A stretch of 64,000 nucleotides of DNA from Bordetella genomosp. 1 (lineage in GTDB: Bacteria > Pseudomonadota > Gammaproteobacteria > Burkholderiales > Burkholderiaceae_B). The stretch's first letter is position 1, and each line of letters opens with the position of its first letter. The notes under the pieces were generated by a model. That model was not told where the DNA came from. It saw only the letters and a program-made list of their open reading frames with translations, and searched no databases. The stretch covers positions 186,001 through 250,000 of the forward strand of contig NZ_NEVL01000002.1 of NCBI RefSeq assembly GCF_002261335.1. Direction: 5' to 3'. Both the position numbers and the translations under genes were made by a program. Positions 1 to 64,000 of the stretch are shown piece by piece.

Positions 1-527
1 TCCTTGATGGCGACCACGTTGGCGAGCTGCGCCAGCGCCTCCACCGACTCGACCGTCAGCGCGCAGCCGGTGCGCCGGGGCACGTTGTAGAGCACGATCG
101 GCGTGCGGGTGGCCCAGCTCAGCTGGCGATAGTGCCAGAGCATGCCGGCCTGGCTCGGGCACAGGTAGTACGGCGGCGGTGCCAGCCAGGCGACCGGCGC
201 GAGCCGGTCGAGCCGGCGCATCGTCGCGATCACGCCGCGCGTGTCCACGCCGCCCACGCCGAACACCAGCGGCAGGGCATGCGGATCGGCGCGGATGGCG
301 TCGACCATCTCGGTCTTCTCGCTCACGCTCAGCAGATTGCCTTCGCCGGTGGAGCCGAACAGCACCAGTCCGCGGATGCCGGCATCGCGGTAGTAGCGCG
401 CCAGCGACTGCGCGGCGAGCAGGTCGACGCGGCCTTGCCGCATCGGCGTGACCAGCGGCAGCCAGATGCCTTCGAACAGGGCGCCGGCGGCGTGGGGGCG
501 GGGACGGTCGGGCAGGGAAAGAGGCAT
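1..527 (-). CDS. DapA/NAL-family aldolase, 5' part (3' end outside window)
   Basis: Partial gene; about 175 residues are visible from ATG at 527 with GGAGA nine bases upstream. The N-terminal half of a class I TIM-barrel aldolase of the dihydrodipicolinate synthase/N-acetylneuraminate lyase family is clear: VTPM near residue 25, the GSTGEG carboxylate-binding motif near residue 60, YNVPRRTG carrying the catalytic tyrosine near residue 145, and AIK, the expected Schiff-base lysine, just before the window edge. Such enzymes condense or cleave pyruvate with an aldehyde. Substrate cannot be told: the family covers lysine synthesis (DapA) and many sugar-acid or hydroxyproline pathways, and a leader such as LFEGIWLPLVTP is commoner in the catabolic members. 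It follows a 94-residue gene by 16 bases, so the two are probably co-transcribed. Confidence 0.85.
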   Translation of the reverse strand, partial: MPLSLPDRPRPHAAGALFEGIWLPLVTPMRQGRVDLLAAQSLARYYRDAGIRGLVLFGSTGEGNLLSVSEKTEMVDAIRADPHALPLVFGVGGVDTRGVIATMRRLDRLAPVAWLAPPPYYLCPSQAGMLWHYRQLSWATRTPIVLYNVPRRTGCALTVESVEALAQLANVVAIK

Positions 528-543
528 GAGGAATCTCCGCGGC

Positions 544-828
544 TCAGGAAATCAGCACGCTGCGCGCGCCATGGGCCGGGCCGAACTCGGCGCGCGGCAG
601 GGTGCTCATCAACAGGTCCATGGCGCGGGCCAGCTCGGTGCTGGCGCCGTGCAGCGTCACGCCGCATTCGCGGCCGGCGCGGGTGCGGCAGGCGATGGCC
701 AGGCGCACGGCCGGGATGGCCCGGCGCAGGGCGGCGCGCATCGGGGCCAGCTGGGCGGTGTCGATGCGCACGAACAGGCTGTCGGGAGCGGGGCGGTGGC
801 GTTGCGCAGAAGCGGGGCGAGGATTCAT
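544..828 (-). CDS. Hypothetical protein, 94 aa
   Basis: I do not recognise the family. ATG at 828, TGA at 544. The protein is Arg/Ala-rich, with a basic N-terminus (MNPRPASAQRHR) and then a region of regular alternating pattern (RIDTAQLAPMRAALRRA, VRLAIACRTRAG, VTLHGASTELARAMDLLM) that could form a small alpha/beta fold. No signal peptide or membrane segment. It lies directly upstream of the DapA-like gene on the same strand, with a TATAGT box about 40 bases ahead of its ATG. No clear Shine-Dalgarno sequence, so the start is only probable. Function unknown. Confidence 0.55.
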   Translation of the reverse strand: MNPRPASAQRHRPAPDSLFVRIDTAQLAPMRAALRRAIPAVRLAIACRTRAGRECGVTLHGASTELARAMDLLMSTLPRAEFGPAHGARSVLIS

Positions 829-866
829 GGTGTCGGTGCCGGACGGCGGTGGTGAATGACGCCTTC

Positions 867-922
867 ACTATAGGAACGCGGCCGTAAATGCCGCGCAGAT
901 AAACCGCCGCCCCGCATAAAAA
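867..922 (-). promoter_or_regulatory. Candidate promoter with KdpE-like half-sites ahead of the 94-aa gene
   Basis: On the minus strand a -10-like TATAGT lies at 872-867. Upstream are three T-rich half-sites: TTTACG at 888-883, TTTATC at 903-898 and TTTATG at 920-915. They resemble the halves of the KdpE box in the kdp promoter, but their spacing (15 and 17 bp) does not match the 11-bp period there. Placement of the proximal half-site about 10 bp before the -10 does match. Weak inference. Confidence 0.3.
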
Positions 923-941
923 TCGCGTCAACGGCGGGCGC

Positions 942-1712
942 TCAGATCGTGCGCGTGAGGCTGGCCAGCGCGGTGCCGCGGCCCATGTCGCGGCCGTCGG
1001 CATTGGTGTAGGCGCGGCGGTCGGCGTTGGTGTCGATGTAGGCCAGCGAGGCGCTCCAGCCGGCGCCGAAGTCCTTGGTGAGCCCGGCCTTCCAGTCCCA
1101 GTAGGAGGCATGATCGACGTTGCGCACGTACTGGTAGCCCGCGTGCAGGTTCAGCGTGAGGCCCCAGACGCCGGTGTCGAAGTTGCCGCTCAGGTCGTAG
1201 TACTGGCTGTTGCGGCTGCGGGCGAAGCCGAACAGATTGGTGAGGCTGTGCGACACCTTGAACGTCACGGGGCCGGCGCCCAGGCCGGCGTAGAGTTCGG
1301 TGGTGTAGGGGCGGGTGTAGCCCGAGGGATAGTCGCCCGGGTAGTAGTACTGCAGCACGCCCACGTCGAGATCGAGCGTCTCGCCGAGCTTGCCCTTGTA
1401 GCCGCCGTAGAAGTCCATTTCGAGCGGCGCCGAGACCGCGTCGTTGCCGTCTCCCAGCCAGCTGATGGTCGAGTTCCAGTTGCCGGCATAGAAGCCGCTG
1501 GGATGGCTGTAGTCGAAGCCGCCTTGCAGCGCGGGCTTGTTGTTGGTCTGCATCAGGCCGCGATAGCGGTATTGGCTCGCCACCGACAGATTGGCCGTGA
1601 GGCTGCCGTCGGCGTCGGCTGCGGCGTGGACGGCAGGCGCGGTGAAGGCCGCGAGCGTGGCGGAAAGGGCGGCGGCCGACAGAAGGCGGGGGGTGTTGCG
1701 CGTGGGTTTCAT
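942..1712 (-). CDS. TorF family putative porin (TIGR02001/Gcw_chp)
   Basis: A 256-residue outer-membrane beta-barrel protein. ATG at 1712 is chosen because GGAG sits five bases upstream and a signal peptide starts there (MKPTRN, hydrophobic LLSAAALSATLAAFTA, cleavage near VHA-AADAD). The mature part has the family hallmarks: SVASQYRYRGLMQ just after the leader, then alternating aromatic/polar beta strands (GGFDYSHPSGFYAGNW, MDFYGGYKG, VGVLQYYYPGDYP, YTTELYAG) and a short hydrophobic last strand. These proteins are predicted porins of unsettled substrate. It is 107 bp downstream of kdpE on the same strand, and that gap holds a near copy of the KdpE box, so I infer a link to potassium limitation. 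Confidence 0.8.
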   Translation of the reverse strand: MKPTRNTPRLLSAAALSATLAAFTAPAVHAAADADGSLTANLSVASQYRYRGLMQTNNKPALQGGFDYSHPSGFYAGNWNSTISWLGDGNDAVSAPLEMDFYGGYKGKLGETLDLDVGVLQYYYPGDYPSGYTRPYTTELYAGLGAGPVTFKVSHSLTNLFGFARSRNSQYYDLSGNFDTGVWGLTLNLHAGYQYVRNVDHASYWDWKAGLTKDFGAGWSASLAYIDTNADRRAYTNADGRDMGRGTALASLTRTI

Positions 1713-1760
1713 GGTGCTCCATAGGGGTGTGTACCGGGAGCGCCAAGATAGGGGTTGCGG

Positions 1761-1777
1761 CATAAGCGCCGCATAAA
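1761..1777 (-). promoter_or_regulatory. KdpE-like box before the TorF-type porin
   Basis: The minus strand reads TTTATGCGGCGCTTATG, which matches 13 of 17 positions of the kdp-promoter box TTTATACGGCGTTTACA and keeps the 11-bp half-site period expected for an OmpR-family dimer. A -10-like TATCTT follows 10 bp downstream (1750-1745), so an activator here would sit where a -35 element should be. No good -35 hexamer is visible. Confidence 0.5.
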
Positions 1778-1819
1778 TACTCGGACCGCGCACGTAAAGC
1801 CCGCGCAAAAAAAGCGGGT

Positions 1820-2512
1820 TCAGCCGGCGAAGCGATAGCCCACGCCGACCTCGGTGAGCAGGAACACCGGCTGCGCGGGATCGGCCTCGAGCTTCTGGCG
1901 CAGGTGGCCCATGTAGATGCGCAGGTAGTGATTGCTCTCCACGTGGGAGGGGCCCCAGACCTCTCGCAGCAGCTCGCGATGCGTCATCACCTTGCCGCGC
2001 CGCGCCAGCAGCGCGGTCAACAGCCGATACTCCATCGGGGTGAGATGCACGTGGACGCCCGCGCGCGTGACCACGCGCCGCGCCATGTCCACGGCCACGT
2101 CGCCGAAGCTGACCTCGGCCGCGCTGCCCGCGCCGCCGCGGGCGTGTCTGCGCAGCAGCACGCGCAGCCGCGCCAGCAGTTCGCCCACGCCGAACGGCTT
2201 GGTCAGGTAGTCGTCGGCGCCGGCATCGAGCGCGGCGATCTTGTCGGCCTCGCCGGTGCGGGCCGACAGCACCAGCACCGGCACCTCGGTCCAGCCGCGC
2301 AGCTCGCGGATCAGGGTCATGCCGTCGGCGTCGGGCAGGCCCAGGTCCAGCACCAGCGCGTCGGGCTGGCGCGTGCCCGCCTCGATCAGGCCGCGCCGCA
2401 CGGTGTCGCTCTCGTGCACCACGCAGCCTTCGGCCTCGAGCGCCTCGCGCACGAAGCGGCGGATGTGGGGATCGTCTTCGACGAGCAGGATCGAAGGGTG
2501 GTACTCAAACAT
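1820..2512 (-). CDS. kdpE: Two-component response regulator KdpE
   Basis: OmpR/PhoB-type regulator of 230 residues. The receiver domain (about 8-120) has the acidic pocket VEDD, phospho-acceptor Asp56 in LVLDLGLP, and the conserved Lys in LTKPFG. The C-terminal winged helix (about 135-228) has LTPMEYRLL, VMTHRELLREVWG and the recognition stretch YLRIYMGHLRQKLE. Activated by KdpD, it turns on kdpFABC when potassium is low or ionic balance is disturbed. ATG at 2512 overlaps the 3' end of kdpD by 8 bases, so the two are translationally coupled. The last gene of the kdp run. Confidence 0.96.
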   Translation of the reverse strand: MFEYHPSILLVEDDPHIRRFVREALEAEGCVVHESDTVRRGLIEAGTRQPDALVLDLGLPDADGMTLIRELRGWTEVPVLVLSARTGEADKIAALDAGADDYLTKPFGVGELLARLRVLLRRHARGGAGSAAEVSFGDVAVDMARRVVTRAGVHVHLTPMEYRLLTALLARRGKVMTHRELLREVWGPSHVESNHYLRIYMGHLRQKLEADPAQPVFLLTEVGVGYRFAG

Positions 2513-5294
2513 GGTCGTATCCGTCTGCGGGCGGCGGTTCGGGCGGGAGGGCGGGCGCGGCGCCCAGCGGCAGGGTGAAGGTGAAGCGCGCGCCGTGCGG
2601 CGCCACGGGCTCGACCCAGATGCGGCCGCGATGCGCCTCGACGATGGCCTGGCAGACGGCCAGGCCCAGGCCCACGCCGGGCGTGGCCGACTCGCGTTCG
2701 CCGCGCGAGAATTTCTGGAAGATGCGGCGTTCGCTGCCCGGCGGCACGCCGGGGCCATCGTCGCTGACGCTCACCTGCATCTCGCCCTCCCGGGCCTGCG
2801 CCGACAGCGTGATCGTGCCGGCCGCGGGCGTGTATTTCGCGGCGTTCTCGAGCAGGTTGCACAGCACGCGCTCGATCAGCAGCGCGTCGCACTCGACCAG
2901 CGGCAGGCTCGAGAGCGGCTGCACCACGATGCGATGCGCGGCCAGGGCTTCGCGCGAGGCGGCCAGCGCGGCGCCGGCGAGCTCTTCGATGGACTGCCAC
3001 TCCGGCTTGATCGGCGCGTGGTTCTGCAGCCGTGCCATGTCGAGCAGGTTCACCACCATCGCGTGCATGCGGCGGGCCTGGTCGCGGATCGCCAGCGCCT
3101 GGCCGCGCGCATCGCCGGTGCCGCGCGACAGCGCCTCGGCCATGCCCATCAGGCCGGTGAGCGGCGTGCGCAGATCGTGGGACACCGCCGCCAGCAGCGA
3201 GCCGCGCAGCTTCTCCGACTCGACGTTCACCAGCGCCTGCTGCGCCACCTCCACGTAGTGCTGGCGCTCGAGCGCGATGGCGATGAGCGTGGCATAGGCT
3301 TCGGCCTGCCGGCGCGCCTCGTGCCGCGCATACAGCGCCGGGCCGTCGGGGGCTTGCAGCACCAGCACGCCGCGCACGCGCATCGGGCCCTTCAGCGGCA
3401 GGTAGAGCAGGGGGCTGTTGGACAGCGTGGCGGTGCCGGCGCCGGCCGGCCTGCCGTGGTCGAAGACCCACTGCGCGACCGCGGACTCCGGTGCGTTCAT
3501 GGCGGGATCGATGGGCGCGGCCAGGTGCAGCCGGTCATCGAGCCGCAGCACGTACAGCGCGCTGCGCGCGCCGAACGCCGCATGCAGGAAGGGCGCGGCG
3601 GCCTGCATGATCTGGTCGAGCAACAGGGCCGAGGACAGCTCGCGCGCGAATTCGTAGAGGCCGCGCGCATCGGCCTCGCGCCGCGTCGAGGTCTCGGCCT
3701 GTGCGCGCAGGCCGGCGGTGAGCTGGCCGATCAGGAGGCCCACGCCCAGCAGCACGACGAAGGTCAGCAGGTATTGCACGTCCGACACCGCGAACGAGCT
3801 GTAGGGCTGGACGAAGAAGAAGTCGAACAGGCCCACGCTCACGACCGAGGCCAGCGCGGCCGGCCCGCGGCCGTGGCGCAGCGCGACGCCCACCACCGCG
3901 AGCAGGAAGAACATCACGATGTTGGTCTGGTGCAGCGCCGGGTAGGCCAGGTTCGAGATCGCGGTCGCCACGCCGCAATAGAGGCAGGCCCACAGGTAGG
4001 GCGCCACGGCGCGTGCGCCCGGCGTGTCGTCGGCCGCGCGCGGGCGGCCGAGCGCCAGCGGGTCGCGGCCGGGCGGCGGCGCGGCGGGCGTGGGCGGCGC
4101 GCCCACGCGCAGCACGTCGACCTCGGGGCAGGCGGCGGCGAGCCGGTCGGCGAAGCTGTGGCGATGCCACAGCCAGCCCGGCGCAAGCAGTCGGCCGAGC
4201 CAGGCCGCGGCCGAACCGCCCAGGCGCGCCAGGCGACGGCCATGGCCGCGGCCCAGCACGGCCTTGGTGATGTTGTGGCGGCGCAGATAGCGCGTGGCGG
4301 CGTCGACGGCATCCGCGCCGCGCAGCACTTCGACGCGCACGGCCAGCGTGTCGGCCAGCGCCATCGCGCGTGCCAGCCGTTCGCGCGCCGCCGGCGAGGG
4401 GGCGCTCATGCGCAGCGGCTCCACGTGGATGGCATGCAGGTCGCAGTCGAGCTGCTGCGCCAGCCGGGCCGCCGCACGCAGCACGTGTTCGGCCTCGGCG
4501 TCGTCGCTGATGCAGGCCGCCACGGCTTCGCGCGTGCGCCACACCGGCTCGATCGCGGCCTCGCGGCGGTACGCCTGCACATCGTCGTCGACGTGCTCGG
4601 CGGTGCGGCGCAACGCGAGCTCGCGCAGCGCGATCAGGTTGCCCTTGCGGAAGAAGTGGCGCGTCGCATGGCGCGCCTGGTCGGGCACATAGACCTTGCC
4701 GTCCTTCAGGCGGCGCAGCAGTTCGTCGGCCGAGAGGTCGACCAGGATGATCTCGTCGGCCTCGTCGAACACGGCGTCGGGCACGGTCTCCCAGACCCGC
4801 ACGCCGGTGATGCTGCCGACCGCTTCGTTGAGGCTGTCGAGATGCTGCACGTTGAGCGTGGTCCACACGTCGATGCCGGCACGCAGCAGCTCCTGCACGT
4901 CCTGCCAGCGCTTGGCGTGGCGCGCGCCCGGCGCGTTCGAATGCGCCAGCTCGTCGAGCAGCAGCAGGGCGGGGCGGCGCGCGAGCGCGCCGTCGAGATC
5001 GAACTCGGGCAGGGCGTGGCCGCGGTAGTCCAGCGCGACGCGCGGCAGCACGTCGAGTCCGTCGAGCAGCGCGGCGGTTTCCTTGCGGCCGTGCGTTTCG
5101 ACCAGGCCCGCGAGCACGTCGACGCCTTGCGCGCGCGTCGCGCGCGCGGCTTCGAGCATGGCGTAGGTCTTGCCCACGCCCGCGGAGGCGCCGAAATAGA
5201 TGCGCAGGCGGCCCAGGCGGGCCTGTTCATCGGCCTGGTGCAGGCGTTGCAGCAATCGATCGGGATCGGGGCGCGGGGCGTCGGTGTCGGCCAT
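2505..5294 (-). CDS. kdpD: Sensor histidine kinase KdpD
   Basis: About 929 residues, normal for KdpD. The order is: N-terminal KdpD domain with a Walker-A-like GASAGVGKT (about 35-43), a universal-stress-protein-like domain, four transmembrane helices in the middle (PYLWACLYCGVATAI, NIVMFFLLAVVGVAL, LASVVSVGLFDFFF, LLTFVVLLGVGLLI), a GAF-like region, HisKA with SHDLRTPLTGL, and an HATPase with NLLENAAKY and DDGPGVP. It senses potassium/ionic state and controls KdpE. The start is uncertain: ATG 5294 and ATG 5312 both lack a strong ribosome site. The 109-bp gap after kdpC contains a TATAGT on the minus strand at 5387-5382, a possible internal promoter for kdpDE. Confidence 0.95.
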   Translation of the reverse strand: MADTDAPRPDPDRLLQRLHQADEQARLGRLRIYFGASAGVGKTYAMLEAARATRAQGVDVLAGLVETHGRKETAALLDGLDVLPRVALDYRGHALPEFDLDGALARRPALLLLDELAHSNAPGARHAKRWQDVQELLRAGIDVWTTLNVQHLDSLNEAVGSITGVRVWETVPDAVFDEADEIILVDLSADELLRRLKDGKVYVPDQARHATRHFFRKGNLIALRELALRRTAEHVDDDVQAYRREAAIEPVWRTREAVAACISDDAEAEHVLRAAARLAQQLDCDLHAIHVEPLRMSAPSPAARERLARAMALADTLAVRVEVLRGADAVDAATRYLRRHNITKAVLGRGHGRRLARLGGSAAAWLGRLLAPGWLWHRHSFADRLAAACPEVDVLRVGAPPTPAAPPPGRDPLALGRPRAADDTPGARAVAPYLWACLYCGVATAISNLAYPALHQTNIVMFFLLAVVGVALRHGRGPAALASVVSVGLFDFFFVQPYSSFAVSDVQYLLTFVVLLGVGLLIGQLTAGLRAQAETSTRREADARGLYEFARELSSALLLDQIMQAAAPFLHAAFGARSALYVLRLDDRLHLAAPIDPAMNAPESAVAQWVFDHGRPAGAGTATLSNSPLLYLPLKGPMRVRGVLVLQAPDGPALYARHEARRQAEAYATLIAIALERQHYVEVAQQALVNVESEKLRGSLLAAVSHDLRTPLTGLMGMAEALSRGTGDARGQALAIRDQARRMHAMVVNLLDMARLQNHAPIKPEWQSIEELAGAALAASREALAAHRIVVQPLSSLPLVECDALLIERVLCNLLENAAKYTPAAGTITLSAQAREGEMQVSVSDDGPGVPPGSERRIFQKFSRGERESATPGVGLGLAVCQAIVEAHRGRIWVEPVAPHGARFTFTLPLGAAPALPPEPPPADGYDHV

Positions 5295-5403
5295 GGGGCA
5301 CGCAAAAGGCATTGACGGACGCGCTTGCGTCCGTGGAAGCCGGCAGGCGGGCACGCGTTCGCGCACCCGCCATGGGCAGATACTATACGACGGCCGATGC
5401 CGC

Positions 5404-6006
5404 TCAGTGCAGCGCGTCGAGCGCCAGATTCAGCTCGAGCACGTTGACCACCGGCTCGCCCAGCAGGCCGAGCGCGGGCGCGAGCGTGTGCGCGGCGACC
5501 AGCGCGCGCACCGGCTCCGTGGCCAGCCCGCGGGCGCGCGCCACGCGCGCCACCTGATACTCGGCCGCGGCCGGGCTGATGTGCGGGTCCAGCCCGCTGC
5601 CCGAGGCCGTGACCAGGTCCACCGGCACCGGCGCCTCGTTGCCGGGATCGGCGTCGCGCAGCGCCTGGGCGCGCGCGGCGATCGCGCTGGCCAGCGCGGG
5701 GTTGGTGGGGCCGAGGTTGGCGCCGCCGGACGCCGCGGCGTTGTAGGCCATGGGCGCCGTGGCCGACGGGCGGCCCCAGAAGTACTTCGGTTCGGAGAAG
5801 GCCTGTCCGATCAGGCGCGAGCCCACCAGGGTGCCGTCGCGCTCGATCAGCGAGCCCGCCGCCTGCTGCGGAAACAGCAGGCCGGCCAGGCCGGTACTGG
5901 CCAGCGGGTAGGCCAGCCCGGTGACGAGCGACAGGGCCACGAACAGCGTGAGCGCGGGGCGCAGCACGGCGGCGCGCGGGGAGGTTGCCGTAGAAGATGC
6001 GGTCAT
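5404..6006 (-). CDS. kdpC: Potassium-transporting ATPase subunit KdpC
   Basis: 200 residues: one N-terminal membrane anchor ([20 protein letters not shown]) and a soluble domain with the family motifs [41 protein letters not shown] and [11 protein letters not shown]. KdpC stabilises the KdpFABC pump and supports nucleotide binding by KdpB. ATG at 6006 is chosen over the in-frame ATG at 6018 because GGAGACC lies at ribosome-site distance before it. It is 17 bp after kdpB. Confidence 0.96.
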
Positions 6007-6023
6007 GTTGGTCTCCATGAGGT

Positions 6024-8144
6024 TCAGACCCAGCCCAGCGCGGCCAGCACCATGTCGATCAGCTTGATGCCGACGAAGGGCACGAGCAGGCCGCCCAGGC
6101 CGTAGATGAAGAGATTGCGGCGCAGCAGCGCGGCGGCGCCGAGCGGCCGGTAGCGCACGCCGCGCAGGGCCAGGGGGATCAGCGCCACGATGATGAGCGC
6201 GTTGAAGATCACGGCCGACATGATGGCCGAGGCCGGCGTGGTGAGGCCCATCACGTTGAGCACGCCGAGTTGCGGATAGACGGTGGCGAAGGCGGCCGGA
6301 ATGATGGCGAAGTACTTGGCCACGTCGTTGGCCACGCTGAACGTGGTCAGCGCGCCGCGCGTCATCAGCATCTGCTTGCCGATCTCCACGATCTCGATCA
6401 GCTTGGTCGGATTGGAATCCAGGTCGACCATGTTGCCGGCTTCCTTGGCGGCCTGGGTGCCCGAGTTCATCGCCACGGCCACGTCGGCCTGCGCAAGCGC
6501 CGGCGCGTCGTTGGTGCCGTCGCCCGTCATGGCCACCAGCCGGCCCTCGGCCTGGTAGGCGCGGATCAGCTTGAGCTTGGCCTCCGGCGTCGCCTGCGCC
6601 AGATAGTCGTCGACGCCGGCCTCGGCCGCGATCGACGCGGCCGTCAGCGCGTTGTCGCCGGTGATCATCACGGTCTTGATGCCCATGCGGCGCAGCTCGG
6701 CGAAGCGCGGCTGGATCTCGGGTTTGACGATGTCCTTGAGCTCGACCACGCCGAGCGCGCGCGCGCCGTCGCTCACCGCCAGCGGCGTGCTGCCGCGGCG
6801 CGCCACGTCTTCGCCGGCACGCGTGAGCGCGGCGGGCAGTTCGCCGACCCAGGCCGCGACCGCGTCGAGCGCGCCCTTGCGCAGGCGCCGCCCGTCGCTC
6901 AGGTCCACGCCGCTCATGCGCGTCTGCGCGGTGAAGCCGATGCTCTCGCTGCCGGCGTCGAGCGCGGCGCGGTCGCCGAGCAGGCGATCGGCGAGCGCCA
7001 CGATGCTGCGGCCCTCGGGCGTCTCGTCGGCCAGCGAGGCGAGGCGCGCCGCCTGCGCCAGCTCGCGTTCGCTCACGCCCGCCGCGGGCAGGAAGGCGGC
7101 CGCCTGGCGGTTGCCGAAGGTGATAGTGCCGGTCTTGTCGAGCAGCAGCACGTCCACGTCGCCGGCCGCCTCCACCGCGCGGCCGGAGGTCGCGAGCACG
7201 TTGGCCTGCATCATGCGGCTCATGCCCGCGACGCCGATGGCCGACAGCAGTCCGCCGATGGTGGTGGGGATCAGGCACACCAGCAAGGCCACCAGCACGG
7301 TCACCGCGACGACCTGGCCGCTGCCCTGCGCCACCGCGTAGAGCGAGAAGGGCAGCAGGGTGACCGTGACGAGCAGGAACACGACGGTGAGACCGACCAG
7401 CAGGATCGTGAGTGCGAGTTCGTTGGGCGTCTTCTGCCGCTTGGCGCCCTCGACCATGGCGATCATGCGGTCGAGAAAGCTCTCGCCCGGGTTGGTGGCG
7501 ATGCGCACCACGATCCAATCCGACAGCACACGGGTGCCGCCGGTGACCGACGAGAAGTCGCCGCCCGATTCGCGGATCACCGGCGCCGATTCGCCGGTGA
7601 TGGCGCTCTCGTCGACCGAGGCGATGCCGGCGATGACCTGGCCGTCGCCGGGCACGGTGTCGCCCGGCAACACCAGCACGACGTCGCCCTTGCGCAGCGT
7701 GCCCGAGGGCTGCTCCACGGCCAGCTCGCGCGCCGCCTGCGGCGTGAGCGTGGCGCTGTCGGCGTCGCGCCAGCGCTCGAGCACGCGCGCCGTGATGGTG
7801 GTGCGCAGGCCGCGCAGGGTGGCCGCCTGCTGCTTGCCGCGGCCTTCGGCGATGGCCTCGGCGAAGTTGGCGAACAGCACGGTGAACCAGAGCCAGGCCG
7901 ACACCGCCAGCACGAAGCCGGCGGGCGCGTCGGCCTGGCCGGCCAGCGCCAGCAGCCAGAGGACGGTAGTGAGGATGCTGCCGGCGTAGACGACGAACAT
8001 CACGGGGTTGCGCAGCTGTGCCCGCGGCGCGAGCTTGCGCAGGCAGTCCATCAGGGCGGCGCGCACCAGCCGCGCCGACCACATGCCGGCGCCCGTGTGG
8101 CCGCGGGCCGCGGAGGCGTCGAGGGGAAGAGAGATTTTGTTCAT
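6024..8144 (-). CDS. kdpB: Potassium-transporting P-type ATPase, ATP-binding subunit KdpB
   Basis: 706 residues. Catalytic P-type ATPase subunit of the high-affinity potassium pump. Visible: actuator motif TGES at about 183-186 (the serine is the inhibitory phosphorylation site known in E. coli KdpB), phosphorylation motif DKTGT at 336-340, MITGDN and [10 protein letters not shown] in the P domain, and seven predicted membrane segments (for example [20 protein letters not shown] and [20 protein letters not shown]). ATG at 8144 gives the usual N-terminus; a weak GGATC precedes it. It lies 16 bp after kdpA in the same operon. Confidence 0.97.
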
Positions 8145-8160
8145 GACATCGATCCAGCGT

Positions 8161-9954
8161 TCATAGGCGCGGTTGCAGGTGTTCGGCCACGGGGCCGAGC
8201 GCCAGTGCGGGCACATAGGTCAGGGCGCCGACCAGCAGCACGGCGCCGATCAGCAGCACGACGAACAGCGGTCCGGCGGTCGGCATGGTGCCGGGCCCCT
8301 CGGGCAGGCGCGCCTTGGCGCCGAGCGAGCCGGCCAGGCCGAGGATCGCCACGATCACGGCGAACCGGCCGAACCACATCGCGAGGCCGAGCGCCGTGTT
8401 GTAGAACGGCGTGTTGGCCGACAGCCCGGCGAACGCGCTGCCGTTGTTGTTGGCGGCCGAGGAAAAGGCGTAGAGGATCTCGGAGAAGCCGTGCGCGCCC
8501 GGGTTCAGCACGCCGGCCTGCCCCGCGCCCAGGCTCACGGCCAGCGCGGTGCCGACCAGCACCAGCAGCGGCGTGGCCAGGATCACGATGGCCACCATCT
8601 TCATGTCGTAGGCCTCGATCTTCTTGCCCAGGTATTCGGGCGTGCGGCCGATCATCAGGCCGGCCAGGAACACCGCCAGCACCGCGAAGGCGAGCATGCC
8701 GTACAGGCCCGAGCCGACGCCGCCGAACACCACCTCGCCGAGCTGCATCAGCAGCATCGGCGGCAGGCCGCCCAGCGCGGTGAACGAGTCGTGCATGCCG
8801 TTGACCGCGCCGCAGGAGGCGGCCGTGGTGATGGTGGCGAACAGCGACGTCGCGGCGATGCCGAAGCGCGCCTCCTTGCCTTCGAGGTTGCCGGCCAGCG
8901 CCAGCGGCGCGTGCTGCGCGCTCGCGGCGAGCGCCTGCGTATCCTGCTGCTCGGCATATTGCGTGAGCAGCGCGAAGGCCACGAACAGCAGCGTCATCGC
9001 GGCCAGCACGGCGACGCCCTGCCTGCGGTTGCCCACCATGTCGCCGAAGCTGAAGCACAGCGCCGCGGGGATCAGGAAGATCGCCAGCATCTGCAGGAAG
9101 TTGCTGAGCGCGGTGGGGTTCTCGAAGGGGTGGGCCGAATTGGCATTGAAGAAGCCGCCGCCGTTGGTGCCGAGCAGCTTGATCGCCTCCTGCGAGGCCA
9201 CCGGGCCCATCGCGATCCGTTGCTCGCGCGTGCGCGTCGCGTCGGTGAGCGGCGTGCCGGCGGCGTCGAGCACGGGCTGGCCCTGCGCGTCCAGGCGCGG
9301 CGCGTCGTACTGCTGCACCTGCAGGGTCTGCACCTCGGCATACGGCGAGAAGTTCTGGATCACGCCCTGGCTCACCAGGGCCAGCGCGAGCACGAGCGAC
9401 AGGGGCAGCAGCACATACAGCGTGCTGCGCACCACGTCGGTCCAGAAGTTGCCCAGCGTGCGGGCGTTGTGCCGCGCCAGGCCGCGGATCAGCGCGAACA
9501 GCACGGCGATGCCGGTGGCGGCCGACAGGAAGTTCTGCACGGTCAGCGCCAGCATCTGGGTCAGGTAGCTCATCGTGGCCTCGCCGGCGTAGCCCTGCCA
9601 ATTGGTGTTGGCCACGAAGCTGATGGCGGTGTTGAACGCCGAGTCGGGCGCCACCGCGCCCATGCCCGCCGGGTTCAAGCCCAGCAGCCCCTGGGCGCGC
9701 TGCAGTCCGTAGACGGCCAGCAACCCCAGCACGTTGAAGACCAGCACCGCGACCGCGTAGCGCTGCCAGCCCATCTCGGCCTGCGGGTCCACGCCCGCGG
9801 CCCGGTACAGCAGGCGCTCGAGCGGGCGGCCCCAGGCGGTGCCGCGCCAGGCGCCGTCTTCGAGGGCGCGGCGGATGTAGCGCCCGAGCAGCGGCGCCAG
9901 ACAGAGCAGGACGGCGAGGTAGAGCCCCAGCAGTCCCAGGAATCCGGTATCCAT
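8161..9954 (-). CDS. kdpA: Potassium-transporting ATPase subunit KdpA
   Basis: 597-residue channel-like subunit that binds and translocates K+, homologous to the Trk/Ktr superfamily. Ten or so hydrophobic segments and the four selectivity-loop regions are visible, including [41 protein letters not shown] and [17 protein letters not shown] at 9954 overlaps the kdpF stop codon by one base (TGATG), which couples their translation. Length matches the family. Confidence 0.97.
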
Positions 9955-10043
9955 CAGAACTTCTCCGGTTTGAAGAGGGCGACCAGCAGATAGGCAAAGA
10001 GCAGGGCCGCGACGACGCCGCTCAAGGCATAGAGCAGATTCAT
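9954..10043 (-). CDS. kdpF: Potassium-transporting ATPase subunit KdpF
   Basis: 29-residue single-helix membrane peptide beginning [20 protein letters not shown] and ending VALFKPEKF. The K-P-E-x-F tail is the hallmark of KdpF, which packs against KdpA and stabilises the complex. The gene is too short for ordinary gene callers. Its ATG overlaps the stop of the preceding 32-codon reading frame by four bases (ATGA), and its TGA overlaps the kdpA start. Confidence 0.93.
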
Positions 10044-10138
10044 GGGCGATCTCCCGGTTGCAGCGCGGCGCAGAAGCGGATCAGCGCCCAGGTGAGGCCG
10101 GCGCACAGGGCGAGCGCGGCCAGATAGATGAGGTCCAT
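10040..10138 (-). CDS. 32-aa membrane microprotein, first gene of the kdp operon
   Basis: A 32-codon frame (begins [14 protein letters not shown], ends ALQPGDRP) with an ideal AGGAG seven bases before ATG 10138 and an ATGA overlap with kdpF. It encodes one hydrophobic helix (about residues 3-25) with a polar C-terminal tail. The ribosome site is the best in the operon, and the frame is the first after the KdpE boxes. Similar very short frames are, I believe, present before kdpF in other beta- and gammaproteobacteria, but I know of no assigned role. It could be a second KdpF-like helix or simply a translational coupler that loads ribosomes onto kdpF-kdpA. Confidence 0.75.
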
Positions 10139-10221
10139 ACGTTTTCTCCTGGAGGCCGGGGCCTCCGATGCACGGCCGCGCGCCCAGGCGCGGCAGACGC
10201 TGCGCAGGTTAGAAAACGGGG

Positions 10222-10238
10222 CATAAAAACGGGATAAA
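10222..10238 (-). promoter_or_regulatory. KdpE box 2 (proximal)
   Basis: The minus strand reads TTTATCCCGTTTTTATG: two TTTAT half-sites with an 11-bp period. It lies 32 bp centre-to-centre from box 1 (three helical turns, same face). A weak -10-like TCTAAC follows 8 bp later (10213-10208), giving a leader of about 65 bases to the microprotein ATG. Confidence 0.55.
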
Positions 10239-10253
10239 GCTTGAGCTGGCGCG

Positions 10254-10270
10254 TGTAAACGCCGTATAAA
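10254..10270 (-). promoter_or_regulatory. KdpE box 1 (distal)
   Basis: The minus strand reads TTTATACGGCGTTTACA. The two halves TTTATAC and TTTACA, and the four-base gap, match the E. coli kdpFABC KdpE site (TTTATAC, four bases, TTTACA). Strong candidate operator for activation of the kdp operon. Confidence 0.7.
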
Positions 10271-10443
10271 AACGCGCGGGCCGCGGGGGATTCGCGCGCG
10301 CCATGCACCAATCTGGGGCGCGCGGAGCGGGGCGCGACGAGACATTGCGCGTGCGCCAAGTCGGCCCCTTTCATCCCGAAAGTGGGGTCCGAGGCAGGCG
10401 ATAGGGCGGGAAAGCGGTGAAATCCCGTGTAATCGGCGTGAAA

Positions 10444-10460
10444 TGCACCATAGTGGTGCG
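10444..10460. promoter_or_regulatory. NtrC-like inverted repeat
   Basis: TGCACCATAGTGGTGCG contains GCACC-N5-GGTGC, the dyad typical of NtrC enhancer sites. It lies about 175 bp upstream of KdpE box 1 and about 285 bp upstream of the symporter small-subunit gene. I searched both directions by eye for a sigma-54 -24/-12 element (GG then GC at 10-base spacing in the right context) and found none convincing. The 605-bp gap 10139-10743 otherwise holds the KdpE boxes, a TATATAAA stretch near 10588 that could be a plus-strand -10, a 12-bp palindrome at 10559-10570, and a long hairpin at 10630-10660. Confidence 0.35.
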
Positions 10461-10629
10461 TGTCATATGCAAATAAATGCGCCGAATTAGGGCATTCCCC
10501 TAGTGTGACAGGCCCGTAGTTGGTGCAGAATCTCTTCCCATGCAGGTGAGGAGACAACGCCCTGCAGGGCAAGACCGGCGGCACCGGTATATAAAAATGA
10601 GCAGTACCCAAAAATAAAAAGCAAAACGC

Positions 10630-10660
10630 ACAACGGCTGGCACTTAGTGCCAGCCGTTGT
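10630..10660 (-). terminator. Long perfect hairpin with T-rich 3' side on the minus strand
   Basis: Arms of 14 bp (ACAACGGCTGGCAC and its complement) around a TTA loop, with no mismatch. On the minus strand it is followed by a T-rich run (GCGTTTTGCTTTTTATTTTT), the form of an intrinsic terminator, but no gene is seen upstream of it on that strand. On the plus strand it would lie in the 5' leader of the symporter operon. Could end an unseen small RNA, insulate the divergent promoters, or act in the leader. Confidence 0.45.
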
Positions 10661-10743
10661 CGCTTCCAGGTCCGGAAAACACGCCGCACCCGCTGCGGCG
10701 GCGGCCGGATGGCAAGCCGCGTTTCGCGCCATTCAGGTCAGCC

Positions 10744-11058
10744 ATGCCCGAATTTCGCGTATCGACCGAAGCCACTCCCTACTGGCGCCGCAATGTGCGG
10801 CTGATCGCACTGCTGCTGGCCGTGTGGGCGCTGCTCACCTTCGTGCCCGCCATCTTCGCGCGCGCCCTCACGTTCTCCCTGTTCGGCTGGCCCTTCGGCT
10901 TCTGGATGGCGGCCTACGGCGCGCCGCTGGCCTACCTGCTGCTGGTCGTGCTGTATGCGTGGCTGATGCAGCGGGCCGACGACCGCGCGCAGGCCGAGGC
11001 CGAGCCCCCGGCGCGGGCGGATGACGGCGCCGCGCGCCGTGGCGACGGAGTGCACTGA
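10744..11058 (+). CDS. Sodium/solute symporter small subunit (DUF4212)
   Basis: 104 residues with the YWRRNVRLIALLL start and two membrane helices (about 18-42 and 55-78: FSLFGWPFGFWMAAYGAPL, LAYLLLVVLYAWLM), followed by a short charged tail. This is the small partner always found before the VC_2705-type sodium/solute symporter, and may help its assembly. Its TGA overlaps the ATG of the large subunit by one base. ATG 10744 is preceded only by a weak AGG, but it gives the family N-terminus; earlier in-frame starts add unrelated sequence. Confidence 0.88.
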   Translation: MPEFRVSTEATPYWRRNVRLIALLLAVWALLTFVPAIFARALTFSLFGWPFGFWMAAYGAPLAYLLLVVLYAWLMQRADDRAQAEAEPPARADDGAARRGDGVH

Positions 11059-13139
11059 TGCCGTTCAGCGCCGATTCGCCCAAGCAGTTCGAACGCCGGC
11101 TCCACAGCATCTATGTGGTCTACACGGCGGGCTTCTGCCTGCTGATCCTGCTGCTCGCGCTGTTCGAGGTGATGGGCATGGCGCGCAACTGGATCGGCTA
11201 CGTCTTCCTGCTGGTGACCGTGAGCCTCTATGCCGGCATCGGCATCGTGTGCCGCACCTCCGATCAGGTGGAGTACTACGTGGCGGGGCGGCGCGTGCCG
11301 GCGTTCTACAACGGCATGGCCACGGCCGCCGACTGGATGTCGGTGGCCTCGTTCATCGGCGTGGCCGGCACCCTCTATCTCTCGGGCTACGGCGGGCTGG
11401 CCTACATCATGGGCTGGACCGGCGGCTACGTGCTGGTGGCGCTGCTGCTGGCGCCGTACCTGCGCAAGTTCGGCCAGTACACCATCCCGGACTTCATGGG
11501 CGTGCGCTACGGCGGCAACCTGCCGCGGCTGGCCGGCGTGGCCTGCGCCATCCTGTGCTCGTTCACCTACCTGGTGGCCCAGATCTACGGCGTGGGCATC
11601 ATCACCACGCGGCTCACCGGCATCTCGTTCGAGCTCGGCATCTTCGTGGCGCTGGGCGGGATGCTGGTCTGCTCGTTCCTGGGCGGCATGCGCGCCGTGA
11701 CCTGGACCCAGGTGGGGCAATACATCATCCTGGTGATCGCCTACCTGGTGCCGGTGATCTGGCTTTCGGTCAAACACACCGACTCGCCGGTGCCGCAGGT
11801 GTCGGCGGGCGTGCTGCTGCAGGAGATCACCGAGAAAGAGGTCTATCTGCGCAACGACCTCTCCGAGCTCGAGGTGCGGCGGCTGTGGCGCGAGCGGGCC
11901 GCCGAGATGACGCAACGCCTGGACGCGCTGCCGGCCTCCCTCGATGCCGAGCGCGACCGCCTGCGCAAGCGGCTGTCGGAGCTGACCGCGAGCGACGCGC
12001 CGATGGTGGAGATCCGTTCGCTAGAGCGCGAGCTGGCCGGCTATCCGGCCACGGTGGAGGAGGCGCGCATCCTGTGGTCGCAGGCGCGCAGCGCCTACGA
12101 GGCGCGCGGCTCGCCGCCGGTGCCGCACGCCGAGCCGTACCCCTCGGCCGATCCGCGCGAGCGCGAGGCCATGCGCACCAACTTCCTGGCGCTGGTGCTG
12201 TGCCTGATGCTGGGCACGGCGGGCATGCCGCACATCCTGATGCGCTCCTACACCACGCCGTCGGTGGGCGACGCGCGCCGCTCGGTGTGCTGGTCGCTGC
12301 TGTTCATCCTGCTGCTGTACTTCATGGCGCCCGCGCTCGCGGTGCTGGTCAAGTACGAGGTCTATACCCAGGTGGTGGGCACCAGTTTCCTGAGCCTGCC
12401 CAACTGGGTGCATGCGTGGAGCGCGGTCGATACCAATCTGCTGGAGGTGCTGGACGTCAATCGCGACGGCATCGTGCAGCTGGGCGAGATCAACATGGGC
12501 GCCGACGTGGTGGTGCTGGCGATGCCCGAGATCGGCGGGCTGCCCTACGTGATCTCGGGGCTGGTGGCCGCGGGCGGGCTGGCCGCCGCGCTGTCGACGG
12601 CGGACGGGCTGCTGCTCACGCTGTCGAATTCGCTGTCGCACGACATGTGGTATCGCGTGGTGTCGCCGCGCATGTCGGCCGCGCGCCGGGTGATGGTCTC
12701 GAAGATCCTGCTGCTGCTGGTGGCGTTCGGCGCGGCCTGGGTGGCCGCGCGCAAGCCGGCCGACATCCTGTTCATGGTGTCGGCGGCGTTTTCGTTCGCC
12801 GCCTCGTCGTTCTTCCCGGTGCTGGTGATGGGGATTTTCTGGCGCCGCGCCAACAAGTGGGGCGCCACGCTGGGCATGGCGGCCGGCCTGCTCACCACCT
12901 TTGCCTACATGGCGCACACGCAGCCGTGGCTGCGCGAATGGGTGTTCGGCGTGTCGCGGGCGCAGCCGGTGGAGCTGTGGTGGGGCATCCAGCCGATCGC
13001 GGCCGGCGTGTTCGGCGCGCCGGTGGCGTTTCTCACGATCGTCGTGGTGTCCCTGCTCACGCCGCGCCCGGATCCGGCCACGCTCGCGCTGGTGGACTAT
13101 CTGCGCGCGCCGGGCAACGCCCGACCGCCGCCGCGCTGA
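11058..13139 (+). CDS. VC_2705-type sodium/solute symporter, large subunit
   Basis: 693 residues, sodium:solute symporter (SSS) family, related to the acetate permease ActP but longer. Membrane segments run through residues 20-240 and 380-680; typical SSS motifs are visible (YYVAGRRVPAFYNGMATAA, GYGGLAYIMGWTGGY, GTAGMPHILMRSYTTPS, STADGLLLTLSNSLSHD). Between about residues 245 and 375 there is a charged, partly coiled-coil insertion (EVRRLWRERAAEMTQRLDAL, RDRLRKRLSEL) that is normal for this subfamily. Likely imports a small carboxylate with Na+; substrate not determinable. Translationally coupled to the small subunit. Confidence 0.9.
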   Translation: MPFSADSPKQFERRLHSIYVVYTAGFCLLILLLALFEVMGMARNWIGYVFLLVTVSLYAGIGIVCRTSDQVEYYVAGRRVPAFYNGMATAADWMSVASFIGVAGTLYLSGYGGLAYIMGWTGGYVLVALLLAPYLRKFGQYTIPDFMGVRYGGNLPRLAGVACAILCSFTYLVAQIYGVGIITTRLTGISFELGIFVALGGMLVCSFLGGMRAVTWTQVGQYIILVIAYLVPVIWLSVKHTDSPVPQVSAGVLLQEITEKEVYLRNDLSELEVRRLWRERAAEMTQRLDALPASLDAERDRLRKRLSELTASDAPMVEIRSLERELAGYPATVEEARILWSQARSAYEARGSPPVPHAEPYPSADPREREAMRTNFLALVLCLMLGTAGMPHILMRSYTTPSVGDARRSVCWSLLFILLLYFMAPALAVLVKYEVYTQVVGTSFLSLPNWVHAWSAVDTNLLEVLDVNRDGIVQLGEINMGADVVVLAMPEIGGLPYVISGLVAAGGLAAALSTADGLLLTLSNSLSHDMWYRVVSPRMSAARRVMVSKILLLLVAFGAAWVAARKPADILFMVSAAFSFAASSFFPVLVMGIFWRRANKWGATLGMAAGLLTTFAYMAHTQPWLREWVFGVSRAQPVELWWGIQPIAAGVFGAPVAFLTIVVVSLLTPRPDPATLALVDYLRAPGNARPPPR

Positions 13140-13175
13140 ACGCGTCGGCGGGAGCCGGGTGGGGCGCTGCCGGGC

Positions 13176-13516
13176 TCAGTGCCCGGCGGTCTTGGAGAAC
13201 AGGTTGATCATGACCACGCCGGCCACGATCAGCGTCATGCCGAGGATGGCGGCGAGATCCAGTGTCTGGCGGAACAGCACGACGCCGACCAGCGAGATCA
13301 GCACGATGCCCACGCCCGACCAGATGGCGTAGGCCACGCCGACCGGGATCTCGCGCAGGGTGAGCGAGAGGAAGTAGAAGGCCACGCCATAGCCCAGCAC
13401 CGTGATGACGGAGGGCAGCAGGCGCGAGAAGCCTTCCGACGACTTGAGCGCGCTGGTCGCGACGATCTCGGCGATGATGGCCACGCCGAGATAGACCCAC
13501 TTCAACGGTATCAGGC

Positions 13517-13520
<4 letters not shown>
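13176..13520 (-). CDS. SMR family multidrug efflux transporter
   Basis: 114 residues with four membrane helices, typical of the EmrE/QacE branch: WVYLGVAIIAEIVATSALK carries the essential membrane glutamate (E18) and the family signature, and VAYAIWSGVGIV is the second. Works as an antiparallel dimer exporting lipophilic cations against protons. Its ATG overlaps the stop of the Smr-domain gene by four bases (13517-13520), so it is the downstream member of trxB-smr-SMR. It converges with the symporter gene from the plus strand. Confidence 0.92.
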
Positions 13521-17570
<4,050 letters not shown>

Positions 17571-17571
<1 letters not shown>

Positions 17572-18224
17572 TGCGCAATCGTCTTTCCGCCGCGCTGCGC
17601 GGCACCCGGCTCGGTCTGGCCGCGCTGCTCGCCAGCGCCGCCCTGTTGCCGGGCCTGAGCCTGGCCGCCGACGCCCAGGCGCAGCTGCGCGCCTTCGTCG
17701 ACACCGTGAAGTCGGCCACCGGCAACTTCACCCAGTCCACCGTGGGCGCGCAGGGGCGCACCCAGCCCGCGCAGAGCGGCACCTTCGCCTTCCAGCGCCC
17801 GGGCAAGTTCCGCTGGGGCGTGCAGCGTCCCTACGAGCAACTTATCGTGTCGGATGGCAAGCAGGTCTACCAATACGACCCGGACCTGGCGCAGGTCACC
17901 GAGCGCAAGGTCGACCAGGCCATCGGCACCTCGCCGGCCGCCATCCTGTTCGGCTCGGGCAACCTGGAGCAGGCGTTCAATGTGGCGCCGCTGCCCGACC
18001 GCGACGGCATGCAATGGCTGCGCGCCAAGCCGCGCAATGCCGACGCCGGGTTTTCGCAGGTGGATATCGGCCTGAAAGACAATCTGCCGGCGCGCGTGGA
18101 GCTGCTCGATTCCTTCGGCCAGACCACCCGGGTCGAGCTCTCGGGCATCGCGGCCAACGCCGCGATCGGCGCCGAGACCTTCCAGTTCAGCGCGCCCAAG
18201 GGCGTGGATGTGGTGAAGATGTAG
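17571..18224 (+). CDS. lolA: Outer-membrane lipoprotein carrier protein LolA
   Basis: 217 residues with a signal peptide (hydrophobic [15 protein letters not shown], cut near SLA-ADA). The mature protein has the LolA pattern: [53 protein letters not shown] and a C-terminal beta strand ([14 protein letters not shown]). It carries lipoproteins across the periplasm from LolCDE to LolB. ATG at 17571 has GAGGAAG upstream and overlaps the ftsK stop (TGATG), so it is coupled to ftsK. Confidence 0.95.
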
Positions 18225-18306
18225 TGCCGCGCGCGCCAGGCTGGCGCGCGCCGCCGATCACGCGCACGCACGGGGCGTGCGCGGGGGGCCGCCGGCCCCC
18301 GCCTTG

Positions 18307-18341
18307 ACCGGGCGCCGTGTCGATCACGCGCCCGGTTTTTT
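18307..18341 (+). terminator. Intrinsic terminator of ftsK-lolA
   Basis: Nine-bp perfect stem (ACCGGGCGC / GCGCCCGGT) with a 12-base loop and a run of six T at 18336-18341. It overlaps the last codons of the convergent ridA gene. Confidence 0.85.
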
Positions 18342-18746
18342 ATACGCCACGCATTCCACCTCGACCTTCGCGTCGATCACCAGGCGCGACTCGACGCAGG
18401 CGCGCGCCGGGGGATGATCGCCGAAGTATTCGCGGAACACCTTGTTGAAAGCGGCGAAGTCGCGCGGGTCGTCGAGCCAGACGCCGCAGCGGATCACGTT
18501 TTCCGGGCCGTAGCCGGCTTCCTGGAGAATGGCCAGCAGGTTGCGGATCGCCACGTGCGACTGCGTCACCACGCCGCCCTCGACCACTTCGCCGTTTTCC
18601 ATGGGCACCTGGCCCGACACGTAGAGCCAGCCGTCGGCCTGCACGGCGCGCGCGAACGGCATGTTCTGGCCGCCCTGGCCGGTGCCGCCGGACACGCCGT
18701 AGCGGATGATGCCGTTGGCGTCGGGCTTGGGAGGGGTGTTGCTCAT
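18324..18746 (-). CDS. RidA family enamine/imine deaminase
   Basis: 140 residues of the YjgF/YER057c/UK114 family: GGTGQGGQNMPFARAV, LYVSGQVPM, GGVVTQSHVAIRNLLAILQEAG, VWLDDPRDFAAFNKVFREYFG and ARACVESRLVIDAKVEVECVAY. The arginine in AxxxxxSRL (here ESRL) is the residue that binds the imino-acid carboxylate in active RidA. It hydrolyses reactive 2-imino acids, products of PLP enzymes. It is the last gene of the D-amino-acid operon, 11 bp after the D-aminoacylase, with AAGGAG overlapping that gene's stop. The likely job is to clear iminoacids made by the operon's PLP deaminase. Confidence 0.92.
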   Translation of the reverse strand: MSNTPPKPDANGIIRYGVSGGTGQGGQNMPFARAVQADGWLYVSGQVPMENGEVVEGGVVTQSHVAIRNLLAILQEAGYGPENVIRCGVWLDDPRDFAAFNKVFREYFGDHPPARACVESRLVIDAKVEVECVAYKKPGA

Positions 18747-18757
18747 CAGGATCTCCT

Positions 18758-20227
18758 TCAGGGGTTGGACGATGCGGCGAAGCTGCCGCGCAGGTCGCCC
18801 GCGCGCGGCAGCCAGCGGCCGGCCCGCGTCGCGGCGGCCACGCCGTCACGATACGACAGCGTGCCATTGACCCAGACGGCGGCGATGCCGGCGGCGGGCT
18901 GGACCGGCGCGCGGAAGGTCGCCACGTCGCGCACGGTGGCGGGGTCGAACAGCACCAGGTCGGCGTGCCAGCCGGCGTGGATCTCGCCGCGCTCGGCCAG
19001 GCCGAAGCGGCGCGCCGACAGGCCGGTCATCTTGTGCACCGCCTGCTCCAGCGGGAACAGGCCGAGGTCGCGGCTGTAGTGGCCGAGCACGCGCGGGAAC
19101 GCGCCCCACAGCCGCGGATGCGGCAGCGGATCGTTGGGCAGGCCGTCCGAGCCGATCATGGTGAGGCGGTGCGACAGGATGCGCCGCACGTCGCCTTCGT
19201 CCATGCCGTGATACACGGCGCCGGCCGGTTGCAGGCGGCGCGCAGCGTCCAAAAGGCTGGTCTGCCACGCGGCCGCGATCTCGGCCAGCGTGCGGCCGGC
19301 CATCTCGGGGTGCGGCGTGGACCAGGTGATGTCGATCTCGAAATCGGCGGTGACCTGCTTCAGGTCGAGCGTGGACGAGCTGGCCGAGTAGGGATAGCAG
19401 TCGCAGCCCACCGGCTGCATCCTGCCGGCGGTGTCGAGCAGCGACAGCACCTCCTGGCTGCGGCCCCAGTTGCCCGCGCCGGCGCACTTGAGATGCGACA
19501 CGATCACCGGCACGCGCGCGTGCACGGCGATGTCGAATGCCTCCTGCATGGCCTCCAGGATCTCGGCGAATTCCGAGCGCAGGTGGGTGGTGTAGAGCGC
19601 GCCGTGGGCGTCGAGCTCGGCGGCGAGCGCCTTCACTTCGTCGGTGCTGGCGTCGAACGCGGAGGCGTAGGCCAGGCCGGTCGACAGCCCGATGGCGCCG
19701 TGCGCCAGCGCCTCGCGCAGCTGCGCCCGCATGGCGTCGATCTCGGCGGCGCTGGCGCTGCGGTCGAGCCGGTCCATGTGGTTGCTGCGCAGCGCGGTGT
19801 GGCCGACCAGCGCGGCCACGTTCACCGCCGGCCGCGCGGCGTCGACCGCCTCGGTATAGGCCTTGAAGGTGGGATAGCGGAAGTGGCTGGCGTCGCCCAG
19901 CAGGTTCATGGGATCGGGCGGCTCGCCCTGCAGGCTGACGGGGGCGGCGCTGATGCCGCAGTTGCCCACCACCACCGTCGTGACGCCCTGGGTCAGCTTG
20001 GGCAGCATCTCGGGCGTGCGGATCACGTTGGTGTCGTCGTGGGTGTGCACGTCGATGAAGCCGGGCGCCAGCACCAGGCCGGTGGCGTCGATTTCGTCGG
20101 CCGCACGGGCCCCGTCGAGGCCACCGATCGCGGCGATGCGTCCGCGCGCCAGCGCCACGTCGGCGCGCACGGCGGGGGCGCCGGTGCCGTCCAGCACCCG
20201 CGCGCCGCGGATCAGAGTGTCGTACAT
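18758..20227 (-). CDS. N-acyl-D-amino-acid deacylase (D-aminoacylase)
   Basis: 489 residues, amidohydrolase superfamily, same length and motif order as the Alcaligenes D-aminoacylase. Visible: N-terminal beta-sandwich (YDTLIRGARVLDGTG), LAPGFIDVHTHDD with metal-ligand histidines, VVGNCGIS with the bridging cysteine, TTHLRSE, VIVSHLKCAG, MIGSDGLPNDPLPHPRLWG with the catalytic aspartate, and the C-terminal return strand HADLVLFDP. Removes the acyl group from N-acyl-D-amino acids to yield free D-amino acids. In the operon it follows rpiR by one base. Acyl-D-Glu and acyl-D-Asp deacylases are alternatives that sequence alone cannot exclude. Confidence 0.93.
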   Translation of the reverse strand: MYDTLIRGARVLDGTGAPAVRADVALARGRIAAIGGLDGARAADEIDATGLVLAPGFIDVHTHDDTNVIRTPEMLPKLTQGVTTVVVGNCGISAAPVSLQGEPPDPMNLLGDASHFRYPTFKAYTEAVDAARPAVNVAALVGHTALRSNHMDRLDRSASAAEIDAMRAQLREALAHGAIGLSTGLAYASAFDASTDEVKALAAELDAHGALYTTHLRSEFAEILEAMQEAFDIAVHARVPVIVSHLKCAGAGNWGRSQEVLSLLDTAGRMQPVGCDCYPYSASSSTLDLKQVTADFEIDITWSTPHPEMAGRTLAEIAAAWQTSLLDAARRLQPAGAVYHGMDEGDVRRILSHRLTMIGSDGLPNDPLPHPRLWGAFPRVLGHYSRDLGLFPLEQAVHKMTGLSARRFGLAERGEIHAGWHADLVLFDPATVRDVATFRAPVQPAAGIAAVWVNGTLSYRDGVAAATRAGRWLPRAGDLRGSFAASSNP

Positions 20228-20228
20228 G

Positions 20229-21101
20229 TCAGTCTCCCAGCGGCAGGCGGTTCGGGCCGCCGCGGTATTCGTCGAGCGTCAGCTTGATGCGGCGCAGTCG
20301 TTCCTGGGTTTCGTCCTGGCGCGCGAGCGCGAGCTCGGTGGCGAGCAGATCGATGGCCAGCAGCATCGCGTAGCGCGAGGCGGAGGGCTTGTAGATGAAG
20401 TCGGTTTCGTCGGCGCGCACCGGCAGCACCACGTCGGCCATGGCGGCCAGCGGCGAGTCGGGATCGGTGAGCGCCACGATGCGGGCCTGGTACTGCTGCA
20501 CGATGCGCGCGGCCGACAGCATCTCCGGCGTGACGCCGGTGATCGACAGCATGACGACGGTGTCGCGCTGGTCGAGGGTGGAAGCCACCATGCGCATCAG
20601 CACCGCGTCGTTGTAGGCGGCGATGGGGTAGCCCAGCCGCACCAGGCGCGACTGCATCTCCTGCGCCAGCACCGCCGAGGCGCCGCCCATGCCGAACACG
20701 TAGTTCATGCGGGCCGCGGCGATGTGGCCGGCGGCGCGCTCGAAGATCGCCTCGCTGAACAGCGACAGGTGCGCGCGCAGCGTGGTCTCGATGTCGGCGC
20801 ACAGGCGCGCGTAGAAGGTGCTCTCTTCCTCGGGCGCGGCGCGGTCGAGAAAGCGTTCGCCGATGGCGCTGGCCTGGGCCAGCCGCAGCTTCAGGTCGCG
20901 CGTGTCGTCGCAGCCCGACGAGCGGGCGAAGCGCGAGATGGTGGCGATGCTGACCCCGGCCTTCTGCGCGAGCTGGTCCACCGTGGCGCCGGCCGCCCAG
21001 GCGATGTCTTCGAGGATGGCGTCGGCCACCTTGCGTTCGGTCGCGCTCAGGCCATCGCGGCAGCTGCGGATTTGGTAGACGATGTCGCGGTGGGAGTTCA
21101 T
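20229..21101 (-). CDS. RpiR/MurR family transcriptional regulator
   Basis: 290 residues. N-terminal helix-turn-helix (about 10-80: LSATERKVADAILEDI, TVDQLAQKAGVSIATISRFARSSGC) and C-terminal SIS sugar-isomerase domain (about 120-265: YVFGMGGASAVLAQEMQSRLVRLG, MLSITGVTPEMLSAARIVQQ, IVALTDPDSPLAAMADVVLPV). Family members often respond to phosphorylated sugars, but relatives near D-aminoacylase and peptide transporters probably sense a product of the pathway. It sits inside the D-amino-acid operon, between dppF and the D-aminoacylase, so it should be autoregulated. A candidate operator is at 27921-27971. ATG at 21101. Confidence 0.92.
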   Translation of the reverse strand: MNSHRDIVYQIRSCRDGLSATERKVADAILEDIAWAAGATVDQLAQKAGVSIATISRFARSSGCDDTRDLKLRLAQASAIGERFLDRAAPEEESTFYARLCADIETTLRAHLSLFSEAIFERAAGHIAAARMNYVFGMGGASAVLAQEMQSRLVRLGYPIAAYNDAVLMRMVASTLDQRDTVVMLSITGVTPEMLSAARIVQQYQARIVALTDPDSPLAAMADVVLPVRADETDFIYKPSASRYAMLLAIDLLATELALARQDETQERLRRIKLTLDEYRGGPNRLPLGD

Positions 21102-21129
21102 GCGTGGTGTTCCGTAAGCTGGGCCCGGG

Positions 21130-23123
<1,994 letters not shown>

Positions 23124-23125
23124 GC

Positions 23126-23998
23126 TTACAGCTCCTTGCGCAGGCGTGGGTCCAGCACGTCGCGCAGGCCGTCGCCGACCAACTGCAGCGAGAGCACGGA
23201 CAACACGATGGCCAGGCCGGGAAAGACCATGATCCAGTCGGCCTGGCCCATGTATTGCTGGCCGGCGTTGATCATGGTGCCCCAGGTGGGGATGTCGGGC
23301 GAGACGCCCACGCCCAGGAACGACAGGCCGGCTTCGGCCAGGATCGCGTAGGCGAAGATGAAGGTGCCCTGCACCAGGATGGGCGAGATCAGGTTGCGCA
23401 GCACGTGCACGCTGACGATGCGCCAGGTCGGCACGCCGAGCGCGCGCGCCGCCTCCACGAAAGGCAGTTCGCGGATCACCAGCGTGGAGGCCCGCACGAT
23501 GCGCGCCAGGCGCGGCGTGTAGACGATGCCCAGCGCGATCACCACGTTGAGCAGCGACGGGCCGAGCGCGGCCACCAGCGAGATCGCCAGCAGGATGTCG
23601 GGGAACGACATCATCGCGTCGATCAGGCGCGAGACGAACTTGTCGGCGCCGCGGAAGAAGCCTGCGATCAGGCCCAGCGCGATGCCGAGCACGCTGGCGA
23701 GCACCACCACCGAGAAGCCCACCATCAGCGAGAGCCGGCCGCCGTGGATCACGCGGCTGAACACGTCGCGGCCGAAGTCGTCGGTGCCGAACCAGTAGGT
23801 GGCGCTCGGCGGCTTCAGGCGGTTCATGATCGAGAGCTTGAGCGGATCGTGCGGGCTCAGCCAGGGCGCGAGCAGCGCCGCGCCCACCAGCAGGATCAGC
23901 ACGATGAGGCTGATCAGCACGGTCTTGCGCGCGACCAGCAGTTTGAGGATCTGCCAGCGGTCGTGGCCGGCGTCCATGGTTTGCGTTGCGATGGCCAT
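23126..23998 (-). CDS. Peptide-type ABC transporter permease (DppC-like)
   Basis: 290 residues, six membrane helices with the DppC-type N-terminal extension (TVLISLIVLILLVGAALLAPWLSPHDP) and the permease EAA loop VEAARALGVPTWRIVSVHVLRN that contacts the ATPase. Forms the channel with the DppB-like permease. ATG 23998, one base after dppB. Confidence 0.94.
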   Translation of the reverse strand: MAIATQTMDAGHDRWQILKLLVARKTVLISLIVLILLVGAALLAPWLSPHDPLKLSIMNRLKPPSATYWFGTDDFGRDVFSRVIHGGRLSLMVGFSVVVLASVLGIALGLIAGFFRGADKFVSRLIDAMMSFPDILLAISLVAALGPSLLNVVIALGIVYTPRLARIVRASTLVIRELPFVEAARALGVPTWRIVSVHVLRNLISPILVQGTFIFAYAILAEAGLSFLGVGVSPDIPTWGTMINAGQQYMGQADWIMVFPGLAIVLSVLSLQLVGDGLRDVLDPRLRKEL

Positions 23999-23999
23999 A

Positions 24000-24941
24000 T
24001 CAGTAGCGCACCCGTGGGTCGACCACCAGGTAGAGCAGGTCGATGACTAGATTGATCAGGACATAGATCGCGGCGATCACGAGCAGCGCGCCCTGGATCA
24101 CCGGATAGTCGCGTCGCTTCACGGCCGAGACCACGAGGCTGCCCACGCCGGGCAGGCCGAACACGGTTTCGGTGACGACGGCGCCGCTGATGAGCAGCGC
24201 GGTGGTCAGGCCGAGCACAGTCAGGATCGGGATCAGCGCGTTGCGCACGGCGTGCTTCATCACCACGCGGCGCTCGGGCAGGCCCTTGGCGCGCGCGGTG
24301 CGCACGTAGTCGTCGCGCAGCACGTCGAGCATGCTGGCGCGGATGAAGCGCGTGATGAGCGCCGAGTTCACCAGCCCCAGCACCACGGCTGGCAGGATCA
24401 GGTGCGAGAGCCGCGTGGCGAGCGATGCGTCGGGGCCGCCATAGCCCGCCACCGGCAGCCAGCCCAGCTTGACCGAGAAGATCTGCATCAGGATCAGGCC
24501 CAGCCAGAAGCTCGGCACGCTGGAGGTGAACATCGAGAAGGTCAGCACGGACTGGTCGAGCGCGGTGCCGCGCTTGACCGCGGACAGGATGCCCACCGGC
24601 AGCGCGATCGCGCTGGCGATGATGAGCGACATCAGCGTGAGCCAGAACGTGGGCTCGGCGCGGTCGGCGAGCGCCGCCAGCACCGGCTTGTTCAGGAAGA
24701 TCGATTGCCCGAGGTCGCCCTGGGCGAGCTGCAGCAGCCAGGTCCCGTATTGCACGGGCAACGGGCGGTCGAGCCCGAGGTGGGCGCGCAGCGCGGCCAC
24801 GTCGGCCTGGCTCGCTTCCGGGCCCAGCATGACCGAGGCCGGGTCGCCCGAGATCAGGCGCAGGATCACGAAGACGATGGTGGCGACCAGGAACATCACC
24901 GCCACCATGCCGAGCAACCGGTTCAAGAGATAACGCAACAC
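24000..24941 (-). CDS. Peptide-type ABC transporter permease (DppB-like)
   Basis: 313 residues with six membrane helices. LNRLLGMVAVMFLVATIVFVI and FDP-like spacing in the N-terminus, TSSVPSFWLGLILM, and the EAA loop YVRTARAKGLPERRVVMKHAVRNALIPI are typical of DppB. The start is GTG at 24941, supported by AGGAAG five bases upstream. It is separated from dppA by 84 bp holding a strong stem-loop, the usual arrangement that lets the binding protein be made in excess. Confidence 0.94.
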   Translation of the reverse strand: MLRYLLNRLLGMVAVMFLVATIVFVILRLISGDPASVMLGPEASQADVAALRAHLGLDRPLPVQYGTWLLQLAQGDLGQSIFLNKPVLAALADRAEPTFWLTLMSLIIASAIALPVGILSAVKRGTALDQSVLTFSMFTSSVPSFWLGLILMQIFSVKLGWLPVAGYGGPDASLATRLSHLILPAVVLGLVNSALITRFIRASMLDVLRDDYVRTARAKGLPERRVVMKHAVRNALIPILTVLGLTTALLISGAVVTETVFGLPGVGSLVVSAVKRRDYPVIQGALLVIAAIYVLINLVIDLLYLVVDPRVRY

Positions 24942-24970
24942 GGGGACTTCCTCATTCGGACGGCGCCGGG

Positions 24971-25000
24971 GCGCGCGGCGGCGGGAGTGCCGCCACGCGC
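24971..25000. other. Stem-loop between dppA-like and dppB-like genes
   Basis: Ten-bp arms (GCGCGCGGCG and CGCCACGCGC, one mismatch) with a ten-base loop and no T run. In ABC importer operons such structures stabilise the binding-protein mRNA or attenuate transcription into the permease genes. No terminator form is visible. Confidence 0.4.
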
Positions 25001-25025
25001 CGGCCGTGCATGACGATGGCCGGAC

Positions 25026-26591
25026 TTACTTCTTGGCGGCCGCCTTCCAGGCGTTCCAGAAGTAGGGCCACGGCGCGGGGCGGGTGCCCTGCAGCGCGGG
25101 CGAGCGGGCCGACTGGGCGTTGAAGTCGCCGACCTTGATGAAGGGCACTTCCTCGTACACGGCCTGCTGCACGTCGGCCCAGCGCTTGACGCGTTCTTCC
25201 TGGGTGCGGGCCTGGTTGAAGGCACCCAGCACCTGGTTGCGGCGCGGCGTGTCCCACCAGCCCGGCGCGTCCTTGGAGGGGAAGTCGATCAGGGCCGGCT
25301 CGGGCAGGAACGGGCTGTGGGTGATGAAGATGTCCCAGAGCGCCGGATCCTGGCGGCGTTGCGTGAGCGTGGCCCAGTCCACCACCTGCATGTCGACCTT
25401 GAAGCCGGCGGCCTTGAGGTACTCGGCCGCCACCAGCGCCATCTTGTAGTGGAACTCGTACTGCTGGCTGGTCAGGATGCGGATGGTGCGGTCCTGCACG
25501 TTGGCGCCGTCGGCCAGCTTCTTGGCGCCGGCGGCATCGCCCTTGTTGTAGAACTTCTCGCCCTGCCTGGTCGCCCAGGGGTAGCCCTCGGGATAGAGGT
25601 CGCCGTTCAGGCGATAGAAGTCTTTGTTGCCGAACGCGGCGTACAGCATGTCTTCTTCGTTGAGCGCGAGCTGCACGGCCTGGCGCACGGCCAGGTTGGA
25701 CATGATGCCCTGCTTGGTGTTGAGCACCAGGCGCGGCCAGCCGAACGGACGCAGCATCACCGGATCCGAGCGGCCGCTCTTGAGCTTGTCGAGCGACTCC
25801 ACCGGCAGCGAATCGACGTAATCGAACTGCCCGGCCACCGCCGCTTCGACGCGGGTGTTGGCGTTGCTGACCGGCACGAAGCGGATCTCGTCGAGGTATT
25901 GCTTGCGGGCGCCGCCGTAGCCGTCCGGCTCGCCGTCGCGCGATTTGTAGCCGTCGAAGCGCGTGAGCTGGATGTATTGGTCGGGCAGGCGCGCCTTGAG
26001 CTGATAGGGGCCGGTGCCGACGAATTCGGTGAGCTGCGGCGCGATCTTGCCCTTGGGCAGGATCACCGCGGCGCTGTTGTTCATGGCCAGCAGCGCGGTG
26101 AGCGGCGCATAAGGCTGCTTGAGCGTGATCTTGATCGTGTTGGCGTCGGGCGCGTCGATCGCACCGATCAGCTTGGCGGCGGACTTGCCGCGCGACGCGG
26201 TCTCGGTCCAGCGCTTGAGCGAGGCCAGCACGTCGGCCGAATCCATCTTCGAGCCGTCATGGAAGGTGATGCCCTGGCGCAGCGCGATGGTGTAGGTCAG
26301 GCCGTCGGCGCTCACCTCGGGCATCTTGTCGGCCAGCAGCGGCGTGAGGTTCCACTTCGCATCGAAGGTGTAGAGCGTCTCGAAGATGTGCTGCGTGACG
26401 ATGCCGACCAGGTCGGCGGTGCTGCTCATCGGATCGAGCGTGGGCGGCTCGCCGATGGTGGCGACCGAGATGGTGCCGCCCTTGACGGGATCGGCGGCGA
26501 GGGCGGGCGCGGCGTGCAGCGACAGGCCGAGCAGGGTGGCCAGCAACAGGCGGCCGAAACCGCCCGCGGGGCGGGTGTTGCGCAGATGCAT
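25026..26591 (-). CDS. Peptide/D-amino-acid-type ABC transporter substrate-binding protein
   Basis: 521 residues, SBP family 5 (DppA/OppA fold). Signal peptide (GFGRLLLATLLGLSLHAAPALA, cut before ADPVKGG). Family motifs: GEPPTLDPMSSTAD, HIFETLYTFDAKWNLTPLLADKMPEVSADGLTYTIALRQG split over several strands, FVGTGPYQL, and the C-terminal WDIFITHSPFLPEP. Delivers the substrate to DppBC in the periplasm. By context the cargo is likely N-acyl-D-amino acids or short D-amino-acid peptides rather than ordinary dipeptides; this is inference. ATG 26591 has GGAG eleven bases upstream (GGAGACCAACC before ATG). Confidence 0.93.
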   Translation of the reverse strand: MHLRNTRPAGGFGRLLLATLLGLSLHAAPALAADPVKGGTISVATIGEPPTLDPMSSTADLVGIVTQHIFETLYTFDAKWNLTPLLADKMPEVSADGLTYTIALRQGITFHDGSKMDSADVLASLKRWTETASRGKSAAKLIGAIDAPDANTIKITLKQPYAPLTALLAMNNSAAVILPKGKIAPQLTEFVGTGPYQLKARLPDQYIQLTRFDGYKSRDGEPDGYGGARKQYLDEIRFVPVSNANTRVEAAVAGQFDYVDSLPVESLDKLKSGRSDPVMLRPFGWPRLVLNTKQGIMSNLAVRQAVQLALNEEDMLYAAFGNKDFYRLNGDLYPEGYPWATRQGEKFYNKGDAAGAKKLADGANVQDRTIRILTSQQYEFHYKMALVAAEYLKAAGFKVDMQVVDWATLTQRRQDPALWDIFITHSPFLPEPALIDFPSKDAPGWWDTPRRNQVLGAFNQARTQEERVKRWADVQQAVYEEVPFIKVGDFNAQSARSPALQGTRPAPWPYFWNAWKAAAKK

Positions 26592-26631
26592 GGTTGGTCT
26601 CCGGTGAGGGACTACAACAAACTGCCAGGGG

Positions 26632-27909
26632 TCAGAAATAGGTTTCGGCGATGCCGGTGACGGTGTGGCTGTCGTCGATCAGCAGGATCTGGCGCCACTT
26701 GTCGAAGGTCAGGCAGGGATGCGAAATGTCGAAGGCGATCATGTCGCCCACCGCGATGTCGTCGCCGGGGGCGATTTCCATGAAGGCGTGCTGATCCATT
26801 ATGGCGGTGAGTTTCCAGTGGGCCGGGGCGGCCTGCGGCGCCGGGGCCTCGCCGCCCGGGCGATACACGGTGGCGGGCACCGGCAGGCCGGCGTCGAACG
26901 CCGCGTCGCGCTTGCCCAGCGCCACGATGGCGCGGCCGGGCTCGGGCACGGACTGCACATAGGCCCACACCTGCAGGGCGGGCAGCAGGCCGGGGGCGAG
27001 GCGCTGCGCGACCGGGTTGTGCGCGGCGATGCGCTCGGCGGCGCTGCGGTAGATGCCCACGTCGTGGCTCAGGTAGCAGCCGGGACGCAGCACGATCTCG
27101 AGCGGCTGGCCGATCTCCAGGCCGGCGAATTCGTCGGCCACCACGTCGAACCAGGCCGAGCCCGCGCCGGAGATCAGCGCGGGGCCGTCCTGGCGCAGAC
27201 GGCCGTCGGCGGCCAGCGTGCGCAACGTGGCGGTGGCGCGTTGCAGGAAGGCGCGGATGTCGGCCTCGTTCTGCAGCACGCCTTCATAGACTTCGATGCC
27301 GGCCAGCGCGAGGGCGCCGGGCCAGCGCGCCAGCTCGTCGAGCACGGCCTGCAGTTGCGCCTCGTCGCGCACGCCGTTGCGGCCGCCGGCCACGCCGAGC
27401 TCGATCAGCACCGGCAGCGTCTGCCCGGCGCTTTGGAAGAAGGCGCCGAGCTGCGCGACATTGCGCGGCGAGTCGACCAGGCAATAGAACGAGAAATCGG
27501 AATCGCGCAGCAGGCGCGCGATGATGGCCATGTTGGCGCGGCCCACCAGCTGGTTGGCCAGCAGCACGCGGCGCACGCCGTGGTGATAGGCCGCCTGCGT
27601 CTGCGGGGCGGTGGCCAGCGTGATGCCCCAGGCGCCGGCGTCGATCTGGCGGCGGAACAGCGAGGGGCTCATGGTGGTCTTGCCGTGCGGCGCGAGCTTG
27701 ACCCGGTATGCCTCCATGAATTGCTGCATCCACCGCAGGTTGTGCGCGACGCGCCGCTCGGACAGCACGGCGGCCGGCAGGCTCACGTCTTCGGCCAGCA
27801 GATTCCAGCCCAGGCCGGCAACCTGGGCGGTGGTACAGCCGGGCTCGAACAGGCCCAGGCCTTTGCCATCGGGGTCGAGCGGGAGGGGGCCGGGCAGCGG
27901 GGTCACCAT
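26632..27909 (-). CDS. PLP-dependent D-amino-acid deaminase (D-serine dehydratase/D-threonine aldolase-like)
   Basis: 425 residues, fold-type III PLP enzyme. The N-terminal alanine-racemase-like barrel (about 40-290) carries the PLP lysine in KLAPHGKTTMSP. The C-terminal D-ser_dehydrat domain has DQHAFMEI and DISHPCLTFD, the His and Cys that bind zinc in eukaryotic-type D-serine dehydratases. Such enzymes deaminate D-serine, D-threonine or D-threo-3-hydroxyaspartate to the 2-oxo acid through an enamine/imine. First gene of the D-amino-acid operon; ATG 27909 has AAGGA seven bases upstream. RidA at the end of the operon would act on its imine product. The exact substrate is open. Confidence 0.88.
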   Translation of the reverse strand: MVTPLPGPLPLDPDGKGLGLFEPGCTTAQVAGLGWNLLAEDVSLPAAVLSERRVAHNLRWMQQFMEAYRVKLAPHGKTTMSPSLFRRQIDAGAWGITLATAPQTQAAYHHGVRRVLLANQLVGRANMAIIARLLRDSDFSFYCLVDSPRNVAQLGAFFQSAGQTLPVLIELGVAGGRNGVRDEAQLQAVLDELARWPGALALAGIEVYEGVLQNEADIRAFLQRATATLRTLAADGRLRQDGPALISGAGSAWFDVVADEFAGLEIGQPLEIVLRPGCYLSHDVGIYRSAAERIAAHNPVAQRLAPGLLPALQVWAYVQSVPEPGRAIVALGKRDAAFDAGLPVPATVYRPGGEAPAPQAAPAHWKLTAIMDQHAFMEIAPGDDIAVGDMIAFDISHPCLTFDKWRQILLIDDSHTVTGIAETYF

Positions 27910-27920
27910 GGCGCGTCCTT

Positions 27921-27971
27921 GAAAATTTTTACCATCAATCGACGATGGCGAAATTATCCTGAAAATAATTT
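27921..27971 (-). promoter_or_regulatory. AT-rich operator/promoter region of the D-amino-acid operon
   Basis: An AT-rich island in GC-rich DNA. It contains the inverted repeat AAATTAT (27951-27957) / ATAATTT (27965-27971), a second dyad CCATC (27932-27936) / GATGG (27944-27948), and GAAAATTTTT at 27921-27930. RpiR-family operators are commonly of the GAAA-N-TTTC, A/T-rich type, so I propose this as the site of the operon's RpiR protein. The leader to ATG 27909 is short. Confidence 0.45.
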
Positions 27972-28121
27972 ACAGGCGGGAGTTGGGAGTTTCCCGTATC
28001 CGGCCCGCGTCAGGGGCCCCGACGCCCCGCACTGCGGGGGCGCCCGGCCGACCCGCGTGCTCATGGTGTAATTGAGGGTCCAAAGCCCCGTGCCGATTCC
28101 TGGATTTTTCTGCTGTCGCCC

Positions 28122-29456
28122 ATGAGCAACGATCTTTTCGATGCCGATCCCACCCACCGGCCCTACGTGCCGCTGGCCGAACGCCTGCGGCCGCGCACGC
28201 TGGCCGACGTCGTCGGGCAATCGCATCTGCTGGGCCCCGGCAAGCCGCTGCGGGTCGCCTTCGACTCGGGGCGGCCGCACTCGATGATCTTCTGGGGGCC
28301 GCCCGGCGTGGGCAAGACCACGCTGGCGCGCCTGATGGCCGACGGCTTCGACGCGCAGTTCATCGCGATCTCGGCCGTGCTCGGCGGCGTGAAGGACATC
28401 CGCGAGGCGGTGGTCACGGCGCAGGTCGCGCAGGGGCAGGGCCGGCGCACCATTCTGTTCGTCGACGAGGTGCACCGCTTCAACAAGGCGCAGCAGGATG
28501 CCTTCCTGCCCTACGTCGAGAGCGGCCTGTTCACCTTCATCGGCGCGACCACCGAGAATCCCTCGTTCGAGGTGAACTCGGCCTTGCTCTCGCGGGCCCG
28601 CGTGTACGTGCTGCAATCGCTCTCGCCCGAGGAGCTCACGCTGCTGGTCGAGCGTGCGGTGGCCGCCTTCAACCAGGGCCGCGACGAGGCCGTGAGCTTC
28701 GATGCCGAGGCCGTGCAGCAGCTTGCCGCCTGGGCCGATGGCGACGCGCGCCGCGTGATCAGCGCGGTCGAGGTGGTGGCCGAATCGGCCGAGTCGGCCG
28801 GCCACCGCAAGGTCGACCCGGCCTGGCTCGAAACCGCGCTGTCGCAGAACCTGCGGCGCTTCGACAAGGGCGGCGACGCCTTCTACGACCAGATCAGCGC
28901 GCTGCACAAGTCGGTGCGCGGCTCGGCGCCCGACGCCGCGCTCTACTGGCTGGCGCGCATGCTCGACGGCGGCGCCGATCCCAAGTACCTGGGCCGGCGC
29001 ATCGTGCGCATGGCCATCGAGGACATCGGCCTGGCCGACCCGCGCGCCACCGAGCTGGCCGTGAGCGGCGCCGACATCTACGAACGGCTCGGCTCGCCCG
29101 AGGGCGAGCTCGCGCTGGCGCAGGCGGTGGTCTACATGGCCTGCGCGGCCAAGTCCAACGCCGTCTACGACGCCTACAACACCGCACGCAAGTTCGCCAC
29201 CGAACACGGCAGCGCGCCGGTGCCCATGCATCTGCGCAACGCGCCCACCAAGCTGATGAAGCAGCTGGGCCACGGCCACGCCTATCGCTACGCCCACGAC
29301 GAGCCGCACGGCTACGCCGCGGGCGAGAATTATTTCCCGGATGGCCTCAACCCGCGCTTCTATCGGCCGACCGATCGCGGGCTGGAGGCTAAAATCCAGC
29401 AAAAGCTCGCCTTCCTGCGCGAGCTCGACGCGCAAGCGCGCGACAAAAAGCGCTGA
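28122..29456 (+). CDS. rarA: Replication-associated recombination protein RarA (MgsA)
   Basis: 444 residues, AAA+ clamp-loader-like ATPase. Walker [15 protein letters not shown] (59-66 core), Walker [19 protein letters not shown], sensor 1 [24 protein letters not shown], then the tetramerisation/C-terminal domain with [16 protein letters not shown] and [16 protein letters not shown]. Acts at stalled replication forks. Upstream bases 27972-28121 hold no gene. In many Burkholderiales rarA directly follows lolA; here a 9.6-kb operon lies between them. Confidence 0.95.
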
Positions 29457-30848
<1,392 letters not shown>

Positions 30849-30868
30849 GCGGCACCCGCCAAAAAGAG

Positions 30869-30898
30869 AGCCCGGATGCGAAATCCGGGCTTTTTTTT
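30869..30898 (+). terminator. Intrinsic terminator after serS
   Basis: Nine-bp perfect stem (AGCCCGGAT / ATCCGGGCT), GCGAA loop, then eight T (30891-30898). The following gap to 31129 has no gene; it holds an AT-rich stretch with a TTGATG at 31025-31030 and a 12-bp palindrome CAATAGCTATTG at 31075-31086, probably the promoter region of the next small gene. Confidence 0.93.
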
Positions 30899-31129
30899 GC
30901 CCGCTCGCCGGGCTTGGGCACGCTGCTTGCTCTAAGAGCTTCGTCTTTGTCGGTGGCAGTACGGAGCCCGGAGATCGCCATAATTCTGTCTTATGGCATT
31001 GCTAGACTCCTCGTACTGCTGCTATTGATGTGACAAATATGTACAAGCAATAAAAAGGGCCGCATCTTACGGCACAATAGCTATTGCTAGGCAGGTACGT
31101 CACCTTCATTTCAATAGAGGAAGCTAACC

Positions 31130-31378
31130 ATGACTTCACGAATGATTGGCGATTTTCGCGTCCGTTGCAGTGTCGTTTCGCACGAGGACCGGGGTTTTAG
31201 CGTTCGCGTGTGGACGCGACGTGTCGGTGGTACCGCACCCGAGAAAGCCTGGGAGATCCCGGGTCTGGCAGCGTATGCCAGCGAGGGCGAAGCCGAGCAG
31301 GGAAGCCAGCAGATTTTCAAGAAAATCAATGGTGTACGTTTCAATGGTGAACCGGAGTTTGCACATGCGACCGCATAA
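31130..31378 (+). CDS. Hypothetical small protein, 82 aa
   Basis: I do not recognise the family. ATG 31130 has AGAGGAAG ten bases upstream. Residues MTSRMIGDFRVRCSVV, FSVRVWTRRVGG, WEIPGLAAYASEGEAEQGSQ and QIFKKINGVRFNGEPEF suggest an alternating beta-sheet with a helix, a small soluble domain. No signal or membrane segment. Its stop overlaps the start of a 50-codon frame, and both end at a shared bidirectional terminator, so they look like a two-gene unit. Confidence 0.65.
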   Translation: MTSRMIGDFRVRCSVVSHEDRGFSVRVWTRRVGGTAPEKAWEIPGLAAYASEGEAEQGSQQIFKKINGVRFNGEPEFAHATA

Positions 31379-31517
31379 TGGCTGGTGGAAGACCTCCAGC
31401 ACGCCGCGCCGCTGGCTCGATGCAGTCCGCGCACAAGACCCGCGCCAGGCCGATGAGGCCGTGACGCAGGTCCCCGTGCCGGCCATCAAGCCGCAGCCGG
31501 CTCAGGCCAACGCCTGA
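31365..31517 (+). CDS. Hypothetical small protein, 50 aa
   Basis: ATG 31365 with CGGAG nine bases upstream, starting inside the last codons of the 82-aa gene in another frame. The peptide is basic then Pro/Ala/Gln-rich (MRPHNGWWKTSSTPRRWLD, then VPVPAIKPQPAQANA). No known motif. It is supported only by position, ribosome site and the terminator directly after it. Confidence 0.4.
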   Translation: MRPHNGWWKTSSTPRRWLDAVRAQDPRQADEAVTQVPVPAIKPQPAQANA

Positions 31518-31535
31518 ACCTGGGGCCTTCCAATG

Positions 31536-31564
31536 AAAAAGCCGCTCGATAGAGCGGCTTTTTT
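31536..31564. terminator. Bidirectional intrinsic terminator
   Basis: Twelve-bp stem (AAAAAGCCGCTC / GAGCGGCTTTTT) with a GATA loop and T runs in both orientations. It ends the plus-strand small genes and the minus-strand Pro-rich gene at 31581. Confidence 0.93.
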
Positions 31565-31580
31565 CATGCCTGTGTGAACC

Positions 31581-31907
31581 TCAGCGGCGCCAGCCCGGGC
31601 CGCCGTGACCATGGCCGTGGCCGCGGTAGTGTCCCGGGGGCGGGCCGCCGCGCCAGTGGCCGCGCGGGCCGCCGTAATAGACGGGCGCCGGATAGACCAC
31701 GGGCGGCGCCACGTAGACGGGCGGGTGGTAATAGACCGGCGGGGGCGGCGGCGGGGCCACGTACACCGGCTGTGGTGCGACGTAGACGGGCGCGGGATAG
31801 ACCACGCCCGGCAGGCCGATCGAAATCCCCACGTCGACCCGAGCCATGGCCGCGCCCGAGATGAGCAGTGCGGCGGCGCCGAAACCGGCAATGAGCGTCT
31901 TCTTCAT
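31581..31907 (-). CDS. Secreted Pro/Tyr/Val-rich low-complexity protein
   Basis: 108 residues. A signal peptide (MKKTLIAGFGAAALLISGAAMA) is followed by a short strand VDVGISIGLPG and then repeats of the type P-V-Y-V-A-P (PAPVYVAPQPVYVAP, PPVYYHPPVYVAPPVVYP), ending in a Gly/His/Arg-rich tail (GHYRGHGHGHGG). Short exported proteins of this style are common in Burkholderiales and have no assigned function; a cell-envelope or metal-binding role (His-rich tail) is only a guess. Confidence 0.75.
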   Translation of the reverse strand: MKKTLIAGFGAAALLISGAAMARVDVGISIGLPGVVYPAPVYVAPQPVYVAPPPPPPVYYHPPVYVAPPVVYPAPVYYGGPRGHWRGGPPPGHYRGHGHGHGGPGWRR

Positions 31908-32138
31908 ATTTGTCTACCTTGCTGCCGGAGCAGCCGAGTGCGAGATGCGTTGAGGCTATTTTCGCGCTTTCGGGGCAGGCATTTGTACGAAACCCTGGGG
32001 CAATCGCGACAATCCGCAACGACGGCGGGCCCGGGATGCGGGGTTTTGTCGCGCCGCAGCAGGTGGGCGCCAGAGGGACCGCGGCGGCGCTGAAACCGAC
32101 TGAAATCGACTGCAAGCCGCTGGAATCGGGGGCGGGAA

Positions 32139-32609
32139 TTACATTCCCTCACCACCATCCTGGCGTGCCAGCCGGAAATCGAGCGCCCAGACCCAGGGAT
32201 TGGCGCCCCAGGCGGCCTGGCCGTAGCGTTCCGACCACGCCTGGGCGAAGTCCTGCACCGAGGTGCAGGACTCGGCGAGCGCGTCGGCCGTGCTGATCGA
32301 TTGCAGGCGCTGGACCCGGATGCCCAGCAGGAAGGCGTGGGCGAACGGCGTGCCGTCGAGCAGCGTGAGCGGCACCAGGCCGCCGGGGCGGCCGAACGGA
32401 CAGACGATCCAGCCGGGCTGGTCTGGCAGGGCGCCGACGGCGGCGTCCTGGGCGAGCGCGAGCCAGCGTTCGGGACTGCGCGGATCGCAGTACCAGCGGC
32501 GGGTGTTGGGAGGCGGTTGGGGCTTGAGGATGCGGCGCGTCTGACGCCGGGTGCCGGCCAGGATGGCGGGCACCGAAGTCTGGGCGAACGGTAGCGCTTG
32601 CGCTTTCAT
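32139..32609 (-). CDS. ASCH-like domain protein of phage type
   Basis: 156 residues. The N-terminus PAILAGTRRQTRRILKPQPP matches the start of ASCH-type proteins carried by many phages (LAGxKTQTRR), and the end (FAQAWSERYGQAAWGANPWVWALDFRL) matches their usual finish (W-x-N-P-W-V-W-x-x-F). The middle has VCPFGRPGGLVPL. The ASCH fold is a PUA-like beta barrel thought to bind RNA or modified nucleotides. Start ATG 32609. No other phage gene is nearby, so it is probably a domesticated stray. The 230-bp gap upstream of 32139 to 31908 holds no gene that I can see. Confidence 0.6.
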   Translation of the reverse strand: MKAQALPFAQTSVPAILAGTRRQTRRILKPQPPPNTRRWYCDPRSPERWLALAQDAAVGALPDQPGWIVCPFGRPGGLVPLTLLDGTPFAHAFLLGIRVQRLQSISTADALAESCTSVQDFAQAWSERYGQAAWGANPWVWALDFRLARQDGGEGM

Positions 32610-32733
32610 TCGGGCTCCTGGGTCTCGCGCTGGAGTATGCACGAATCGTGCCCGCTTTGTCAGGCTGGGGCGTGCCCCAAGGATTTGTGCGTGCGCAAGC
32701 CCGGCCGCGGCGGCATGTCGGTATACTCGAACC

Positions 32734-32934
32734 ATGACTACGCCACTGCCTCACGATCTCAAGCCCGGGTACTACTGGTACACCATGGAGAAAGACCCGC
32801 TGGCCATCATCCACATCCATGACGATGGCGGCGCCACGCTCATGGGCACCGACTTCCGCATGGAGCCCGAAGGGGTCGCCAGCATGGTCCGCCAGGGCGA
32901 ACGCTTCTTCTGGATCGAGCCGCCCGCGGTCTGA
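32734..32934 (+). CDS. Hypothetical small protein, 66 aa
   Basis: ATG 32734 to 32934. Compact soluble protein (HDLKPGYYWYTMEKDPLAII, DDGGATLMGTDFRMEPEG, QGERFFWIEPP) with an alternating pattern suggesting a small beta barrel. TATACT at 32722-32727 lies only seven bases before the ATG, so if used as a -10 the message would be nearly leaderless; no Shine-Dalgarno is present. Family unknown to me. Confidence 0.6.
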   Translation: MTTPLPHDLKPGYYWYTMEKDPLAIIHIHDDGGATLMGTDFRMEPEGVASMVRQGERFFWIEPPAV

Positions 32935-33012
32935 TTCGGCCACGCGCGGGGCGCGCTCGCGCCCGCCACATCTCCACTTTCCGCAAGCCGTGCGCGCCTG
33001 GCGCGCGCGGCA

Positions 33013-33777
33013 TCAATGCTCGCGCCAGTCCGCCAGCACGACGTCGTTCTTGCCCGCCAGCTTGGCGCGATAGAGCGCGCGGTCGGCCGCGGCGTAGGCC
33101 TCGCGCCAGCCCGGCGTGACGTCGGGCGCCAGCCAGATCACCCCGAACGCGGCCGTCACGGCCGGCAGGCCATGCGCCGCGCCGATCTGGCCGAGCGCGC
33201 GCACGGCCTGCATCATCTGGCGCGCCTGCTCCATGGCGTCGTTGGGCGACGCGGCCGAACAGATCGCCGCGAATTCGTCGCCGCCGAGGCGGCACAGGCT
33301 GTCTTCGGCGCGGCGCAGGCGGCGCTGCACCGAGCGTGCCACCAGGCGCAGCAGGCGGTCGCCGGCGTGATGGCCATGCTGGTCATTGATGCGCTTGAAA
33401 TCATCCAGATCGAACAGACAGAGCGCCACGCCTTCGGCGCGCGTGCCGGCCTGCAGCGCGCGGCGCAGCCGCGAGGCGAAGTAGCGCCGGTTGTAGGCGC
33501 CGGTCAGGTCGTCGGTGAGGGCAAGCGCGCGCAGGCGCGCGTTCTCTTCGTGCAGGGCCTGGAAGCGGGCGGCCAGCGCCGGCGTGAGGCCCAGCGGCCG
33601 GGCGCCGAGCGAAAGCGTGCGCGGGCCGATGCGGCGGCGGTCGCTGCCCGGCGGCGTGCCGGAAGGGGGGCGGTAGCGTTTTCGTGCGTCGGTCATGATG
33701 CATCGGGCCGCGCCGCGCGAGGCCATGGCGTGCATCGGCATGGCGCGTGCATTGCGGCTCATCCTGGTCTCGTCCAT
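33013..33777 (-). CDS. Diguanylate cyclase (GGDEF), soluble
   Basis: 254 residues. A short N-terminal helix (RFQALHEENARLRALAL) leads into a GGDEF domain (about 88-250): DDLTGAYNRRYFASRL, FDLDDFKRINDQHGHHAGD, and the active-site CRLGGDEFAAI. An RxxD product-inhibition site (RAED) lies five residues before GGDEF. Makes c-di-GMP from GTP. No sensor domain or membrane segment, so input is unclear. The start is uncertain: ATG 33777, 33762 and 33696 are all possible and none has a good ribosome site. Confidence 0.88.
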   Translation of the reverse strand: MDETRMSRNARAMPMHAMASRGAARCIMTDARKRYRPPSGTPPGSDRRRIGPRTLSLGARPLGLTPALAARFQALHEENARLRALALTDDLTGAYNRRYFASRLRRALQAGTRAEGVALCLFDLDDFKRINDQHGHHAGDRLLRLVARSVQRRLRRAEDSLCRLGGDEFAAICSAASPNDAMEQARQMMQAVRALGQIGAAHGLPAVTAAFGVIWLAPDVTPGWREAYAAADRALYRAKLAGKNDVVLADWREH

Positions 33778-34053
33778 GTCTTGGTCTTGGGCTCGCTAGG
33801 GATGGCGATCTGGCGAGCGGGGCGTCGTCTGCAACGGCTTTTCTCTTCTGTGCGTGCGCCACGTGCGAGTCGCATCGCGGCAGGTGCAAGACTAAAGCGT
33901 TTCCAGTTGTAGCTGGCGCATGGCATCGTCAACAATTGCAAAGCAGTTCAGACCGCCGCGGGGCACGCGGGTTGCGGAGGGCGTGCCGGTCGGCCATCAG
34001 GCGGACGCGCGCGGCCACGGGCCGGCGCGTGGCGCGTTACCGGGCACGGGATG

Positions 34054-34079
34054 CAACCTGTGCTATATCTTGCAGGTTG
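34054..34079. repeat. Inverted repeat in the leader before a small gene
   Basis: CAACCTG (34054-34060) and CAGGTTG (34073-34079) with a 12-base AT-rich spacer containing TATATC. Either an operator over a promoter or a hairpin in the leader of the 56-codon frame at 34128. The rest of the gap 33778-34127 shows no gene. Confidence 0.3.
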
Positions 34080-34127
34080 TTTTCCCATGGGAGCGGTGTC
34101 TTGGCAGCGATTCGGGAAGGACGGGCG

Positions 34128-34298
34128 GTGAGGTTCGATGGCAAGCGCTATGAGTTCCTGACGGCCGAGCAGGCCATCGGTTTCGCCCGCTTCCTGGAGC
34201 AGGGCAAAATGCTGGAGCACGCCTGCCGCACCTGGAAGCCCAAGCGCATCCTGGCCGCCGACCCGTGTGCGATCCCGGACCCCCGTGGCGGCGAGTGA
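34128..34298 (+). CDS. Hypothetical small protein, 56 aa
   Basis: GTG 34128 with AAGGA seven bases upstream. The peptide ([20 protein letters not shown], then [20 protein letters not shown]) has a beta strand followed by amphipathic helices. Upstream in-frame sequence reads as noise, which is why I chose the GTG. Located 32 bases before tpm on the same strand, so possibly co-transcribed. Unknown family. Confidence 0.5.
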
Positions 34299-34330
34299 GC
34301 CGCCATTTTTCATTTGAGGAGCGACGCAGG

Positions 34331-34990
34331 ATGGACGCCGAATTCTGGCTCGAACGCTGGCGTGATGGCCAAACGCATTTCCATCAGAACCGGGTGACCC
34401 CGCTGTTGCAGAAGTACTGGCCCACGCTCGAGGTGACGCCGGGCAGCCGCGTGCTGGTGCCGCTGGCGGGCAAGTCGCTCGACATGGTCTGGCTCGCGAG
34501 CCAGGGCCTGCAGGTGCTGGGCGTGGAGCTCGCGCGCCAGGCGGTGGAGCAGTTCTTCGACGAAAACGCGCTCACGCCCACGCGCCGCGAGACGCCGGCG
34601 GGCACCGTGTACGCGGCCGGCAGCATCGAGCTGCTGTGCGGCGACATCTTCGGCATGGACGCCGCGCTGTTGGGCAGCTGCGCGGCGGTCTACGATCGCG
34701 CCGCGCTGGTCGCGCTGCCGATCGAGATGCGGGCGCGCTACGTGAAGCATGTCTACGGCCAGCTCGCGCCCGATTACCGCGGCGTGCTCATCACGCTCGA
34801 GTATGACCAGCGCCGCATGGACGGCCCGCCGTTCTCGGTGGGCGACGGCGAAGTGCAGTCGCTCTATCGCGGCCACTCGCGCGCCACGCTGATCGACCGC
34901 CGCGACATCATCGAGAAGGAGCCCAAGTTCAAGCAGCGCGGGCTCGAACGCCTGGACACGCTGGTGTATCGCCTGGACGGCACGCGCTGA
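34331..34990 (+). CDS. tpm: Thiopurine S-methyltransferase
   Basis: 219 residues, class I SAM methyltransferase. Family motifs: [37 protein letters not shown] (SAM-binding loop), [23 protein letters not shown] and [10 protein letters not shown]. Bacterial Tpm methylates thiopurines and metalloids such as selenium and tellurium compounds. ATG 34331 with AGG directly upstream and GAGGAGC further back. Confidence 0.92.
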
Positions 34991-35008
34991 GCGGCGCGCC
35001 GGCGCATG

Positions 35009-35038
35009 AAAAAAAGGCCATCGGAGCGCCCGATGGCC
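35009..35038 (-). terminator. Intrinsic terminator of the FAH-family gene
   Basis: Nine-bp perfect stem (GGCCATCGG / CCGATGGCC) with a five-base loop; on the minus strand it is followed by seven T. Ends transcription from 35112. Confidence 0.88.
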
Positions 35039-35111
35039 AAACGCAATACCCCGGCGCGGCAGGAGCCTCCCGCGCCGGCGTGATACTGCGGCAAGTGTAG
35101 GGATACGCGCT

Positions 35112-35903
35112 TCAGACGATCTTGATGCTGAGCTCGGGCAGGCCATCGACGTGGGCCAGGATCACGTCGCCGCGCACGACCGGGCCAACGTTTTCCGGCG
35201 TGCCGGAATAGATGATGTCGCCGGGAAACAGCTCGAAGGCCTGCGACAGCCGCGCGATCTGTTCGGCCACCGACCAGATCATGTGGTCGAGGGTGGCCTG
35301 CTGCTTGGTGTCGCCGTTCACCTTGAGCCAGATGTCGCCGTGCTTGTAGTGGCCGGTCTGGGCCACGCGGTGGATCGGCCCGATCGGCGCGGCATGGTCG
35401 AACGACTTGCCGATCTCCCACGGCTTCTTCTGGTCGCCCATGCCGCGCTGCAGGTCGCGCCGCGTCATGTCCAGGCCCAGCGCATAGCCATAGACGCAGT
35501 CCAGCGCCCGCTCGACCGGGATGTCGCGGCCGCCCTTGGACAGCGCGGCCACCAGTTCCACTTCGTAGTGGTAGTTCTTGGTCAGGCTGGGATAGGGGTG
35601 ATCGCTCACCTGACCCGGCGCCACGTACTGGATCGCATCGGTCGGCTTCTGGAAGAAGAAGGGCGGCTCGCGGCTGGGATCCGAGCCCATCTCGATCGCG
35701 TGCGCCGCGTAGTTGCGGCCGATGCAGTAGATGCGGCGCACCGGGAACACCTCGTCGCTGCCCGCCACCGGAATGGTCGTGGCGGCCACGGTGAAGGGCG
35801 TGCGCGGCGCGCTCGCGGCCACGCCGGCGCCCGGCAGCAGGGTGGCGCCGGCGGCCATCAGCGCGCCGGCAGTCAGGGTTTCGCGTTTTTTCATGTCGGT
35901 CAT
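35112..35903 (-). CDS. Fumarylacetoacetate hydrolase (FAH) family protein with apparent export signal
   Basis: 263 residues. The C-terminal FAH domain (about 55-263) is complete: IYCIGRNYAAHAIEMG, EVELVAALSKGG with metal-ligand glutamates, VYGYALGLDMTRRDLQ, KSFDHAAPIGPIHRV, and PGDIIYSGTPENVGPVVRGD. It is close to the fumarylpyruvate/FAHD1 type that cleaves C-C bonds in aromatic-acid catabolism. Unusually, it begins with MKKRETLTAGALMAAGATLL...AASAPRT, a basic end, a hydrophobic stretch and an ASA cleavage site, like a Sec or KR-type Tat signal. FAH enzymes are normally cytoplasmic. The AraC gene lies just upstream on the same strand. Confidence 0.85.
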   Translation of the reverse strand: MTDMKKRETLTAGALMAAGATLLPGAGVAASAPRTPFTVAATTIPVAGSDEVFPVRRIYCIGRNYAAHAIEMGSDPSREPPFFFQKPTDAIQYVAPGQVSDHPYPSLTKNYHYEVELVAALSKGGRDIPVERALDCVYGYALGLDMTRRDLQRGMGDQKKPWEIGKSFDHAAPIGPIHRVAQTGHYKHGDIWLKVNGDTKQQATLDHMIWSVAEQIARLSQAFELFPGDIIYSGTPENVGPVVRGDVILAHVDGLPELSIKIV

Positions 35904-35984
35904 CTCTGTCTCCTCGTCGGTTCACAAGGTCATCTCGTTGTGACGACAGATTAGGCGCGCCCGGCACGCGCCACCTGGAGAGAC

Positions 35985-36917
35985 TTACGCAATCCCTGGA
36001 CGATCTTTGTGCCAGCCGGCGCCGGCCAGCGCGCGGGCGCGCCAGGCGGTCGGGCTCATGCCGGTGTGCTGGCGGAAGCGCCGCGCGAAGTAGGCCTCGT
36101 CGGCAAAGCCGCAGGCGTGCGCGATCTGGGCGACCTGCATGCCGCTCTGCCCCAACAGGCGCTGGGCCCGCGCCATGCGGCGTTCGGTGAGCAGCTCGAC
36201 GAAGGTCTTGCCGGTCTCCTTCTTCAGCAGGTGCGCCAGGTAGTTGGGCGAAAGATGCGCCGCCGCCGCGGCCTGCGGCAGCGAGAGGTCTTCGGCCAGG
36301 TGATCCTGGAGGTGGCGGATCACGCGCCGCAGGCTCTGGCGCCGGCTGCTCTTGGCATGGCGCGCGGCCAGGTCCTGCAGCGCGCCGCCATGGCGTCGGC
36401 ACACCAGCGCGATCAGCTGCAGCAGCAGCCCGCGCAGCTGCGAGGCGGCGCCGAAGCCGCGGTCCGGGTTGGCGGCTTCCATGTCGGCCAGCAGCGCCTG
36501 CGCCTGCGCGAAGTCGGCGGGCGCCAGCGTGAAGTCGAGATACTCCTGGAACAGGAAGGGCGCGAGCGCGGGCGCCTGGCTCACCGGCACGTCTTCCAGG
36601 TCGAGCGGATCCACCTTGAGCTCGGGCCAGAGAAAATCCTGCGCGAAATTCACGATCACGTAGCGCGAGCCGGGCGGATGGCGCACCAGGTGCACGCGAT
36701 AGGGCAGCACGAAGCTCAGGGTGCCCGGCCCGAAGGGCCGCACGGTGCCGCCGATGCTTTGCTGCGCCTCGCCCGCCAGGCTCACCTGGATCTGGAAGTA
36801 GTCGTGGCGGTGCGGCTGCGCGAGCGGGTCGCGCACGAGCTGGCGGCGTATGTCGAAATCGAAATACGCCGCGCGTTCGGCCATGCCGTAGGTCTTGATG
36901 GAGGCGGCGCTCGCCAT
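35985..36917 (-). CDS. AraC family transcriptional regulator
   Basis: 310 residues. N-terminal cupin-like sensor (about 25-140, with HRHDYFQIQVSLAGEA) and a C-terminal double helix-turn-helix (about 205-300: LSLPQAAAAAHLSPNYLAHLLKKETGKTFVELLTERRMARAQ split over two helices, then VAQIAHACGFADEAYFARRFRQHTGMSPTAWR). Most likely controls the FAH-family gene 81 bp downstream. Start ATG 36917 lacks a good ribosome site. Confidence 0.9.
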   Translation of the reverse strand: MASAASIKTYGMAERAAYFDFDIRRQLVRDPLAQPHRHDYFQIQVSLAGEAQQSIGGTVRPFGPGTLSFVLPYRVHLVRHPPGSRYVIVNFAQDFLWPELKVDPLDLEDVPVSQAPALAPFLFQEYLDFTLAPADFAQAQALLADMEAANPDRGFGAASQLRGLLLQLIALVCRRHGGALQDLAARHAKSSRRQSLRRVIRHLQDHLAEDLSLPQAAAAAHLSPNYLAHLLKKETGKTFVELLTERRMARAQRLLGQSGMQVAQIAHACGFADEAYFARRFRQHTGMSPTAWRARALAGAGWHKDRPGIA

Positions 36918-36991
36918 GGGGCAACCGGGGAAAGGGATCCGGCTCGCACGATACTCCGCGGCCGCGACCGATGCCAAGCCCCGCGGGCGGG

Positions 36992-37999
36992 TCAGCGGCG
37001 CGGCGTCACGCTGGTCCACCACGGCAGCGTCTGGCGCACCGTGATGGGCATGACCGAGGCCAGCATGTCGAGCGCGCGCGGCGCATCGTCGAGCGGGTAG
37101 CTGCCGAACACCGGCAGCCGTGCCAGCTCGGGGGCGAGGCTGATGTGGCCGCTGTGGCGCTTGCCCAGTTCTTCGACCACCCCGGCCAGCGTGATGCCGT
37201 CGGCGATCAGCACGCCCTGGGCCCAGGCGGCGCGCGCCGGGTCGGCCGGCGCCTGGCGGCCCAGGCCCGCCCGGCCCAGCCGCGCCTGCTGGCCGGCGCC
37301 CACCACGCCCAGGACGTCGTGGCCGGCGGCGCTGACCTCGACCGCGCCCTCATACACCGCGAGCAGCGTGTCCACGTCGTCGAGCCGGACCGTGAAGCGC
37401 GTGCCCAGCGCGCGCAGCCGGCCCTGCGCGGTATCGACGCGGAACGGCCGCGCCGCGTCGGCCGCGGTCTGGATCAGGATCTCGCCGCGCAGCAGCGTCA
37501 GCGTGCGGGCCTGGACGGTGTAGTCCACATTGAACGCGCTCTGCGCGTTGAGCCAGACCTGCGTGCCATCGGCCAGCACCACGCGGCGCGCGGGGCCGGT
37601 GCCGGCACGGTGGTCTGCGGTCCAGGCGGCCGTGAGCTCGGGCAGCGCGGTGTGGCGCCAGCCGAGCCAGCCGCCCGCCAGCGCGATGCCCAGCCCCAGC
37701 AGCACCTGGCGGCGGCGCCGCGGCGCATGTTCGTTGACCTGGCGCAGCGCGGCCACGGCGGCGTGGCCTTCGCCGCTGGCCTGGATCGGGGCGAAGCGCT
37801 GGCCGATGCGTTCGACGTAACGCCAGGCATGCCGATGCTCGGCCTGGGCGTCGAGCCAGGTCTGCCAGGCGGCGCGCTCGCGCGCCGTGGCCTCGCCCGA
37901 GCGCAGCAGCGCGAACCACTCGGCCGCGGCTTCCATGGCGGCGTGCGACGGCGCGGTGGCATCGGGCAGGGCGCCCGGCGAGGGGGGCGACGCGGGCAT
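36992..37999 (-). CDS. fecR: FecR-type anti-sigma/sigma regulator
   Basis: 335 residues. N-terminal cytoplasmic DUF4880-like part (AAAEWFALLRSGEATARERAAWQTWLDAQAEHRHAWRYVE in pieces), one membrane helix (VLLGLGIALAGGWLGW, about 98-113) and a periplasmic FecR domain (VLADGTQVWLNAQSAFNVDY, RFRVDTAQGRLRALGTRFTVR) with a C-terminal STN-like segment. Passes a signal from a TonB-dependent transducer to the FecI sigma factor. ATG 37999 overlaps the sigma gene stop by one base. The expected fecA-like receptor does not follow; an araC gene does. Confidence 0.9.
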   Translation of the reverse strand: MPASPPSPGALPDATAPSHAAMEAAAEWFALLRSGEATARERAAWQTWLDAQAEHRHAWRYVERIGQRFAPIQASGEGHAAVAALRQVNEHAPRRRRQVLLGLGIALAGGWLGWRHTALPELTAAWTADHRAGTGPARRVVLADGTQVWLNAQSAFNVDYTVQARTLTLLRGEILIQTAADAARPFRVDTAQGRLRALGTRFTVRLDDVDTLLAVYEGAVEVSAAGHDVLGVVGAGQQARLGRAGLGRQAPADPARAAWAQGVLIADGITLAGVVEELGKRHSGHISLAPELARLPVFGSYPLDDAPRALDMLASVMPITVRQTLPWWTSVTPRR

Positions 38000-38526
38000 C
38001 ACGGCGCGGCCCCGGCGTGGCGCGCCTCGAGCCGCATGCAGCAAAGCATGGCCTGCGCCACGTACTTGCGCACCATGCGTGACGACACGCCGAGCGCGTC
38101 GGCCACTTCCTGGTCGGTCATGTCGCAGGCCACCGCCATCACGAAGGCGCTGGCGGCCTTGGGCGGCAGGCTGCGCAGCATCGCGTCGATCTCGTGCAGC
38201 GCCTCGAGCGCCGCGGCGTGCTGTTCGGCCGACGGCGCGGTGGGCTCGGGCTGCTGCGCGAGCGCCTCCAGCCAGGCCTGCTCAAGGCTGCGGCGACGCC
38301 AGAAGTCCACGCACACGCCGTTGGCCACGGTGCGCAGGTAGCCCCGCGCCTGCGGCGCGTTCTCGAACTGGCGCGGCGCGGTCAACAGCCGCACGAACAC
38401 GTCGTGCGCCAGGTCGGCCGCGTCGGCGGCGTTGCCCAGGCGGCGATGAAACCAGCTTTGCAGCCAGCCATGATGGTCGCCGTAGAGATGGGCAATGCGA
38501 TGGGACGGGGTTTCCGTGACGCTCAT
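37999..38526 (-). CDS. fecI: FecI-type ECF sigma factor
   Basis: 175 residues, iron-type ECF sigma-70. Region 2 LYGDHHGWLQSWFHRRLGNAADAADLAHDVFVRLL, the -10 recognition helix ARGYLRTVANGVCVDFWRR, and region 4 LRSLPPKAASAFVMA, MTDQEVADALGVSSRMVRKYVAQAM. It would direct RNA polymerase to a receptor or siderophore gene elsewhere. ATG 38526; a Fur-like box lies about 75 bp upstream. Confidence 0.92.
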   Translation of the reverse strand: MSVTETPSHRIAHLYGDHHGWLQSWFHRRLGNAADAADLAHDVFVRLLTAPRQFENAPQARGYLRTVANGVCVDFWRRRSLEQAWLEALAQQPEPTAPSAEQHAAALEALHEIDAMLRSLPPKAASAFVMAVACDMTDQEVADALGVSSRMVRKYVAQAMLCCMRLEARHAGAAP

Positions 38527-38598
38527 GAAGGGGCAGGCCAGGGTGCCGGAGCGGCCCGCCGCATGCGGGGTCCGGGGGCCGCGCGTGGCGGCCTCAAT

Positions 38599-38617
38599 GC
38601 AAATGCGAATGTTTATC
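38599..38617 (-). promoter_or_regulatory. Fur-like box upstream of fecI
   Basis: GCAAATGCGAATGTTTATC matches 13 of 19 positions of the E. coli Fur consensus GATAATGATAATCATTATC. It lies in the fecI promoter region, an AT-rich patch in GC-rich DNA, as expected for iron-repressed FecI-type sigma genes. Confidence 0.55.
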
Positions 38618-38752
38618 GCTACTGGATTATTGCCTTCGCGGCGGCGCGTTGGCAATCCGCGCCGCCCCGGGGTGCGGCGAGCCCACAACACTGGGGGGGA
38701 TTGAGACGGCCGTGTCATGCGCGCCGGCGGGCCCGGCGCGTTGCGCCCCGGA

Positions 38753-39625
38753 TCAGCCGCGCTCGCTGCGCAGCAGAGCGTCGGTGAGCGCCAGCGCGTC
38801 GCGGCTCTTGCCCACGTCGTGCACGCGCGCGATGGCCGCGCCCCGGTCGCGCAGCAGCGAGGTCGAGATGGCGGTCGCCACGTCGCGCTCGCCGAGTTCG
38901 CGGCCGGTGAGCGCGCCGAGAAAGCGCTTGCGCGAGGTGCCCACCAGGATCGGCAGGCGGTAGCGCTGCAGTTGCGGCAGCCGTGCCATCAACGCGAGGT
39001 TGCAGTCCGGATCCTTGGCGAAGCCGAACCCCGGGTCGAGCACCAGTTGCGCGCGCGACAGTCCGGCCGCATCGGCGATGCGCAGCGAGGCATCGAAAAA
39101 GGCGAACTGGTCGGCCAGCGGATCGGCCAGCACCTCGCGCTGGCGGCCGGTGTGCATGATGACCACGCCGGCGCGGGCCTGCGCGGCGACCTCGGCGATG
39201 GCGGGTTCGCGCTGCAGGCCATGCACGTCGTTCACGATGTGCGCGCCCGCGGCAAGCGCCAGCCGCGCGGTCTCGGCGCGATAGGTGTCCACCGAGATCA
39301 GCGCGTCGGTGATGCGGGCCAGCGCCTCGATCACCGGCAGCACGCGATCCTGCTCCTCGGCGGCGCTGACCTCGGCCGCGTCGGGCTTGGTGGATTCGCC
39401 GCCCACGTCGAGGATGTGTGCGCCTTCGGCCAGGCAGGCGAGGGCGTAGTGCTCGGCCGCGGCCACGCTCGCCAGGCGTCCGCCATCGGAGAACGAATCC
39501 GGCGTGACATTGATCACGGCCATGATGATGCCGCGCGGCCCGAGCTCGAGCTGGCGGCCATGGGCGAGCGGCCACGTGACGGGCGCGTAGGGATCGTGAT
39601 CGGGCAGGAGGGCGGCGTGGGTCAT
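38753..39625 (-). CDS. folP: Dihydropteroate synthase
   Basis: 290 residues, TIM-barrel pterin-binding enzyme. Motifs: IIMAVINVTPDSFSDGGR, LDVGGESTKPDA, ISVDTYRAETARLALAAGAHIVNDVHG in adjacent strands, DPGFGFAKDPDCNLALM, and LVGTSRKRFLGALTGR. Joins p-aminobenzoate and the pterin pyrophosphate in folate synthesis; the sulfonamide target. ATG 39625 with GAAGGTG upstream. It stands alone here, away from the usual ftsH-glmM neighbours, so it may be a second folP; a whole-genome view is needed to say. Confidence 0.93.
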   Translation of the reverse strand: MTHAALLPDHDPYAPVTWPLAHGRQLELGPRGIIMAVINVTPDSFSDGGRLASVAAAEHYALACLAEGAHILDVGGESTKPDAAEVSAAEEQDRVLPVIEALARITDALISVDTYRAETARLALAAGAHIVNDVHGLQREPAIAEVAAQARAGVVIMHTGRQREVLADPLADQFAFFDASLRIADAAGLSRAQLVLDPGFGFAKDPDCNLALMARLPQLQRYRLPILVGTSRKRFLGALTGRELGERDVATAISTSLLRDRGAAIARVHDVGKSRDALALTDALLRSERG

Positions 39626-39835
39626 GGAGCACCTTCGATGTGAATCAGTGCAGATGATACCCACGCGCGGCGGGCGCGCGCGGGGTGCGGGGGCGTCGCG
39701 ACGCCGCGCTATCGGACCAGGCGAGCGCGCGCCATGCATAAGGCTATCGGTATGGCCCGATAAAAAAACCTGATCCTGGCCTCATCGTCGCCGCCGATAA
39801 TCCAGGCAACCCTAACGAGAAGATCGGGAGCAGCA

Positions 39836-40585
39836 GTGGAGACGGTATATCTCATCGTGGCCGTGGGCGCGGTGGTGGCGGGTTTCGTGCAGGGCCTGTC
39901 GGGCTTTGCCTTCGGCATGGTCGCCATGTCGTTCTGGGCCTGGGCGCTCGACCCGCGGCTGGCGGCGGCCCTGGCCGTGTTCGGCGCGCTGACCGGCCAG
40001 ATCGTGGCGGCGCTGTCGGTGCGGCGCGGCTTCAGCTGGGCCTTGCTGCTGCCCTTCGTGGCGGGCGGCCTGCTCGGCATTCCGCTGGGCGTGAAACTGC
40101 TGCCGTATCTCGACATGCACTGGTTCAAGGCCGTGCTGGGCGGGTTCCTGGTGATCTGGTGCCCGGTCATGCTGTTCGCGCGCCACCTGCCGCGCATCAC
40201 GGCGGGCGGCCGCCTGGCCGACGGCGCGGTGGGGCTGGCCGGCGGGGTGCTGGGCGGCATCGGCGGCTTCACGGGCACCCTTCCCACGCTATGGTGCACG
40301 CTGCGCGGCTATCCGAAGGACATGCAGCGCACCGTGATCCAGAACTTCAACCTCTCGATGCTGGCCGTCACGTTCGGCACCTATCTGCTGACCGGCATCG
40401 TCACGCGCGACATGCTGCCGTACTTCGCCATCGTGGCGCCGGCCATGCTGGTGCCAACGTTCCTCGGCGCGAAGCTCTACATCGGCATCAGCGAGGCGCG
40501 CTTTCGCCAGATCGTGCTGGGCCTGCTGACCGCCTCCGGCGTGGCCCTGCTGGCGGCGTCGGTGCCGCAGCTGCTGGCGCGCTAG
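39836..40585 (+). CDS. TauE/SafE family membrane permease
   Basis: 249 residues, about eight membrane helices in two similar halves. Family signature AGFVQGLSGFAFGMVAM near the start and its repeat LAGGVLGGIGGFTGTLPTLWC in the second half. The family exports or imports sulfonates, sulfite and related anions (TSUP family). Starts at GTG 39836, fixed by GGGAG six bases before it. Substrate unknown. Confidence 0.9.
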   Translation: METVYLIVAVGAVVAGFVQGLSGFAFGMVAMSFWAWALDPRLAAALAVFGALTGQIVAALSVRRGFSWALLLPFVAGGLLGIPLGVKLLPYLDMHWFKAVLGGFLVIWCPVMLFARHLPRITAGGRLADGAVGLAGGVLGGIGGFTGTLPTLWCTLRGYPKDMQRTVIQNFNLSMLAVTFGTYLLTGIVTRDMLPYFAIVAPAMLVPTFLGAKLYIGISEARFRQIVLGLLTASGVALLAASVPQLLAR

Positions 40586-40610
40586 CCGCTGCGGCGGCCG
40601 CGTGGCGGGT

Positions 40611-41051
40611 TCAGACCTGCAGATAGAACATCGCCTTGGCCAGCAGCACGATCAGCAGCACGTGCGCGAACACGCTCCGGTGCAGGCGGCGCGAGCGCCG
40701 GCCGCGCAGCGTGCCGCGCCGGCGCCAGACCATGGCCGACACGAAATGGCCGAACACGCTGAGCGCGAGCAGGATCTTGAGCGACAGCAGCAGCCCGAAC
40801 GAACTCGCGAACGGATGCGCCAGGACGGCGCGGTGCTGCCAGGCCAGCCCGATGCCTGCGGTGTAGAGCGTGAGCAGCACCCACGGCATGATGGCGGTGG
40901 CGCGGTTGCCGATGGCGCGCTCGACCGCGCGCAGGGTGTCGGCCGGCAGGTGCCTGCGCACGCCCGCCAGCATGACGACCTCGAAGAACACGGTGCCGGC
41001 GAACGCGATCGCGGCCAGCAGGTGCAGGGCGAGCAGAAGACCGTAGGGCAT
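40611..41051 (-). CDS. CopD-like small membrane protein
   Basis: 146 residues with four predicted helices (YGLLLALHLLAAIAFAGTVFF, ATAIMPWVLLTLYTAGIGLA, FGLLLSLKILLALSVFGHFV, SVFAHVLLIVLLAKAMFYL). Conserved histidines in helices 1 and 3 (LHLLAA, GHFVSA) are like the copper/heme-type CopD domain. It follows nnrS by 31 bp on the same strand; pairs of nnrS with such proteins occur in denitrification and nitric-oxide response loci. Function unproven. Confidence 0.75.
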   Translation of the reverse strand: MPYGLLLALHLLAAIAFAGTVFFEVVMLAGVRRHLPADTLRAVERAIGNRATAIMPWVLLTLYTAGIGLAWQHRAVLAHPFASSFGLLLSLKILLALSVFGHFVSAMVWRRRGTLRGRRSRRLHRSVFAHVLLIVLLAKAMFYLQV

Positions 41052-41082
41052 GGGCGCTCCGTAGCCGCGTGAGATCAGGGCT

Positions 41083-42342
41083 TCATTCGGCGCGGCGGCG
41101 CGCCACCGCGATCGTGGTCATGGCCGGCATGGCCGCCTTGGGCGCGGCATCGGCGCGCGGCCGGATCAGCAGCGGCGCGAAGCGCCACAGATAGAGCGCG
41201 AACGCGAGCACCCAGGCGCCGGCCGAGCCGTGCAGCGCGCCGGGTGCCCACGGGCCGGGGGCCAGCGCCAGCAGCCGCAACGCGGCGGCCGCGAGCACCA
41301 GCACGTAGCACCACACCATGAGGCGATCCGTGCGCAGGGGCCGGCCGAGGTGGCCCAGGGCGGTGCGCGTGACCATGCCGATGATGAGCACCGAGAAGCC
41401 CGCCACGCCCACGACGTGCACCGGCCAGGCGGCCCGCATCGGTTCGGCCAGCCAGCCGCCCACCTGCACCGCCCAGACCAGGATGCCCGCGCCCATCGCC
41501 GCATAGCCGGCGTACAGAATCCACAGCAGCGGCACGCGCCGCACCGCCAGCGGCCGCCAGGCCAGCACGTGCACCAGCGCCAGCACGCCGGCGAGCGCGA
41601 GCAGTGCGGCGGCGAGCTGCGGCCAGCCGGCCAGCTGCGCCGCGATCGCCAGCGTGCCGGCCGCGAGCTGTACGTGGCCGCTGCGCGTGTGCATGGGCAG
41701 GACCAGCCCCTGCACCGCCCGCGTCGCAAAAAACGGAATCACCCGCCGCGCGATCAGCAGCGCGATGAGCGCCATCAGCAGCAGCCCGGTCTGCAACCGC
41801 GCCAGCAGCGCAACGTAGTCGCCCCGCCACGCGGCCAGCAGATACAGCGCGTCCGCCAGGCCCAGGCCCAGCATCAGCAGCGGCACGCCGTAATTGCGCC
41901 GGCTGCGCCTGGCGTAGATCGCCCGGCCGATCGCGAGCGCGGTCCAGCCGAAGAACAGCACCTCCGCCACCGCCGCCACTGCGAACGCCGCCGCGCCCGG
42001 CACCAGGAAGCCTACCCGCGCCACCAGCCACAGCACGCATGCCGCGCCCAGCGCGCGGCCCTTCAAGGGATTGATGCCGGTCCAGTTGCTCACCGCGGTC
42101 AGCAGGAACCCTGCCGCGATCGTCGCCACGAAGCCCCACAGCATCTCGTGCGCATGCCAGAACACGCTCACCAGTTGCCCGCGCAACAGTTGCGGCGCGA
42201 ACACCCACAGCCCGATCGAGACGGCGGCCCAGAGACACCCGAGCAGGTAGAGCGGCCGGAAGCCGAGCTCCAGGAACGCCGCCCACTGGGGCCGCGCGCG
42301 GCCTGCGGCGCCGGGTTCTTCGATGCGGAGGAGATCAGCCAT
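41083..42342 (-). CDS. nnrS: NnrS family protein
   Basis: 419 residues, about 12 membrane helices, heme- and copper-containing membrane protein of nitric-oxide stress. Typical motifs: FRPLYLLGCLWAAVSIGLW, WHAHEMLWGFVATIAAGFLLTAVSNWTG (metal-binding histidines and the TxxxNWTG motif), RVIPFFATRAVQG, PVHVVGVAGFSVLIIGMVTRTALGHLGRPL. NnrS protects metabolism from iron-nitrosyl damage. ATG 42342; an NsrR-like site begins 12 bases upstream, so nitric oxide probably induces it. Confidence 0.93.
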   Translation of the reverse strand: MADLLRIEEPGAAGRARPQWAAFLELGFRPLYLLGCLWAAVSIGLWVFAPQLLRGQLVSVFWHAHEMLWGFVATIAAGFLLTAVSNWTGINPLKGRALGAACVLWLVARVGFLVPGAAAFAVAAVAEVLFFGWTALAIGRAIYARRSRRNYGVPLLMLGLGLADALYLLAAWRGDYVALLARLQTGLLLMALIALLIARRVIPFFATRAVQGLVLPMHTRSGHVQLAAGTLAIAAQLAGWPQLAAALLALAGVLALVHVLAWRPLAVRRVPLLWILYAGYAAMGAGILVWAVQVGGWLAEPMRAAWPVHVVGVAGFSVLIIGMVTRTALGHLGRPLRTDRLMVWCYVLVLAAAALRLLALAPGPWAPGALHGSAGAWVLAFALYLWRFAPLLIRPRADAAPKAAMPAMTTIAVARRRAE

Positions 42343-42353
42343 GGAAAGCCTCG

Positions 42354-42378
42354 AAAGATTTACGCCGAATATATCTTT
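42354..42378 (-). promoter_or_regulatory. NsrR-like operator before nnrS
   Basis: On the minus strand the core GATATATTCGGCGTAAATC spans 19 bases with GAT and ATC ends flanked by AAA and TTT, close to the NsrR dyad GATGYATTTNAAATRCATC. It sits immediately upstream of the nnrS ATG, where a bound repressor would block transcription. Confidence 0.5.
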
Positions 42379-42585
42379 TAACCGGGGCGCTCCTGCGGGC
42401 CGTTGAAGGTTTGTTGACCGGCGTCAAGGCCGGTGCATCGTGCGCAAAACCCGTGCGCGGGATAGGGATATCGCCGCAGCCGTCCCGGGGTAATCTCGCG
42501 GTCGAGCCGACACGAATCTGCGCTACGCTCCCAGCCACGGAGAGATTCCAGGACGCATTCCAAGAACAAAGGGGGCGGCAGGTTC

Positions 42586-44142
42586 ATGCGCAGATTCGGT
42601 ATCAAATCGGTGGGCCTACGCGGGCTGATGCTGGGGCTCGTGCTGGCCGCCGTGCTGGCCACGCTCGTCAACTGCCTGGTCGTGGCGTACAACGTGCAGC
42701 GCGATGCGCTGATCCGGTCGTCGCTGGAGGCCAATCGGGCCTACGCGTTCAAGACGGCGTCCAGCATCAACGAGTTCGTGAACTCGGTGCAGGAGCGCCT
42801 CGCGTTCAGCAGCGCGCTGCTCGGCGCCGACTTCGCCAACCCGGCGTTGCGGGAAGAAGAAGCCCTGAGGCTGCAGGCGCAGGACTCCGAATTGAATGTG
42901 GTGTTGATCACCGACGCGAGCGGACGGGTGCTGCAGACCCATCCCGTCATGCCCGAGATCCAGGGCAAGGCGCTCCACTCCGAGGAACTGACGCAGGCGC
43001 TGCGCGAGCGCCGCCCTCTGGTCAGCCACGCCTACCGCGGCGAAACGGGCAACCTGCTCACCTTCGTGTCGCGGCCGATCTTCAGCCCGGCGGGTGAGTT
43101 CCTGGGCATCGTGGGCGGTTCGGTCTACCTCGAACAGCCCGGCGTGATGCACGCGCTCATCGGCGAACACCAGCTCGACGGCACCTTCGCCTTCGTTGCC
43201 GACGAGAACTACCGCCTGCTCTATCACCCGGACCATGCGCGCATCGGCGAGGTCGTGAGGTCGAGCCCGACCGTGGACGCGGCCCTGCGCGGCGAGGCGG
43301 GGGTGATGGAGGCCAACAACTACCTCGGCATCCCGATGCTGGCCGGTTACGCCCCGGTTCCGGGTGCGCAGTGGGCGGTCGTGACGCAGCAGCCGCGCGA
43401 CGAAGCGCTCGCCCCGTTGAATGCGCTGATGCACGACATGCTGGTCGGGATCGTGCCGGCGGGCCTGGTGGGCCTGGTCCTGATTCTGCTGGGGGCGACG
43501 CTGATTTCCCGGCCGCTGCGCCAGCTCTCGGCCGAGGCCACGCACCTGGCCGAGCCGGAGGCGGCGGGGCGCATCCAGGCCGTCCGCGCCTGGTACACGG
43601 AGGCGGCCGCGATCCGGCAGGCGATGATCGCCGGCGTGCAGCTGTTGCAGAAGAAGATCACCCGCCTGAGCCGTGCCGCGGACACCGACCCGCTGACCGG
43701 CCTGGCCAACCGGCGTGCCATGGGCGCGGCCCTGGCGCAATGGGATGAGGCCGACCAGTCGTATGCGGTGCTCGCGCTCGACATCGACCACTTCAAGCGC
43801 GTCAACGACACCTACGGCCACGATGCCGGCGACGTGGCGCTGCAGCACGTCGCGACCCTGATCGCCGATTGCGCGCGCAACCACGACATCCCGTGCCGCG
43901 CCGGCGGCGAGGAATTCTGCCTGCTCCTGCCCGGCACGGCGGCCGATGCGGCGCGCCGCGTCGCGGAACGCATCCGCGCCCGCATCGCCGACACTCCCAT
44001 CGAGGGCATCGGCCACGTCACCATCTCGATCGGCGTGGCCTGGCGCAGCGCCGAGACTCCCCGGTCCCCCGCGGTGCTCAAGCGCGCCGACGAACGGCTG
44101 TACGACGCCAAGCGGCTGGGGCGAAATCGGGTGGAGGGGTGA
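42586..44142 (+). CDS. Membrane diguanylate cyclase with Cache sensor
   Basis: 518 residues. Membrane helix 1 (about 13-35, LMLGLVLAAVLATLVNCLVVAY), a periplasmic double-Cache domain (about 40-285, with VLITDASGRVLQTHP and YLGIPMLAGYAPVPGAQWAVV), membrane helix 2 (about 290-310, LVGIVPAGLVGLVLILLGATL), a HAMP-like linker, and a GGDEF domain (about 360-515: TDPLTGLANRRAMG, LDIDHFKRVNDTYGHDAGD, CRAGGEEFCLLLPG). An RxxD inhibition site (RNHD) lies five residues before GGEEF. Makes c-di-GMP in response to an extracellular small molecule. Confidence 0.92.
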   Translation: MRRFGIKSVGLRGLMLGLVLAAVLATLVNCLVVAYNVQRDALIRSSLEANRAYAFKTASSINEFVNSVQERLAFSSALLGADFANPALREEEALRLQAQDSELNVVLITDASGRVLQTHPVMPEIQGKALHSEELTQALRERRPLVSHAYRGETGNLLTFVSRPIFSPAGEFLGIVGGSVYLEQPGVMHALIGEHQLDGTFAFVADENYRLLYHPDHARIGEVVRSSPTVDAALRGEAGVMEANNYLGIPMLAGYAPVPGAQWAVVTQQPRDEALAPLNALMHDMLVGIVPAGLVGLVLILLGATLISRPLRQLSAEATHLAEPEAAGRIQAVRAWYTEAAAIRQAMIAGVQLLQKKITRLSRAADTDPLTGLANRRAMGAALAQWDEADQSYAVLALDIDHFKRVNDTYGHDAGDVALQHVATLIADCARNHDIPCRAGGEEFCLLLPGTAADAARRVAERIRARIADTPIEGIGHVTISIGVAWRSAETPRSPAVLKRADERLYDAKRLGRNRVEG

Positions 44143-44216
44143 GAGGGGAGGCGCAGCAACGGTGCCGGCGCTGTCCGCAGGGCCGGACGTCGGGCGCCGG
44201 ACGCGGCCGCGCGCCA

Positions 44217-44246
44217 AAACAAAAAGGCCCCGAAAGATCGGGGCCT
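44217..44246 (-). terminator. Intrinsic terminator of tRNA-Ser
   Basis: Nine-bp perfect stem (AGGCCCCGA / TCGGGGCCT) with a four-base loop; on the minus strand five T, then GTTTT, follow. It lies 28 bases beyond the tRNA 3' end. Confidence 0.88.
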
Positions 44247-44274
44247 GTAGCGCAGCACTGAGTGCTTTGAATCC

Positions 44275-44364
44275 TGGCGGAGAGGGTGGGATTCGAACCC
44301 ACGATACGCCTAAACGTATACCGGATTTCGAGTCCGGCGCATTCGACCACTCTGCCACCTCTCC
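44275..44364 (-). tRNA. tRNA-Ser (anticodon CGA)
   Basis: Minus strand, 90 nt including an encoded CCA. Acceptor stem GGAGAGG / CCTCTCC, anticodon loop CTCGAAA on stem CCGGA/TCCGG giving anticodon CGA (reads UCG), a long variable arm typical of class II tRNA-Ser, and a T arm with GGTTCGAATCC. UCG is a heavily used serine codon in this GC-rich DNA. The gap to 44693 holds its promoter region and no gene; a CGAATT/AATTCG dyad is at 44611-44629. Confidence 0.97.
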
Positions 44365-44693
44365 GTGACGGGTACTGCTGCAAGGCAACTCGAGGAGGCG
44401 GTTCGTGGTCTTGAACTCGCAACCCGGTGGATAACGATGCATCCACAACGGCCCTGCTGTATTTACTTCTGTTTTTGCGGCGTCAGGAGCATTTCTGTTC
44501 TTGAGCAGCGAAGCCCGCCATTCTACACAAAAAAATCCGTTTGTGTGAGCGGTGATCGAAAAATTTTGCTTTTCGCTCATTCGGGCCTGTCGGTGCAGCC
44601 CCGGGCGGGCCGAATTTTGCCAGAATTCGCGAAAGGGTGCCTGGCCCCGGGCGCCCGTTCTCACGCAGGGCCGTGCCCGAAGGCGCGCCGACC

Positions 44694-46001
44694 ATGGATC
44701 TCATCACGCTGCTCTTGTTGTCCGCCGTCATCTGCGTGCCGCTGGCGCACCGGTTCGGACTGGGCGCGATCCCGGGCTATCTGATCGCGGGGATGGCGAT
44801 CGGGCCGTCGGGGCTGCGCATGGTCACGGACGTGCCGGCGATTCTCGCGGTGTCGGAGTGGGGCGTGGTCATGATGCTGTTCGTGATCGGGCTCGAGCTC
44901 GCGCCGCGCCGGCTGTGGGGCATGCGGCGCGAGGTGTTCGGCGCGGGATCCTTGCAGGTGCTGGCCTGCGGGCTGGTGCTCGGACTGGTGTTCGGCGCCG
45001 GCCTGCGCCACCTGGCCGGCATGTCGTGGGTGGGCGCGGTGCTGTGCGGGCTGTCGCTCTCGCTGTCGTCCACCGCGGTGGCGTTGCGGCTGCTGGAGGA
45101 GCGCGGGCTGCTCAAGACGCCGGTCGGATACTCGGCGCTCGGCGTGCTGCTGTTCCAGGACATGGCGGCCATCCCGATGCTGGTGGCGGCCGGGCTGCTG
45201 GGTTCCGACGGGGCCAGCGCGCCGTCGTTCGGCATCGCGCTGGCCGGCGTGGTGGTGGTGCTGGTGATGCGGCGCATGCGCCTGCTGGGCGTGGTGGTGC
45301 GCACGCAGATCCGCGAGCTCTTCACCGCCGCCACCCTGCTGATCGTGCTGGGGTCCGCGCGGCTGTTCGACTATGCCGGGCTGTCGGCCGGCCTGGGCGG
45401 TTTCCTGGTCGGCGTGCTGCTGGCCGAATCGCGCTATCGCGAGGAACTCGAGCGCACCATCGAGCCGTTCAAGGGGCTGCTGCTGGGCCTGTTCTTCGTG
45501 GCGGTGGGCATGTCGGTGAACGTGCGCGAGGCCTGGGAGTACTGGCACTACGTGCTGGCCGGCGTGCTGGCGCTTCTGCTGATCAAGATCACGTTGATCT
45601 ACGTGCTGGCCCGCATCGTGGGCCTGCCGCACTACCACCGGCTGCTCTATGCGCTGGTGCTGGCGCAGGGCGGCGAGTTCAGCTTCGTGATCTTCAATGA
45701 GGCCTGGGACAATCACCTCATGACGCTGGCGCAGCGCGACCTGCTGGCGGTGGTGGTGGCGATTTCGATGGGGCTGGTGCCGTGCCTGATGCGCCTGCTC
45801 GAACACCTGCCGCCGCGCTTCGGCGGCATCGCCGGCATGGAGGTGCGGCCGGTGGGCTTCGACGAGGCGCCCGGCACGGCGGCCGATGCTGCGGCAGCCG
45901 ATGCCGCGGCGGCCGGCCCCGCCGACGCCCGCAATGCCGCCGATCCTGCCGCCGCCGCGCTGCCGGCCGCGGCGCAGGCGCAGGCCCGGCGCGACGGCTG
46001 A
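44694..46001 (+). CDS. CPA2-type cation/proton antiporter (KefB-like, no RCK domain)
   Basis: 435 residues. Twelve or so membrane helices to about residue 385, with CPA2 motifs: LAHRFGLGAIPGYLIAGMAIGPSGL, SEWGVVMMLFVIGLELAPRRLW, LSLSSTAVALRLLEERGLL, LLFQDMAAIPML (membrane acidic residue), and VLAQGGEFSFVIF. The C-terminus lacks the TrkA-N/RCK domain of KefB/KefC and ends in a low-complexity Ala/Asp tail (about 395-435). Exchanges K+ or Na+ for protons; how it is gated is unclear. ATG 44694 with a weak GAAGG upstream. Confidence 0.88.
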   Translation: MDLITLLLLSAVICVPLAHRFGLGAIPGYLIAGMAIGPSGLRMVTDVPAILAVSEWGVVMMLFVIGLELAPRRLWGMRREVFGAGSLQVLACGLVLGLVFGAGLRHLAGMSWVGAVLCGLSLSLSSTAVALRLLEERGLLKTPVGYSALGVLLFQDMAAIPMLVAAGLLGSDGASAPSFGIALAGVVVVLVMRRMRLLGVVVRTQIRELFTAATLLIVLGSARLFDYAGLSAGLGGFLVGVLLAESRYREELERTIEPFKGLLLGLFFVAVGMSVNVREAWEYWHYVLAGVLALLLIKITLIYVLARIVGLPHYHRLLYALVLAQGGEFSFVIFNEAWDNHLMTLAQRDLLAVVVAISMGLVPCLMRLLEHLPPRFGGIAGMEVRPVGFDEAPGTAADAAAADAAAAGPADARNAADPAAAALPAAAQAQARRDG

Positions 46002-46021
46002 GCCGCCGGGCGCGGCCCGGC

Positions 46022-47029
46022 TCAGCGCGGCGCCGCGCTGGCGCCGAATGCGCGCTCGATGCGCTGTACCTGTTCCTCGTCCAGTTTGCCCAGCACGTCC
46101 AGCGCGCCGAGGTTGTCGGCGAGTTGCGCGCTGCTCGAGGCGCCGAGGATCACGCTCGTGACCTGGGGATTGCGCAGCGCCCACGCGATCGCCAGCTGCG
46201 CGCGTGACGCACCCAGCTCGTCGGCGATGGGCTGCAGGCGGCGCGAGGCGGCGATCATGTCGGCCTCGCTGCCTTCGAACACGAAGTCGCGCAGCCAGCC
46301 GAAGCCCTCGGTGTTCATGCGCGAGCCGGCCGCGACGCCGTCGTCGTGGCGGCCGGCCAGCACGCCCGAGGCCAGGGGCGACCAGGTCGTGAGGCCCAGG
46401 CCATGCTGCTCGGTCAGCGCGCGGTACTCCTGTTCGACGCGCTCGCGGTGGTACAGGTTGTATTGCGGCTGCTCGAGCTGCGGCGGCACCAGATGGTGCC
46501 GGTCGGCGAAGCGGATCAGCGCCTCCACGTCGACGGCCGGCCATTCCGAGGTGCCCCAATAGAGAATCTTGCCCTGCTGCACCAGCGTGTGCATGGTCCA
46601 CGCGATCTCGGCGATGCTCATGTCCGGGTCCGGGCGATGGCACAGATAGATGTCGAGATAGTCGACGCCGAAGCGCGCCAGCGCCTGGTCGCAGGCTTCC
46701 ACGATGTGCTTGCGGCTCAGGCCTTGTTGTGTGGGGCGCGAGGCGCGGGCGGGATCGTGTTTGTCGCCGGTGCCGAACAGCACCTTGCTCGAGATGCAGT
46801 AGGCATCGCGCGGCCAGCCCAGCGTCTTGATGGCGCGCCCCAGCATGCGCTCGGCCTCGCCGCCGAGATAGACCTCGGCGCTGTCGAAGAAGTTGATGCC
46901 GTGGTCATAGGCCTGCGCCAGCAGGTCGCGCGCGCCGCGATCGCGCAGCGAGGTGCCGAAGGTGATCCAGCTGCCGAACGACAGGGCGGAGAGCTTGAGG
47001 CCGGCGTGGCCGAGACGACGATATTCCAT
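46022..47029 (-). CDS. Aldo/keto reductase (voltage-gated K-channel beta-like type)
   Basis: 335 residues, NADPH-dependent TIM barrel. YRRLGHAGLKLSALSFGSW, the catalytic Asp/Tyr in NFFDSAEVYLGGEAERMLG, the lysine in CISSKVLFG, histidine in IYLCHRPDPD, and the cofactor end VILGASSSAQLADNLGAL. Closest in style to the Kv-beta/YghZ branch. Substrate unknown. Downstream of a LysR gene on the same strand, which may control it. Confidence 0.92.
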   Translation of the reverse strand: MEYRRLGHAGLKLSALSFGSWITFGTSLRDRGARDLLAQAYDHGINFFDSAEVYLGGEAERMLGRAIKTLGWPRDAYCISSKVLFGTGDKHDPARASRPTQQGLSRKHIVEACDQALARFGVDYLDIYLCHRPDPDMSIAEIAWTMHTLVQQGKILYWGTSEWPAVDVEALIRFADRHHLVPPQLEQPQYNLYHRERVEQEYRALTEQHGLGLTTWSPLASGVLAGRHDDGVAAGSRMNTEGFGWLRDFVFEGSEADMIAASRRLQPIADELGASRAQLAIAWALRNPQVTSVILGASSSAQLADNLGALDVLGKLDEEQVQRIERAFGASAAPR

Positions 47030-47097
47030 GGGGGGGCGGGGCAGGTGAGTCGATGAGCCCCGCATCATGGAAGCCCGCGCCGGCTTCGTAAAATATC

Positions 47098-48042
47098 TTA
47101 TGCGGGCGCGAATGAGACTTGGCAGATATCGCCGCCCGCGGCGGGCCGCATGCGCTCGCGGATCGCCGCGATGAAGCGGTCGCGGATCGGCGCCTGGCGC
47201 CGTGGATCCCACGCCATCAGCAGCTCGAGCTGCTGCAAGGAGGGCGGCGCGTCGCACACCACGGGCCGGAACACCACCGCGTCCTGGCCGGCCTGCGCCA
47301 TGCTGGCCGGCACCAGCGCCACGCCGAAGCCGCTCGCCACCAGCGCCACCACGGTCTGCAGCCGGCGCGCGTGCTGGCGTATCGAGGGCGTGAAGCCCGC
47401 GCTCTGGCACAGCGCCACGAGCTGGTCGTAATAGCCCTGGCCCAGCCCGCGCGGCGACGCGACGAAGGTCTCGCCCGCCAGCGCCGACAGGGCCAGCGGC
47501 CCCGCGCCATCGAGCGCATGGCCGGCCGGCAGCGCCACGCAGATGGTCTCGCGCAGGATCGGCTCGAAGCGCAGCGAGGGGCTCGAGGTGCCGGGCAGGC
47601 GCATGAAGCCGATGTCGGCGTCGCCCCGTTCGAGCGCGGTCACCTGCTCGCTGGTGCTGGCCTCGTTCAGGCTGAAGGCGAGCGCGGGTGCGGCTTCGCG
47701 GAAGCTGCGCAGGGCGCGCAGCAGGGGCGCGTAGGTGGCGATGTTGATGAAGGTCAGGCGCAGATGGCCTTCGAGGCCCTCGGCCACGCGGCGCGTGCGC
47801 GCCAGGCCGTCATCGAGCCCGTGCAGCAGCCCGCGCGCGGTGTCCAGGAACGCGGCGCCGGCCGGCGTGAGCGCGACGCTGCGGTTGGTGCGCGTGAACA
47901 GCGCGTGGCCGACCTCCTGTTCGAGGCGGCGGATGGCCTGGCTCAGCGGCGGCTGCGCCATGTGCAGGCGCTGGGCGGCGCGATGGAAATGCAGCTCTTC
48001 GGCAACCGCGACAAACTGCTGCAACAGTCGGGTTTCGATCAT
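47098..48042 (-). CDS. LysR family transcriptional regulator
   Basis: 314 residues. N-terminal winged helix (LLQQFVAVAEELHFHRAAQRLHMAQPPLSQAIRRLEQEVG in consecutive pieces, about 5-45) and a periplasmic-binding-like effector domain (HLRLTFINIATYAPLLRALRSF, GDADIGFMRLPG, VASGFGVALVPASMA). Same strand as the aldo/keto reductase, 68 bp upstream of it; divergent from the 3-hydroxybutyrate dehydrogenase gene 248 bp away. Either could be its target. ATG 48042. Confidence 0.92.
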   Translation of the reverse strand: MIETRLLQQFVAVAEELHFHRAAQRLHMAQPPLSQAIRRLEQEVGHALFTRTNRSVALTPAGAAFLDTARGLLHGLDDGLARTRRVAEGLEGHLRLTFINIATYAPLLRALRSFREAAPALAFSLNEASTSEQVTALERGDADIGFMRLPGTSSPSLRFEPILRETICVALPAGHALDGAGPLALSALAGETFVASPRGLGQGYYDQLVALCQSAGFTPSIRQHARRLQTVVALVASGFGVALVPASMAQAGQDAVVFRPVVCDAPPSLQQLELLMAWDPRRQAPIRDRFIAAIRERMRPAAGGDICQVSFAPA

Positions 48043-48290
48043 GGGGTCCGGGGGGTGAACGCAGGGGCGGTCCGGGCAGGGGGGCGCGGGCGCGGGGCGC
48101 AATGCTGCCACAAAGCCGTGGCGCGGCCATGAAAGCCCGACCCGCCGGCGCGGGATTCGCGGCGCGGCGGCCGCCTGACCATCGCATGAATGTGTGGATT
48201 GGCGCGCCTGGCGTGGCCTGTGCCATGATAGACCGGTGCCAGCGCGGCTACACTCATGGCCGTCGCGTGTCCCACCTTCAGGAGAACCTC

Positions 48291-49073
48291 ATGCTCAAAG
48301 GTAAAGTCGCAGTCGTCACCGGTTCCACCAGCGGAATCGGCCTGGGTATCGCCACCGCGTTCGCGCAGCAGGGCGCCGACGTCGTGCTCAACGGATTCGG
48401 CGACGCGGGCGAGATCGAGGCGCTGCGCGCCCGGCTGGCCGAGGAACACGGCGTCAAGGTGCTCTACGACGGGGCCGACCTGTCCAAGGGCGAGGCCGTG
48501 CGGCAGATGGTCGCCAACACGGTGCAGACCTTCGGTCGCATCGACATCCTGGTCAACAACGCCGGCATCCAGCACACCGCGCTGATCGAGGAATTCCCGA
48601 TCGAGAAGTGGGACGCCATCATCGCGCTCAACCTCTCCGCCGTGTTCCACGGCACGGCGGCCGCGCTGCCCCACATGAAGAAGCAGGGCTGGGGCCGCCT
48701 CATCAACATCGCCTCGGCGCACGGCCTGGTGGGCTCGCCGCAGAAGTCCGCCTACGTCGCCGCCAAGCACGGCGTGGTCGGCTTCACCAAGGTCACGGCG
48801 CTCGAGACCGCGGGGCAGGGCATCACCGCCAACGCGATCTGCCCGGGCTGGGTGCGCACGCCGCTGGTCGAGAAGCAGATCACCGCGCTGGCGCAGCGCG
48901 ACCAGGTCGACCAGGAAGCCGCCGCGCGCGACCTGCTGAGCGAGAAGCAGCCCTCGCTGCAATTCGTCACCCCCGAACAACTGGGCGGCACCGCGGTCTT
49001 CCTGGCCTCGGACGCCGCCGCGCAGATCACCGGCACCTCGATCTCCGTCGACGGCGGCTGGACCGCGCGCTGA
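48291..49073 (+). CDS. 3-hydroxybutyrate dehydrogenase
   Basis: 260 residues, short-chain dehydrogenase. NAD site VVTGSTSGIGLGIATAF, NNAGIQHTALIEEFPIEKWD, catalytic Ser-Tyr-Lys in NIASAHGLVGSPQKSAYVAAKHG, and the 3HB-dehydrogenase signature NAICPGWVRTPLVEKQI with DLLSEKQPSLQFVTPEQLGG. Converts (R)-3-hydroxybutyrate to acetoacetate in ketone/polyhydroxybutyrate use. ATG 48291 has a perfect AGGAG six bases upstream. Confidence 0.94.
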   Translation: MLKGKVAVVTGSTSGIGLGIATAFAQQGADVVLNGFGDAGEIEALRARLAEEHGVKVLYDGADLSKGEAVRQMVANTVQTFGRIDILVNNAGIQHTALIEEFPIEKWDAIIALNLSAVFHGTAAALPHMKKQGWGRLINIASAHGLVGSPQKSAYVAAKHGVVGFTKVTALETAGQGITANAICPGWVRTPLVEKQITALAQRDQVDQEAAARDLLSEKQPSLQFVTPEQLGGTAVFLASDAAAQITGTSISVDGGWTAR

Positions 49074-49095
49074 ACCTTTCAAGGACGTCATCCCC

Positions 49096-49869
49096 ATGCT
49101 GTTTCTGCTTTCCCCGGCCAAGAAGCTCGACTACGACACGCCGCTCAAGACCGAGACCCACACCCAGCCGCTGTTCGTCGACCAGGCGGCGGCGCTGATC
49201 AAGGTGCTCAAGACCAAATCGGCCGACGACATCGGCGCGCTGATGAGTCTGTCGCCGGCGCTGTCCGAGCTCAACGTCGCGCGTTACGCGGGCTGGAAGA
49301 AAACCTTCACGCTCGACAACGCGCGCCAGGCCGTGCTGGCCTTCAACGGCGACGTGTACGAAGGCCTGGAAGCCGGCAGCCTGTCGGAACGCCAGCTCGA
49401 GTGGGCGCAGGATCACGTCGTGATCCTGTCGGGCCTCTACGGCGCGCTGCGCCCGCTCGACCTGATGCAGCCGTACCGCCTCGAAATGGGCACCCGCCTC
49501 GAAAACCCGAAGGGCAAGAACCTCTACGAATACTGGGGTTCGGGCATCGCCGCCTATCTGAACCAACGCCAGGAAGGCCAGAAGTCGCCGGTCATCATCA
49601 ACCTCGCCTCCGAGGAATACTTCAAGGTGGTCGACCAGAAGACGCTCAACGCCCGCGTGGTGCAGTGCGTGTTCCAGGACTGGAAAAACGATGCCTGGAA
49701 GGTCATCAGCTTCCATGCCAAGCGCGCGCGTGGCCTGATGGCGCGCTACGCCATCACCCACAAGATCGCCAAGCCCGAAGGCCTGCAGGCCTTCGACAGC
49801 GAGGGCTACGCCTACGACGCCAGCGCCTCGTCGGCCGACAAGCTCGTGTTCCGCCGCAAGCAGGCCTGA
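49096..49869 (+). CDS. yaaA: Peroxide stress protein YaaA (UPF0246)
   Basis: 257 residues with the full family pattern: LFLLSPAKKLDYDTP, LMSLSPALSELNVARY, AVLAFNGDVYEGLEA, ILSGLYGALRPLDLMQPYRLEMGTRL in adjacent segments, and FHAKRARGLMARYAI. YaaA binds DNA and lowers free iron during hydrogen-peroxide stress in E. coli. 22 bp after the 3-hydroxybutyrate dehydrogenase gene with AAGGA upstream; probably co-transcribed. Confidence 0.95.
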   Translation: MLFLLSPAKKLDYDTPLKTETHTQPLFVDQAAALIKVLKTKSADDIGALMSLSPALSELNVARYAGWKKTFTLDNARQAVLAFNGDVYEGLEAGSLSERQLEWAQDHVVILSGLYGALRPLDLMQPYRLEMGTRLENPKGKNLYEYWGSGIAAYLNQRQEGQKSPVIINLASEEYFKVVDQKTLNARVVQCVFQDWKNDAWKVISFHAKRARGLMARYAITHKIAKPEGLQAFDSEGYAYDASASSADKLVFRRKQA

Positions 49870-49876
49870 GCCGGTC

Positions 49877-51091
49877 ATGCCGGCCGGGTTGCGCGTCTTT
49901 CTGTTCTTCTCGCTCGGCTACCTGATCTCGTATGTGTTCCGTGGCCTGAACATCGGCTTCGGACCCTACCTGACCAGTGAGCTGAGCCTGTCGGCGGCCG
50001 ACCTGGGCACGCTGACGAGCCTGTATTTCCTGGGCTTCGCGCTGATGCAGATCCCGGCCGGGCTGATGCTCGACACCTGGGGGCCGCGACGCGTCAACGC
50101 CACCATGCTGGTGGTGGCCGCGGTGGGCACGCTGGTCTATGGCATGTCGACCTCGCTCACCGGCCTGATGGTGGGCCGCCTGCTGATCGGCGCCGGCGTG
50201 TGCGTCTGTCTGGGCGCCACCTTCCAGGCGCTCGCCCACACCTTTGCGCTGGCGCGCCTGCCCGGCATCAACGGCCTCGTGATGGCGGTGGGCGGCCTGG
50301 GCGGGGTGCTGGTGGGCACGCCGCTGTCGGCGCTGCTCGAGCACACCACCTGGCGCATGGTCAGCATCGGCATGGCGGGCGCCACCCTCGTCGTGGCCAC
50401 GTTGATCTGGTTCGGCTCGCCGCGCGAGACCGGGCCGGCGCGCGCGCCGGTCACGCTCGCGAGCCAGTGGCGCGGCACCTGGACGCTGCTGACCTCGGCC
50501 CATTACTGGCGCCTCGCCTCCTTGCCCGTGATGACGGGCGGCGTGTTCTATGGCGTGCAATCGCTGTGGGTGCGGCCCTACCTGATCGAGGTGAACGGCC
50601 TGGACGCCGTGCCGGCCGCGTGGCTGGTGTCGCTGCTCGGCCTGGCGATGATGGCGGGCAACATCGGCCTGGGCCTGGCGGCCCGGCGGGTCGAGCGCAT
50701 GGGGCTGGGCCTCTACGGCTTCGGCGGGCTGTGCATGGTGCTGTTCCTGGTGTTCCAGCTGCTCATCATCCTGCGCGTGCCGCTGCCGCTGGCCGCGCTG
50801 TGGGCCGGCTACGGCATCTTCGGCTCGGCCAACATCCTGGTCTACGCGCTGTTGGCCGGGGAGTTTCCGCGCGAGCTGCTCGGGCGGGTGGCGTCCACCA
50901 CCAACCTGCTGATGTTCCTGATGATCTTCCTGTGCCAGATCGGCGTGGGCTGGGTCGTGGACCTCTGGCCCGGCATCATGGGCGGGTTCCGCGCGGACGC
51001 CCACATCGCCGCCTGGGTGCTGCTGCTGGCGGCGCAGGCGGGGGCGGCGGTCTGGTATTTCTGGCCGCGCAGGCGGGTCGCCCCGGCCTGA
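49877..51091 (+). CDS. MFS transporter
   Basis: 404 residues, 12 membrane helices. Family motif after helix 2 in PAGLMLDTWGPRRVNATML; LGYLISYVFRGLNIGFGPYL at the start is like the nitrate/organophosphate branch. Follows yaaA by seven bases. Substrate not determinable. Convergent with the FUSC gene at 51173; the 81-bp gap has an imperfect hairpin (ACAACGC at 51119 / GCGTTGT at 51140). Confidence 0.88.
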   Translation: MPAGLRVFLFFSLGYLISYVFRGLNIGFGPYLTSELSLSAADLGTLTSLYFLGFALMQIPAGLMLDTWGPRRVNATMLVVAAVGTLVYGMSTSLTGLMVGRLLIGAGVCVCLGATFQALAHTFALARLPGINGLVMAVGGLGGVLVGTPLSALLEHTTWRMVSIGMAGATLVVATLIWFGSPRETGPARAPVTLASQWRGTWTLLTSAHYWRLASLPVMTGGVFYGVQSLWVRPYLIEVNGLDAVPAAWLVSLLGLAMMAGNIGLGLAARRVERMGLGLYGFGGLCMVLFLVFQLLIILRVPLPLAALWAGYGIFGSANILVYALLAGEFPRELLGRVASTTNLLMFLMIFLCQIGVGWVVDLWPGIMGGFRADAHIAAWVLLLAAQAGAAVWYFWPRRRVAPA

Positions 51092-51172
51092 GCGGGGCGG
51101 CGCCGCCCGGCCGACGAAACAACGCCGCTGGCATCAGCTGCGTTGTCGTTTCTGGCCCGGCGCACGGCGGCC

Positions 51173-53380
51173 TCAGGCCGCGACCGCGCGGGGCCGGTGC
51201 TCGCCGGGGTCGGCCACGGCCAGCAGCTCCTGCCGGATCAGCGCGCTGGCGCGCAGCATCTGCTTGAGCGGATAGGCCAGCGTGGCGAGTTCGCCGGTGG
51301 TGTCGAACTGGCTCGGCAGGCTGGCCGGGTCGGCCGCCTCGGGATCGAGCTGCTGCACCATGCCGGCCAGCGCCTCGGCCATCGGGGCGGGCGTCTGCGG
51401 CAGGGTGGCGAGGATGGGCATGGCGGCGGTGATCTGCGAGGCCAGGATGTGATTCTGGATCAGCAGATTGTTGAACTCGGGCACGTTCACCTGGTGCGAG
51501 CGCGGCTCGCTCATCATGCGATAGAAGGCCTCGGCGAAGTTGCTGAACGCGATGTGCACGTTCTTGCGCGCGAGTCGCCAGTGCAGGTCGGCGTCGACCA
51601 CGGCCTGCGACTCCTCGGCCGCGCCCTGGTGCGCCTGCATCTCGGCCACGTAGGCCAGGCCGGCGCGCAGGTATTCGCGATTGGCACGCGAGGCCGCCTG
51701 GGCCAGCGGCTTCATGTAGCGCGCCTCCCACCACGGCAGGATGTAGCTGCACACCAGCGCCAGCACGCAGCCCAGCAGCGTGTCGAGCGCGCGTTCGCCG
51801 ATCACTTCGAGCGACACCGTGCCGGGCGCGACGAAGTGGAACACCAGCACCACGAACAGCGTGTTGAAGATCGCGCTGCCCATGTAGTTGAGCTGCACCA
51901 GGCTGTTGCCCATGATGCAGGCGCCGATCAGCACCGCGAACAGGATCTCCGGGCGGTCGGTGAGCGCAAACAGGCCGAGCGCCAGCGCACAGCCGATCAG
52001 CGTGCCGGTCAGGCGCCAGCCGTTGCGCTGCCGGGTGAGCGCGAAGCCGGGCTTCATGATGATGACGATGGTGAGCAGCACCCAGTAGCTGTGCGCCGCC
52101 AGGTTGTGCGACAGCCAGGTGCCGATCAGGCCCATGGCCGCGGCGGCCGCCAGCGTGACGCGCAGCGCGTAGCGGAAGTGCGGCGAATCGAAGCGCAGGT
52201 TGCTGGTGATCATGCCCAGCCGGACCTCCTGGCGCGACATGAAGCGCGTGAGCGACTTGTTGATGCGCAGCTCGCTGGTGGGCACCGCGTTGGGCTCCTG
52301 CGCGGTGTGGCCGGCGAGCTTGTCGACGATGCGCGCGGCGTTGCGCAGCCGGCGCAGCACCTGCACGATCAGCGCCAGCGTCTCGGGCTCGCGCTCGCCC
52401 AGCCCCTGCTGCTTGAGCTGCTCGATCTCGTATTCGATGGCGCGCAGCTCGGCCTTGGCGCTGCTGCGATACTGGGTCTGGCGGCCGCGCGACACGTCGA
52501 GCGCGATGCGGTTGAGCTCGAGCGACATCTTCACCAGCGCGTCGCGCATGAAGATCAGCGCATCGCTGCCGGCCAGCGCGCGGCGCAGCGCCGCGTAGTC
52601 GGTATGGGTGGCGACCAGCGTGTCGAGCATCTGCAGCATGTCGACGAACATGTTCCACAGCATCACCCGCTCGTCGTCGCGAAAGCCCTGGCCGCGGGGC
52701 AGGGCGCGCAGCACCAGGTCGCGCGCGGCCTGGTGGTTTTCGGTCATGAGCGACTGGCGCTGGATCAGCGTGCGGTACGCGTCGTCGAGGTCGGCGGTCT
52801 CGTCATAGAATGCGGCGCGCGCGGCCATGTAGTCGGCGGTGGAAAACAGCGCGACCGACATCGCCTGGCGCTCCTCGCGCAGCCAGAACACCCGGCGGAA
52901 CGTGAGCGAGAACAGCAGGTAGAACAGCGCGCCGCCGGCCGTGGCCAGCGAGTGGTACAGCACCTGGTCGGGCGGCAGCGGCGAATGCATGGTCAGCGTC
53001 ATCAGCAGCAGGCCGGCGAAGCCGATCAGGCCGCCGCGCTTGCCGAACACCGAAAACATCGAAAACAGGAAGCATTGGGCGATCACCACCAGCCACAGGA
53101 TCAGCGGGTAGGTCGAGGCCAGGCCGGTGAGGGTGACGGTGGCCGTGCCCAACAGGGCGCCGCCCAGCATTTCGTTGGTGCGGTGGCGTTGCGGCCCGCC
53201 GGGCTGGTCGATGATGGCCAGGCACTGGGCACCGAAGGTGGCGACCAGGCCGAGGTTGAACTGGCCGAAGATGCCGCCCAGGATGAGCACCGGCAGGAGC
53301 ATGCCGACGCCTTGCCGCACACCGCCGAAAAAGTAGTGGCTATAGAGAAAGCGGCGGATGCTGGCAATGCGCAGGTCCAT
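51173..53380 (-). CDS. FUSC/YccS-type inner-membrane protein
   Basis: 735 residues, two repeats of a six-helix membrane block (about 20-160 and 400-540), each followed by a cytoplasmic helical domain (about 165-390 and 545-735). Motifs: FGGVRQGVGMLLPVLILGGIFG, GALLGTATVTLTGLA, YWVLLTIVIIMKPGFALTRQRNGWRLTGTLIGC in pieces, RALDTLLGCVLALVCSYILPWWEARYM. Belongs to the aromatic-acid exporter/fusaric-acid resistance superfamily (YccS/YhfK). Possible efflux component, but no membrane-fusion partner gene is adjacent. Divergent from ilvI. Confidence 0.88.
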   Translation of the reverse strand: MDLRIASIRRFLYSHYFFGGVRQGVGMLLPVLILGGIFGQFNLGLVATFGAQCLAIIDQPGGPQRHRTNEMLGGALLGTATVTLTGLASTYPLILWLVVIAQCFLFSMFSVFGKRGGLIGFAGLLLMTLTMHSPLPPDQVLYHSLATAGGALFYLLFSLTFRRVFWLREERQAMSVALFSTADYMAARAAFYDETADLDDAYRTLIQRQSLMTENHQAARDLVLRALPRGQGFRDDERVMLWNMFVDMLQMLDTLVATHTDYAALRRALAGSDALIFMRDALVKMSLELNRIALDVSRGRQTQYRSSAKAELRAIEYEIEQLKQQGLGEREPETLALIVQVLRRLRNAARIVDKLAGHTAQEPNAVPTSELRINKSLTRFMSRQEVRLGMITSNLRFDSPHFRYALRVTLAAAAAMGLIGTWLSHNLAAHSYWVLLTIVIIMKPGFALTRQRNGWRLTGTLIGCALALGLFALTDRPEILFAVLIGACIMGNSLVQLNYMGSAIFNTLFVVLVFHFVAPGTVSLEVIGERALDTLLGCVLALVCSYILPWWEARYMKPLAQAASRANREYLRAGLAYVAEMQAHQGAAEESQAVVDADLHWRLARKNVHIAFSNFAEAFYRMMSEPRSHQVNVPEFNNLLIQNHILASQITAAMPILATLPQTPAPMAEALAGMVQQLDPEAADPASLPSQFDTTGELATLAYPLKQMLRASALIRQELLAVADPGEHRPRAVAA

Positions 53381-53727
53381 GGGGGAAACGCGAGAAAGGC
53401 TGGTAATACCGGCAGTATAGAGAGGCTGAGGCGCTTAGGGGGCCAGATCGTGTGTGTCGGATTGTGGCGCCATACCGACAGGTTCGATTTGCTCGCTTTG
53501 CCGCAACGCGGTAAATTCGCTCCTCTTGCGCCGGTCTGCCTATCCGATACCGGCGCGCGGGCGAGCAAGATCCGGGCCACCTTCCGCGGTCTGCTGCGCC
53601 AGTAACACCTGCTGTTGGCCGCGCCACAAGCGTGAGTTGCCAAGGCTTCCATTTCGACCTCCAGCGTCCCCTTGGGCGTTTGCACTGCGTCTCTGACGAG
53701 CGTGTGCCGGGTCGGCAAGGTGTCCGG

Positions 53728-53823
53728 GTGGCGTGGCTCCGTGAGCCGCTAAGCGCCGGATGTGTTGTCGTAACCGGTTCGGGTTCTGATCGCTGCCGTA
53801 TCCGGGCAAGCGGTAATCAGTGA
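53728..53823 (+). other. Possible 31-codon leader peptide with Val-Val-Val before ilvI
   Basis: GTG 53728 with AAGG seven bases upstream opens a 31-codon frame that reads through GTT-GTC-GTA (53764-53772) and stops at 53823, 30 bases before ilvI. A stem-loop (CTGATCGCTGCC with GGCAAGCGGTAATCAG, 53786-53820) begins 13 bases after the valine codons. This is the geometry of a translation-coupled attenuator, but no T-run terminator is present. The remaining gap 53381-53727 shows no gene. Confidence 0.25.
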
Positions 53824-53853
53824 GGCAGGGCCGGTACTGAAAGGAATGACAAC

Positions 53854-55569
53854 ATGGAAATGAATGGCGCCGATATCGTCGTGCGCTGCCTGGCCGATGA
53901 GGGCGTGGAACACGTCTTTGGCTATCCTGGCGGCGCGGTGCTCTACATCTACGACGCAATCTTCAAGCAAGACAAATTCCAGCACATCCTGGTTCGTCAC
54001 GAGCAAGCTGCCGTGCACGCCGCCGATGCCTACTCGCGCGCGTCGCAGAAGGTCGGCGTCTGCATCGTCACCAGCGGCCCGGGCGTGACCAATGCCGTCA
54101 CCGGCATCGCCACCGCCTACATGGACTCCATTCCGATGGTGATCATCAGCGGTCAGGTGCCCACGGCAGCGATCGGCGAAGACGCCTTCCAGGAGTGCGA
54201 CACCGTCGGCATCACGCGTCCCTGCGTCAAGCACAACTTCCTCGTGCGCGACGTGAAGGACCTGGCCGAGACCATGCGCCGCGCGTTCTACATCGCGCGC
54301 ACGGGCCGTCCGGGCCCGGTGCTGGTCGACATCCCCAAGGACATCACGGTCGCGCAATGCAAGTACACCCCGCCCAAGGGTGAGATCTCGCTGCGCTCGT
54401 ATGCGCCGGTGGTGAAGGGGCATCAAGGCCAGATCAAGAAGGCCGTGCAGATGCTGCTGGCCGCCGAACGCCCGATGATCTACTCGGGCGGCGGCGTGAT
54501 CCTCTCCGACGCCTCGGACGAGCTGCGCGCCTTTGCCGACGTGCTGGGCGCGCCCGTCACGAACACGCTGATGGGCCTGGGCGCCATGCCCGCCAGCGAC
54601 CGGCAGTTCGTCGGCATGCCCGGCATGCACGGCACCTACGAAGCCAACATGGCGATGCAGCACTGCGACGTGCTGCTGGCCATCGGCGCGCGTTTCGACG
54701 ACCGCGTGATCGGCAATCCCAAGCACTTCGCGCAGAACGCGCGCAAGATCATCCACATCGACATCGACCCCTCGTCGATCTCGAAGCGGGTGCGCGTGGA
54801 CGTGCCGATCGTGGGCAACGTGAAAGACGTGCTCGCCGACCTCACCGCGCAATACAAGGCCGCGCGCGCCGAGACCAAGCCCGCTTCGATCGAGAAGTGG
54901 TGGCAGCAGGTCGAGACCTGGCGTGGCCGCGAGTGCCTGAAATACACGGGCTCCGACGAGGTCATCAAGCCGCAGTTCGTGGTCGAGAAGCTCTGGGAAG
55001 TGACGGGCGGCGACGCCTTCGTCACCTCCGACGTGGGCCAGCACCAGATGTGGGCCGCGCAGTACTACCGCTTCGACAAGCCGCGTCGCTGGATCAACTC
55101 CGGCGGCCTGGGCACCATGGGGGTGGGCCTGCCCTACGCCATGGGCGTGCAGATGGCCAATCCGGGCACCGACATCGCCGTGATCACCGGCGAAGCGTCG
55201 ATCCAGATGAACATCCAGGAGCTGTCGACCTGCCAGCAATACCACCTGACGCCGAAGATCGTGTGCCTGAACAACCGGTTCCTGGGCATGGTGCGGCAAT
55301 GGCAGCAGATCGACTACGGCTCGCGCTATTCCGAGTCGTACATGGATTCGCTGCCCGACTTCGTCAAGGTGGCCGAGGCCTATGGCCACGTGGGCCTGCG
55401 CATCGAGCGCCCGGCCGACGTCGAGCCGGCGCTGCGCGAAGCATTCAAGAAGCACAAGGATCGTCTGGTCTTCCTGGACTTCATCACCGACCGCACCGAA
55501 AACGTGTGGCCGATGGTCAAGGCCGGCCGCGGCCTGACCGAGATGCTGCTCGGTTCCGAGGATCTGTAA
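53854..55569 (+). CDS. ilvI: Acetolactate synthase large subunit
   Basis: 571 residues, ThDP-dependent. Catalytic Glu50 in LVRHEQAAVHAADAYSRA; FAD-region and central domain; C-terminal ThDP site QHQMWAAQYY, SGGLGTMGVGLPYAMG, and VITGEASIQMNIQELSTC followed by LNNRFLGMVRQWQ. The metal-binding motif reads G-E-A rather than the classical G-D-G, a variant I associate with betaproteobacterial enzymes. First step of valine, leucine and isoleucine synthesis. ATG 53854 with AAGGA upstream; first gene of ilvIHC. Confidence 0.96.
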   Translation: MEMNGADIVVRCLADEGVEHVFGYPGGAVLYIYDAIFKQDKFQHILVRHEQAAVHAADAYSRASQKVGVCIVTSGPGVTNAVTGIATAYMDSIPMVIISGQVPTAAIGEDAFQECDTVGITRPCVKHNFLVRDVKDLAETMRRAFYIARTGRPGPVLVDIPKDITVAQCKYTPPKGEISLRSYAPVVKGHQGQIKKAVQMLLAAERPMIYSGGGVILSDASDELRAFADVLGAPVTNTLMGLGAMPASDRQFVGMPGMHGTYEANMAMQHCDVLLAIGARFDDRVIGNPKHFAQNARKIIHIDIDPSSISKRVRVDVPIVGNVKDVLADLTAQYKAARAETKPASIEKWWQQVETWRGRECLKYTGSDEVIKPQFVVEKLWEVTGGDAFVTSDVGQHQMWAAQYYRFDKPRRWINSGGLGTMGVGLPYAMGVQMANPGTDIAVITGEASIQMNIQELSTCQQYHLTPKIVCLNNRFLGMVRQWQQIDYGSRYSESYMDSLPDFVKVAEAYGHVGLRIERPADVEPALREAFKKHKDRLVFLDFITDRTENVWPMVKAGRGLTEMLLGSEDL

Positions 55570-55579
55570 GGAGGCCACC

Positions 55580-56071
55580 ATGAAGCATGTGATTTCGGTT
55601 CTCATGGAGAACGAACCCGGCGCGCTGTCGCGCGTGGTCGGCCTGTTCTCCGCCCGCGGCTACAACATCGAGACGCTGACCGTGGCGCCCACCGAAGACG
55701 CGACCCTGTCGCGCCTGACGGTCGTCACCGTGGGGTCGGACGAGGTGATCGAGCAGATCACCAAGCACCTGAACCGCCTGGTCGACGTGGTCAAGGTGGT
55801 GGACCTCACCGAAGGCGCGCACATCGAGCGCGAGCTGATGCTCATCAAGGTGCGCGCGGTCGGCAAGGAACGCGAAGAAATGAAGCGGATGGCGGATATC
55901 TTCCGCGGCCGCATCATCGACGTGACGGACAAGTCGTATACGATCGAACTGACCGGCGACCAGGATAAAGTCCAGGCATTCATCGACGCCCTGGACCGCA
56001 GCGCCATCCTCGAAACCGTCCGTACCGGGGTTTCCGGCATCGGCCGCGGCGAACGGATCCTGAAGCTCTGA
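55580..56071 (+). CDS. ilvH: Acetolactate synthase small (regulatory) subunit
   Basis: 163 residues. N-terminal ACT domain (HVISVLMENEPGALSRVVGLFSARGYNIETLTVAPTEDATLSRLT in consecutive strands) that binds valine for feedback inhibition, and a C-terminal domain that activates the large subunit (SYTIELTGDQDKVQAFIDAL). ATG 55580, ten bases after ilvI, with a strong AAGGAGG. Confidence 0.97.
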   Translation: MKHVISVLMENEPGALSRVVGLFSARGYNIETLTVAPTEDATLSRLTVVTVGSDEVIEQITKHLNRLVDVVKVVDLTEGAHIERELMLIKVRAVGKEREEMKRMADIFRGRIIDVTDKSYTIELTGDQDKVQAFIDALDRSAILETVRTGVSGIGRGERILKL

Positions 56072-56124
56072 ACGGCGCGACCCGCCGTAGCATCACCCAA
56101 TTTGTTTGAATTCAACGTATCTAG

Positions 56125-57165
<1,041 letters not shown>

Positions 57166-57223
57166 TGCGTGGCCGCGCCGGGTCCGCCCGGCGCGCCCGC
57201 CTCACGGGCGCAGGCCCGGATCA

Positions 57224-57256
57224 CGGCATCTCCGCGTGTGCGGAGATGCCGTTTTT
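57224..57256 (+). terminator. Intrinsic terminator of ilvIHC
   Basis: Twelve-bp perfect stem (CGGCATCTCCGC / GCGGAGATGCCG), GTGT loop and five T. Confidence 0.95.
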
Positions 57257-57352
57257 GCTTGTGTGCCCAGGAATGGCGCTTGCTGCCAACGCAAGCGGGG
57301 CCATATGAGTTAACCTTTCGACATACGCCGCTCGCGGGACATACCTATACCT

Positions 57353-58129
57353 ATGCCGAATTTCTCCATGCGCGATTCCGAGAATCGCCATCGCAGCATC
57401 TACCTGCTGCCCAATGCCTTCACCACCGCCGCGCTGTTCGCGGGCTTCTACTCCGTGGTGCAGGCGATGAACGACCGTTTCGAGACGGCCGCCATCGCCA
57501 TCTTCGTGGCCATGGTGCTCGATGGCATGGATGGCCGCGTCGCGCGCCTCACCAACACCCAGTCGGCCTTCGGCGAGCAATACGATTCGCTGTCCGACAT
57601 GACCTCGTTCGGCGTGGCGCCGGCGCTGGTTGCCTATGAATGGATCCTGCAGGACCTGGGGCGCTGGGGCTGGCTGGCGGCCTTCGTCTACGTGGCCGGC
57701 GCGGCCCTGCGCCTGGCGCGGTTCAACACCAACATCGGCGTGGTCGACAAGCGCTTCTTCCAGGGGCTGCCCAGTCCGGCCGCGGCCGCGCTGGTGGCGG
57801 GCTTCGTCTGGCTCGCGATCGACAACAAACTGCCGATCCACGACAGCGTGATGGCGTGGGTGGCGTTCGTGCTCACGATGTACGCCGGCATCTCGATGGT
57901 GAGCAACGCGCCGTTCTTCAGCGGCAAGAGCTTTGCGCTGGGCCGCAGCGTGCCGTTCTGGGGCATCCTGGTCGTGGTCGCGGTGTTCGTCTTCGTCTCC
58001 AGCGATCCCCCGGTGGTGCTGTTCGGCCTGTTCGTGCTGTACGGCCTGTCGGGCTGGTTCGTGTGGGCCTGGCGCTGGAACCGCGCGCGCCGCTTCCTGC
58101 AGCGCCGCGCCGGTGGCCATCACGAGTGA
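57353..58129 (+). CDS. pssA: CDP-diacylglycerol--serine O-phosphatidyltransferase
   Basis: 258 residues, membrane-bound (type II) enzyme with about eight helices. The CDP-alcohol phosphotransferase signature is intact in DGMDGRVARLTNTQSAFGEQ-YDSLSD (DG-x2-AR-x8-G-x3-D-x3-D). Makes phosphatidylserine for phosphatidylethanolamine synthesis. ATG 57353 has only a weak GGGAC upstream. ilvC followed by pssA is a recurring order in Burkholderiales. Confidence 0.95.
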   Translation: MPNFSMRDSENRHRSIYLLPNAFTTAALFAGFYSVVQAMNDRFETAAIAIFVAMVLDGMDGRVARLTNTQSAFGEQYDSLSDMTSFGVAPALVAYEWILQDLGRWGWLAAFVYVAGAALRLARFNTNIGVVDKRFFQGLPSPAAAALVAGFVWLAIDNKLPIHDSVMAWVAFVLTMYAGISMVSNAPFFSGKSFALGRSVPFWGILVVVAVFVFVSSDPPVVLFGLFVLYGLSGWFVWAWRWNRARRFLQRRAGGHHE

Positions 58130-58153
58130 TGGCGCCACGCTCCTGAACGCAGA

Positions 58154-58182
58154 ACGGGCCGCTCGCGCGGCCCGTTTCTTTT
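58154..58182 (+). terminator. Intrinsic terminator of pssA
   Basis: Nine-bp perfect stem (ACGGGCCGC / GCGGCCCGT), TCGC loop, then a run of T broken by one C (TTTCTTTT). Confidence 0.88.
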
Positions 58183-58189
58183 GCCGTGC

Positions 58190-58711
58190 TCAGCGATTGA
58201 AGCGGAAGTCTTCGTCGTACATCGGGTCGGGGCCCGGGTGAAAGCGCGTGACCTGGCGGCCGTCGGCGCCCAGGTACACATACATCACCGAATTCCAGGC
58301 GTCGGCCTCGCGGTAGCGGTAGGCCCACACCACCTGGCGCGCGCTGCCCCAGCCGGCTTCGGAAATCTCGGCGGGCGGGCCGAACTCGCAGCGCACCTGC
58401 TCGGCGCTCCACGTGCCCTCGGCGAGCAGGCGGAAGTGTTCGTCGCGCAGGATCGACACCACCGGGCCGACGCGGCCGTCGGGCGTGACGTTGGTGCCCC
58501 AGGCGTACTGGCCCATCGGCTGCTGCGTCCAGATCACGCGGCGGCCGCCGTCGGGGCGGTCACAGAAGAAATTCGGGCGGCCCCACTTGGCCTCGACGTC
58601 GGCCAGCGGGGTGCCGGGGGCGGTCTGGCTCAGGTTGGCGCAGGCCGCGAGCGCGCCGGCCACGCTCAGGGCGGCGGCGGTGCGCATCAGAATGCGTGAA
58701 ATTGGGGACAC
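58190..58711 (-). CDS. Lipoprotein with two BamE/SmpA-like repeats
   Basis: 173 residues. Start GTG 58711, fixed by a perfect AAGGAG six bases upstream. Signal peptide with lipobox LAAC (LSVAGALAACAN), Asn at +2. Two similar halves follow: GTPLADVEAKWGRPNFF...RRVIWTQQP...GTNVTPDGRV and GTWSAEQVRCEFGPPAEI...RQVVWAYRY...MYVYLGADGRQV, each like the small BamE fold (helix with F/WG-x-P, then three strands). Likely an envelope-assembly or stress lipoprotein; no specific role known to me. Confidence 0.8.
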   Translation of the reverse strand: MSPISRILMRTAAALSVAGALAACANLSQTAPGTPLADVEAKWGRPNFFCDRPDGGRRVIWTQQPMGQYAWGTNVTPDGRVGPVVSILRDEHFRLLAEGTWSAEQVRCEFGPPAEISEAGWGSARQVVWAYRYREADAWNSVMYVYLGADGRQVTRFHPGPDPMYDEDFRFNR

Positions 58712-58841
58712 GACGATCTCCTTACGACGGGTGTAGCGGATGGCATTGGGGGCCGGAAGAGCCGGGGCCGGCCGCCGGCAGGGCGGGGCAGCGCACGGAG
58801 TCGGTCCGACAGAAGACGCCCGGCCAGTTTACCGAATCGGC

Positions 58842-59101
58842 TATAATTGCTGACGCTTTGCATGAAGAGCCGGGTGAGTGCCCGGCTTTATTTGTGTGGA
58901 GACGGTTGTACCGAAACCCCCGCGCAGCCTGGAGCTGCCAGCAATATCAAGGGGTTACGGGCAGTCGTGCATGCCGCCAGCCGGGTTGTCGTAATGCCCG
59001 GCACGGGCCGGAGAGCATCCCGGCAGGCAAGCCAAGAACACCATTTTTCAAACCCACGTCCGGGCGCCTCGGCCCTGACGCATGTCCGTAGAGGTCATCA
59101 A
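58842..59101 (+). promoter_or_regulatory. rpsO promoter and long structured leader
   Basis: A consensus -10 TATAAT at 58842-58847 begins a leader of about 250 bases to rpsO. A hairpin near the 5' end (AGCCGGG 58868-58874 / CCCGGCT 58881-58887, then TTTATTTG) looks like a weak attenuator. The following region is rich in short complementary G/C blocks. In E. coli the S15 protein represses its own translation through the rpsO leader; a similar role is possible here. The rest of the gap back to 58712 shows no gene. Confidence 0.5.
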
Positions 59102-59371
59102 ATGTCTGTAGCTGACATCAAGAAATCCGAAATCGTCGCGCAATTCCAACGCGCTCAAGGCGATACCGGCTCCCCCGAAGTTCAGGTGGCTCTGCTCACC
59201 GCCCGCATCAACGAACTGACCGGTCACTTCAAGGCCCACATGAAGGACCACCACTCGCGCCGCGGTCTGCTGCGCATGGTCAGCCGTCGTCGCAAACTGC
59301 TCGACTACCTCAAGGGCCGCAATCCCGATTCGTACCGCGCTCTGATCGAAAAACTCGGTCTGCGCAAGTGA
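59102..59371 (+). CDS. rpsO: Ribosomal protein S15
   Basis: 89 residues, the standard length: [79 protein letters not shown]. Primary 16S rRNA binder in the small subunit. Start follows AGAGGTCATCAA. Followed by a terminator and pnp, the classical rpsO-pnp order. Confidence 0.98.
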
Positions 59372-59397
59372 TCGACGGGGCTGGCTCCCCATGACGC

Positions 59398-59440
59398 AAC
59401 CGTGGCCGCTGCGACTTCGTCGCGACGGCCACGGTTTTTT
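59398..59440 (+). terminator. rpsO-pnp intergenic hairpin/terminator
   Basis: Eleven-bp stem (AACCGTGGCCG / CGGCCACGGTT) enclosing an inner GCGAC/GTCGC stem, then six T. In E. coli the equivalent hairpin is a partial terminator and the pnp leader hairpin is cut by RNase III for autoregulation; the position fits both roles. Confidence 0.85.
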
Positions 59441-59461
59441 CATTTGTAAGGAACAATCGTC

Positions 59462-61618
59462 ATGTTCAATAAAGTGACCAAGACTTTCCAATACGGCCAA
59501 CACACGGTCGTGCTGGAAACCGGCGAGATCGCTCGCCAGGCTTCAGGTGCGGTTGTCGTGTCCGTTGAGGACACCGTCGTGCTGGCCACGGTCGTGGCTG
59601 CCAAGAAGCCCAAGGCTGGCCAGGACTTCTTCCCCCTGACCGTCGACTACATCGAAAAGACGTACGCCGCCGGCCGCATCCCGGGTGGCTTCTTCAAGCG
59701 CGAAGGCAAGCCCTCCGAGAAGGAAACGCTGACGTCGCGCCTGATCGACCGTCCGCTGCGTCCGCTGTTCCCGGAAGGTTTCTACAACGACGTGCAAGTG
59801 GTCATCCACACGCTGTCGGTGAACCCCGAAATCGATCCCGACATCCCCGCCATGATCGGCGCCTCGGCCGCGCTGGCCATCTCGGGCATCCCGTTCAACG
59901 GCCCGATCGGCGCCGCGCGCGTGGGCTACATCAACGGCCAATACGTCCTGAACCCGGTCGCCTCCGACCTGAAGGGTTCGGAAATGGACCTGGTCGTCGC
60001 CGGCACCGAAAACGCCGTGCTGATGGTCGAATCCGAAGCCAAGCAGCTGTCGGAAGAAGTGATGCTGGGCGGCGTGGTGTTCGGCCACGAGCAGATGCAA
60101 GCCGCGATCAACGCCATCCACGAACTGGTGCGCGATGCCGGCAAGCCCGACTGGGACTGGGCGCCCGCCCCGAAGAACGAATCGCTGATCGCCGCGGTCA
60201 CCGCCGCTGCGCAAGACGGCCTGCAAGCCGCCTACCAGATCCGCGAAAAGCAATCGCGCACCACCAAGCTGCGTGAAGTCTATTCCGACGTGAAGGCCAA
60301 GCTTGCCGAGCAAGCCGCCGCCGCCGGCACCGACACGCCCGACAACGTCACCGTCGAAAACATCCTCTTCGATCTGGAAGCCCGCATCGTGCGCGGCCAG
60401 ATCCTGAGCGGCGAGCCCCGTATCGACGGCCGCGACACCCGCACCGTGCGCCCGATCAGCGTGCGCCTGGGCGTGCTGCCGCGCGCCCACGGCAGCGCCC
60501 TGTTCACCCGCGGTGAGACGCAGGCCCTGGTGGTTGCCACGCTCGGCACCAAGCAGGACGAGCAGATCATCGACGCCCTGATGGGCGAGTACCGTGACCG
60601 CTTCATGCTGCACTACAACATGCCTCCGTTCGCCACCGGCGAAACGGGCCGCATCGGTGTGCCGAAGCGCCGCGAAATCGGCCACGGCCGCCTGGCCAAG
60701 CGCTCGCTGATCTCGCAGCTGCCCGCGCCCGAAGACTTCCAGTACACGATCCGCCTGGTTTCGGAAATCACCGAATCCAACGGTTCGTCGTCGATGGCTT
60801 CGGTCTGCGGCGGCTCGCTCGCCATGATGGACGCCGGTGTGCCGATCAAGGAACACGTGGCCGGCGTGGCCATGGGCCTGATCCTGGACGGCGGCAAGTT
60901 CGCCGTCCTGACCGACATCCTGGGCGACGAAGATCACCTGGGCGACATGGACTTCAAGGTTGCGGGTACCGACAACGGCATCACCGCGCTGCAGATGGAC
61001 ATCAAGATCCAGGGCATCACCAAGGAAATCATGCAGGTCGCGCTGGCCCAGGCCCGCGAAGGCCGCCTGCACATCCTCGGCAAGATGCGTGATGCGCTCG
61101 ACGGTTCGCGCACCGAACTGTCGGCCTTCGCCCCGCGCATGCTGACCATCAAGATCAACCCCGAGAAGATCCGTGACGTGATCGGCAAGGGCGGCGCCAC
61201 CATCCGCGCCCTCACCGAAGAAACCGGCACCCAGATCGACATCTCCGACGACGGCACGATCGTGATCGCCAGCGTCGACGAGTCGCAGGCCAAGGAAGCC
61301 CAGCGTCGCATCGTCGAGCTGACCGCCGACGTCGAAGTGGGCCAGGTCTATGACGGCTCCGTGCTGCGTCTGCTGGATTTCGGCGCCATCGTGCAAGTGC
61401 TGCCGGGCCGTGACGGCCTGCTGCACATCTCCGAGATCGCCAACTACCGCATCGCCAACATCAACGACGTCCTGAAGGTGGGCCAGCAGGTTCGCGTGAA
61501 GGTCATCGAAGCCGACGACAAGGGCCGTCTGCGCCTGTCGATCAAGGCGATCGGCGGCATCGAGCAGCAACAGGCTGGCGCCGAGGCGCCCGCTGCCGAA
61601 CAGCCCCAGGCTGAATAA
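59462..61618 (+). CDS. pnp: Polyribonucleotide nucleotidyltransferase (PNPase)
   Basis: 718 residues. Two RNase PH domains separated by a helical domain (first at about 10-140, second at about 320-550, with [24 protein letters not shown] and the catalytic [19 protein letters not shown]), a KH domain ([30 protein letters not shown] in adjacent segments) and an S1 domain ([36 protein letters not shown] in adjacent strands). 3'-5' phosphorolytic exonuclease of the RNA degradosome. ATG 59462 with AAGGA ten bases upstream; terminator follows. Confidence 0.98.
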
Positions 61619-61660
61619 GGCACGAGCGGCGCGCGAGCGCCGCTTGCTGGCAGTACCCGA

Positions 61661-61695
61661 AACGCCGCGGCCCCGTGCCGCGGCGTTTTGCTTTT
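61661..61695 (+). terminator. Intrinsic terminator of pnp
   Basis: Ten-bp perfect stem (AACGCCGCGG / CCGCGGCGTT), seven-base loop and TTTTGCTTTT. Confidence 0.9.
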
Positions 61696-61847
61696 CGGGC
61701 GGTCGCCGGCGCCGCAATGGGCCACGAGCTCACGCAAGTAGGGTAAATTCGTGCCAAATCAAATCCGTCCGGCCGGGCGGACCGGGCAGCGCGACGTCCC
61801 GGATGCCCCGGTGTCCGGAACCGCACGTCACAGGGGATGGATATCGC

Positions 61848-62585
61848 ATGATGGGCAGGGCGCGCGCCGCGTGGGCGGCATGTGTGGCCGCAGTCTGGCT
61901 GGCCGGGTGCATCGCGCCGGCCGCCACGCCCTCGTCGGCGCGGGCGCCGGGCCCCAAGGGCGAGGCCATGTCGGCCGACCAGCTGGCCCAGACCGATTTC
62001 AATCGCACCGTCACGATCGAGATCCGCGACAACCTCAACAGCCTCTACACGCTGCTCGACAAGCTCTACCGCCGCAACCCGCGCGAGTGGCGCAAGACCG
62101 GCGTCAGCAGCCAGGAAGACGCAGTGGCGCGGGTCAAGCGCCTGATCGAGGCCCGCACGCCGCCGCAGGGCCTCTCGGGGCTGCGCGACATCCAGGTGCT
62201 GGCCGTGGCGCTCGATCCGAATTATGGCGGCGACCGCGTCGCGGCCTTCATCTACGGCCTGGCCGATACCATGATCGCGGCCCACAACGACAAGACCCGC
62301 ATCTACGTGTCCGACGTGCTGGACGGCCAGCGGCTCTACAATGCCGCGCGCAACGTCGAGGCGGCGGCCTGGCTGCTGGCGTCGCGCCGCAACGCCCAGG
62401 GCGAGCCGCTGCTGCTGGCCAATGAAATGTCCGCCACCGCCACCAATCTCAGTTTCGAACGGGAGTTCGGCGCTATCATCGGCCGGCTGGACCTGATCGC
62501 CAACCTGCTGGGCGAGAATTCGCGCCGCATCGGCATCAACTATGCGCAGGGCCTGCTTTTCTTCAATTTCCTGCCTGTCCGCTAG
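61848..62585 (+). CDS. Hypothetical lipoprotein
   Basis: 245 residues. Signal peptide with lipobox LAGC at residues 18-21 (AACVAAVWLAGCIAP), Ile at +2, so likely outer-membrane sorted. The mature part is mostly helical (NRTVTIEIRDNLNSLYTLLDKLYRRNPREWRK, IYGLADTMIAAHNDKTRIYV, NAARNVEAAAWLLASRR). I recall similar lipoproteins only as uncharacterised Burkholderiales proteins. ATG 61848 (ATG 61851 also possible) after GGGGA. Followed by ilvA 41 bp downstream. Confidence 0.75.
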   Translation: MMGRARAAWAACVAAVWLAGCIAPAATPSSARAPGPKGEAMSADQLAQTDFNRTVTIEIRDNLNSLYTLLDKLYRRNPREWRKTGVSSQEDAVARVKRLIEARTPPQGLSGLRDIQVLAVALDPNYGGDRVAAFIYGLADTMIAAHNDKTRIYVSDVLDGQRLYNAARNVEAAAWLLASRRNAQGEPLLLANEMSATATNLSFEREFGAIIGRLDLIANLLGENSRRIGINYAQGLLFFNFLPVR

Positions 62586-62626
62586 CGCCGTTTTAGTGTG
62601 ACCAGGGCCCAGACCCGGAATCCATC

Positions 62627-63844
62627 GTGATCGACCTCGCCGCCATCCAGACCGCCCGCGACCATCTGCGCGGGCAGGTGCAAAAGACGCCCTTTACCTT
62701 TTCCCGCACGCTCTCCGACATCCTCGGCGCGCAGATCTGGCTCAAGTTCGAGAACCTGCAGTTCACGGCCTCGTTCAAGGAGCGCGGCGCGCTCAACCGC
62801 ATGCTCACGCTCACGCCCGAAGAGCGGGCCAAGGGCGTGATCGCGGTGTCGGCCGGCAACCACGCGCAGGGCGTGGCCTATCACGCGCAGCGCATGGGCA
62901 TCCCGGCCGTGATCGTGATGCCGCGCTTCACGCCCACGGTCAAGGTGGCCAACACGCGCCGTTTCGGCGTCGAGGTGGTGCTGGCGGGCGACACCTTCGA
63001 CGACGCCAAGGCGCACGGCGAGGTGCTGGCGCGCGAGCGCGGCCTCATCATGATCCACCCCTACGACGACGAAGCCGTGATCGCGGGGCAGGGCACCATC
63101 GGCCTGGAAATGCTCGAAGACCAGCCCGACCTCGACGCCGTGGTGATCGCCATCGGCGGCGGCGGCCTGATCTCCGGCATCGCCACCGCGGTCAAGGCGC
63201 TCAAGCCGGGGATCGAGGTGATCGGCGTGCAGACCGAGCGCTTCCCGTCGATGTACGCGGCGGTGAGCGGCCAGGAGCTCGCCTCGGGCCACTACACGAT
63301 CGCCGAGGGCATCGCGGTGAAGTCGCCCGGCACCCTGACCCAGGAAATCTGCCGCCGGCTGGTCGACCGCATCGAGCTGGTGAGCGAGGCCGACATCGAG
63401 CACGCCATCGTGGTGCTGCTCGAGATCGAAAAGACGGTCGTGGAAGGCGCCGGCGCGGCCGGCCTGGCGGCCTTGCTGCTGGAGCAGCAGCGCGGCGCCT
63501 CGCGCTTCGCCGGCAAGCGGGTGGGCCTGGTGCTCACCGGCGGCAACATCGATCCGCTCATGCTGGGCGAGCTCATCGAGCGCGGCATGGTGCGCGCCGG
63601 CCGCCTGGCGCGCATCCGCGTCGACCTGCGCGATCTGCCGGGCGCGCTCGCGCACGCCACCAAGCTGATCGCCGACGCGCACGCCAACATCACCGAGGTG
63701 CATCACCAGCGCGCCTTCACCACGCTGCCGGTGCGCAACGTCGAAGTCGATTTCGTGCTGCAGACGCGCGGCCCCGAGCACATCGAGGAAGTGATCGACG
63801 TGCTCAACCGCGCCGGCTTCGCGGCCAGCAATCACGATCATTGA
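62627..63844 (+). CDS. ilvA: Threonine ammonia-lyase
   Basis: 405 residues, fold-type II PLP enzyme. PLP lysine Lys51 in ASFKERGALNRM, AGNHAQGVAYHA, the phosphate loop IGGGGLISGIATA and LTGGNIDP. A single C-terminal ACT-type domain (about 325-405, RIRVDLRDLPGALAHATKLI) makes it the 400-residue class rather than the 500-residue biosynthetic form with two ACT units. Forms 2-oxobutyrate from threonine, entering isoleucine synthesis with ilvIHC, or serving threonine breakdown. Starts at GTG 62627 with CGGAA upstream. Confidence 0.93.
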   Translation: MIDLAAIQTARDHLRGQVQKTPFTFSRTLSDILGAQIWLKFENLQFTASFKERGALNRMLTLTPEERAKGVIAVSAGNHAQGVAYHAQRMGIPAVIVMPRFTPTVKVANTRRFGVEVVLAGDTFDDAKAHGEVLARERGLIMIHPYDDEAVIAGQGTIGLEMLEDQPDLDAVVIAIGGGGLISGIATAVKALKPGIEVIGVQTERFPSMYAAVSGQELASGHYTIAEGIAVKSPGTLTQEICRRLVDRIELVSEADIEHAIVVLLEIEKTVVEGAGAAGLAALLLEQQRGASRFAGKRVGLVLTGGNIDPLMLGELIERGMVRAGRLARIRVDLRDLPGALAHATKLIADAHANITEVHHQRAFTTLPVRNVEVDFVLQTRGPEHIEEVIDVLNRAGFAASNHDH

Positions 63845-63900
63845 GGTGGCGGGCGCGCGCGGCGGCCGGCGGGGTTGCGGGCGGCGCGCGCTGAGCGCCA

Positions 63901-63992
63901 AAGGCGTGGGCCAGCGGCGTGCGCTGGCGGCGTGTGGTCAGCGGCGTGCGCTAGCGGCGTGCGCCAGCCGCGTGCGCTTGCGGCGCGTGGCT
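63901..63992. repeat. 13-bp GC-rich tandem repeat, about seven units
   Basis: Units begin near 63901, 63914, 63927, 63941, 63954, 63967 and 63980 (one is 14 bp). Consensus GCGGCGTGCGCTA with one to four changes per unit. It runs almost to the window end, and the period is not a multiple of three, so a coding repeat is unlikely. The stretch 63845-63900 shows no gene. Confidence 0.75.
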
Positions 63993-64000
63993 CAGGTGGC

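Follow-up and report, generated by a model that had tools for sequence, protein, structure and literature searches.

The closest described counterpart of the locus analyzed here is the ong cluster of Pseudoalteromonas, which belongs to an oxidative chitin pathway (PMC9537276). For Pseudoalteromonas others have shown the activities of OngB, OngC, and KdgK, that OngR represses and that OngD, a RidA protein, is needed for growth; a 2022 paper found OngD/RidA to be essential with its role unexplained. The substrate of OngB is N-acetyl-D-glucosaminate (GlcNAc1A); N-acetyl-D-amino acids are not attacked, and none of the three assayed GlcNAc1A deacetylases of Pseudoalteromonas had activity on them. 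OngC also deaminates D-Ser and D-Thr. Achromobacter piechaudii ATCC 43553 has been named as carrying the complete pathway (PMC9537276). In the open-licence literature no publication describing an ABC importer for GlcNAc1A came to our notice, nor one on the operon in Bordetella or Achromobacter.

The window, i.e., the whole stretch of 64,000 nucleotides that was analyzed, contains nine minus-strand genes (Table 1). When the gene positions were read again, the coordinates and the order agreed with the original prediction and the expected families were found by profile. The view that the genes constitute a single operon also stands. The close packing ascribed to most of them applies to six of the eight junctions, which overlap or span at most 30 bp: permease/permease (1 bp), permease/ATPase (2 bp), ATPase/ATPase (ATGA overlap), ATPase/RpiR (28 bp, counted from the ATG at 21101), RpiR/aminoacylase (1 bp), and aminoacylase/RidA (11 bp). 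Two are wider, namely ongC/binding protein with 40 bp and binding protein/permease with 84 bp. For ongR a GTG at 21155, upstream of the ATG, is likewise open. The flanking genes lie on the opposite strand, from 28122 and up to 18224; we take them to be RarA-like on the one side and FtsK-like and LolA-like on the other. An Rfam scan of 15000–31000 returned no match and a promoter scan no sigma-70-type site. Terminator-like matches (5 vs. 3.4 expected) were near chance and were not used.

Table 1. Genes and predicted operator of the ong-type operon in the window
Feature	Position	Strand	Remarks
Palindrome TGTAAATTATTTTCA	27960..27974	-	predicted OngR operator, 51–65 bp upstream of ongC
ongC	26632..27909	-	fold III PLP deaminase; PF14031 and PF01168
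Solute-binding protein, family 5, ABC importer	25026..26591	-	
ABC permease, DppB-like	24000..24941	-	PF00528, PF19300
ABC permease, DppC-like	23126..23998	-	PF00528, PF12911
ABC ATPase, DppD-like	22116..23123	-	PF00005, PF08352
ABC ATPase, DppF-like	21130..22119	-	PF00005, PF08352; ATG at 22119 overlaps the stop of the DppD-like gene
ongR, RpiR-family regulator	20229..21101	-	PF01418 and PF01380
ongB, predicted GlcNAc1A deacetylase, annotated D-aminoacylase type	18758..20227	-	cavity residues and clade
ongD, RidA family, predicted KDG-imine hydrolysis	18324..18746	-	PF01042

The window shares with Pseudoalteromonas the order ongC-ongR-ongB-ongD and identical OngB cavity residues. The SSS carrier OngIT, however, is not found in the cluster, and in its place five genes for an ABC importer separate ongC from ongR; furthermore the kinase gene lies on another contig. 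The ong clusters of GntP type in Jeongeupia and Andreprevotia show the same order of ongC, ongR, ongB, and ridA; unlike the window they have a GntP carrier (gluconate:H+ symporter family) between ongC and ongR, a KDG kinase gene after ridA, and an LPMO in the genome. We consider it probable that the nine genes form an ong-type operon with an ABC importer which serves the uptake and breakdown of GlcNAc1A, an oxidised sugar from chitin. The basis of this proposal is gene content and order, the cavity and clade of OngB, the kinase and aldolase genes, and the palindrome, all read from sequence. As originally predicted, uptake by the importer, removal of the N-acyl group, deamination by the PLP enzyme, and a dedicated RidA resemble one route. 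The binding protein and the ABC importer would take up GlcNAc1A and OngB would strip off acetate to give D-glucosaminate. From this OngC would remove water and ammonia, yielding an enamine/imine, which OngD (RidA) would hydrolyze to 2-keto-3-deoxygluconate (KDG). The other contig encodes, next to each other, a homologue of KDG kinase and a KDPG aldolase, which could then deliver pyruvate and glyceraldehyde-3-phosphate. OngR is likely a repressor acting at the palindrome before ongC.

For the hydrolase the databases give the names D-aminoacylase and N-acyl-D-amino-acid deacylase. In the alignment seven cavity positions were compared (A193, E226, A256, S290, S292, Q298, and G348), among them both mutated specificity residues, and at each of them the window OngB has the residue of PpOngB. 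The D-aminoacylase AfDam (1m7j) and BbDam (3gip) share the fold family and the metal and catalytic residues with the window protein (Cys, His, His, Asp; aligned for AfDam). AfDam, however, has the hydrophobic residues Phe191, Met254, and Met346 and a Thr at position 292 where the window protein has Ala, Ala, Gly, and Ser, and an enzyme of the AfDam type was therefore rejected. An N-acyl-D-glutamate deacylase of the BbDam type was rejected as well, since BbDam has Thr at 292 and Arg in the place of Gln298 (residues as given in PMC12017989 and not from our alignment) against Ser and Gln in the window. The combination of Thr292 without Gln298 occurs in 11 of 115 aligned sequences, among them AfDam and two further hydrolases of the same genome, whose residue 292 is that of AfDam. 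In a tree of 38 rows, from which L148 (37.7% identical, end branch 6.0), L109, L013, L036, and L090 were omitted, the window OngB and PpOngB fall into a clade with 100/100 support, apart from the D-aminoacylases and the two paralogues of the own genome; the split had only 39/84 support in a 43-row tree that included the distant, long-branched L148.

The original prediction had assumed ordinary N-acyl-D-amino acids, i.e., import, deacylation to the free D-amino acid, PLP deamination, and the action of RidA. This now appears improbable to us, given a hydrolase cavity of the GlcNAc1A-deacetylase type and a gene set equal to the published ongCRBD. Such a salvage route would agree with the database names, with D-Ser and D-Thr as additional substrates of the Pseudoalteromonas OngC, and with a relative of the binding protein in Azospirillum whose gene adjoins those of a D-aminoacylase and RidA. 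Yet cavity and clade are those of deacetylases whose three Pseudoalteromonas members are inactive on N-acetyl-D-amino acids, the genome already holds the two AfDam-type hydrolases, Bordetella pseudohinzii with the operon uses neither D-Ser nor D-Thr, and the linkage to a KDG kinase would be left without explanation. Since GlcNAc1A is chemically an N-acetyl-D-2-amino acid, the earlier reading was nevertheless near the mark.

With the OngC proteins from two ong clusters of Pseudoalteromonas the window OngC shares only 46–47% identity, a point against the proposal, as is the use of D-Ser and D-Thr by the Pseudoalteromonas enzyme; the PHGKT and HPC motifs are unchanged across 18 aligned OngC sequences. 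OngR is 44% identical to the RpiR protein of the Pseudoalteromonas ong clusters; HexR, its top NCBIfam match, was dismissed as identity of the regulator (169.6 bits, below the cut-off of 296). The RidA protein scores 94.4 with PF01042 (threshold 27.3) and 94.1 with TIGR00004, below 106.25, and its gene has the same position in the Pseudoalteromonas and Klebsiella ong clusters. A RidA dedicated to the pathway, as had been suggested, would agree with the survey of gene order (tblastn, at least 60 bits): among the best 80 of 587 loci, ridA adjoins the hydrolase gene in all 22 loci of the OngB clade that were surveyed for order (22 of 22) vs. none of eight low-identity loci.

As the product of the proposed route is KDG, a KDG kinase is expected. 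A gene for such a kinase adjoins the ong genes in Chitinibacteraceae such as Jeongeupia and Andreprevotia, in the loci L134 and L136, in Pseudoalteromonas, and in Pseudomonas. In the own genome the genes for an IclR protein, a KDPG aldolase, and a KDG/KDGal-type kinase are consecutive on another contig. This PfkB kinase homologue scores 198 bits (NCBIfam cut-off 400), with a bifunctional KDG/KDGal model being the closest, and was detected in all 29 operon-positive genomes of the family vs. 10 of 171 other family genomes. The same chemistry might act on another N-acylated aminoaldonic acid, e.g., N-acetylgalactosaminate or N-acetylmannosaminate, or on an oxidised chito-oligosaccharide. The bifunctional model and a Klebsiella ong cluster with an annotated 2-dehydro-3-deoxygalactonokinase in the place of the kinase and an annotated KDPGal aldolase would fit the former, and larger ligands, for which family-5 binding proteins have room, the latter. 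We regard either as unlikely, because Gln298, Ser292, and Glu226, which hold the GlcNAc1A hydroxyls in PpOngB, are all retained and the genome has no GH20 enzyme for trimming oligosaccharides.

The five-gene ABC importer in an ong operon is new; in other lineages its place is taken by an SSS or a GntP carrier. The best NCBIfam matches are with models for glutathione, nickel, oligopeptides, and dipeptides. Each falls below its cut-off, and the binding protein attains no equivalog threshold. Fold comparisons with a model of middling quality (mean pLDDT 74.9) do not separate binders of peptides, nickel chelates, opines, and Neu5Ac. Given these matches and the family-5 fold common to DppA, OppA, and AppA, a peptide importer could have landed in the ong operon by accident, both halves having separate jobs. 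We hold this to be very improbable: the arrangement is retained in 14 of 14 complete loci among the best 80 of 587, the clusters of other lineages contain a carrier of their own, of GntP or SSS type, and family-5 ligands also include Neu5Ac and agropinic or mannopinic acid. Nor is a peptide or muropeptide cargo, as once proposed, favored by the relatives of the binding protein, since the genes of six of the seven viewed have ridA for a neighbor, together with a gene of amidohydrolase type or a ureide gene. Rhizobial family-5 ABC operons have a related binding protein (65–66%), related permeases (69–70%), and a RidA gene; unlike the window they contain a ureidoglycine aminohydrolase or allantoin-catabolism gene, in one of two also an annotated aminotransferase, and no match to ongB, ongC, or ongR in the stretches compared. 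GlcNAc1A is likely brought in by the ABC importer, in place of the sodium symporter of the described pathway.

A survey of the neighborhood, covering the best 80 of 587 confirmed matches, found the same nine genes together in 14 loci, all from Bordetella or Achromobacter (tblastn, at least 60 bits; several contigs are short). This arrangement is therefore not due to chance. No LPMO was found in the 14 genomes with the ABC-type operon, and profile searches of the own genome gave neither an AA10 LPMO (PF03067) nor a GH20 hexosaminidase OngA (PF00728). The bacteria with the operon, having no LPMO, are therefore probably scavengers. We give about even chances to the more far-reaching idea that Bordetella and Achromobacter possess an ABC importer dedicated to the oxidised chitin monomer, free-ride on GlcNAc1A made by the LPMOs of others, and have a RidA adapted to the KDG imine. 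Several observations count against the proposal: the own genome has neither LPMO nor GH20, the importer is not of the described SSS type, and the kinase gene lies outside the operon, its product scoring below the cut-off. Glucosaminic acid, moreover, is not used by B. pseudohinzii 8-296-03 (the strain behind L004, whose operon is complete), although GlcNAc1A is not among the substrates of that list. If our reading is true, the oxidative chitin pathway reaches past chitin degraders, with LPMO-less bacteria including animal-associated bordetellae consuming the oxidised product, and a single catabolic core is combined with three unrelated carriers (SSS, GntP, and ABC). The role of OngD/RidA left over from the 2022 paper would become testable, and for the ong clade the names D-aminoacylase, amino acid deaminase, and D-serine deaminase (including PDB 3gwq) probably need correction.

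The palindrome TGTAAATTATTTTCA before ongC, our predicted OngR operator, is the sole site in the genome within two mismatches (control 0). Among 49 regions before ongC, a count that leaves out L001 as a copy of the window, the operator consensus has 11 or 12 of 12 matches in 12 regions and at least 10 of 12 in 15, and it is not present in the Paraburkholderia-type loci. The consensus was chosen from these same upstream regions, so that the shuffle counts are post hoc.

In-frame fusions of OngB and RidA were flagged by a script in 9 of 79 loci, but seven of these end at 489–495 aa and hence barely beyond OngB. We re-examined L019, L095, and L100: in L100 there is a stop between the genes, and L019 (639 aa) is a real fusion. 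OngB and RidA are fused in the protein clusters P0069 and P0118 as well.

The nine genes announced by the original prediction are all present and fill the interval listed in the table as a compact operon. Six of the eight junctions overlap or are at most 30 bp long, the remaining two measure 40 and 84 bp, and the flanking genes lie on the opposite strand. The route drawn for this operon, salvage of D-amino acids and N-acyl-D-amino acids, stands in outline as regards its flow, but the substrate class has to be replaced: the substrate is most likely N-acetyl-D-glucosaminate (GlcNAc1A).

Features of the operon (positions in the window)
Feature	Position	Strand	Basis
Nine genes in the order PLP deaminase (ongC), family-5 binding protein, two permeases, two ATPases, RpiR regulator (ongR), D-aminoacylase-like hydrolase (ongB), RidA (ongD)	18324-27909	minus	family profiles
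RidA	18324-18746	minus	

The gene names are those of the ong cluster of Pseudoalteromonas. In the available text of the reports, OngB of Pseudoalteromonas prydzensis (PpOngB) is part of an oxidative chitin pathway and deacetylates GlcNAc1A, activity on N-acetyl-D-amino acids being undetectable (PMC9537276, PMC12017989). OngC is described as converting D-glucosaminate (GlcN1A) to 2-keto-3-deoxygluconate (KDG) and ammonia and as also accepting D-Ser and D-Thr, OngR as a repressor, and OngD as required for growth with a role which that study left undefined (PMC9537276). The order ongC-ongR-ongB-ongD is present in two Pseudoalteromonas records; in one (L140) an SSS carrier, a kinase and a GH20 hexosaminidase follow, and the other (L139) has a gap at the carrier's place, where its gene table is incomplete. 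As early as 2020 an operon of Paraglaciecola was drawn that combines genes for GH20, SSS, RidA, D-aminoacylase, RpiR and deaminase (PMC7014002), and Achromobacter piechaudii ATCC 43553 is credited with the complete pathway in the 2022 paper (PMC9537276). For Aeromonas the available text states that the oxidative route could not be confirmed, with OngB/OngC homologues distant or absent (PMC11653859). Our observation stands as a variant of the ong-type operon, the pathway itself being already known.

Among solved structures the hydrolase scores highest with 9g5m (672 bits) and PpOngB (9kb1, 562 bits), which are not D-aminoacylases, followed by the D-aminoacylase AfDam (1m7j, 501 bits) and the N-acyl-D-glutamate deacylase 3gip (406 bits). 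An ong cluster on a Klebsiella plasmid encodes a D-aminoacylase whose sequence agrees fully (100% identity) with 9g5m. In PpOngB numbering (window plus 7, aligned without gaps) the hydrolase agrees with PpOngB at A193, E226, A256, S290, S292, Q298 and G348. The first six of these cavity positions read A, E, A, S, S, Q in 104 of 115 aligned sequences, a sample that over-represents the ong clade, as 80 loci were taken from the best of 587 hits. The remaining 11 all carry Thr292, and none has Gln298; they comprise AfDam plus ten homologues whose identity does not exceed 56%, among which are two paralogues from our genome. The PpOngB mutants Ser292 to Thr and Gln298 to Ala or Asn are reported to retain 1.3-10% of efficiency (PMC12017989). 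Two loci of the SSS type (L129, L131) have Gly290, yet keep Ser292 and Gln298. The 27 rows with Ser292 and Gln298, PpOngB and 9g5m among them, are set apart from the rest of a 38-row tree by a branch with 100/100 support; in a set of 43 rows that includes the distant L148, this split has a support of 39/84. Besides OngB the genome encodes, on another contig, two D-aminoacylase-type hydrolases with Thr292 and 48-49% identity to OngB (L119, L120).

Across the order, 68 of 399 genomes gave a match at 1e-120; 22 places have an identity of at least 68% and the others among the matches listed at most 56%. At the former places RidA adjoins the hydrolase in 22/22 and RpiR in 21/22 cases, and at the eight low-identity loci fetched (L106-L113) in 0/8 and 1/8. 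Among the best 80 of 587 confirmed hits all nine genes stand together in 14 loci, every time in Bordetella or Achromobacter. Another 26 have ongC, ongR, ongB and ongD without the ABC genes; ongR, ongB and ongD occur in 2, ongR and ongB in 33 and ongB alone in 5. Other carriers occur: the arrangement ongC-GntP-ongR-ongB-ridA-kdgK is found in Jeongeupia (L018) and Andreprevotia (L025) (kinase scores 350 and 385 bits, cut-off 400), an SSS gene adjoins ridA in L129 and L131, and a GntP gene follows ongC in L128 and L130 (in L130 seen by tblastn alone). Relatives of the importer also occur on two Rhizobium plasmids (L141, L142), next to genes for RidA and for either ureidoglycine aminohydrolase or allantoin catabolism. 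Their setting on these plasmids points to a cargo resembling allantoate.

The deaminase is linked to KDG kinase across several lineages, since neighbourhoods in Jeongeupia, Andreprevotia and Pseudomonas join them, as expected if KDG is its product. In Pseudomonas an OngC homologue (52-54% identity) lies at a separate place in 12/12 genomes searched; of two such places fetched, L155 has RidA, IclR, OngC and KdgK consecutively, and in L156 tblastn shows the succession RidA, OngC, KdgK again. The pathway is split in these two between GntP-ongR-ongB and RidA with OngC and KDG kinase. On another contig of our genome three genes follow one another, encoding an IclR protein, a KDPG aldolase (TIGR01182, 175 bits, cut-off 156) and a PfkB kinase. 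The nearest model of this kinase is KDG/KDGal kinase (198 bits, below the cut-off of 400), and a kinase 56% identical to it adjoins ongC in L136. The PfkB kinase is present in 29/29 family genomes with this OngB versus 10/171 without (n=200; p = 9e-27, with independence overstated because genomes share ancestry). OngC of two Paraburkholderia loci (L021, L031) shares 95% identity with the structure 3gwq, which carries the label D-serine deaminase; judged by sequence, the real substrate of 3gwq may be D-glucosaminate.

The operon RidA scores 94.1 bits, slightly below the NCBIfam Rid subfamily cut-off of 106.25, and has PFARA in place of PYSQA in the archaeal relative 2dyy; it is perhaps a variant fitted to a bulky imine. 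OngB and RidA form a single open frame of 632-639 aa in Achromobacter sp. UMC46 (L019, 10001 onward; 1 of 79 loci tested) and in the proteins P0069 and P0118. This fusion ties RidA to the OngB route.

Growth data call for caution. In the available part of its description, Bordetella pseudohinzii 8-296-03, the strain of locus L004, uses D-Ala, D-Asp and D-glucosamine but none of the compounds glucosaminic acid, gluconic acid, GlcNAc, D-Ser and D-Thr (PMC5244500). The lack of D-Ser and D-Thr use counts against salvage of these free amino acids, and the lack of glucosaminic acid use calls for restraint regarding GlcN1A, unless it is the acetylated form that the importer or the inducer requires. 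Since neither an LPMO nor a GH20 was found in our genome, the operon would feed on GlcNAc1A that other organisms release. A search of 24 genomes found LPMO in four (Jeongeupia, Andreprevotia, two P. chlororaphis) and none in 14 Bordetella/Achromobacter genomes, P. asuensis and five Paraburkholderia/Trinickia/Burkholderia/Caballeronia genomes.

Upstream of ongC, at 51-65 bp, lies TGTAAATTATTTTCA, the sole site in the genome at up to 2 mismatches and the predicted OngR operator. Among 49 regions compared, 12 match GAAAATNATTTTC before ongC at 11 or 12 of 12 positions; they belong to Bordetella, Achromobacter, Chitinibacteraceae, P. asuensis and other gammaproteobacterial loci. In most Achromobacter loci a variant agreeing at 9 of the 12 positions takes the equivalent place, and the site is missing from Paraburkholderia-type loci, L129 and L131.
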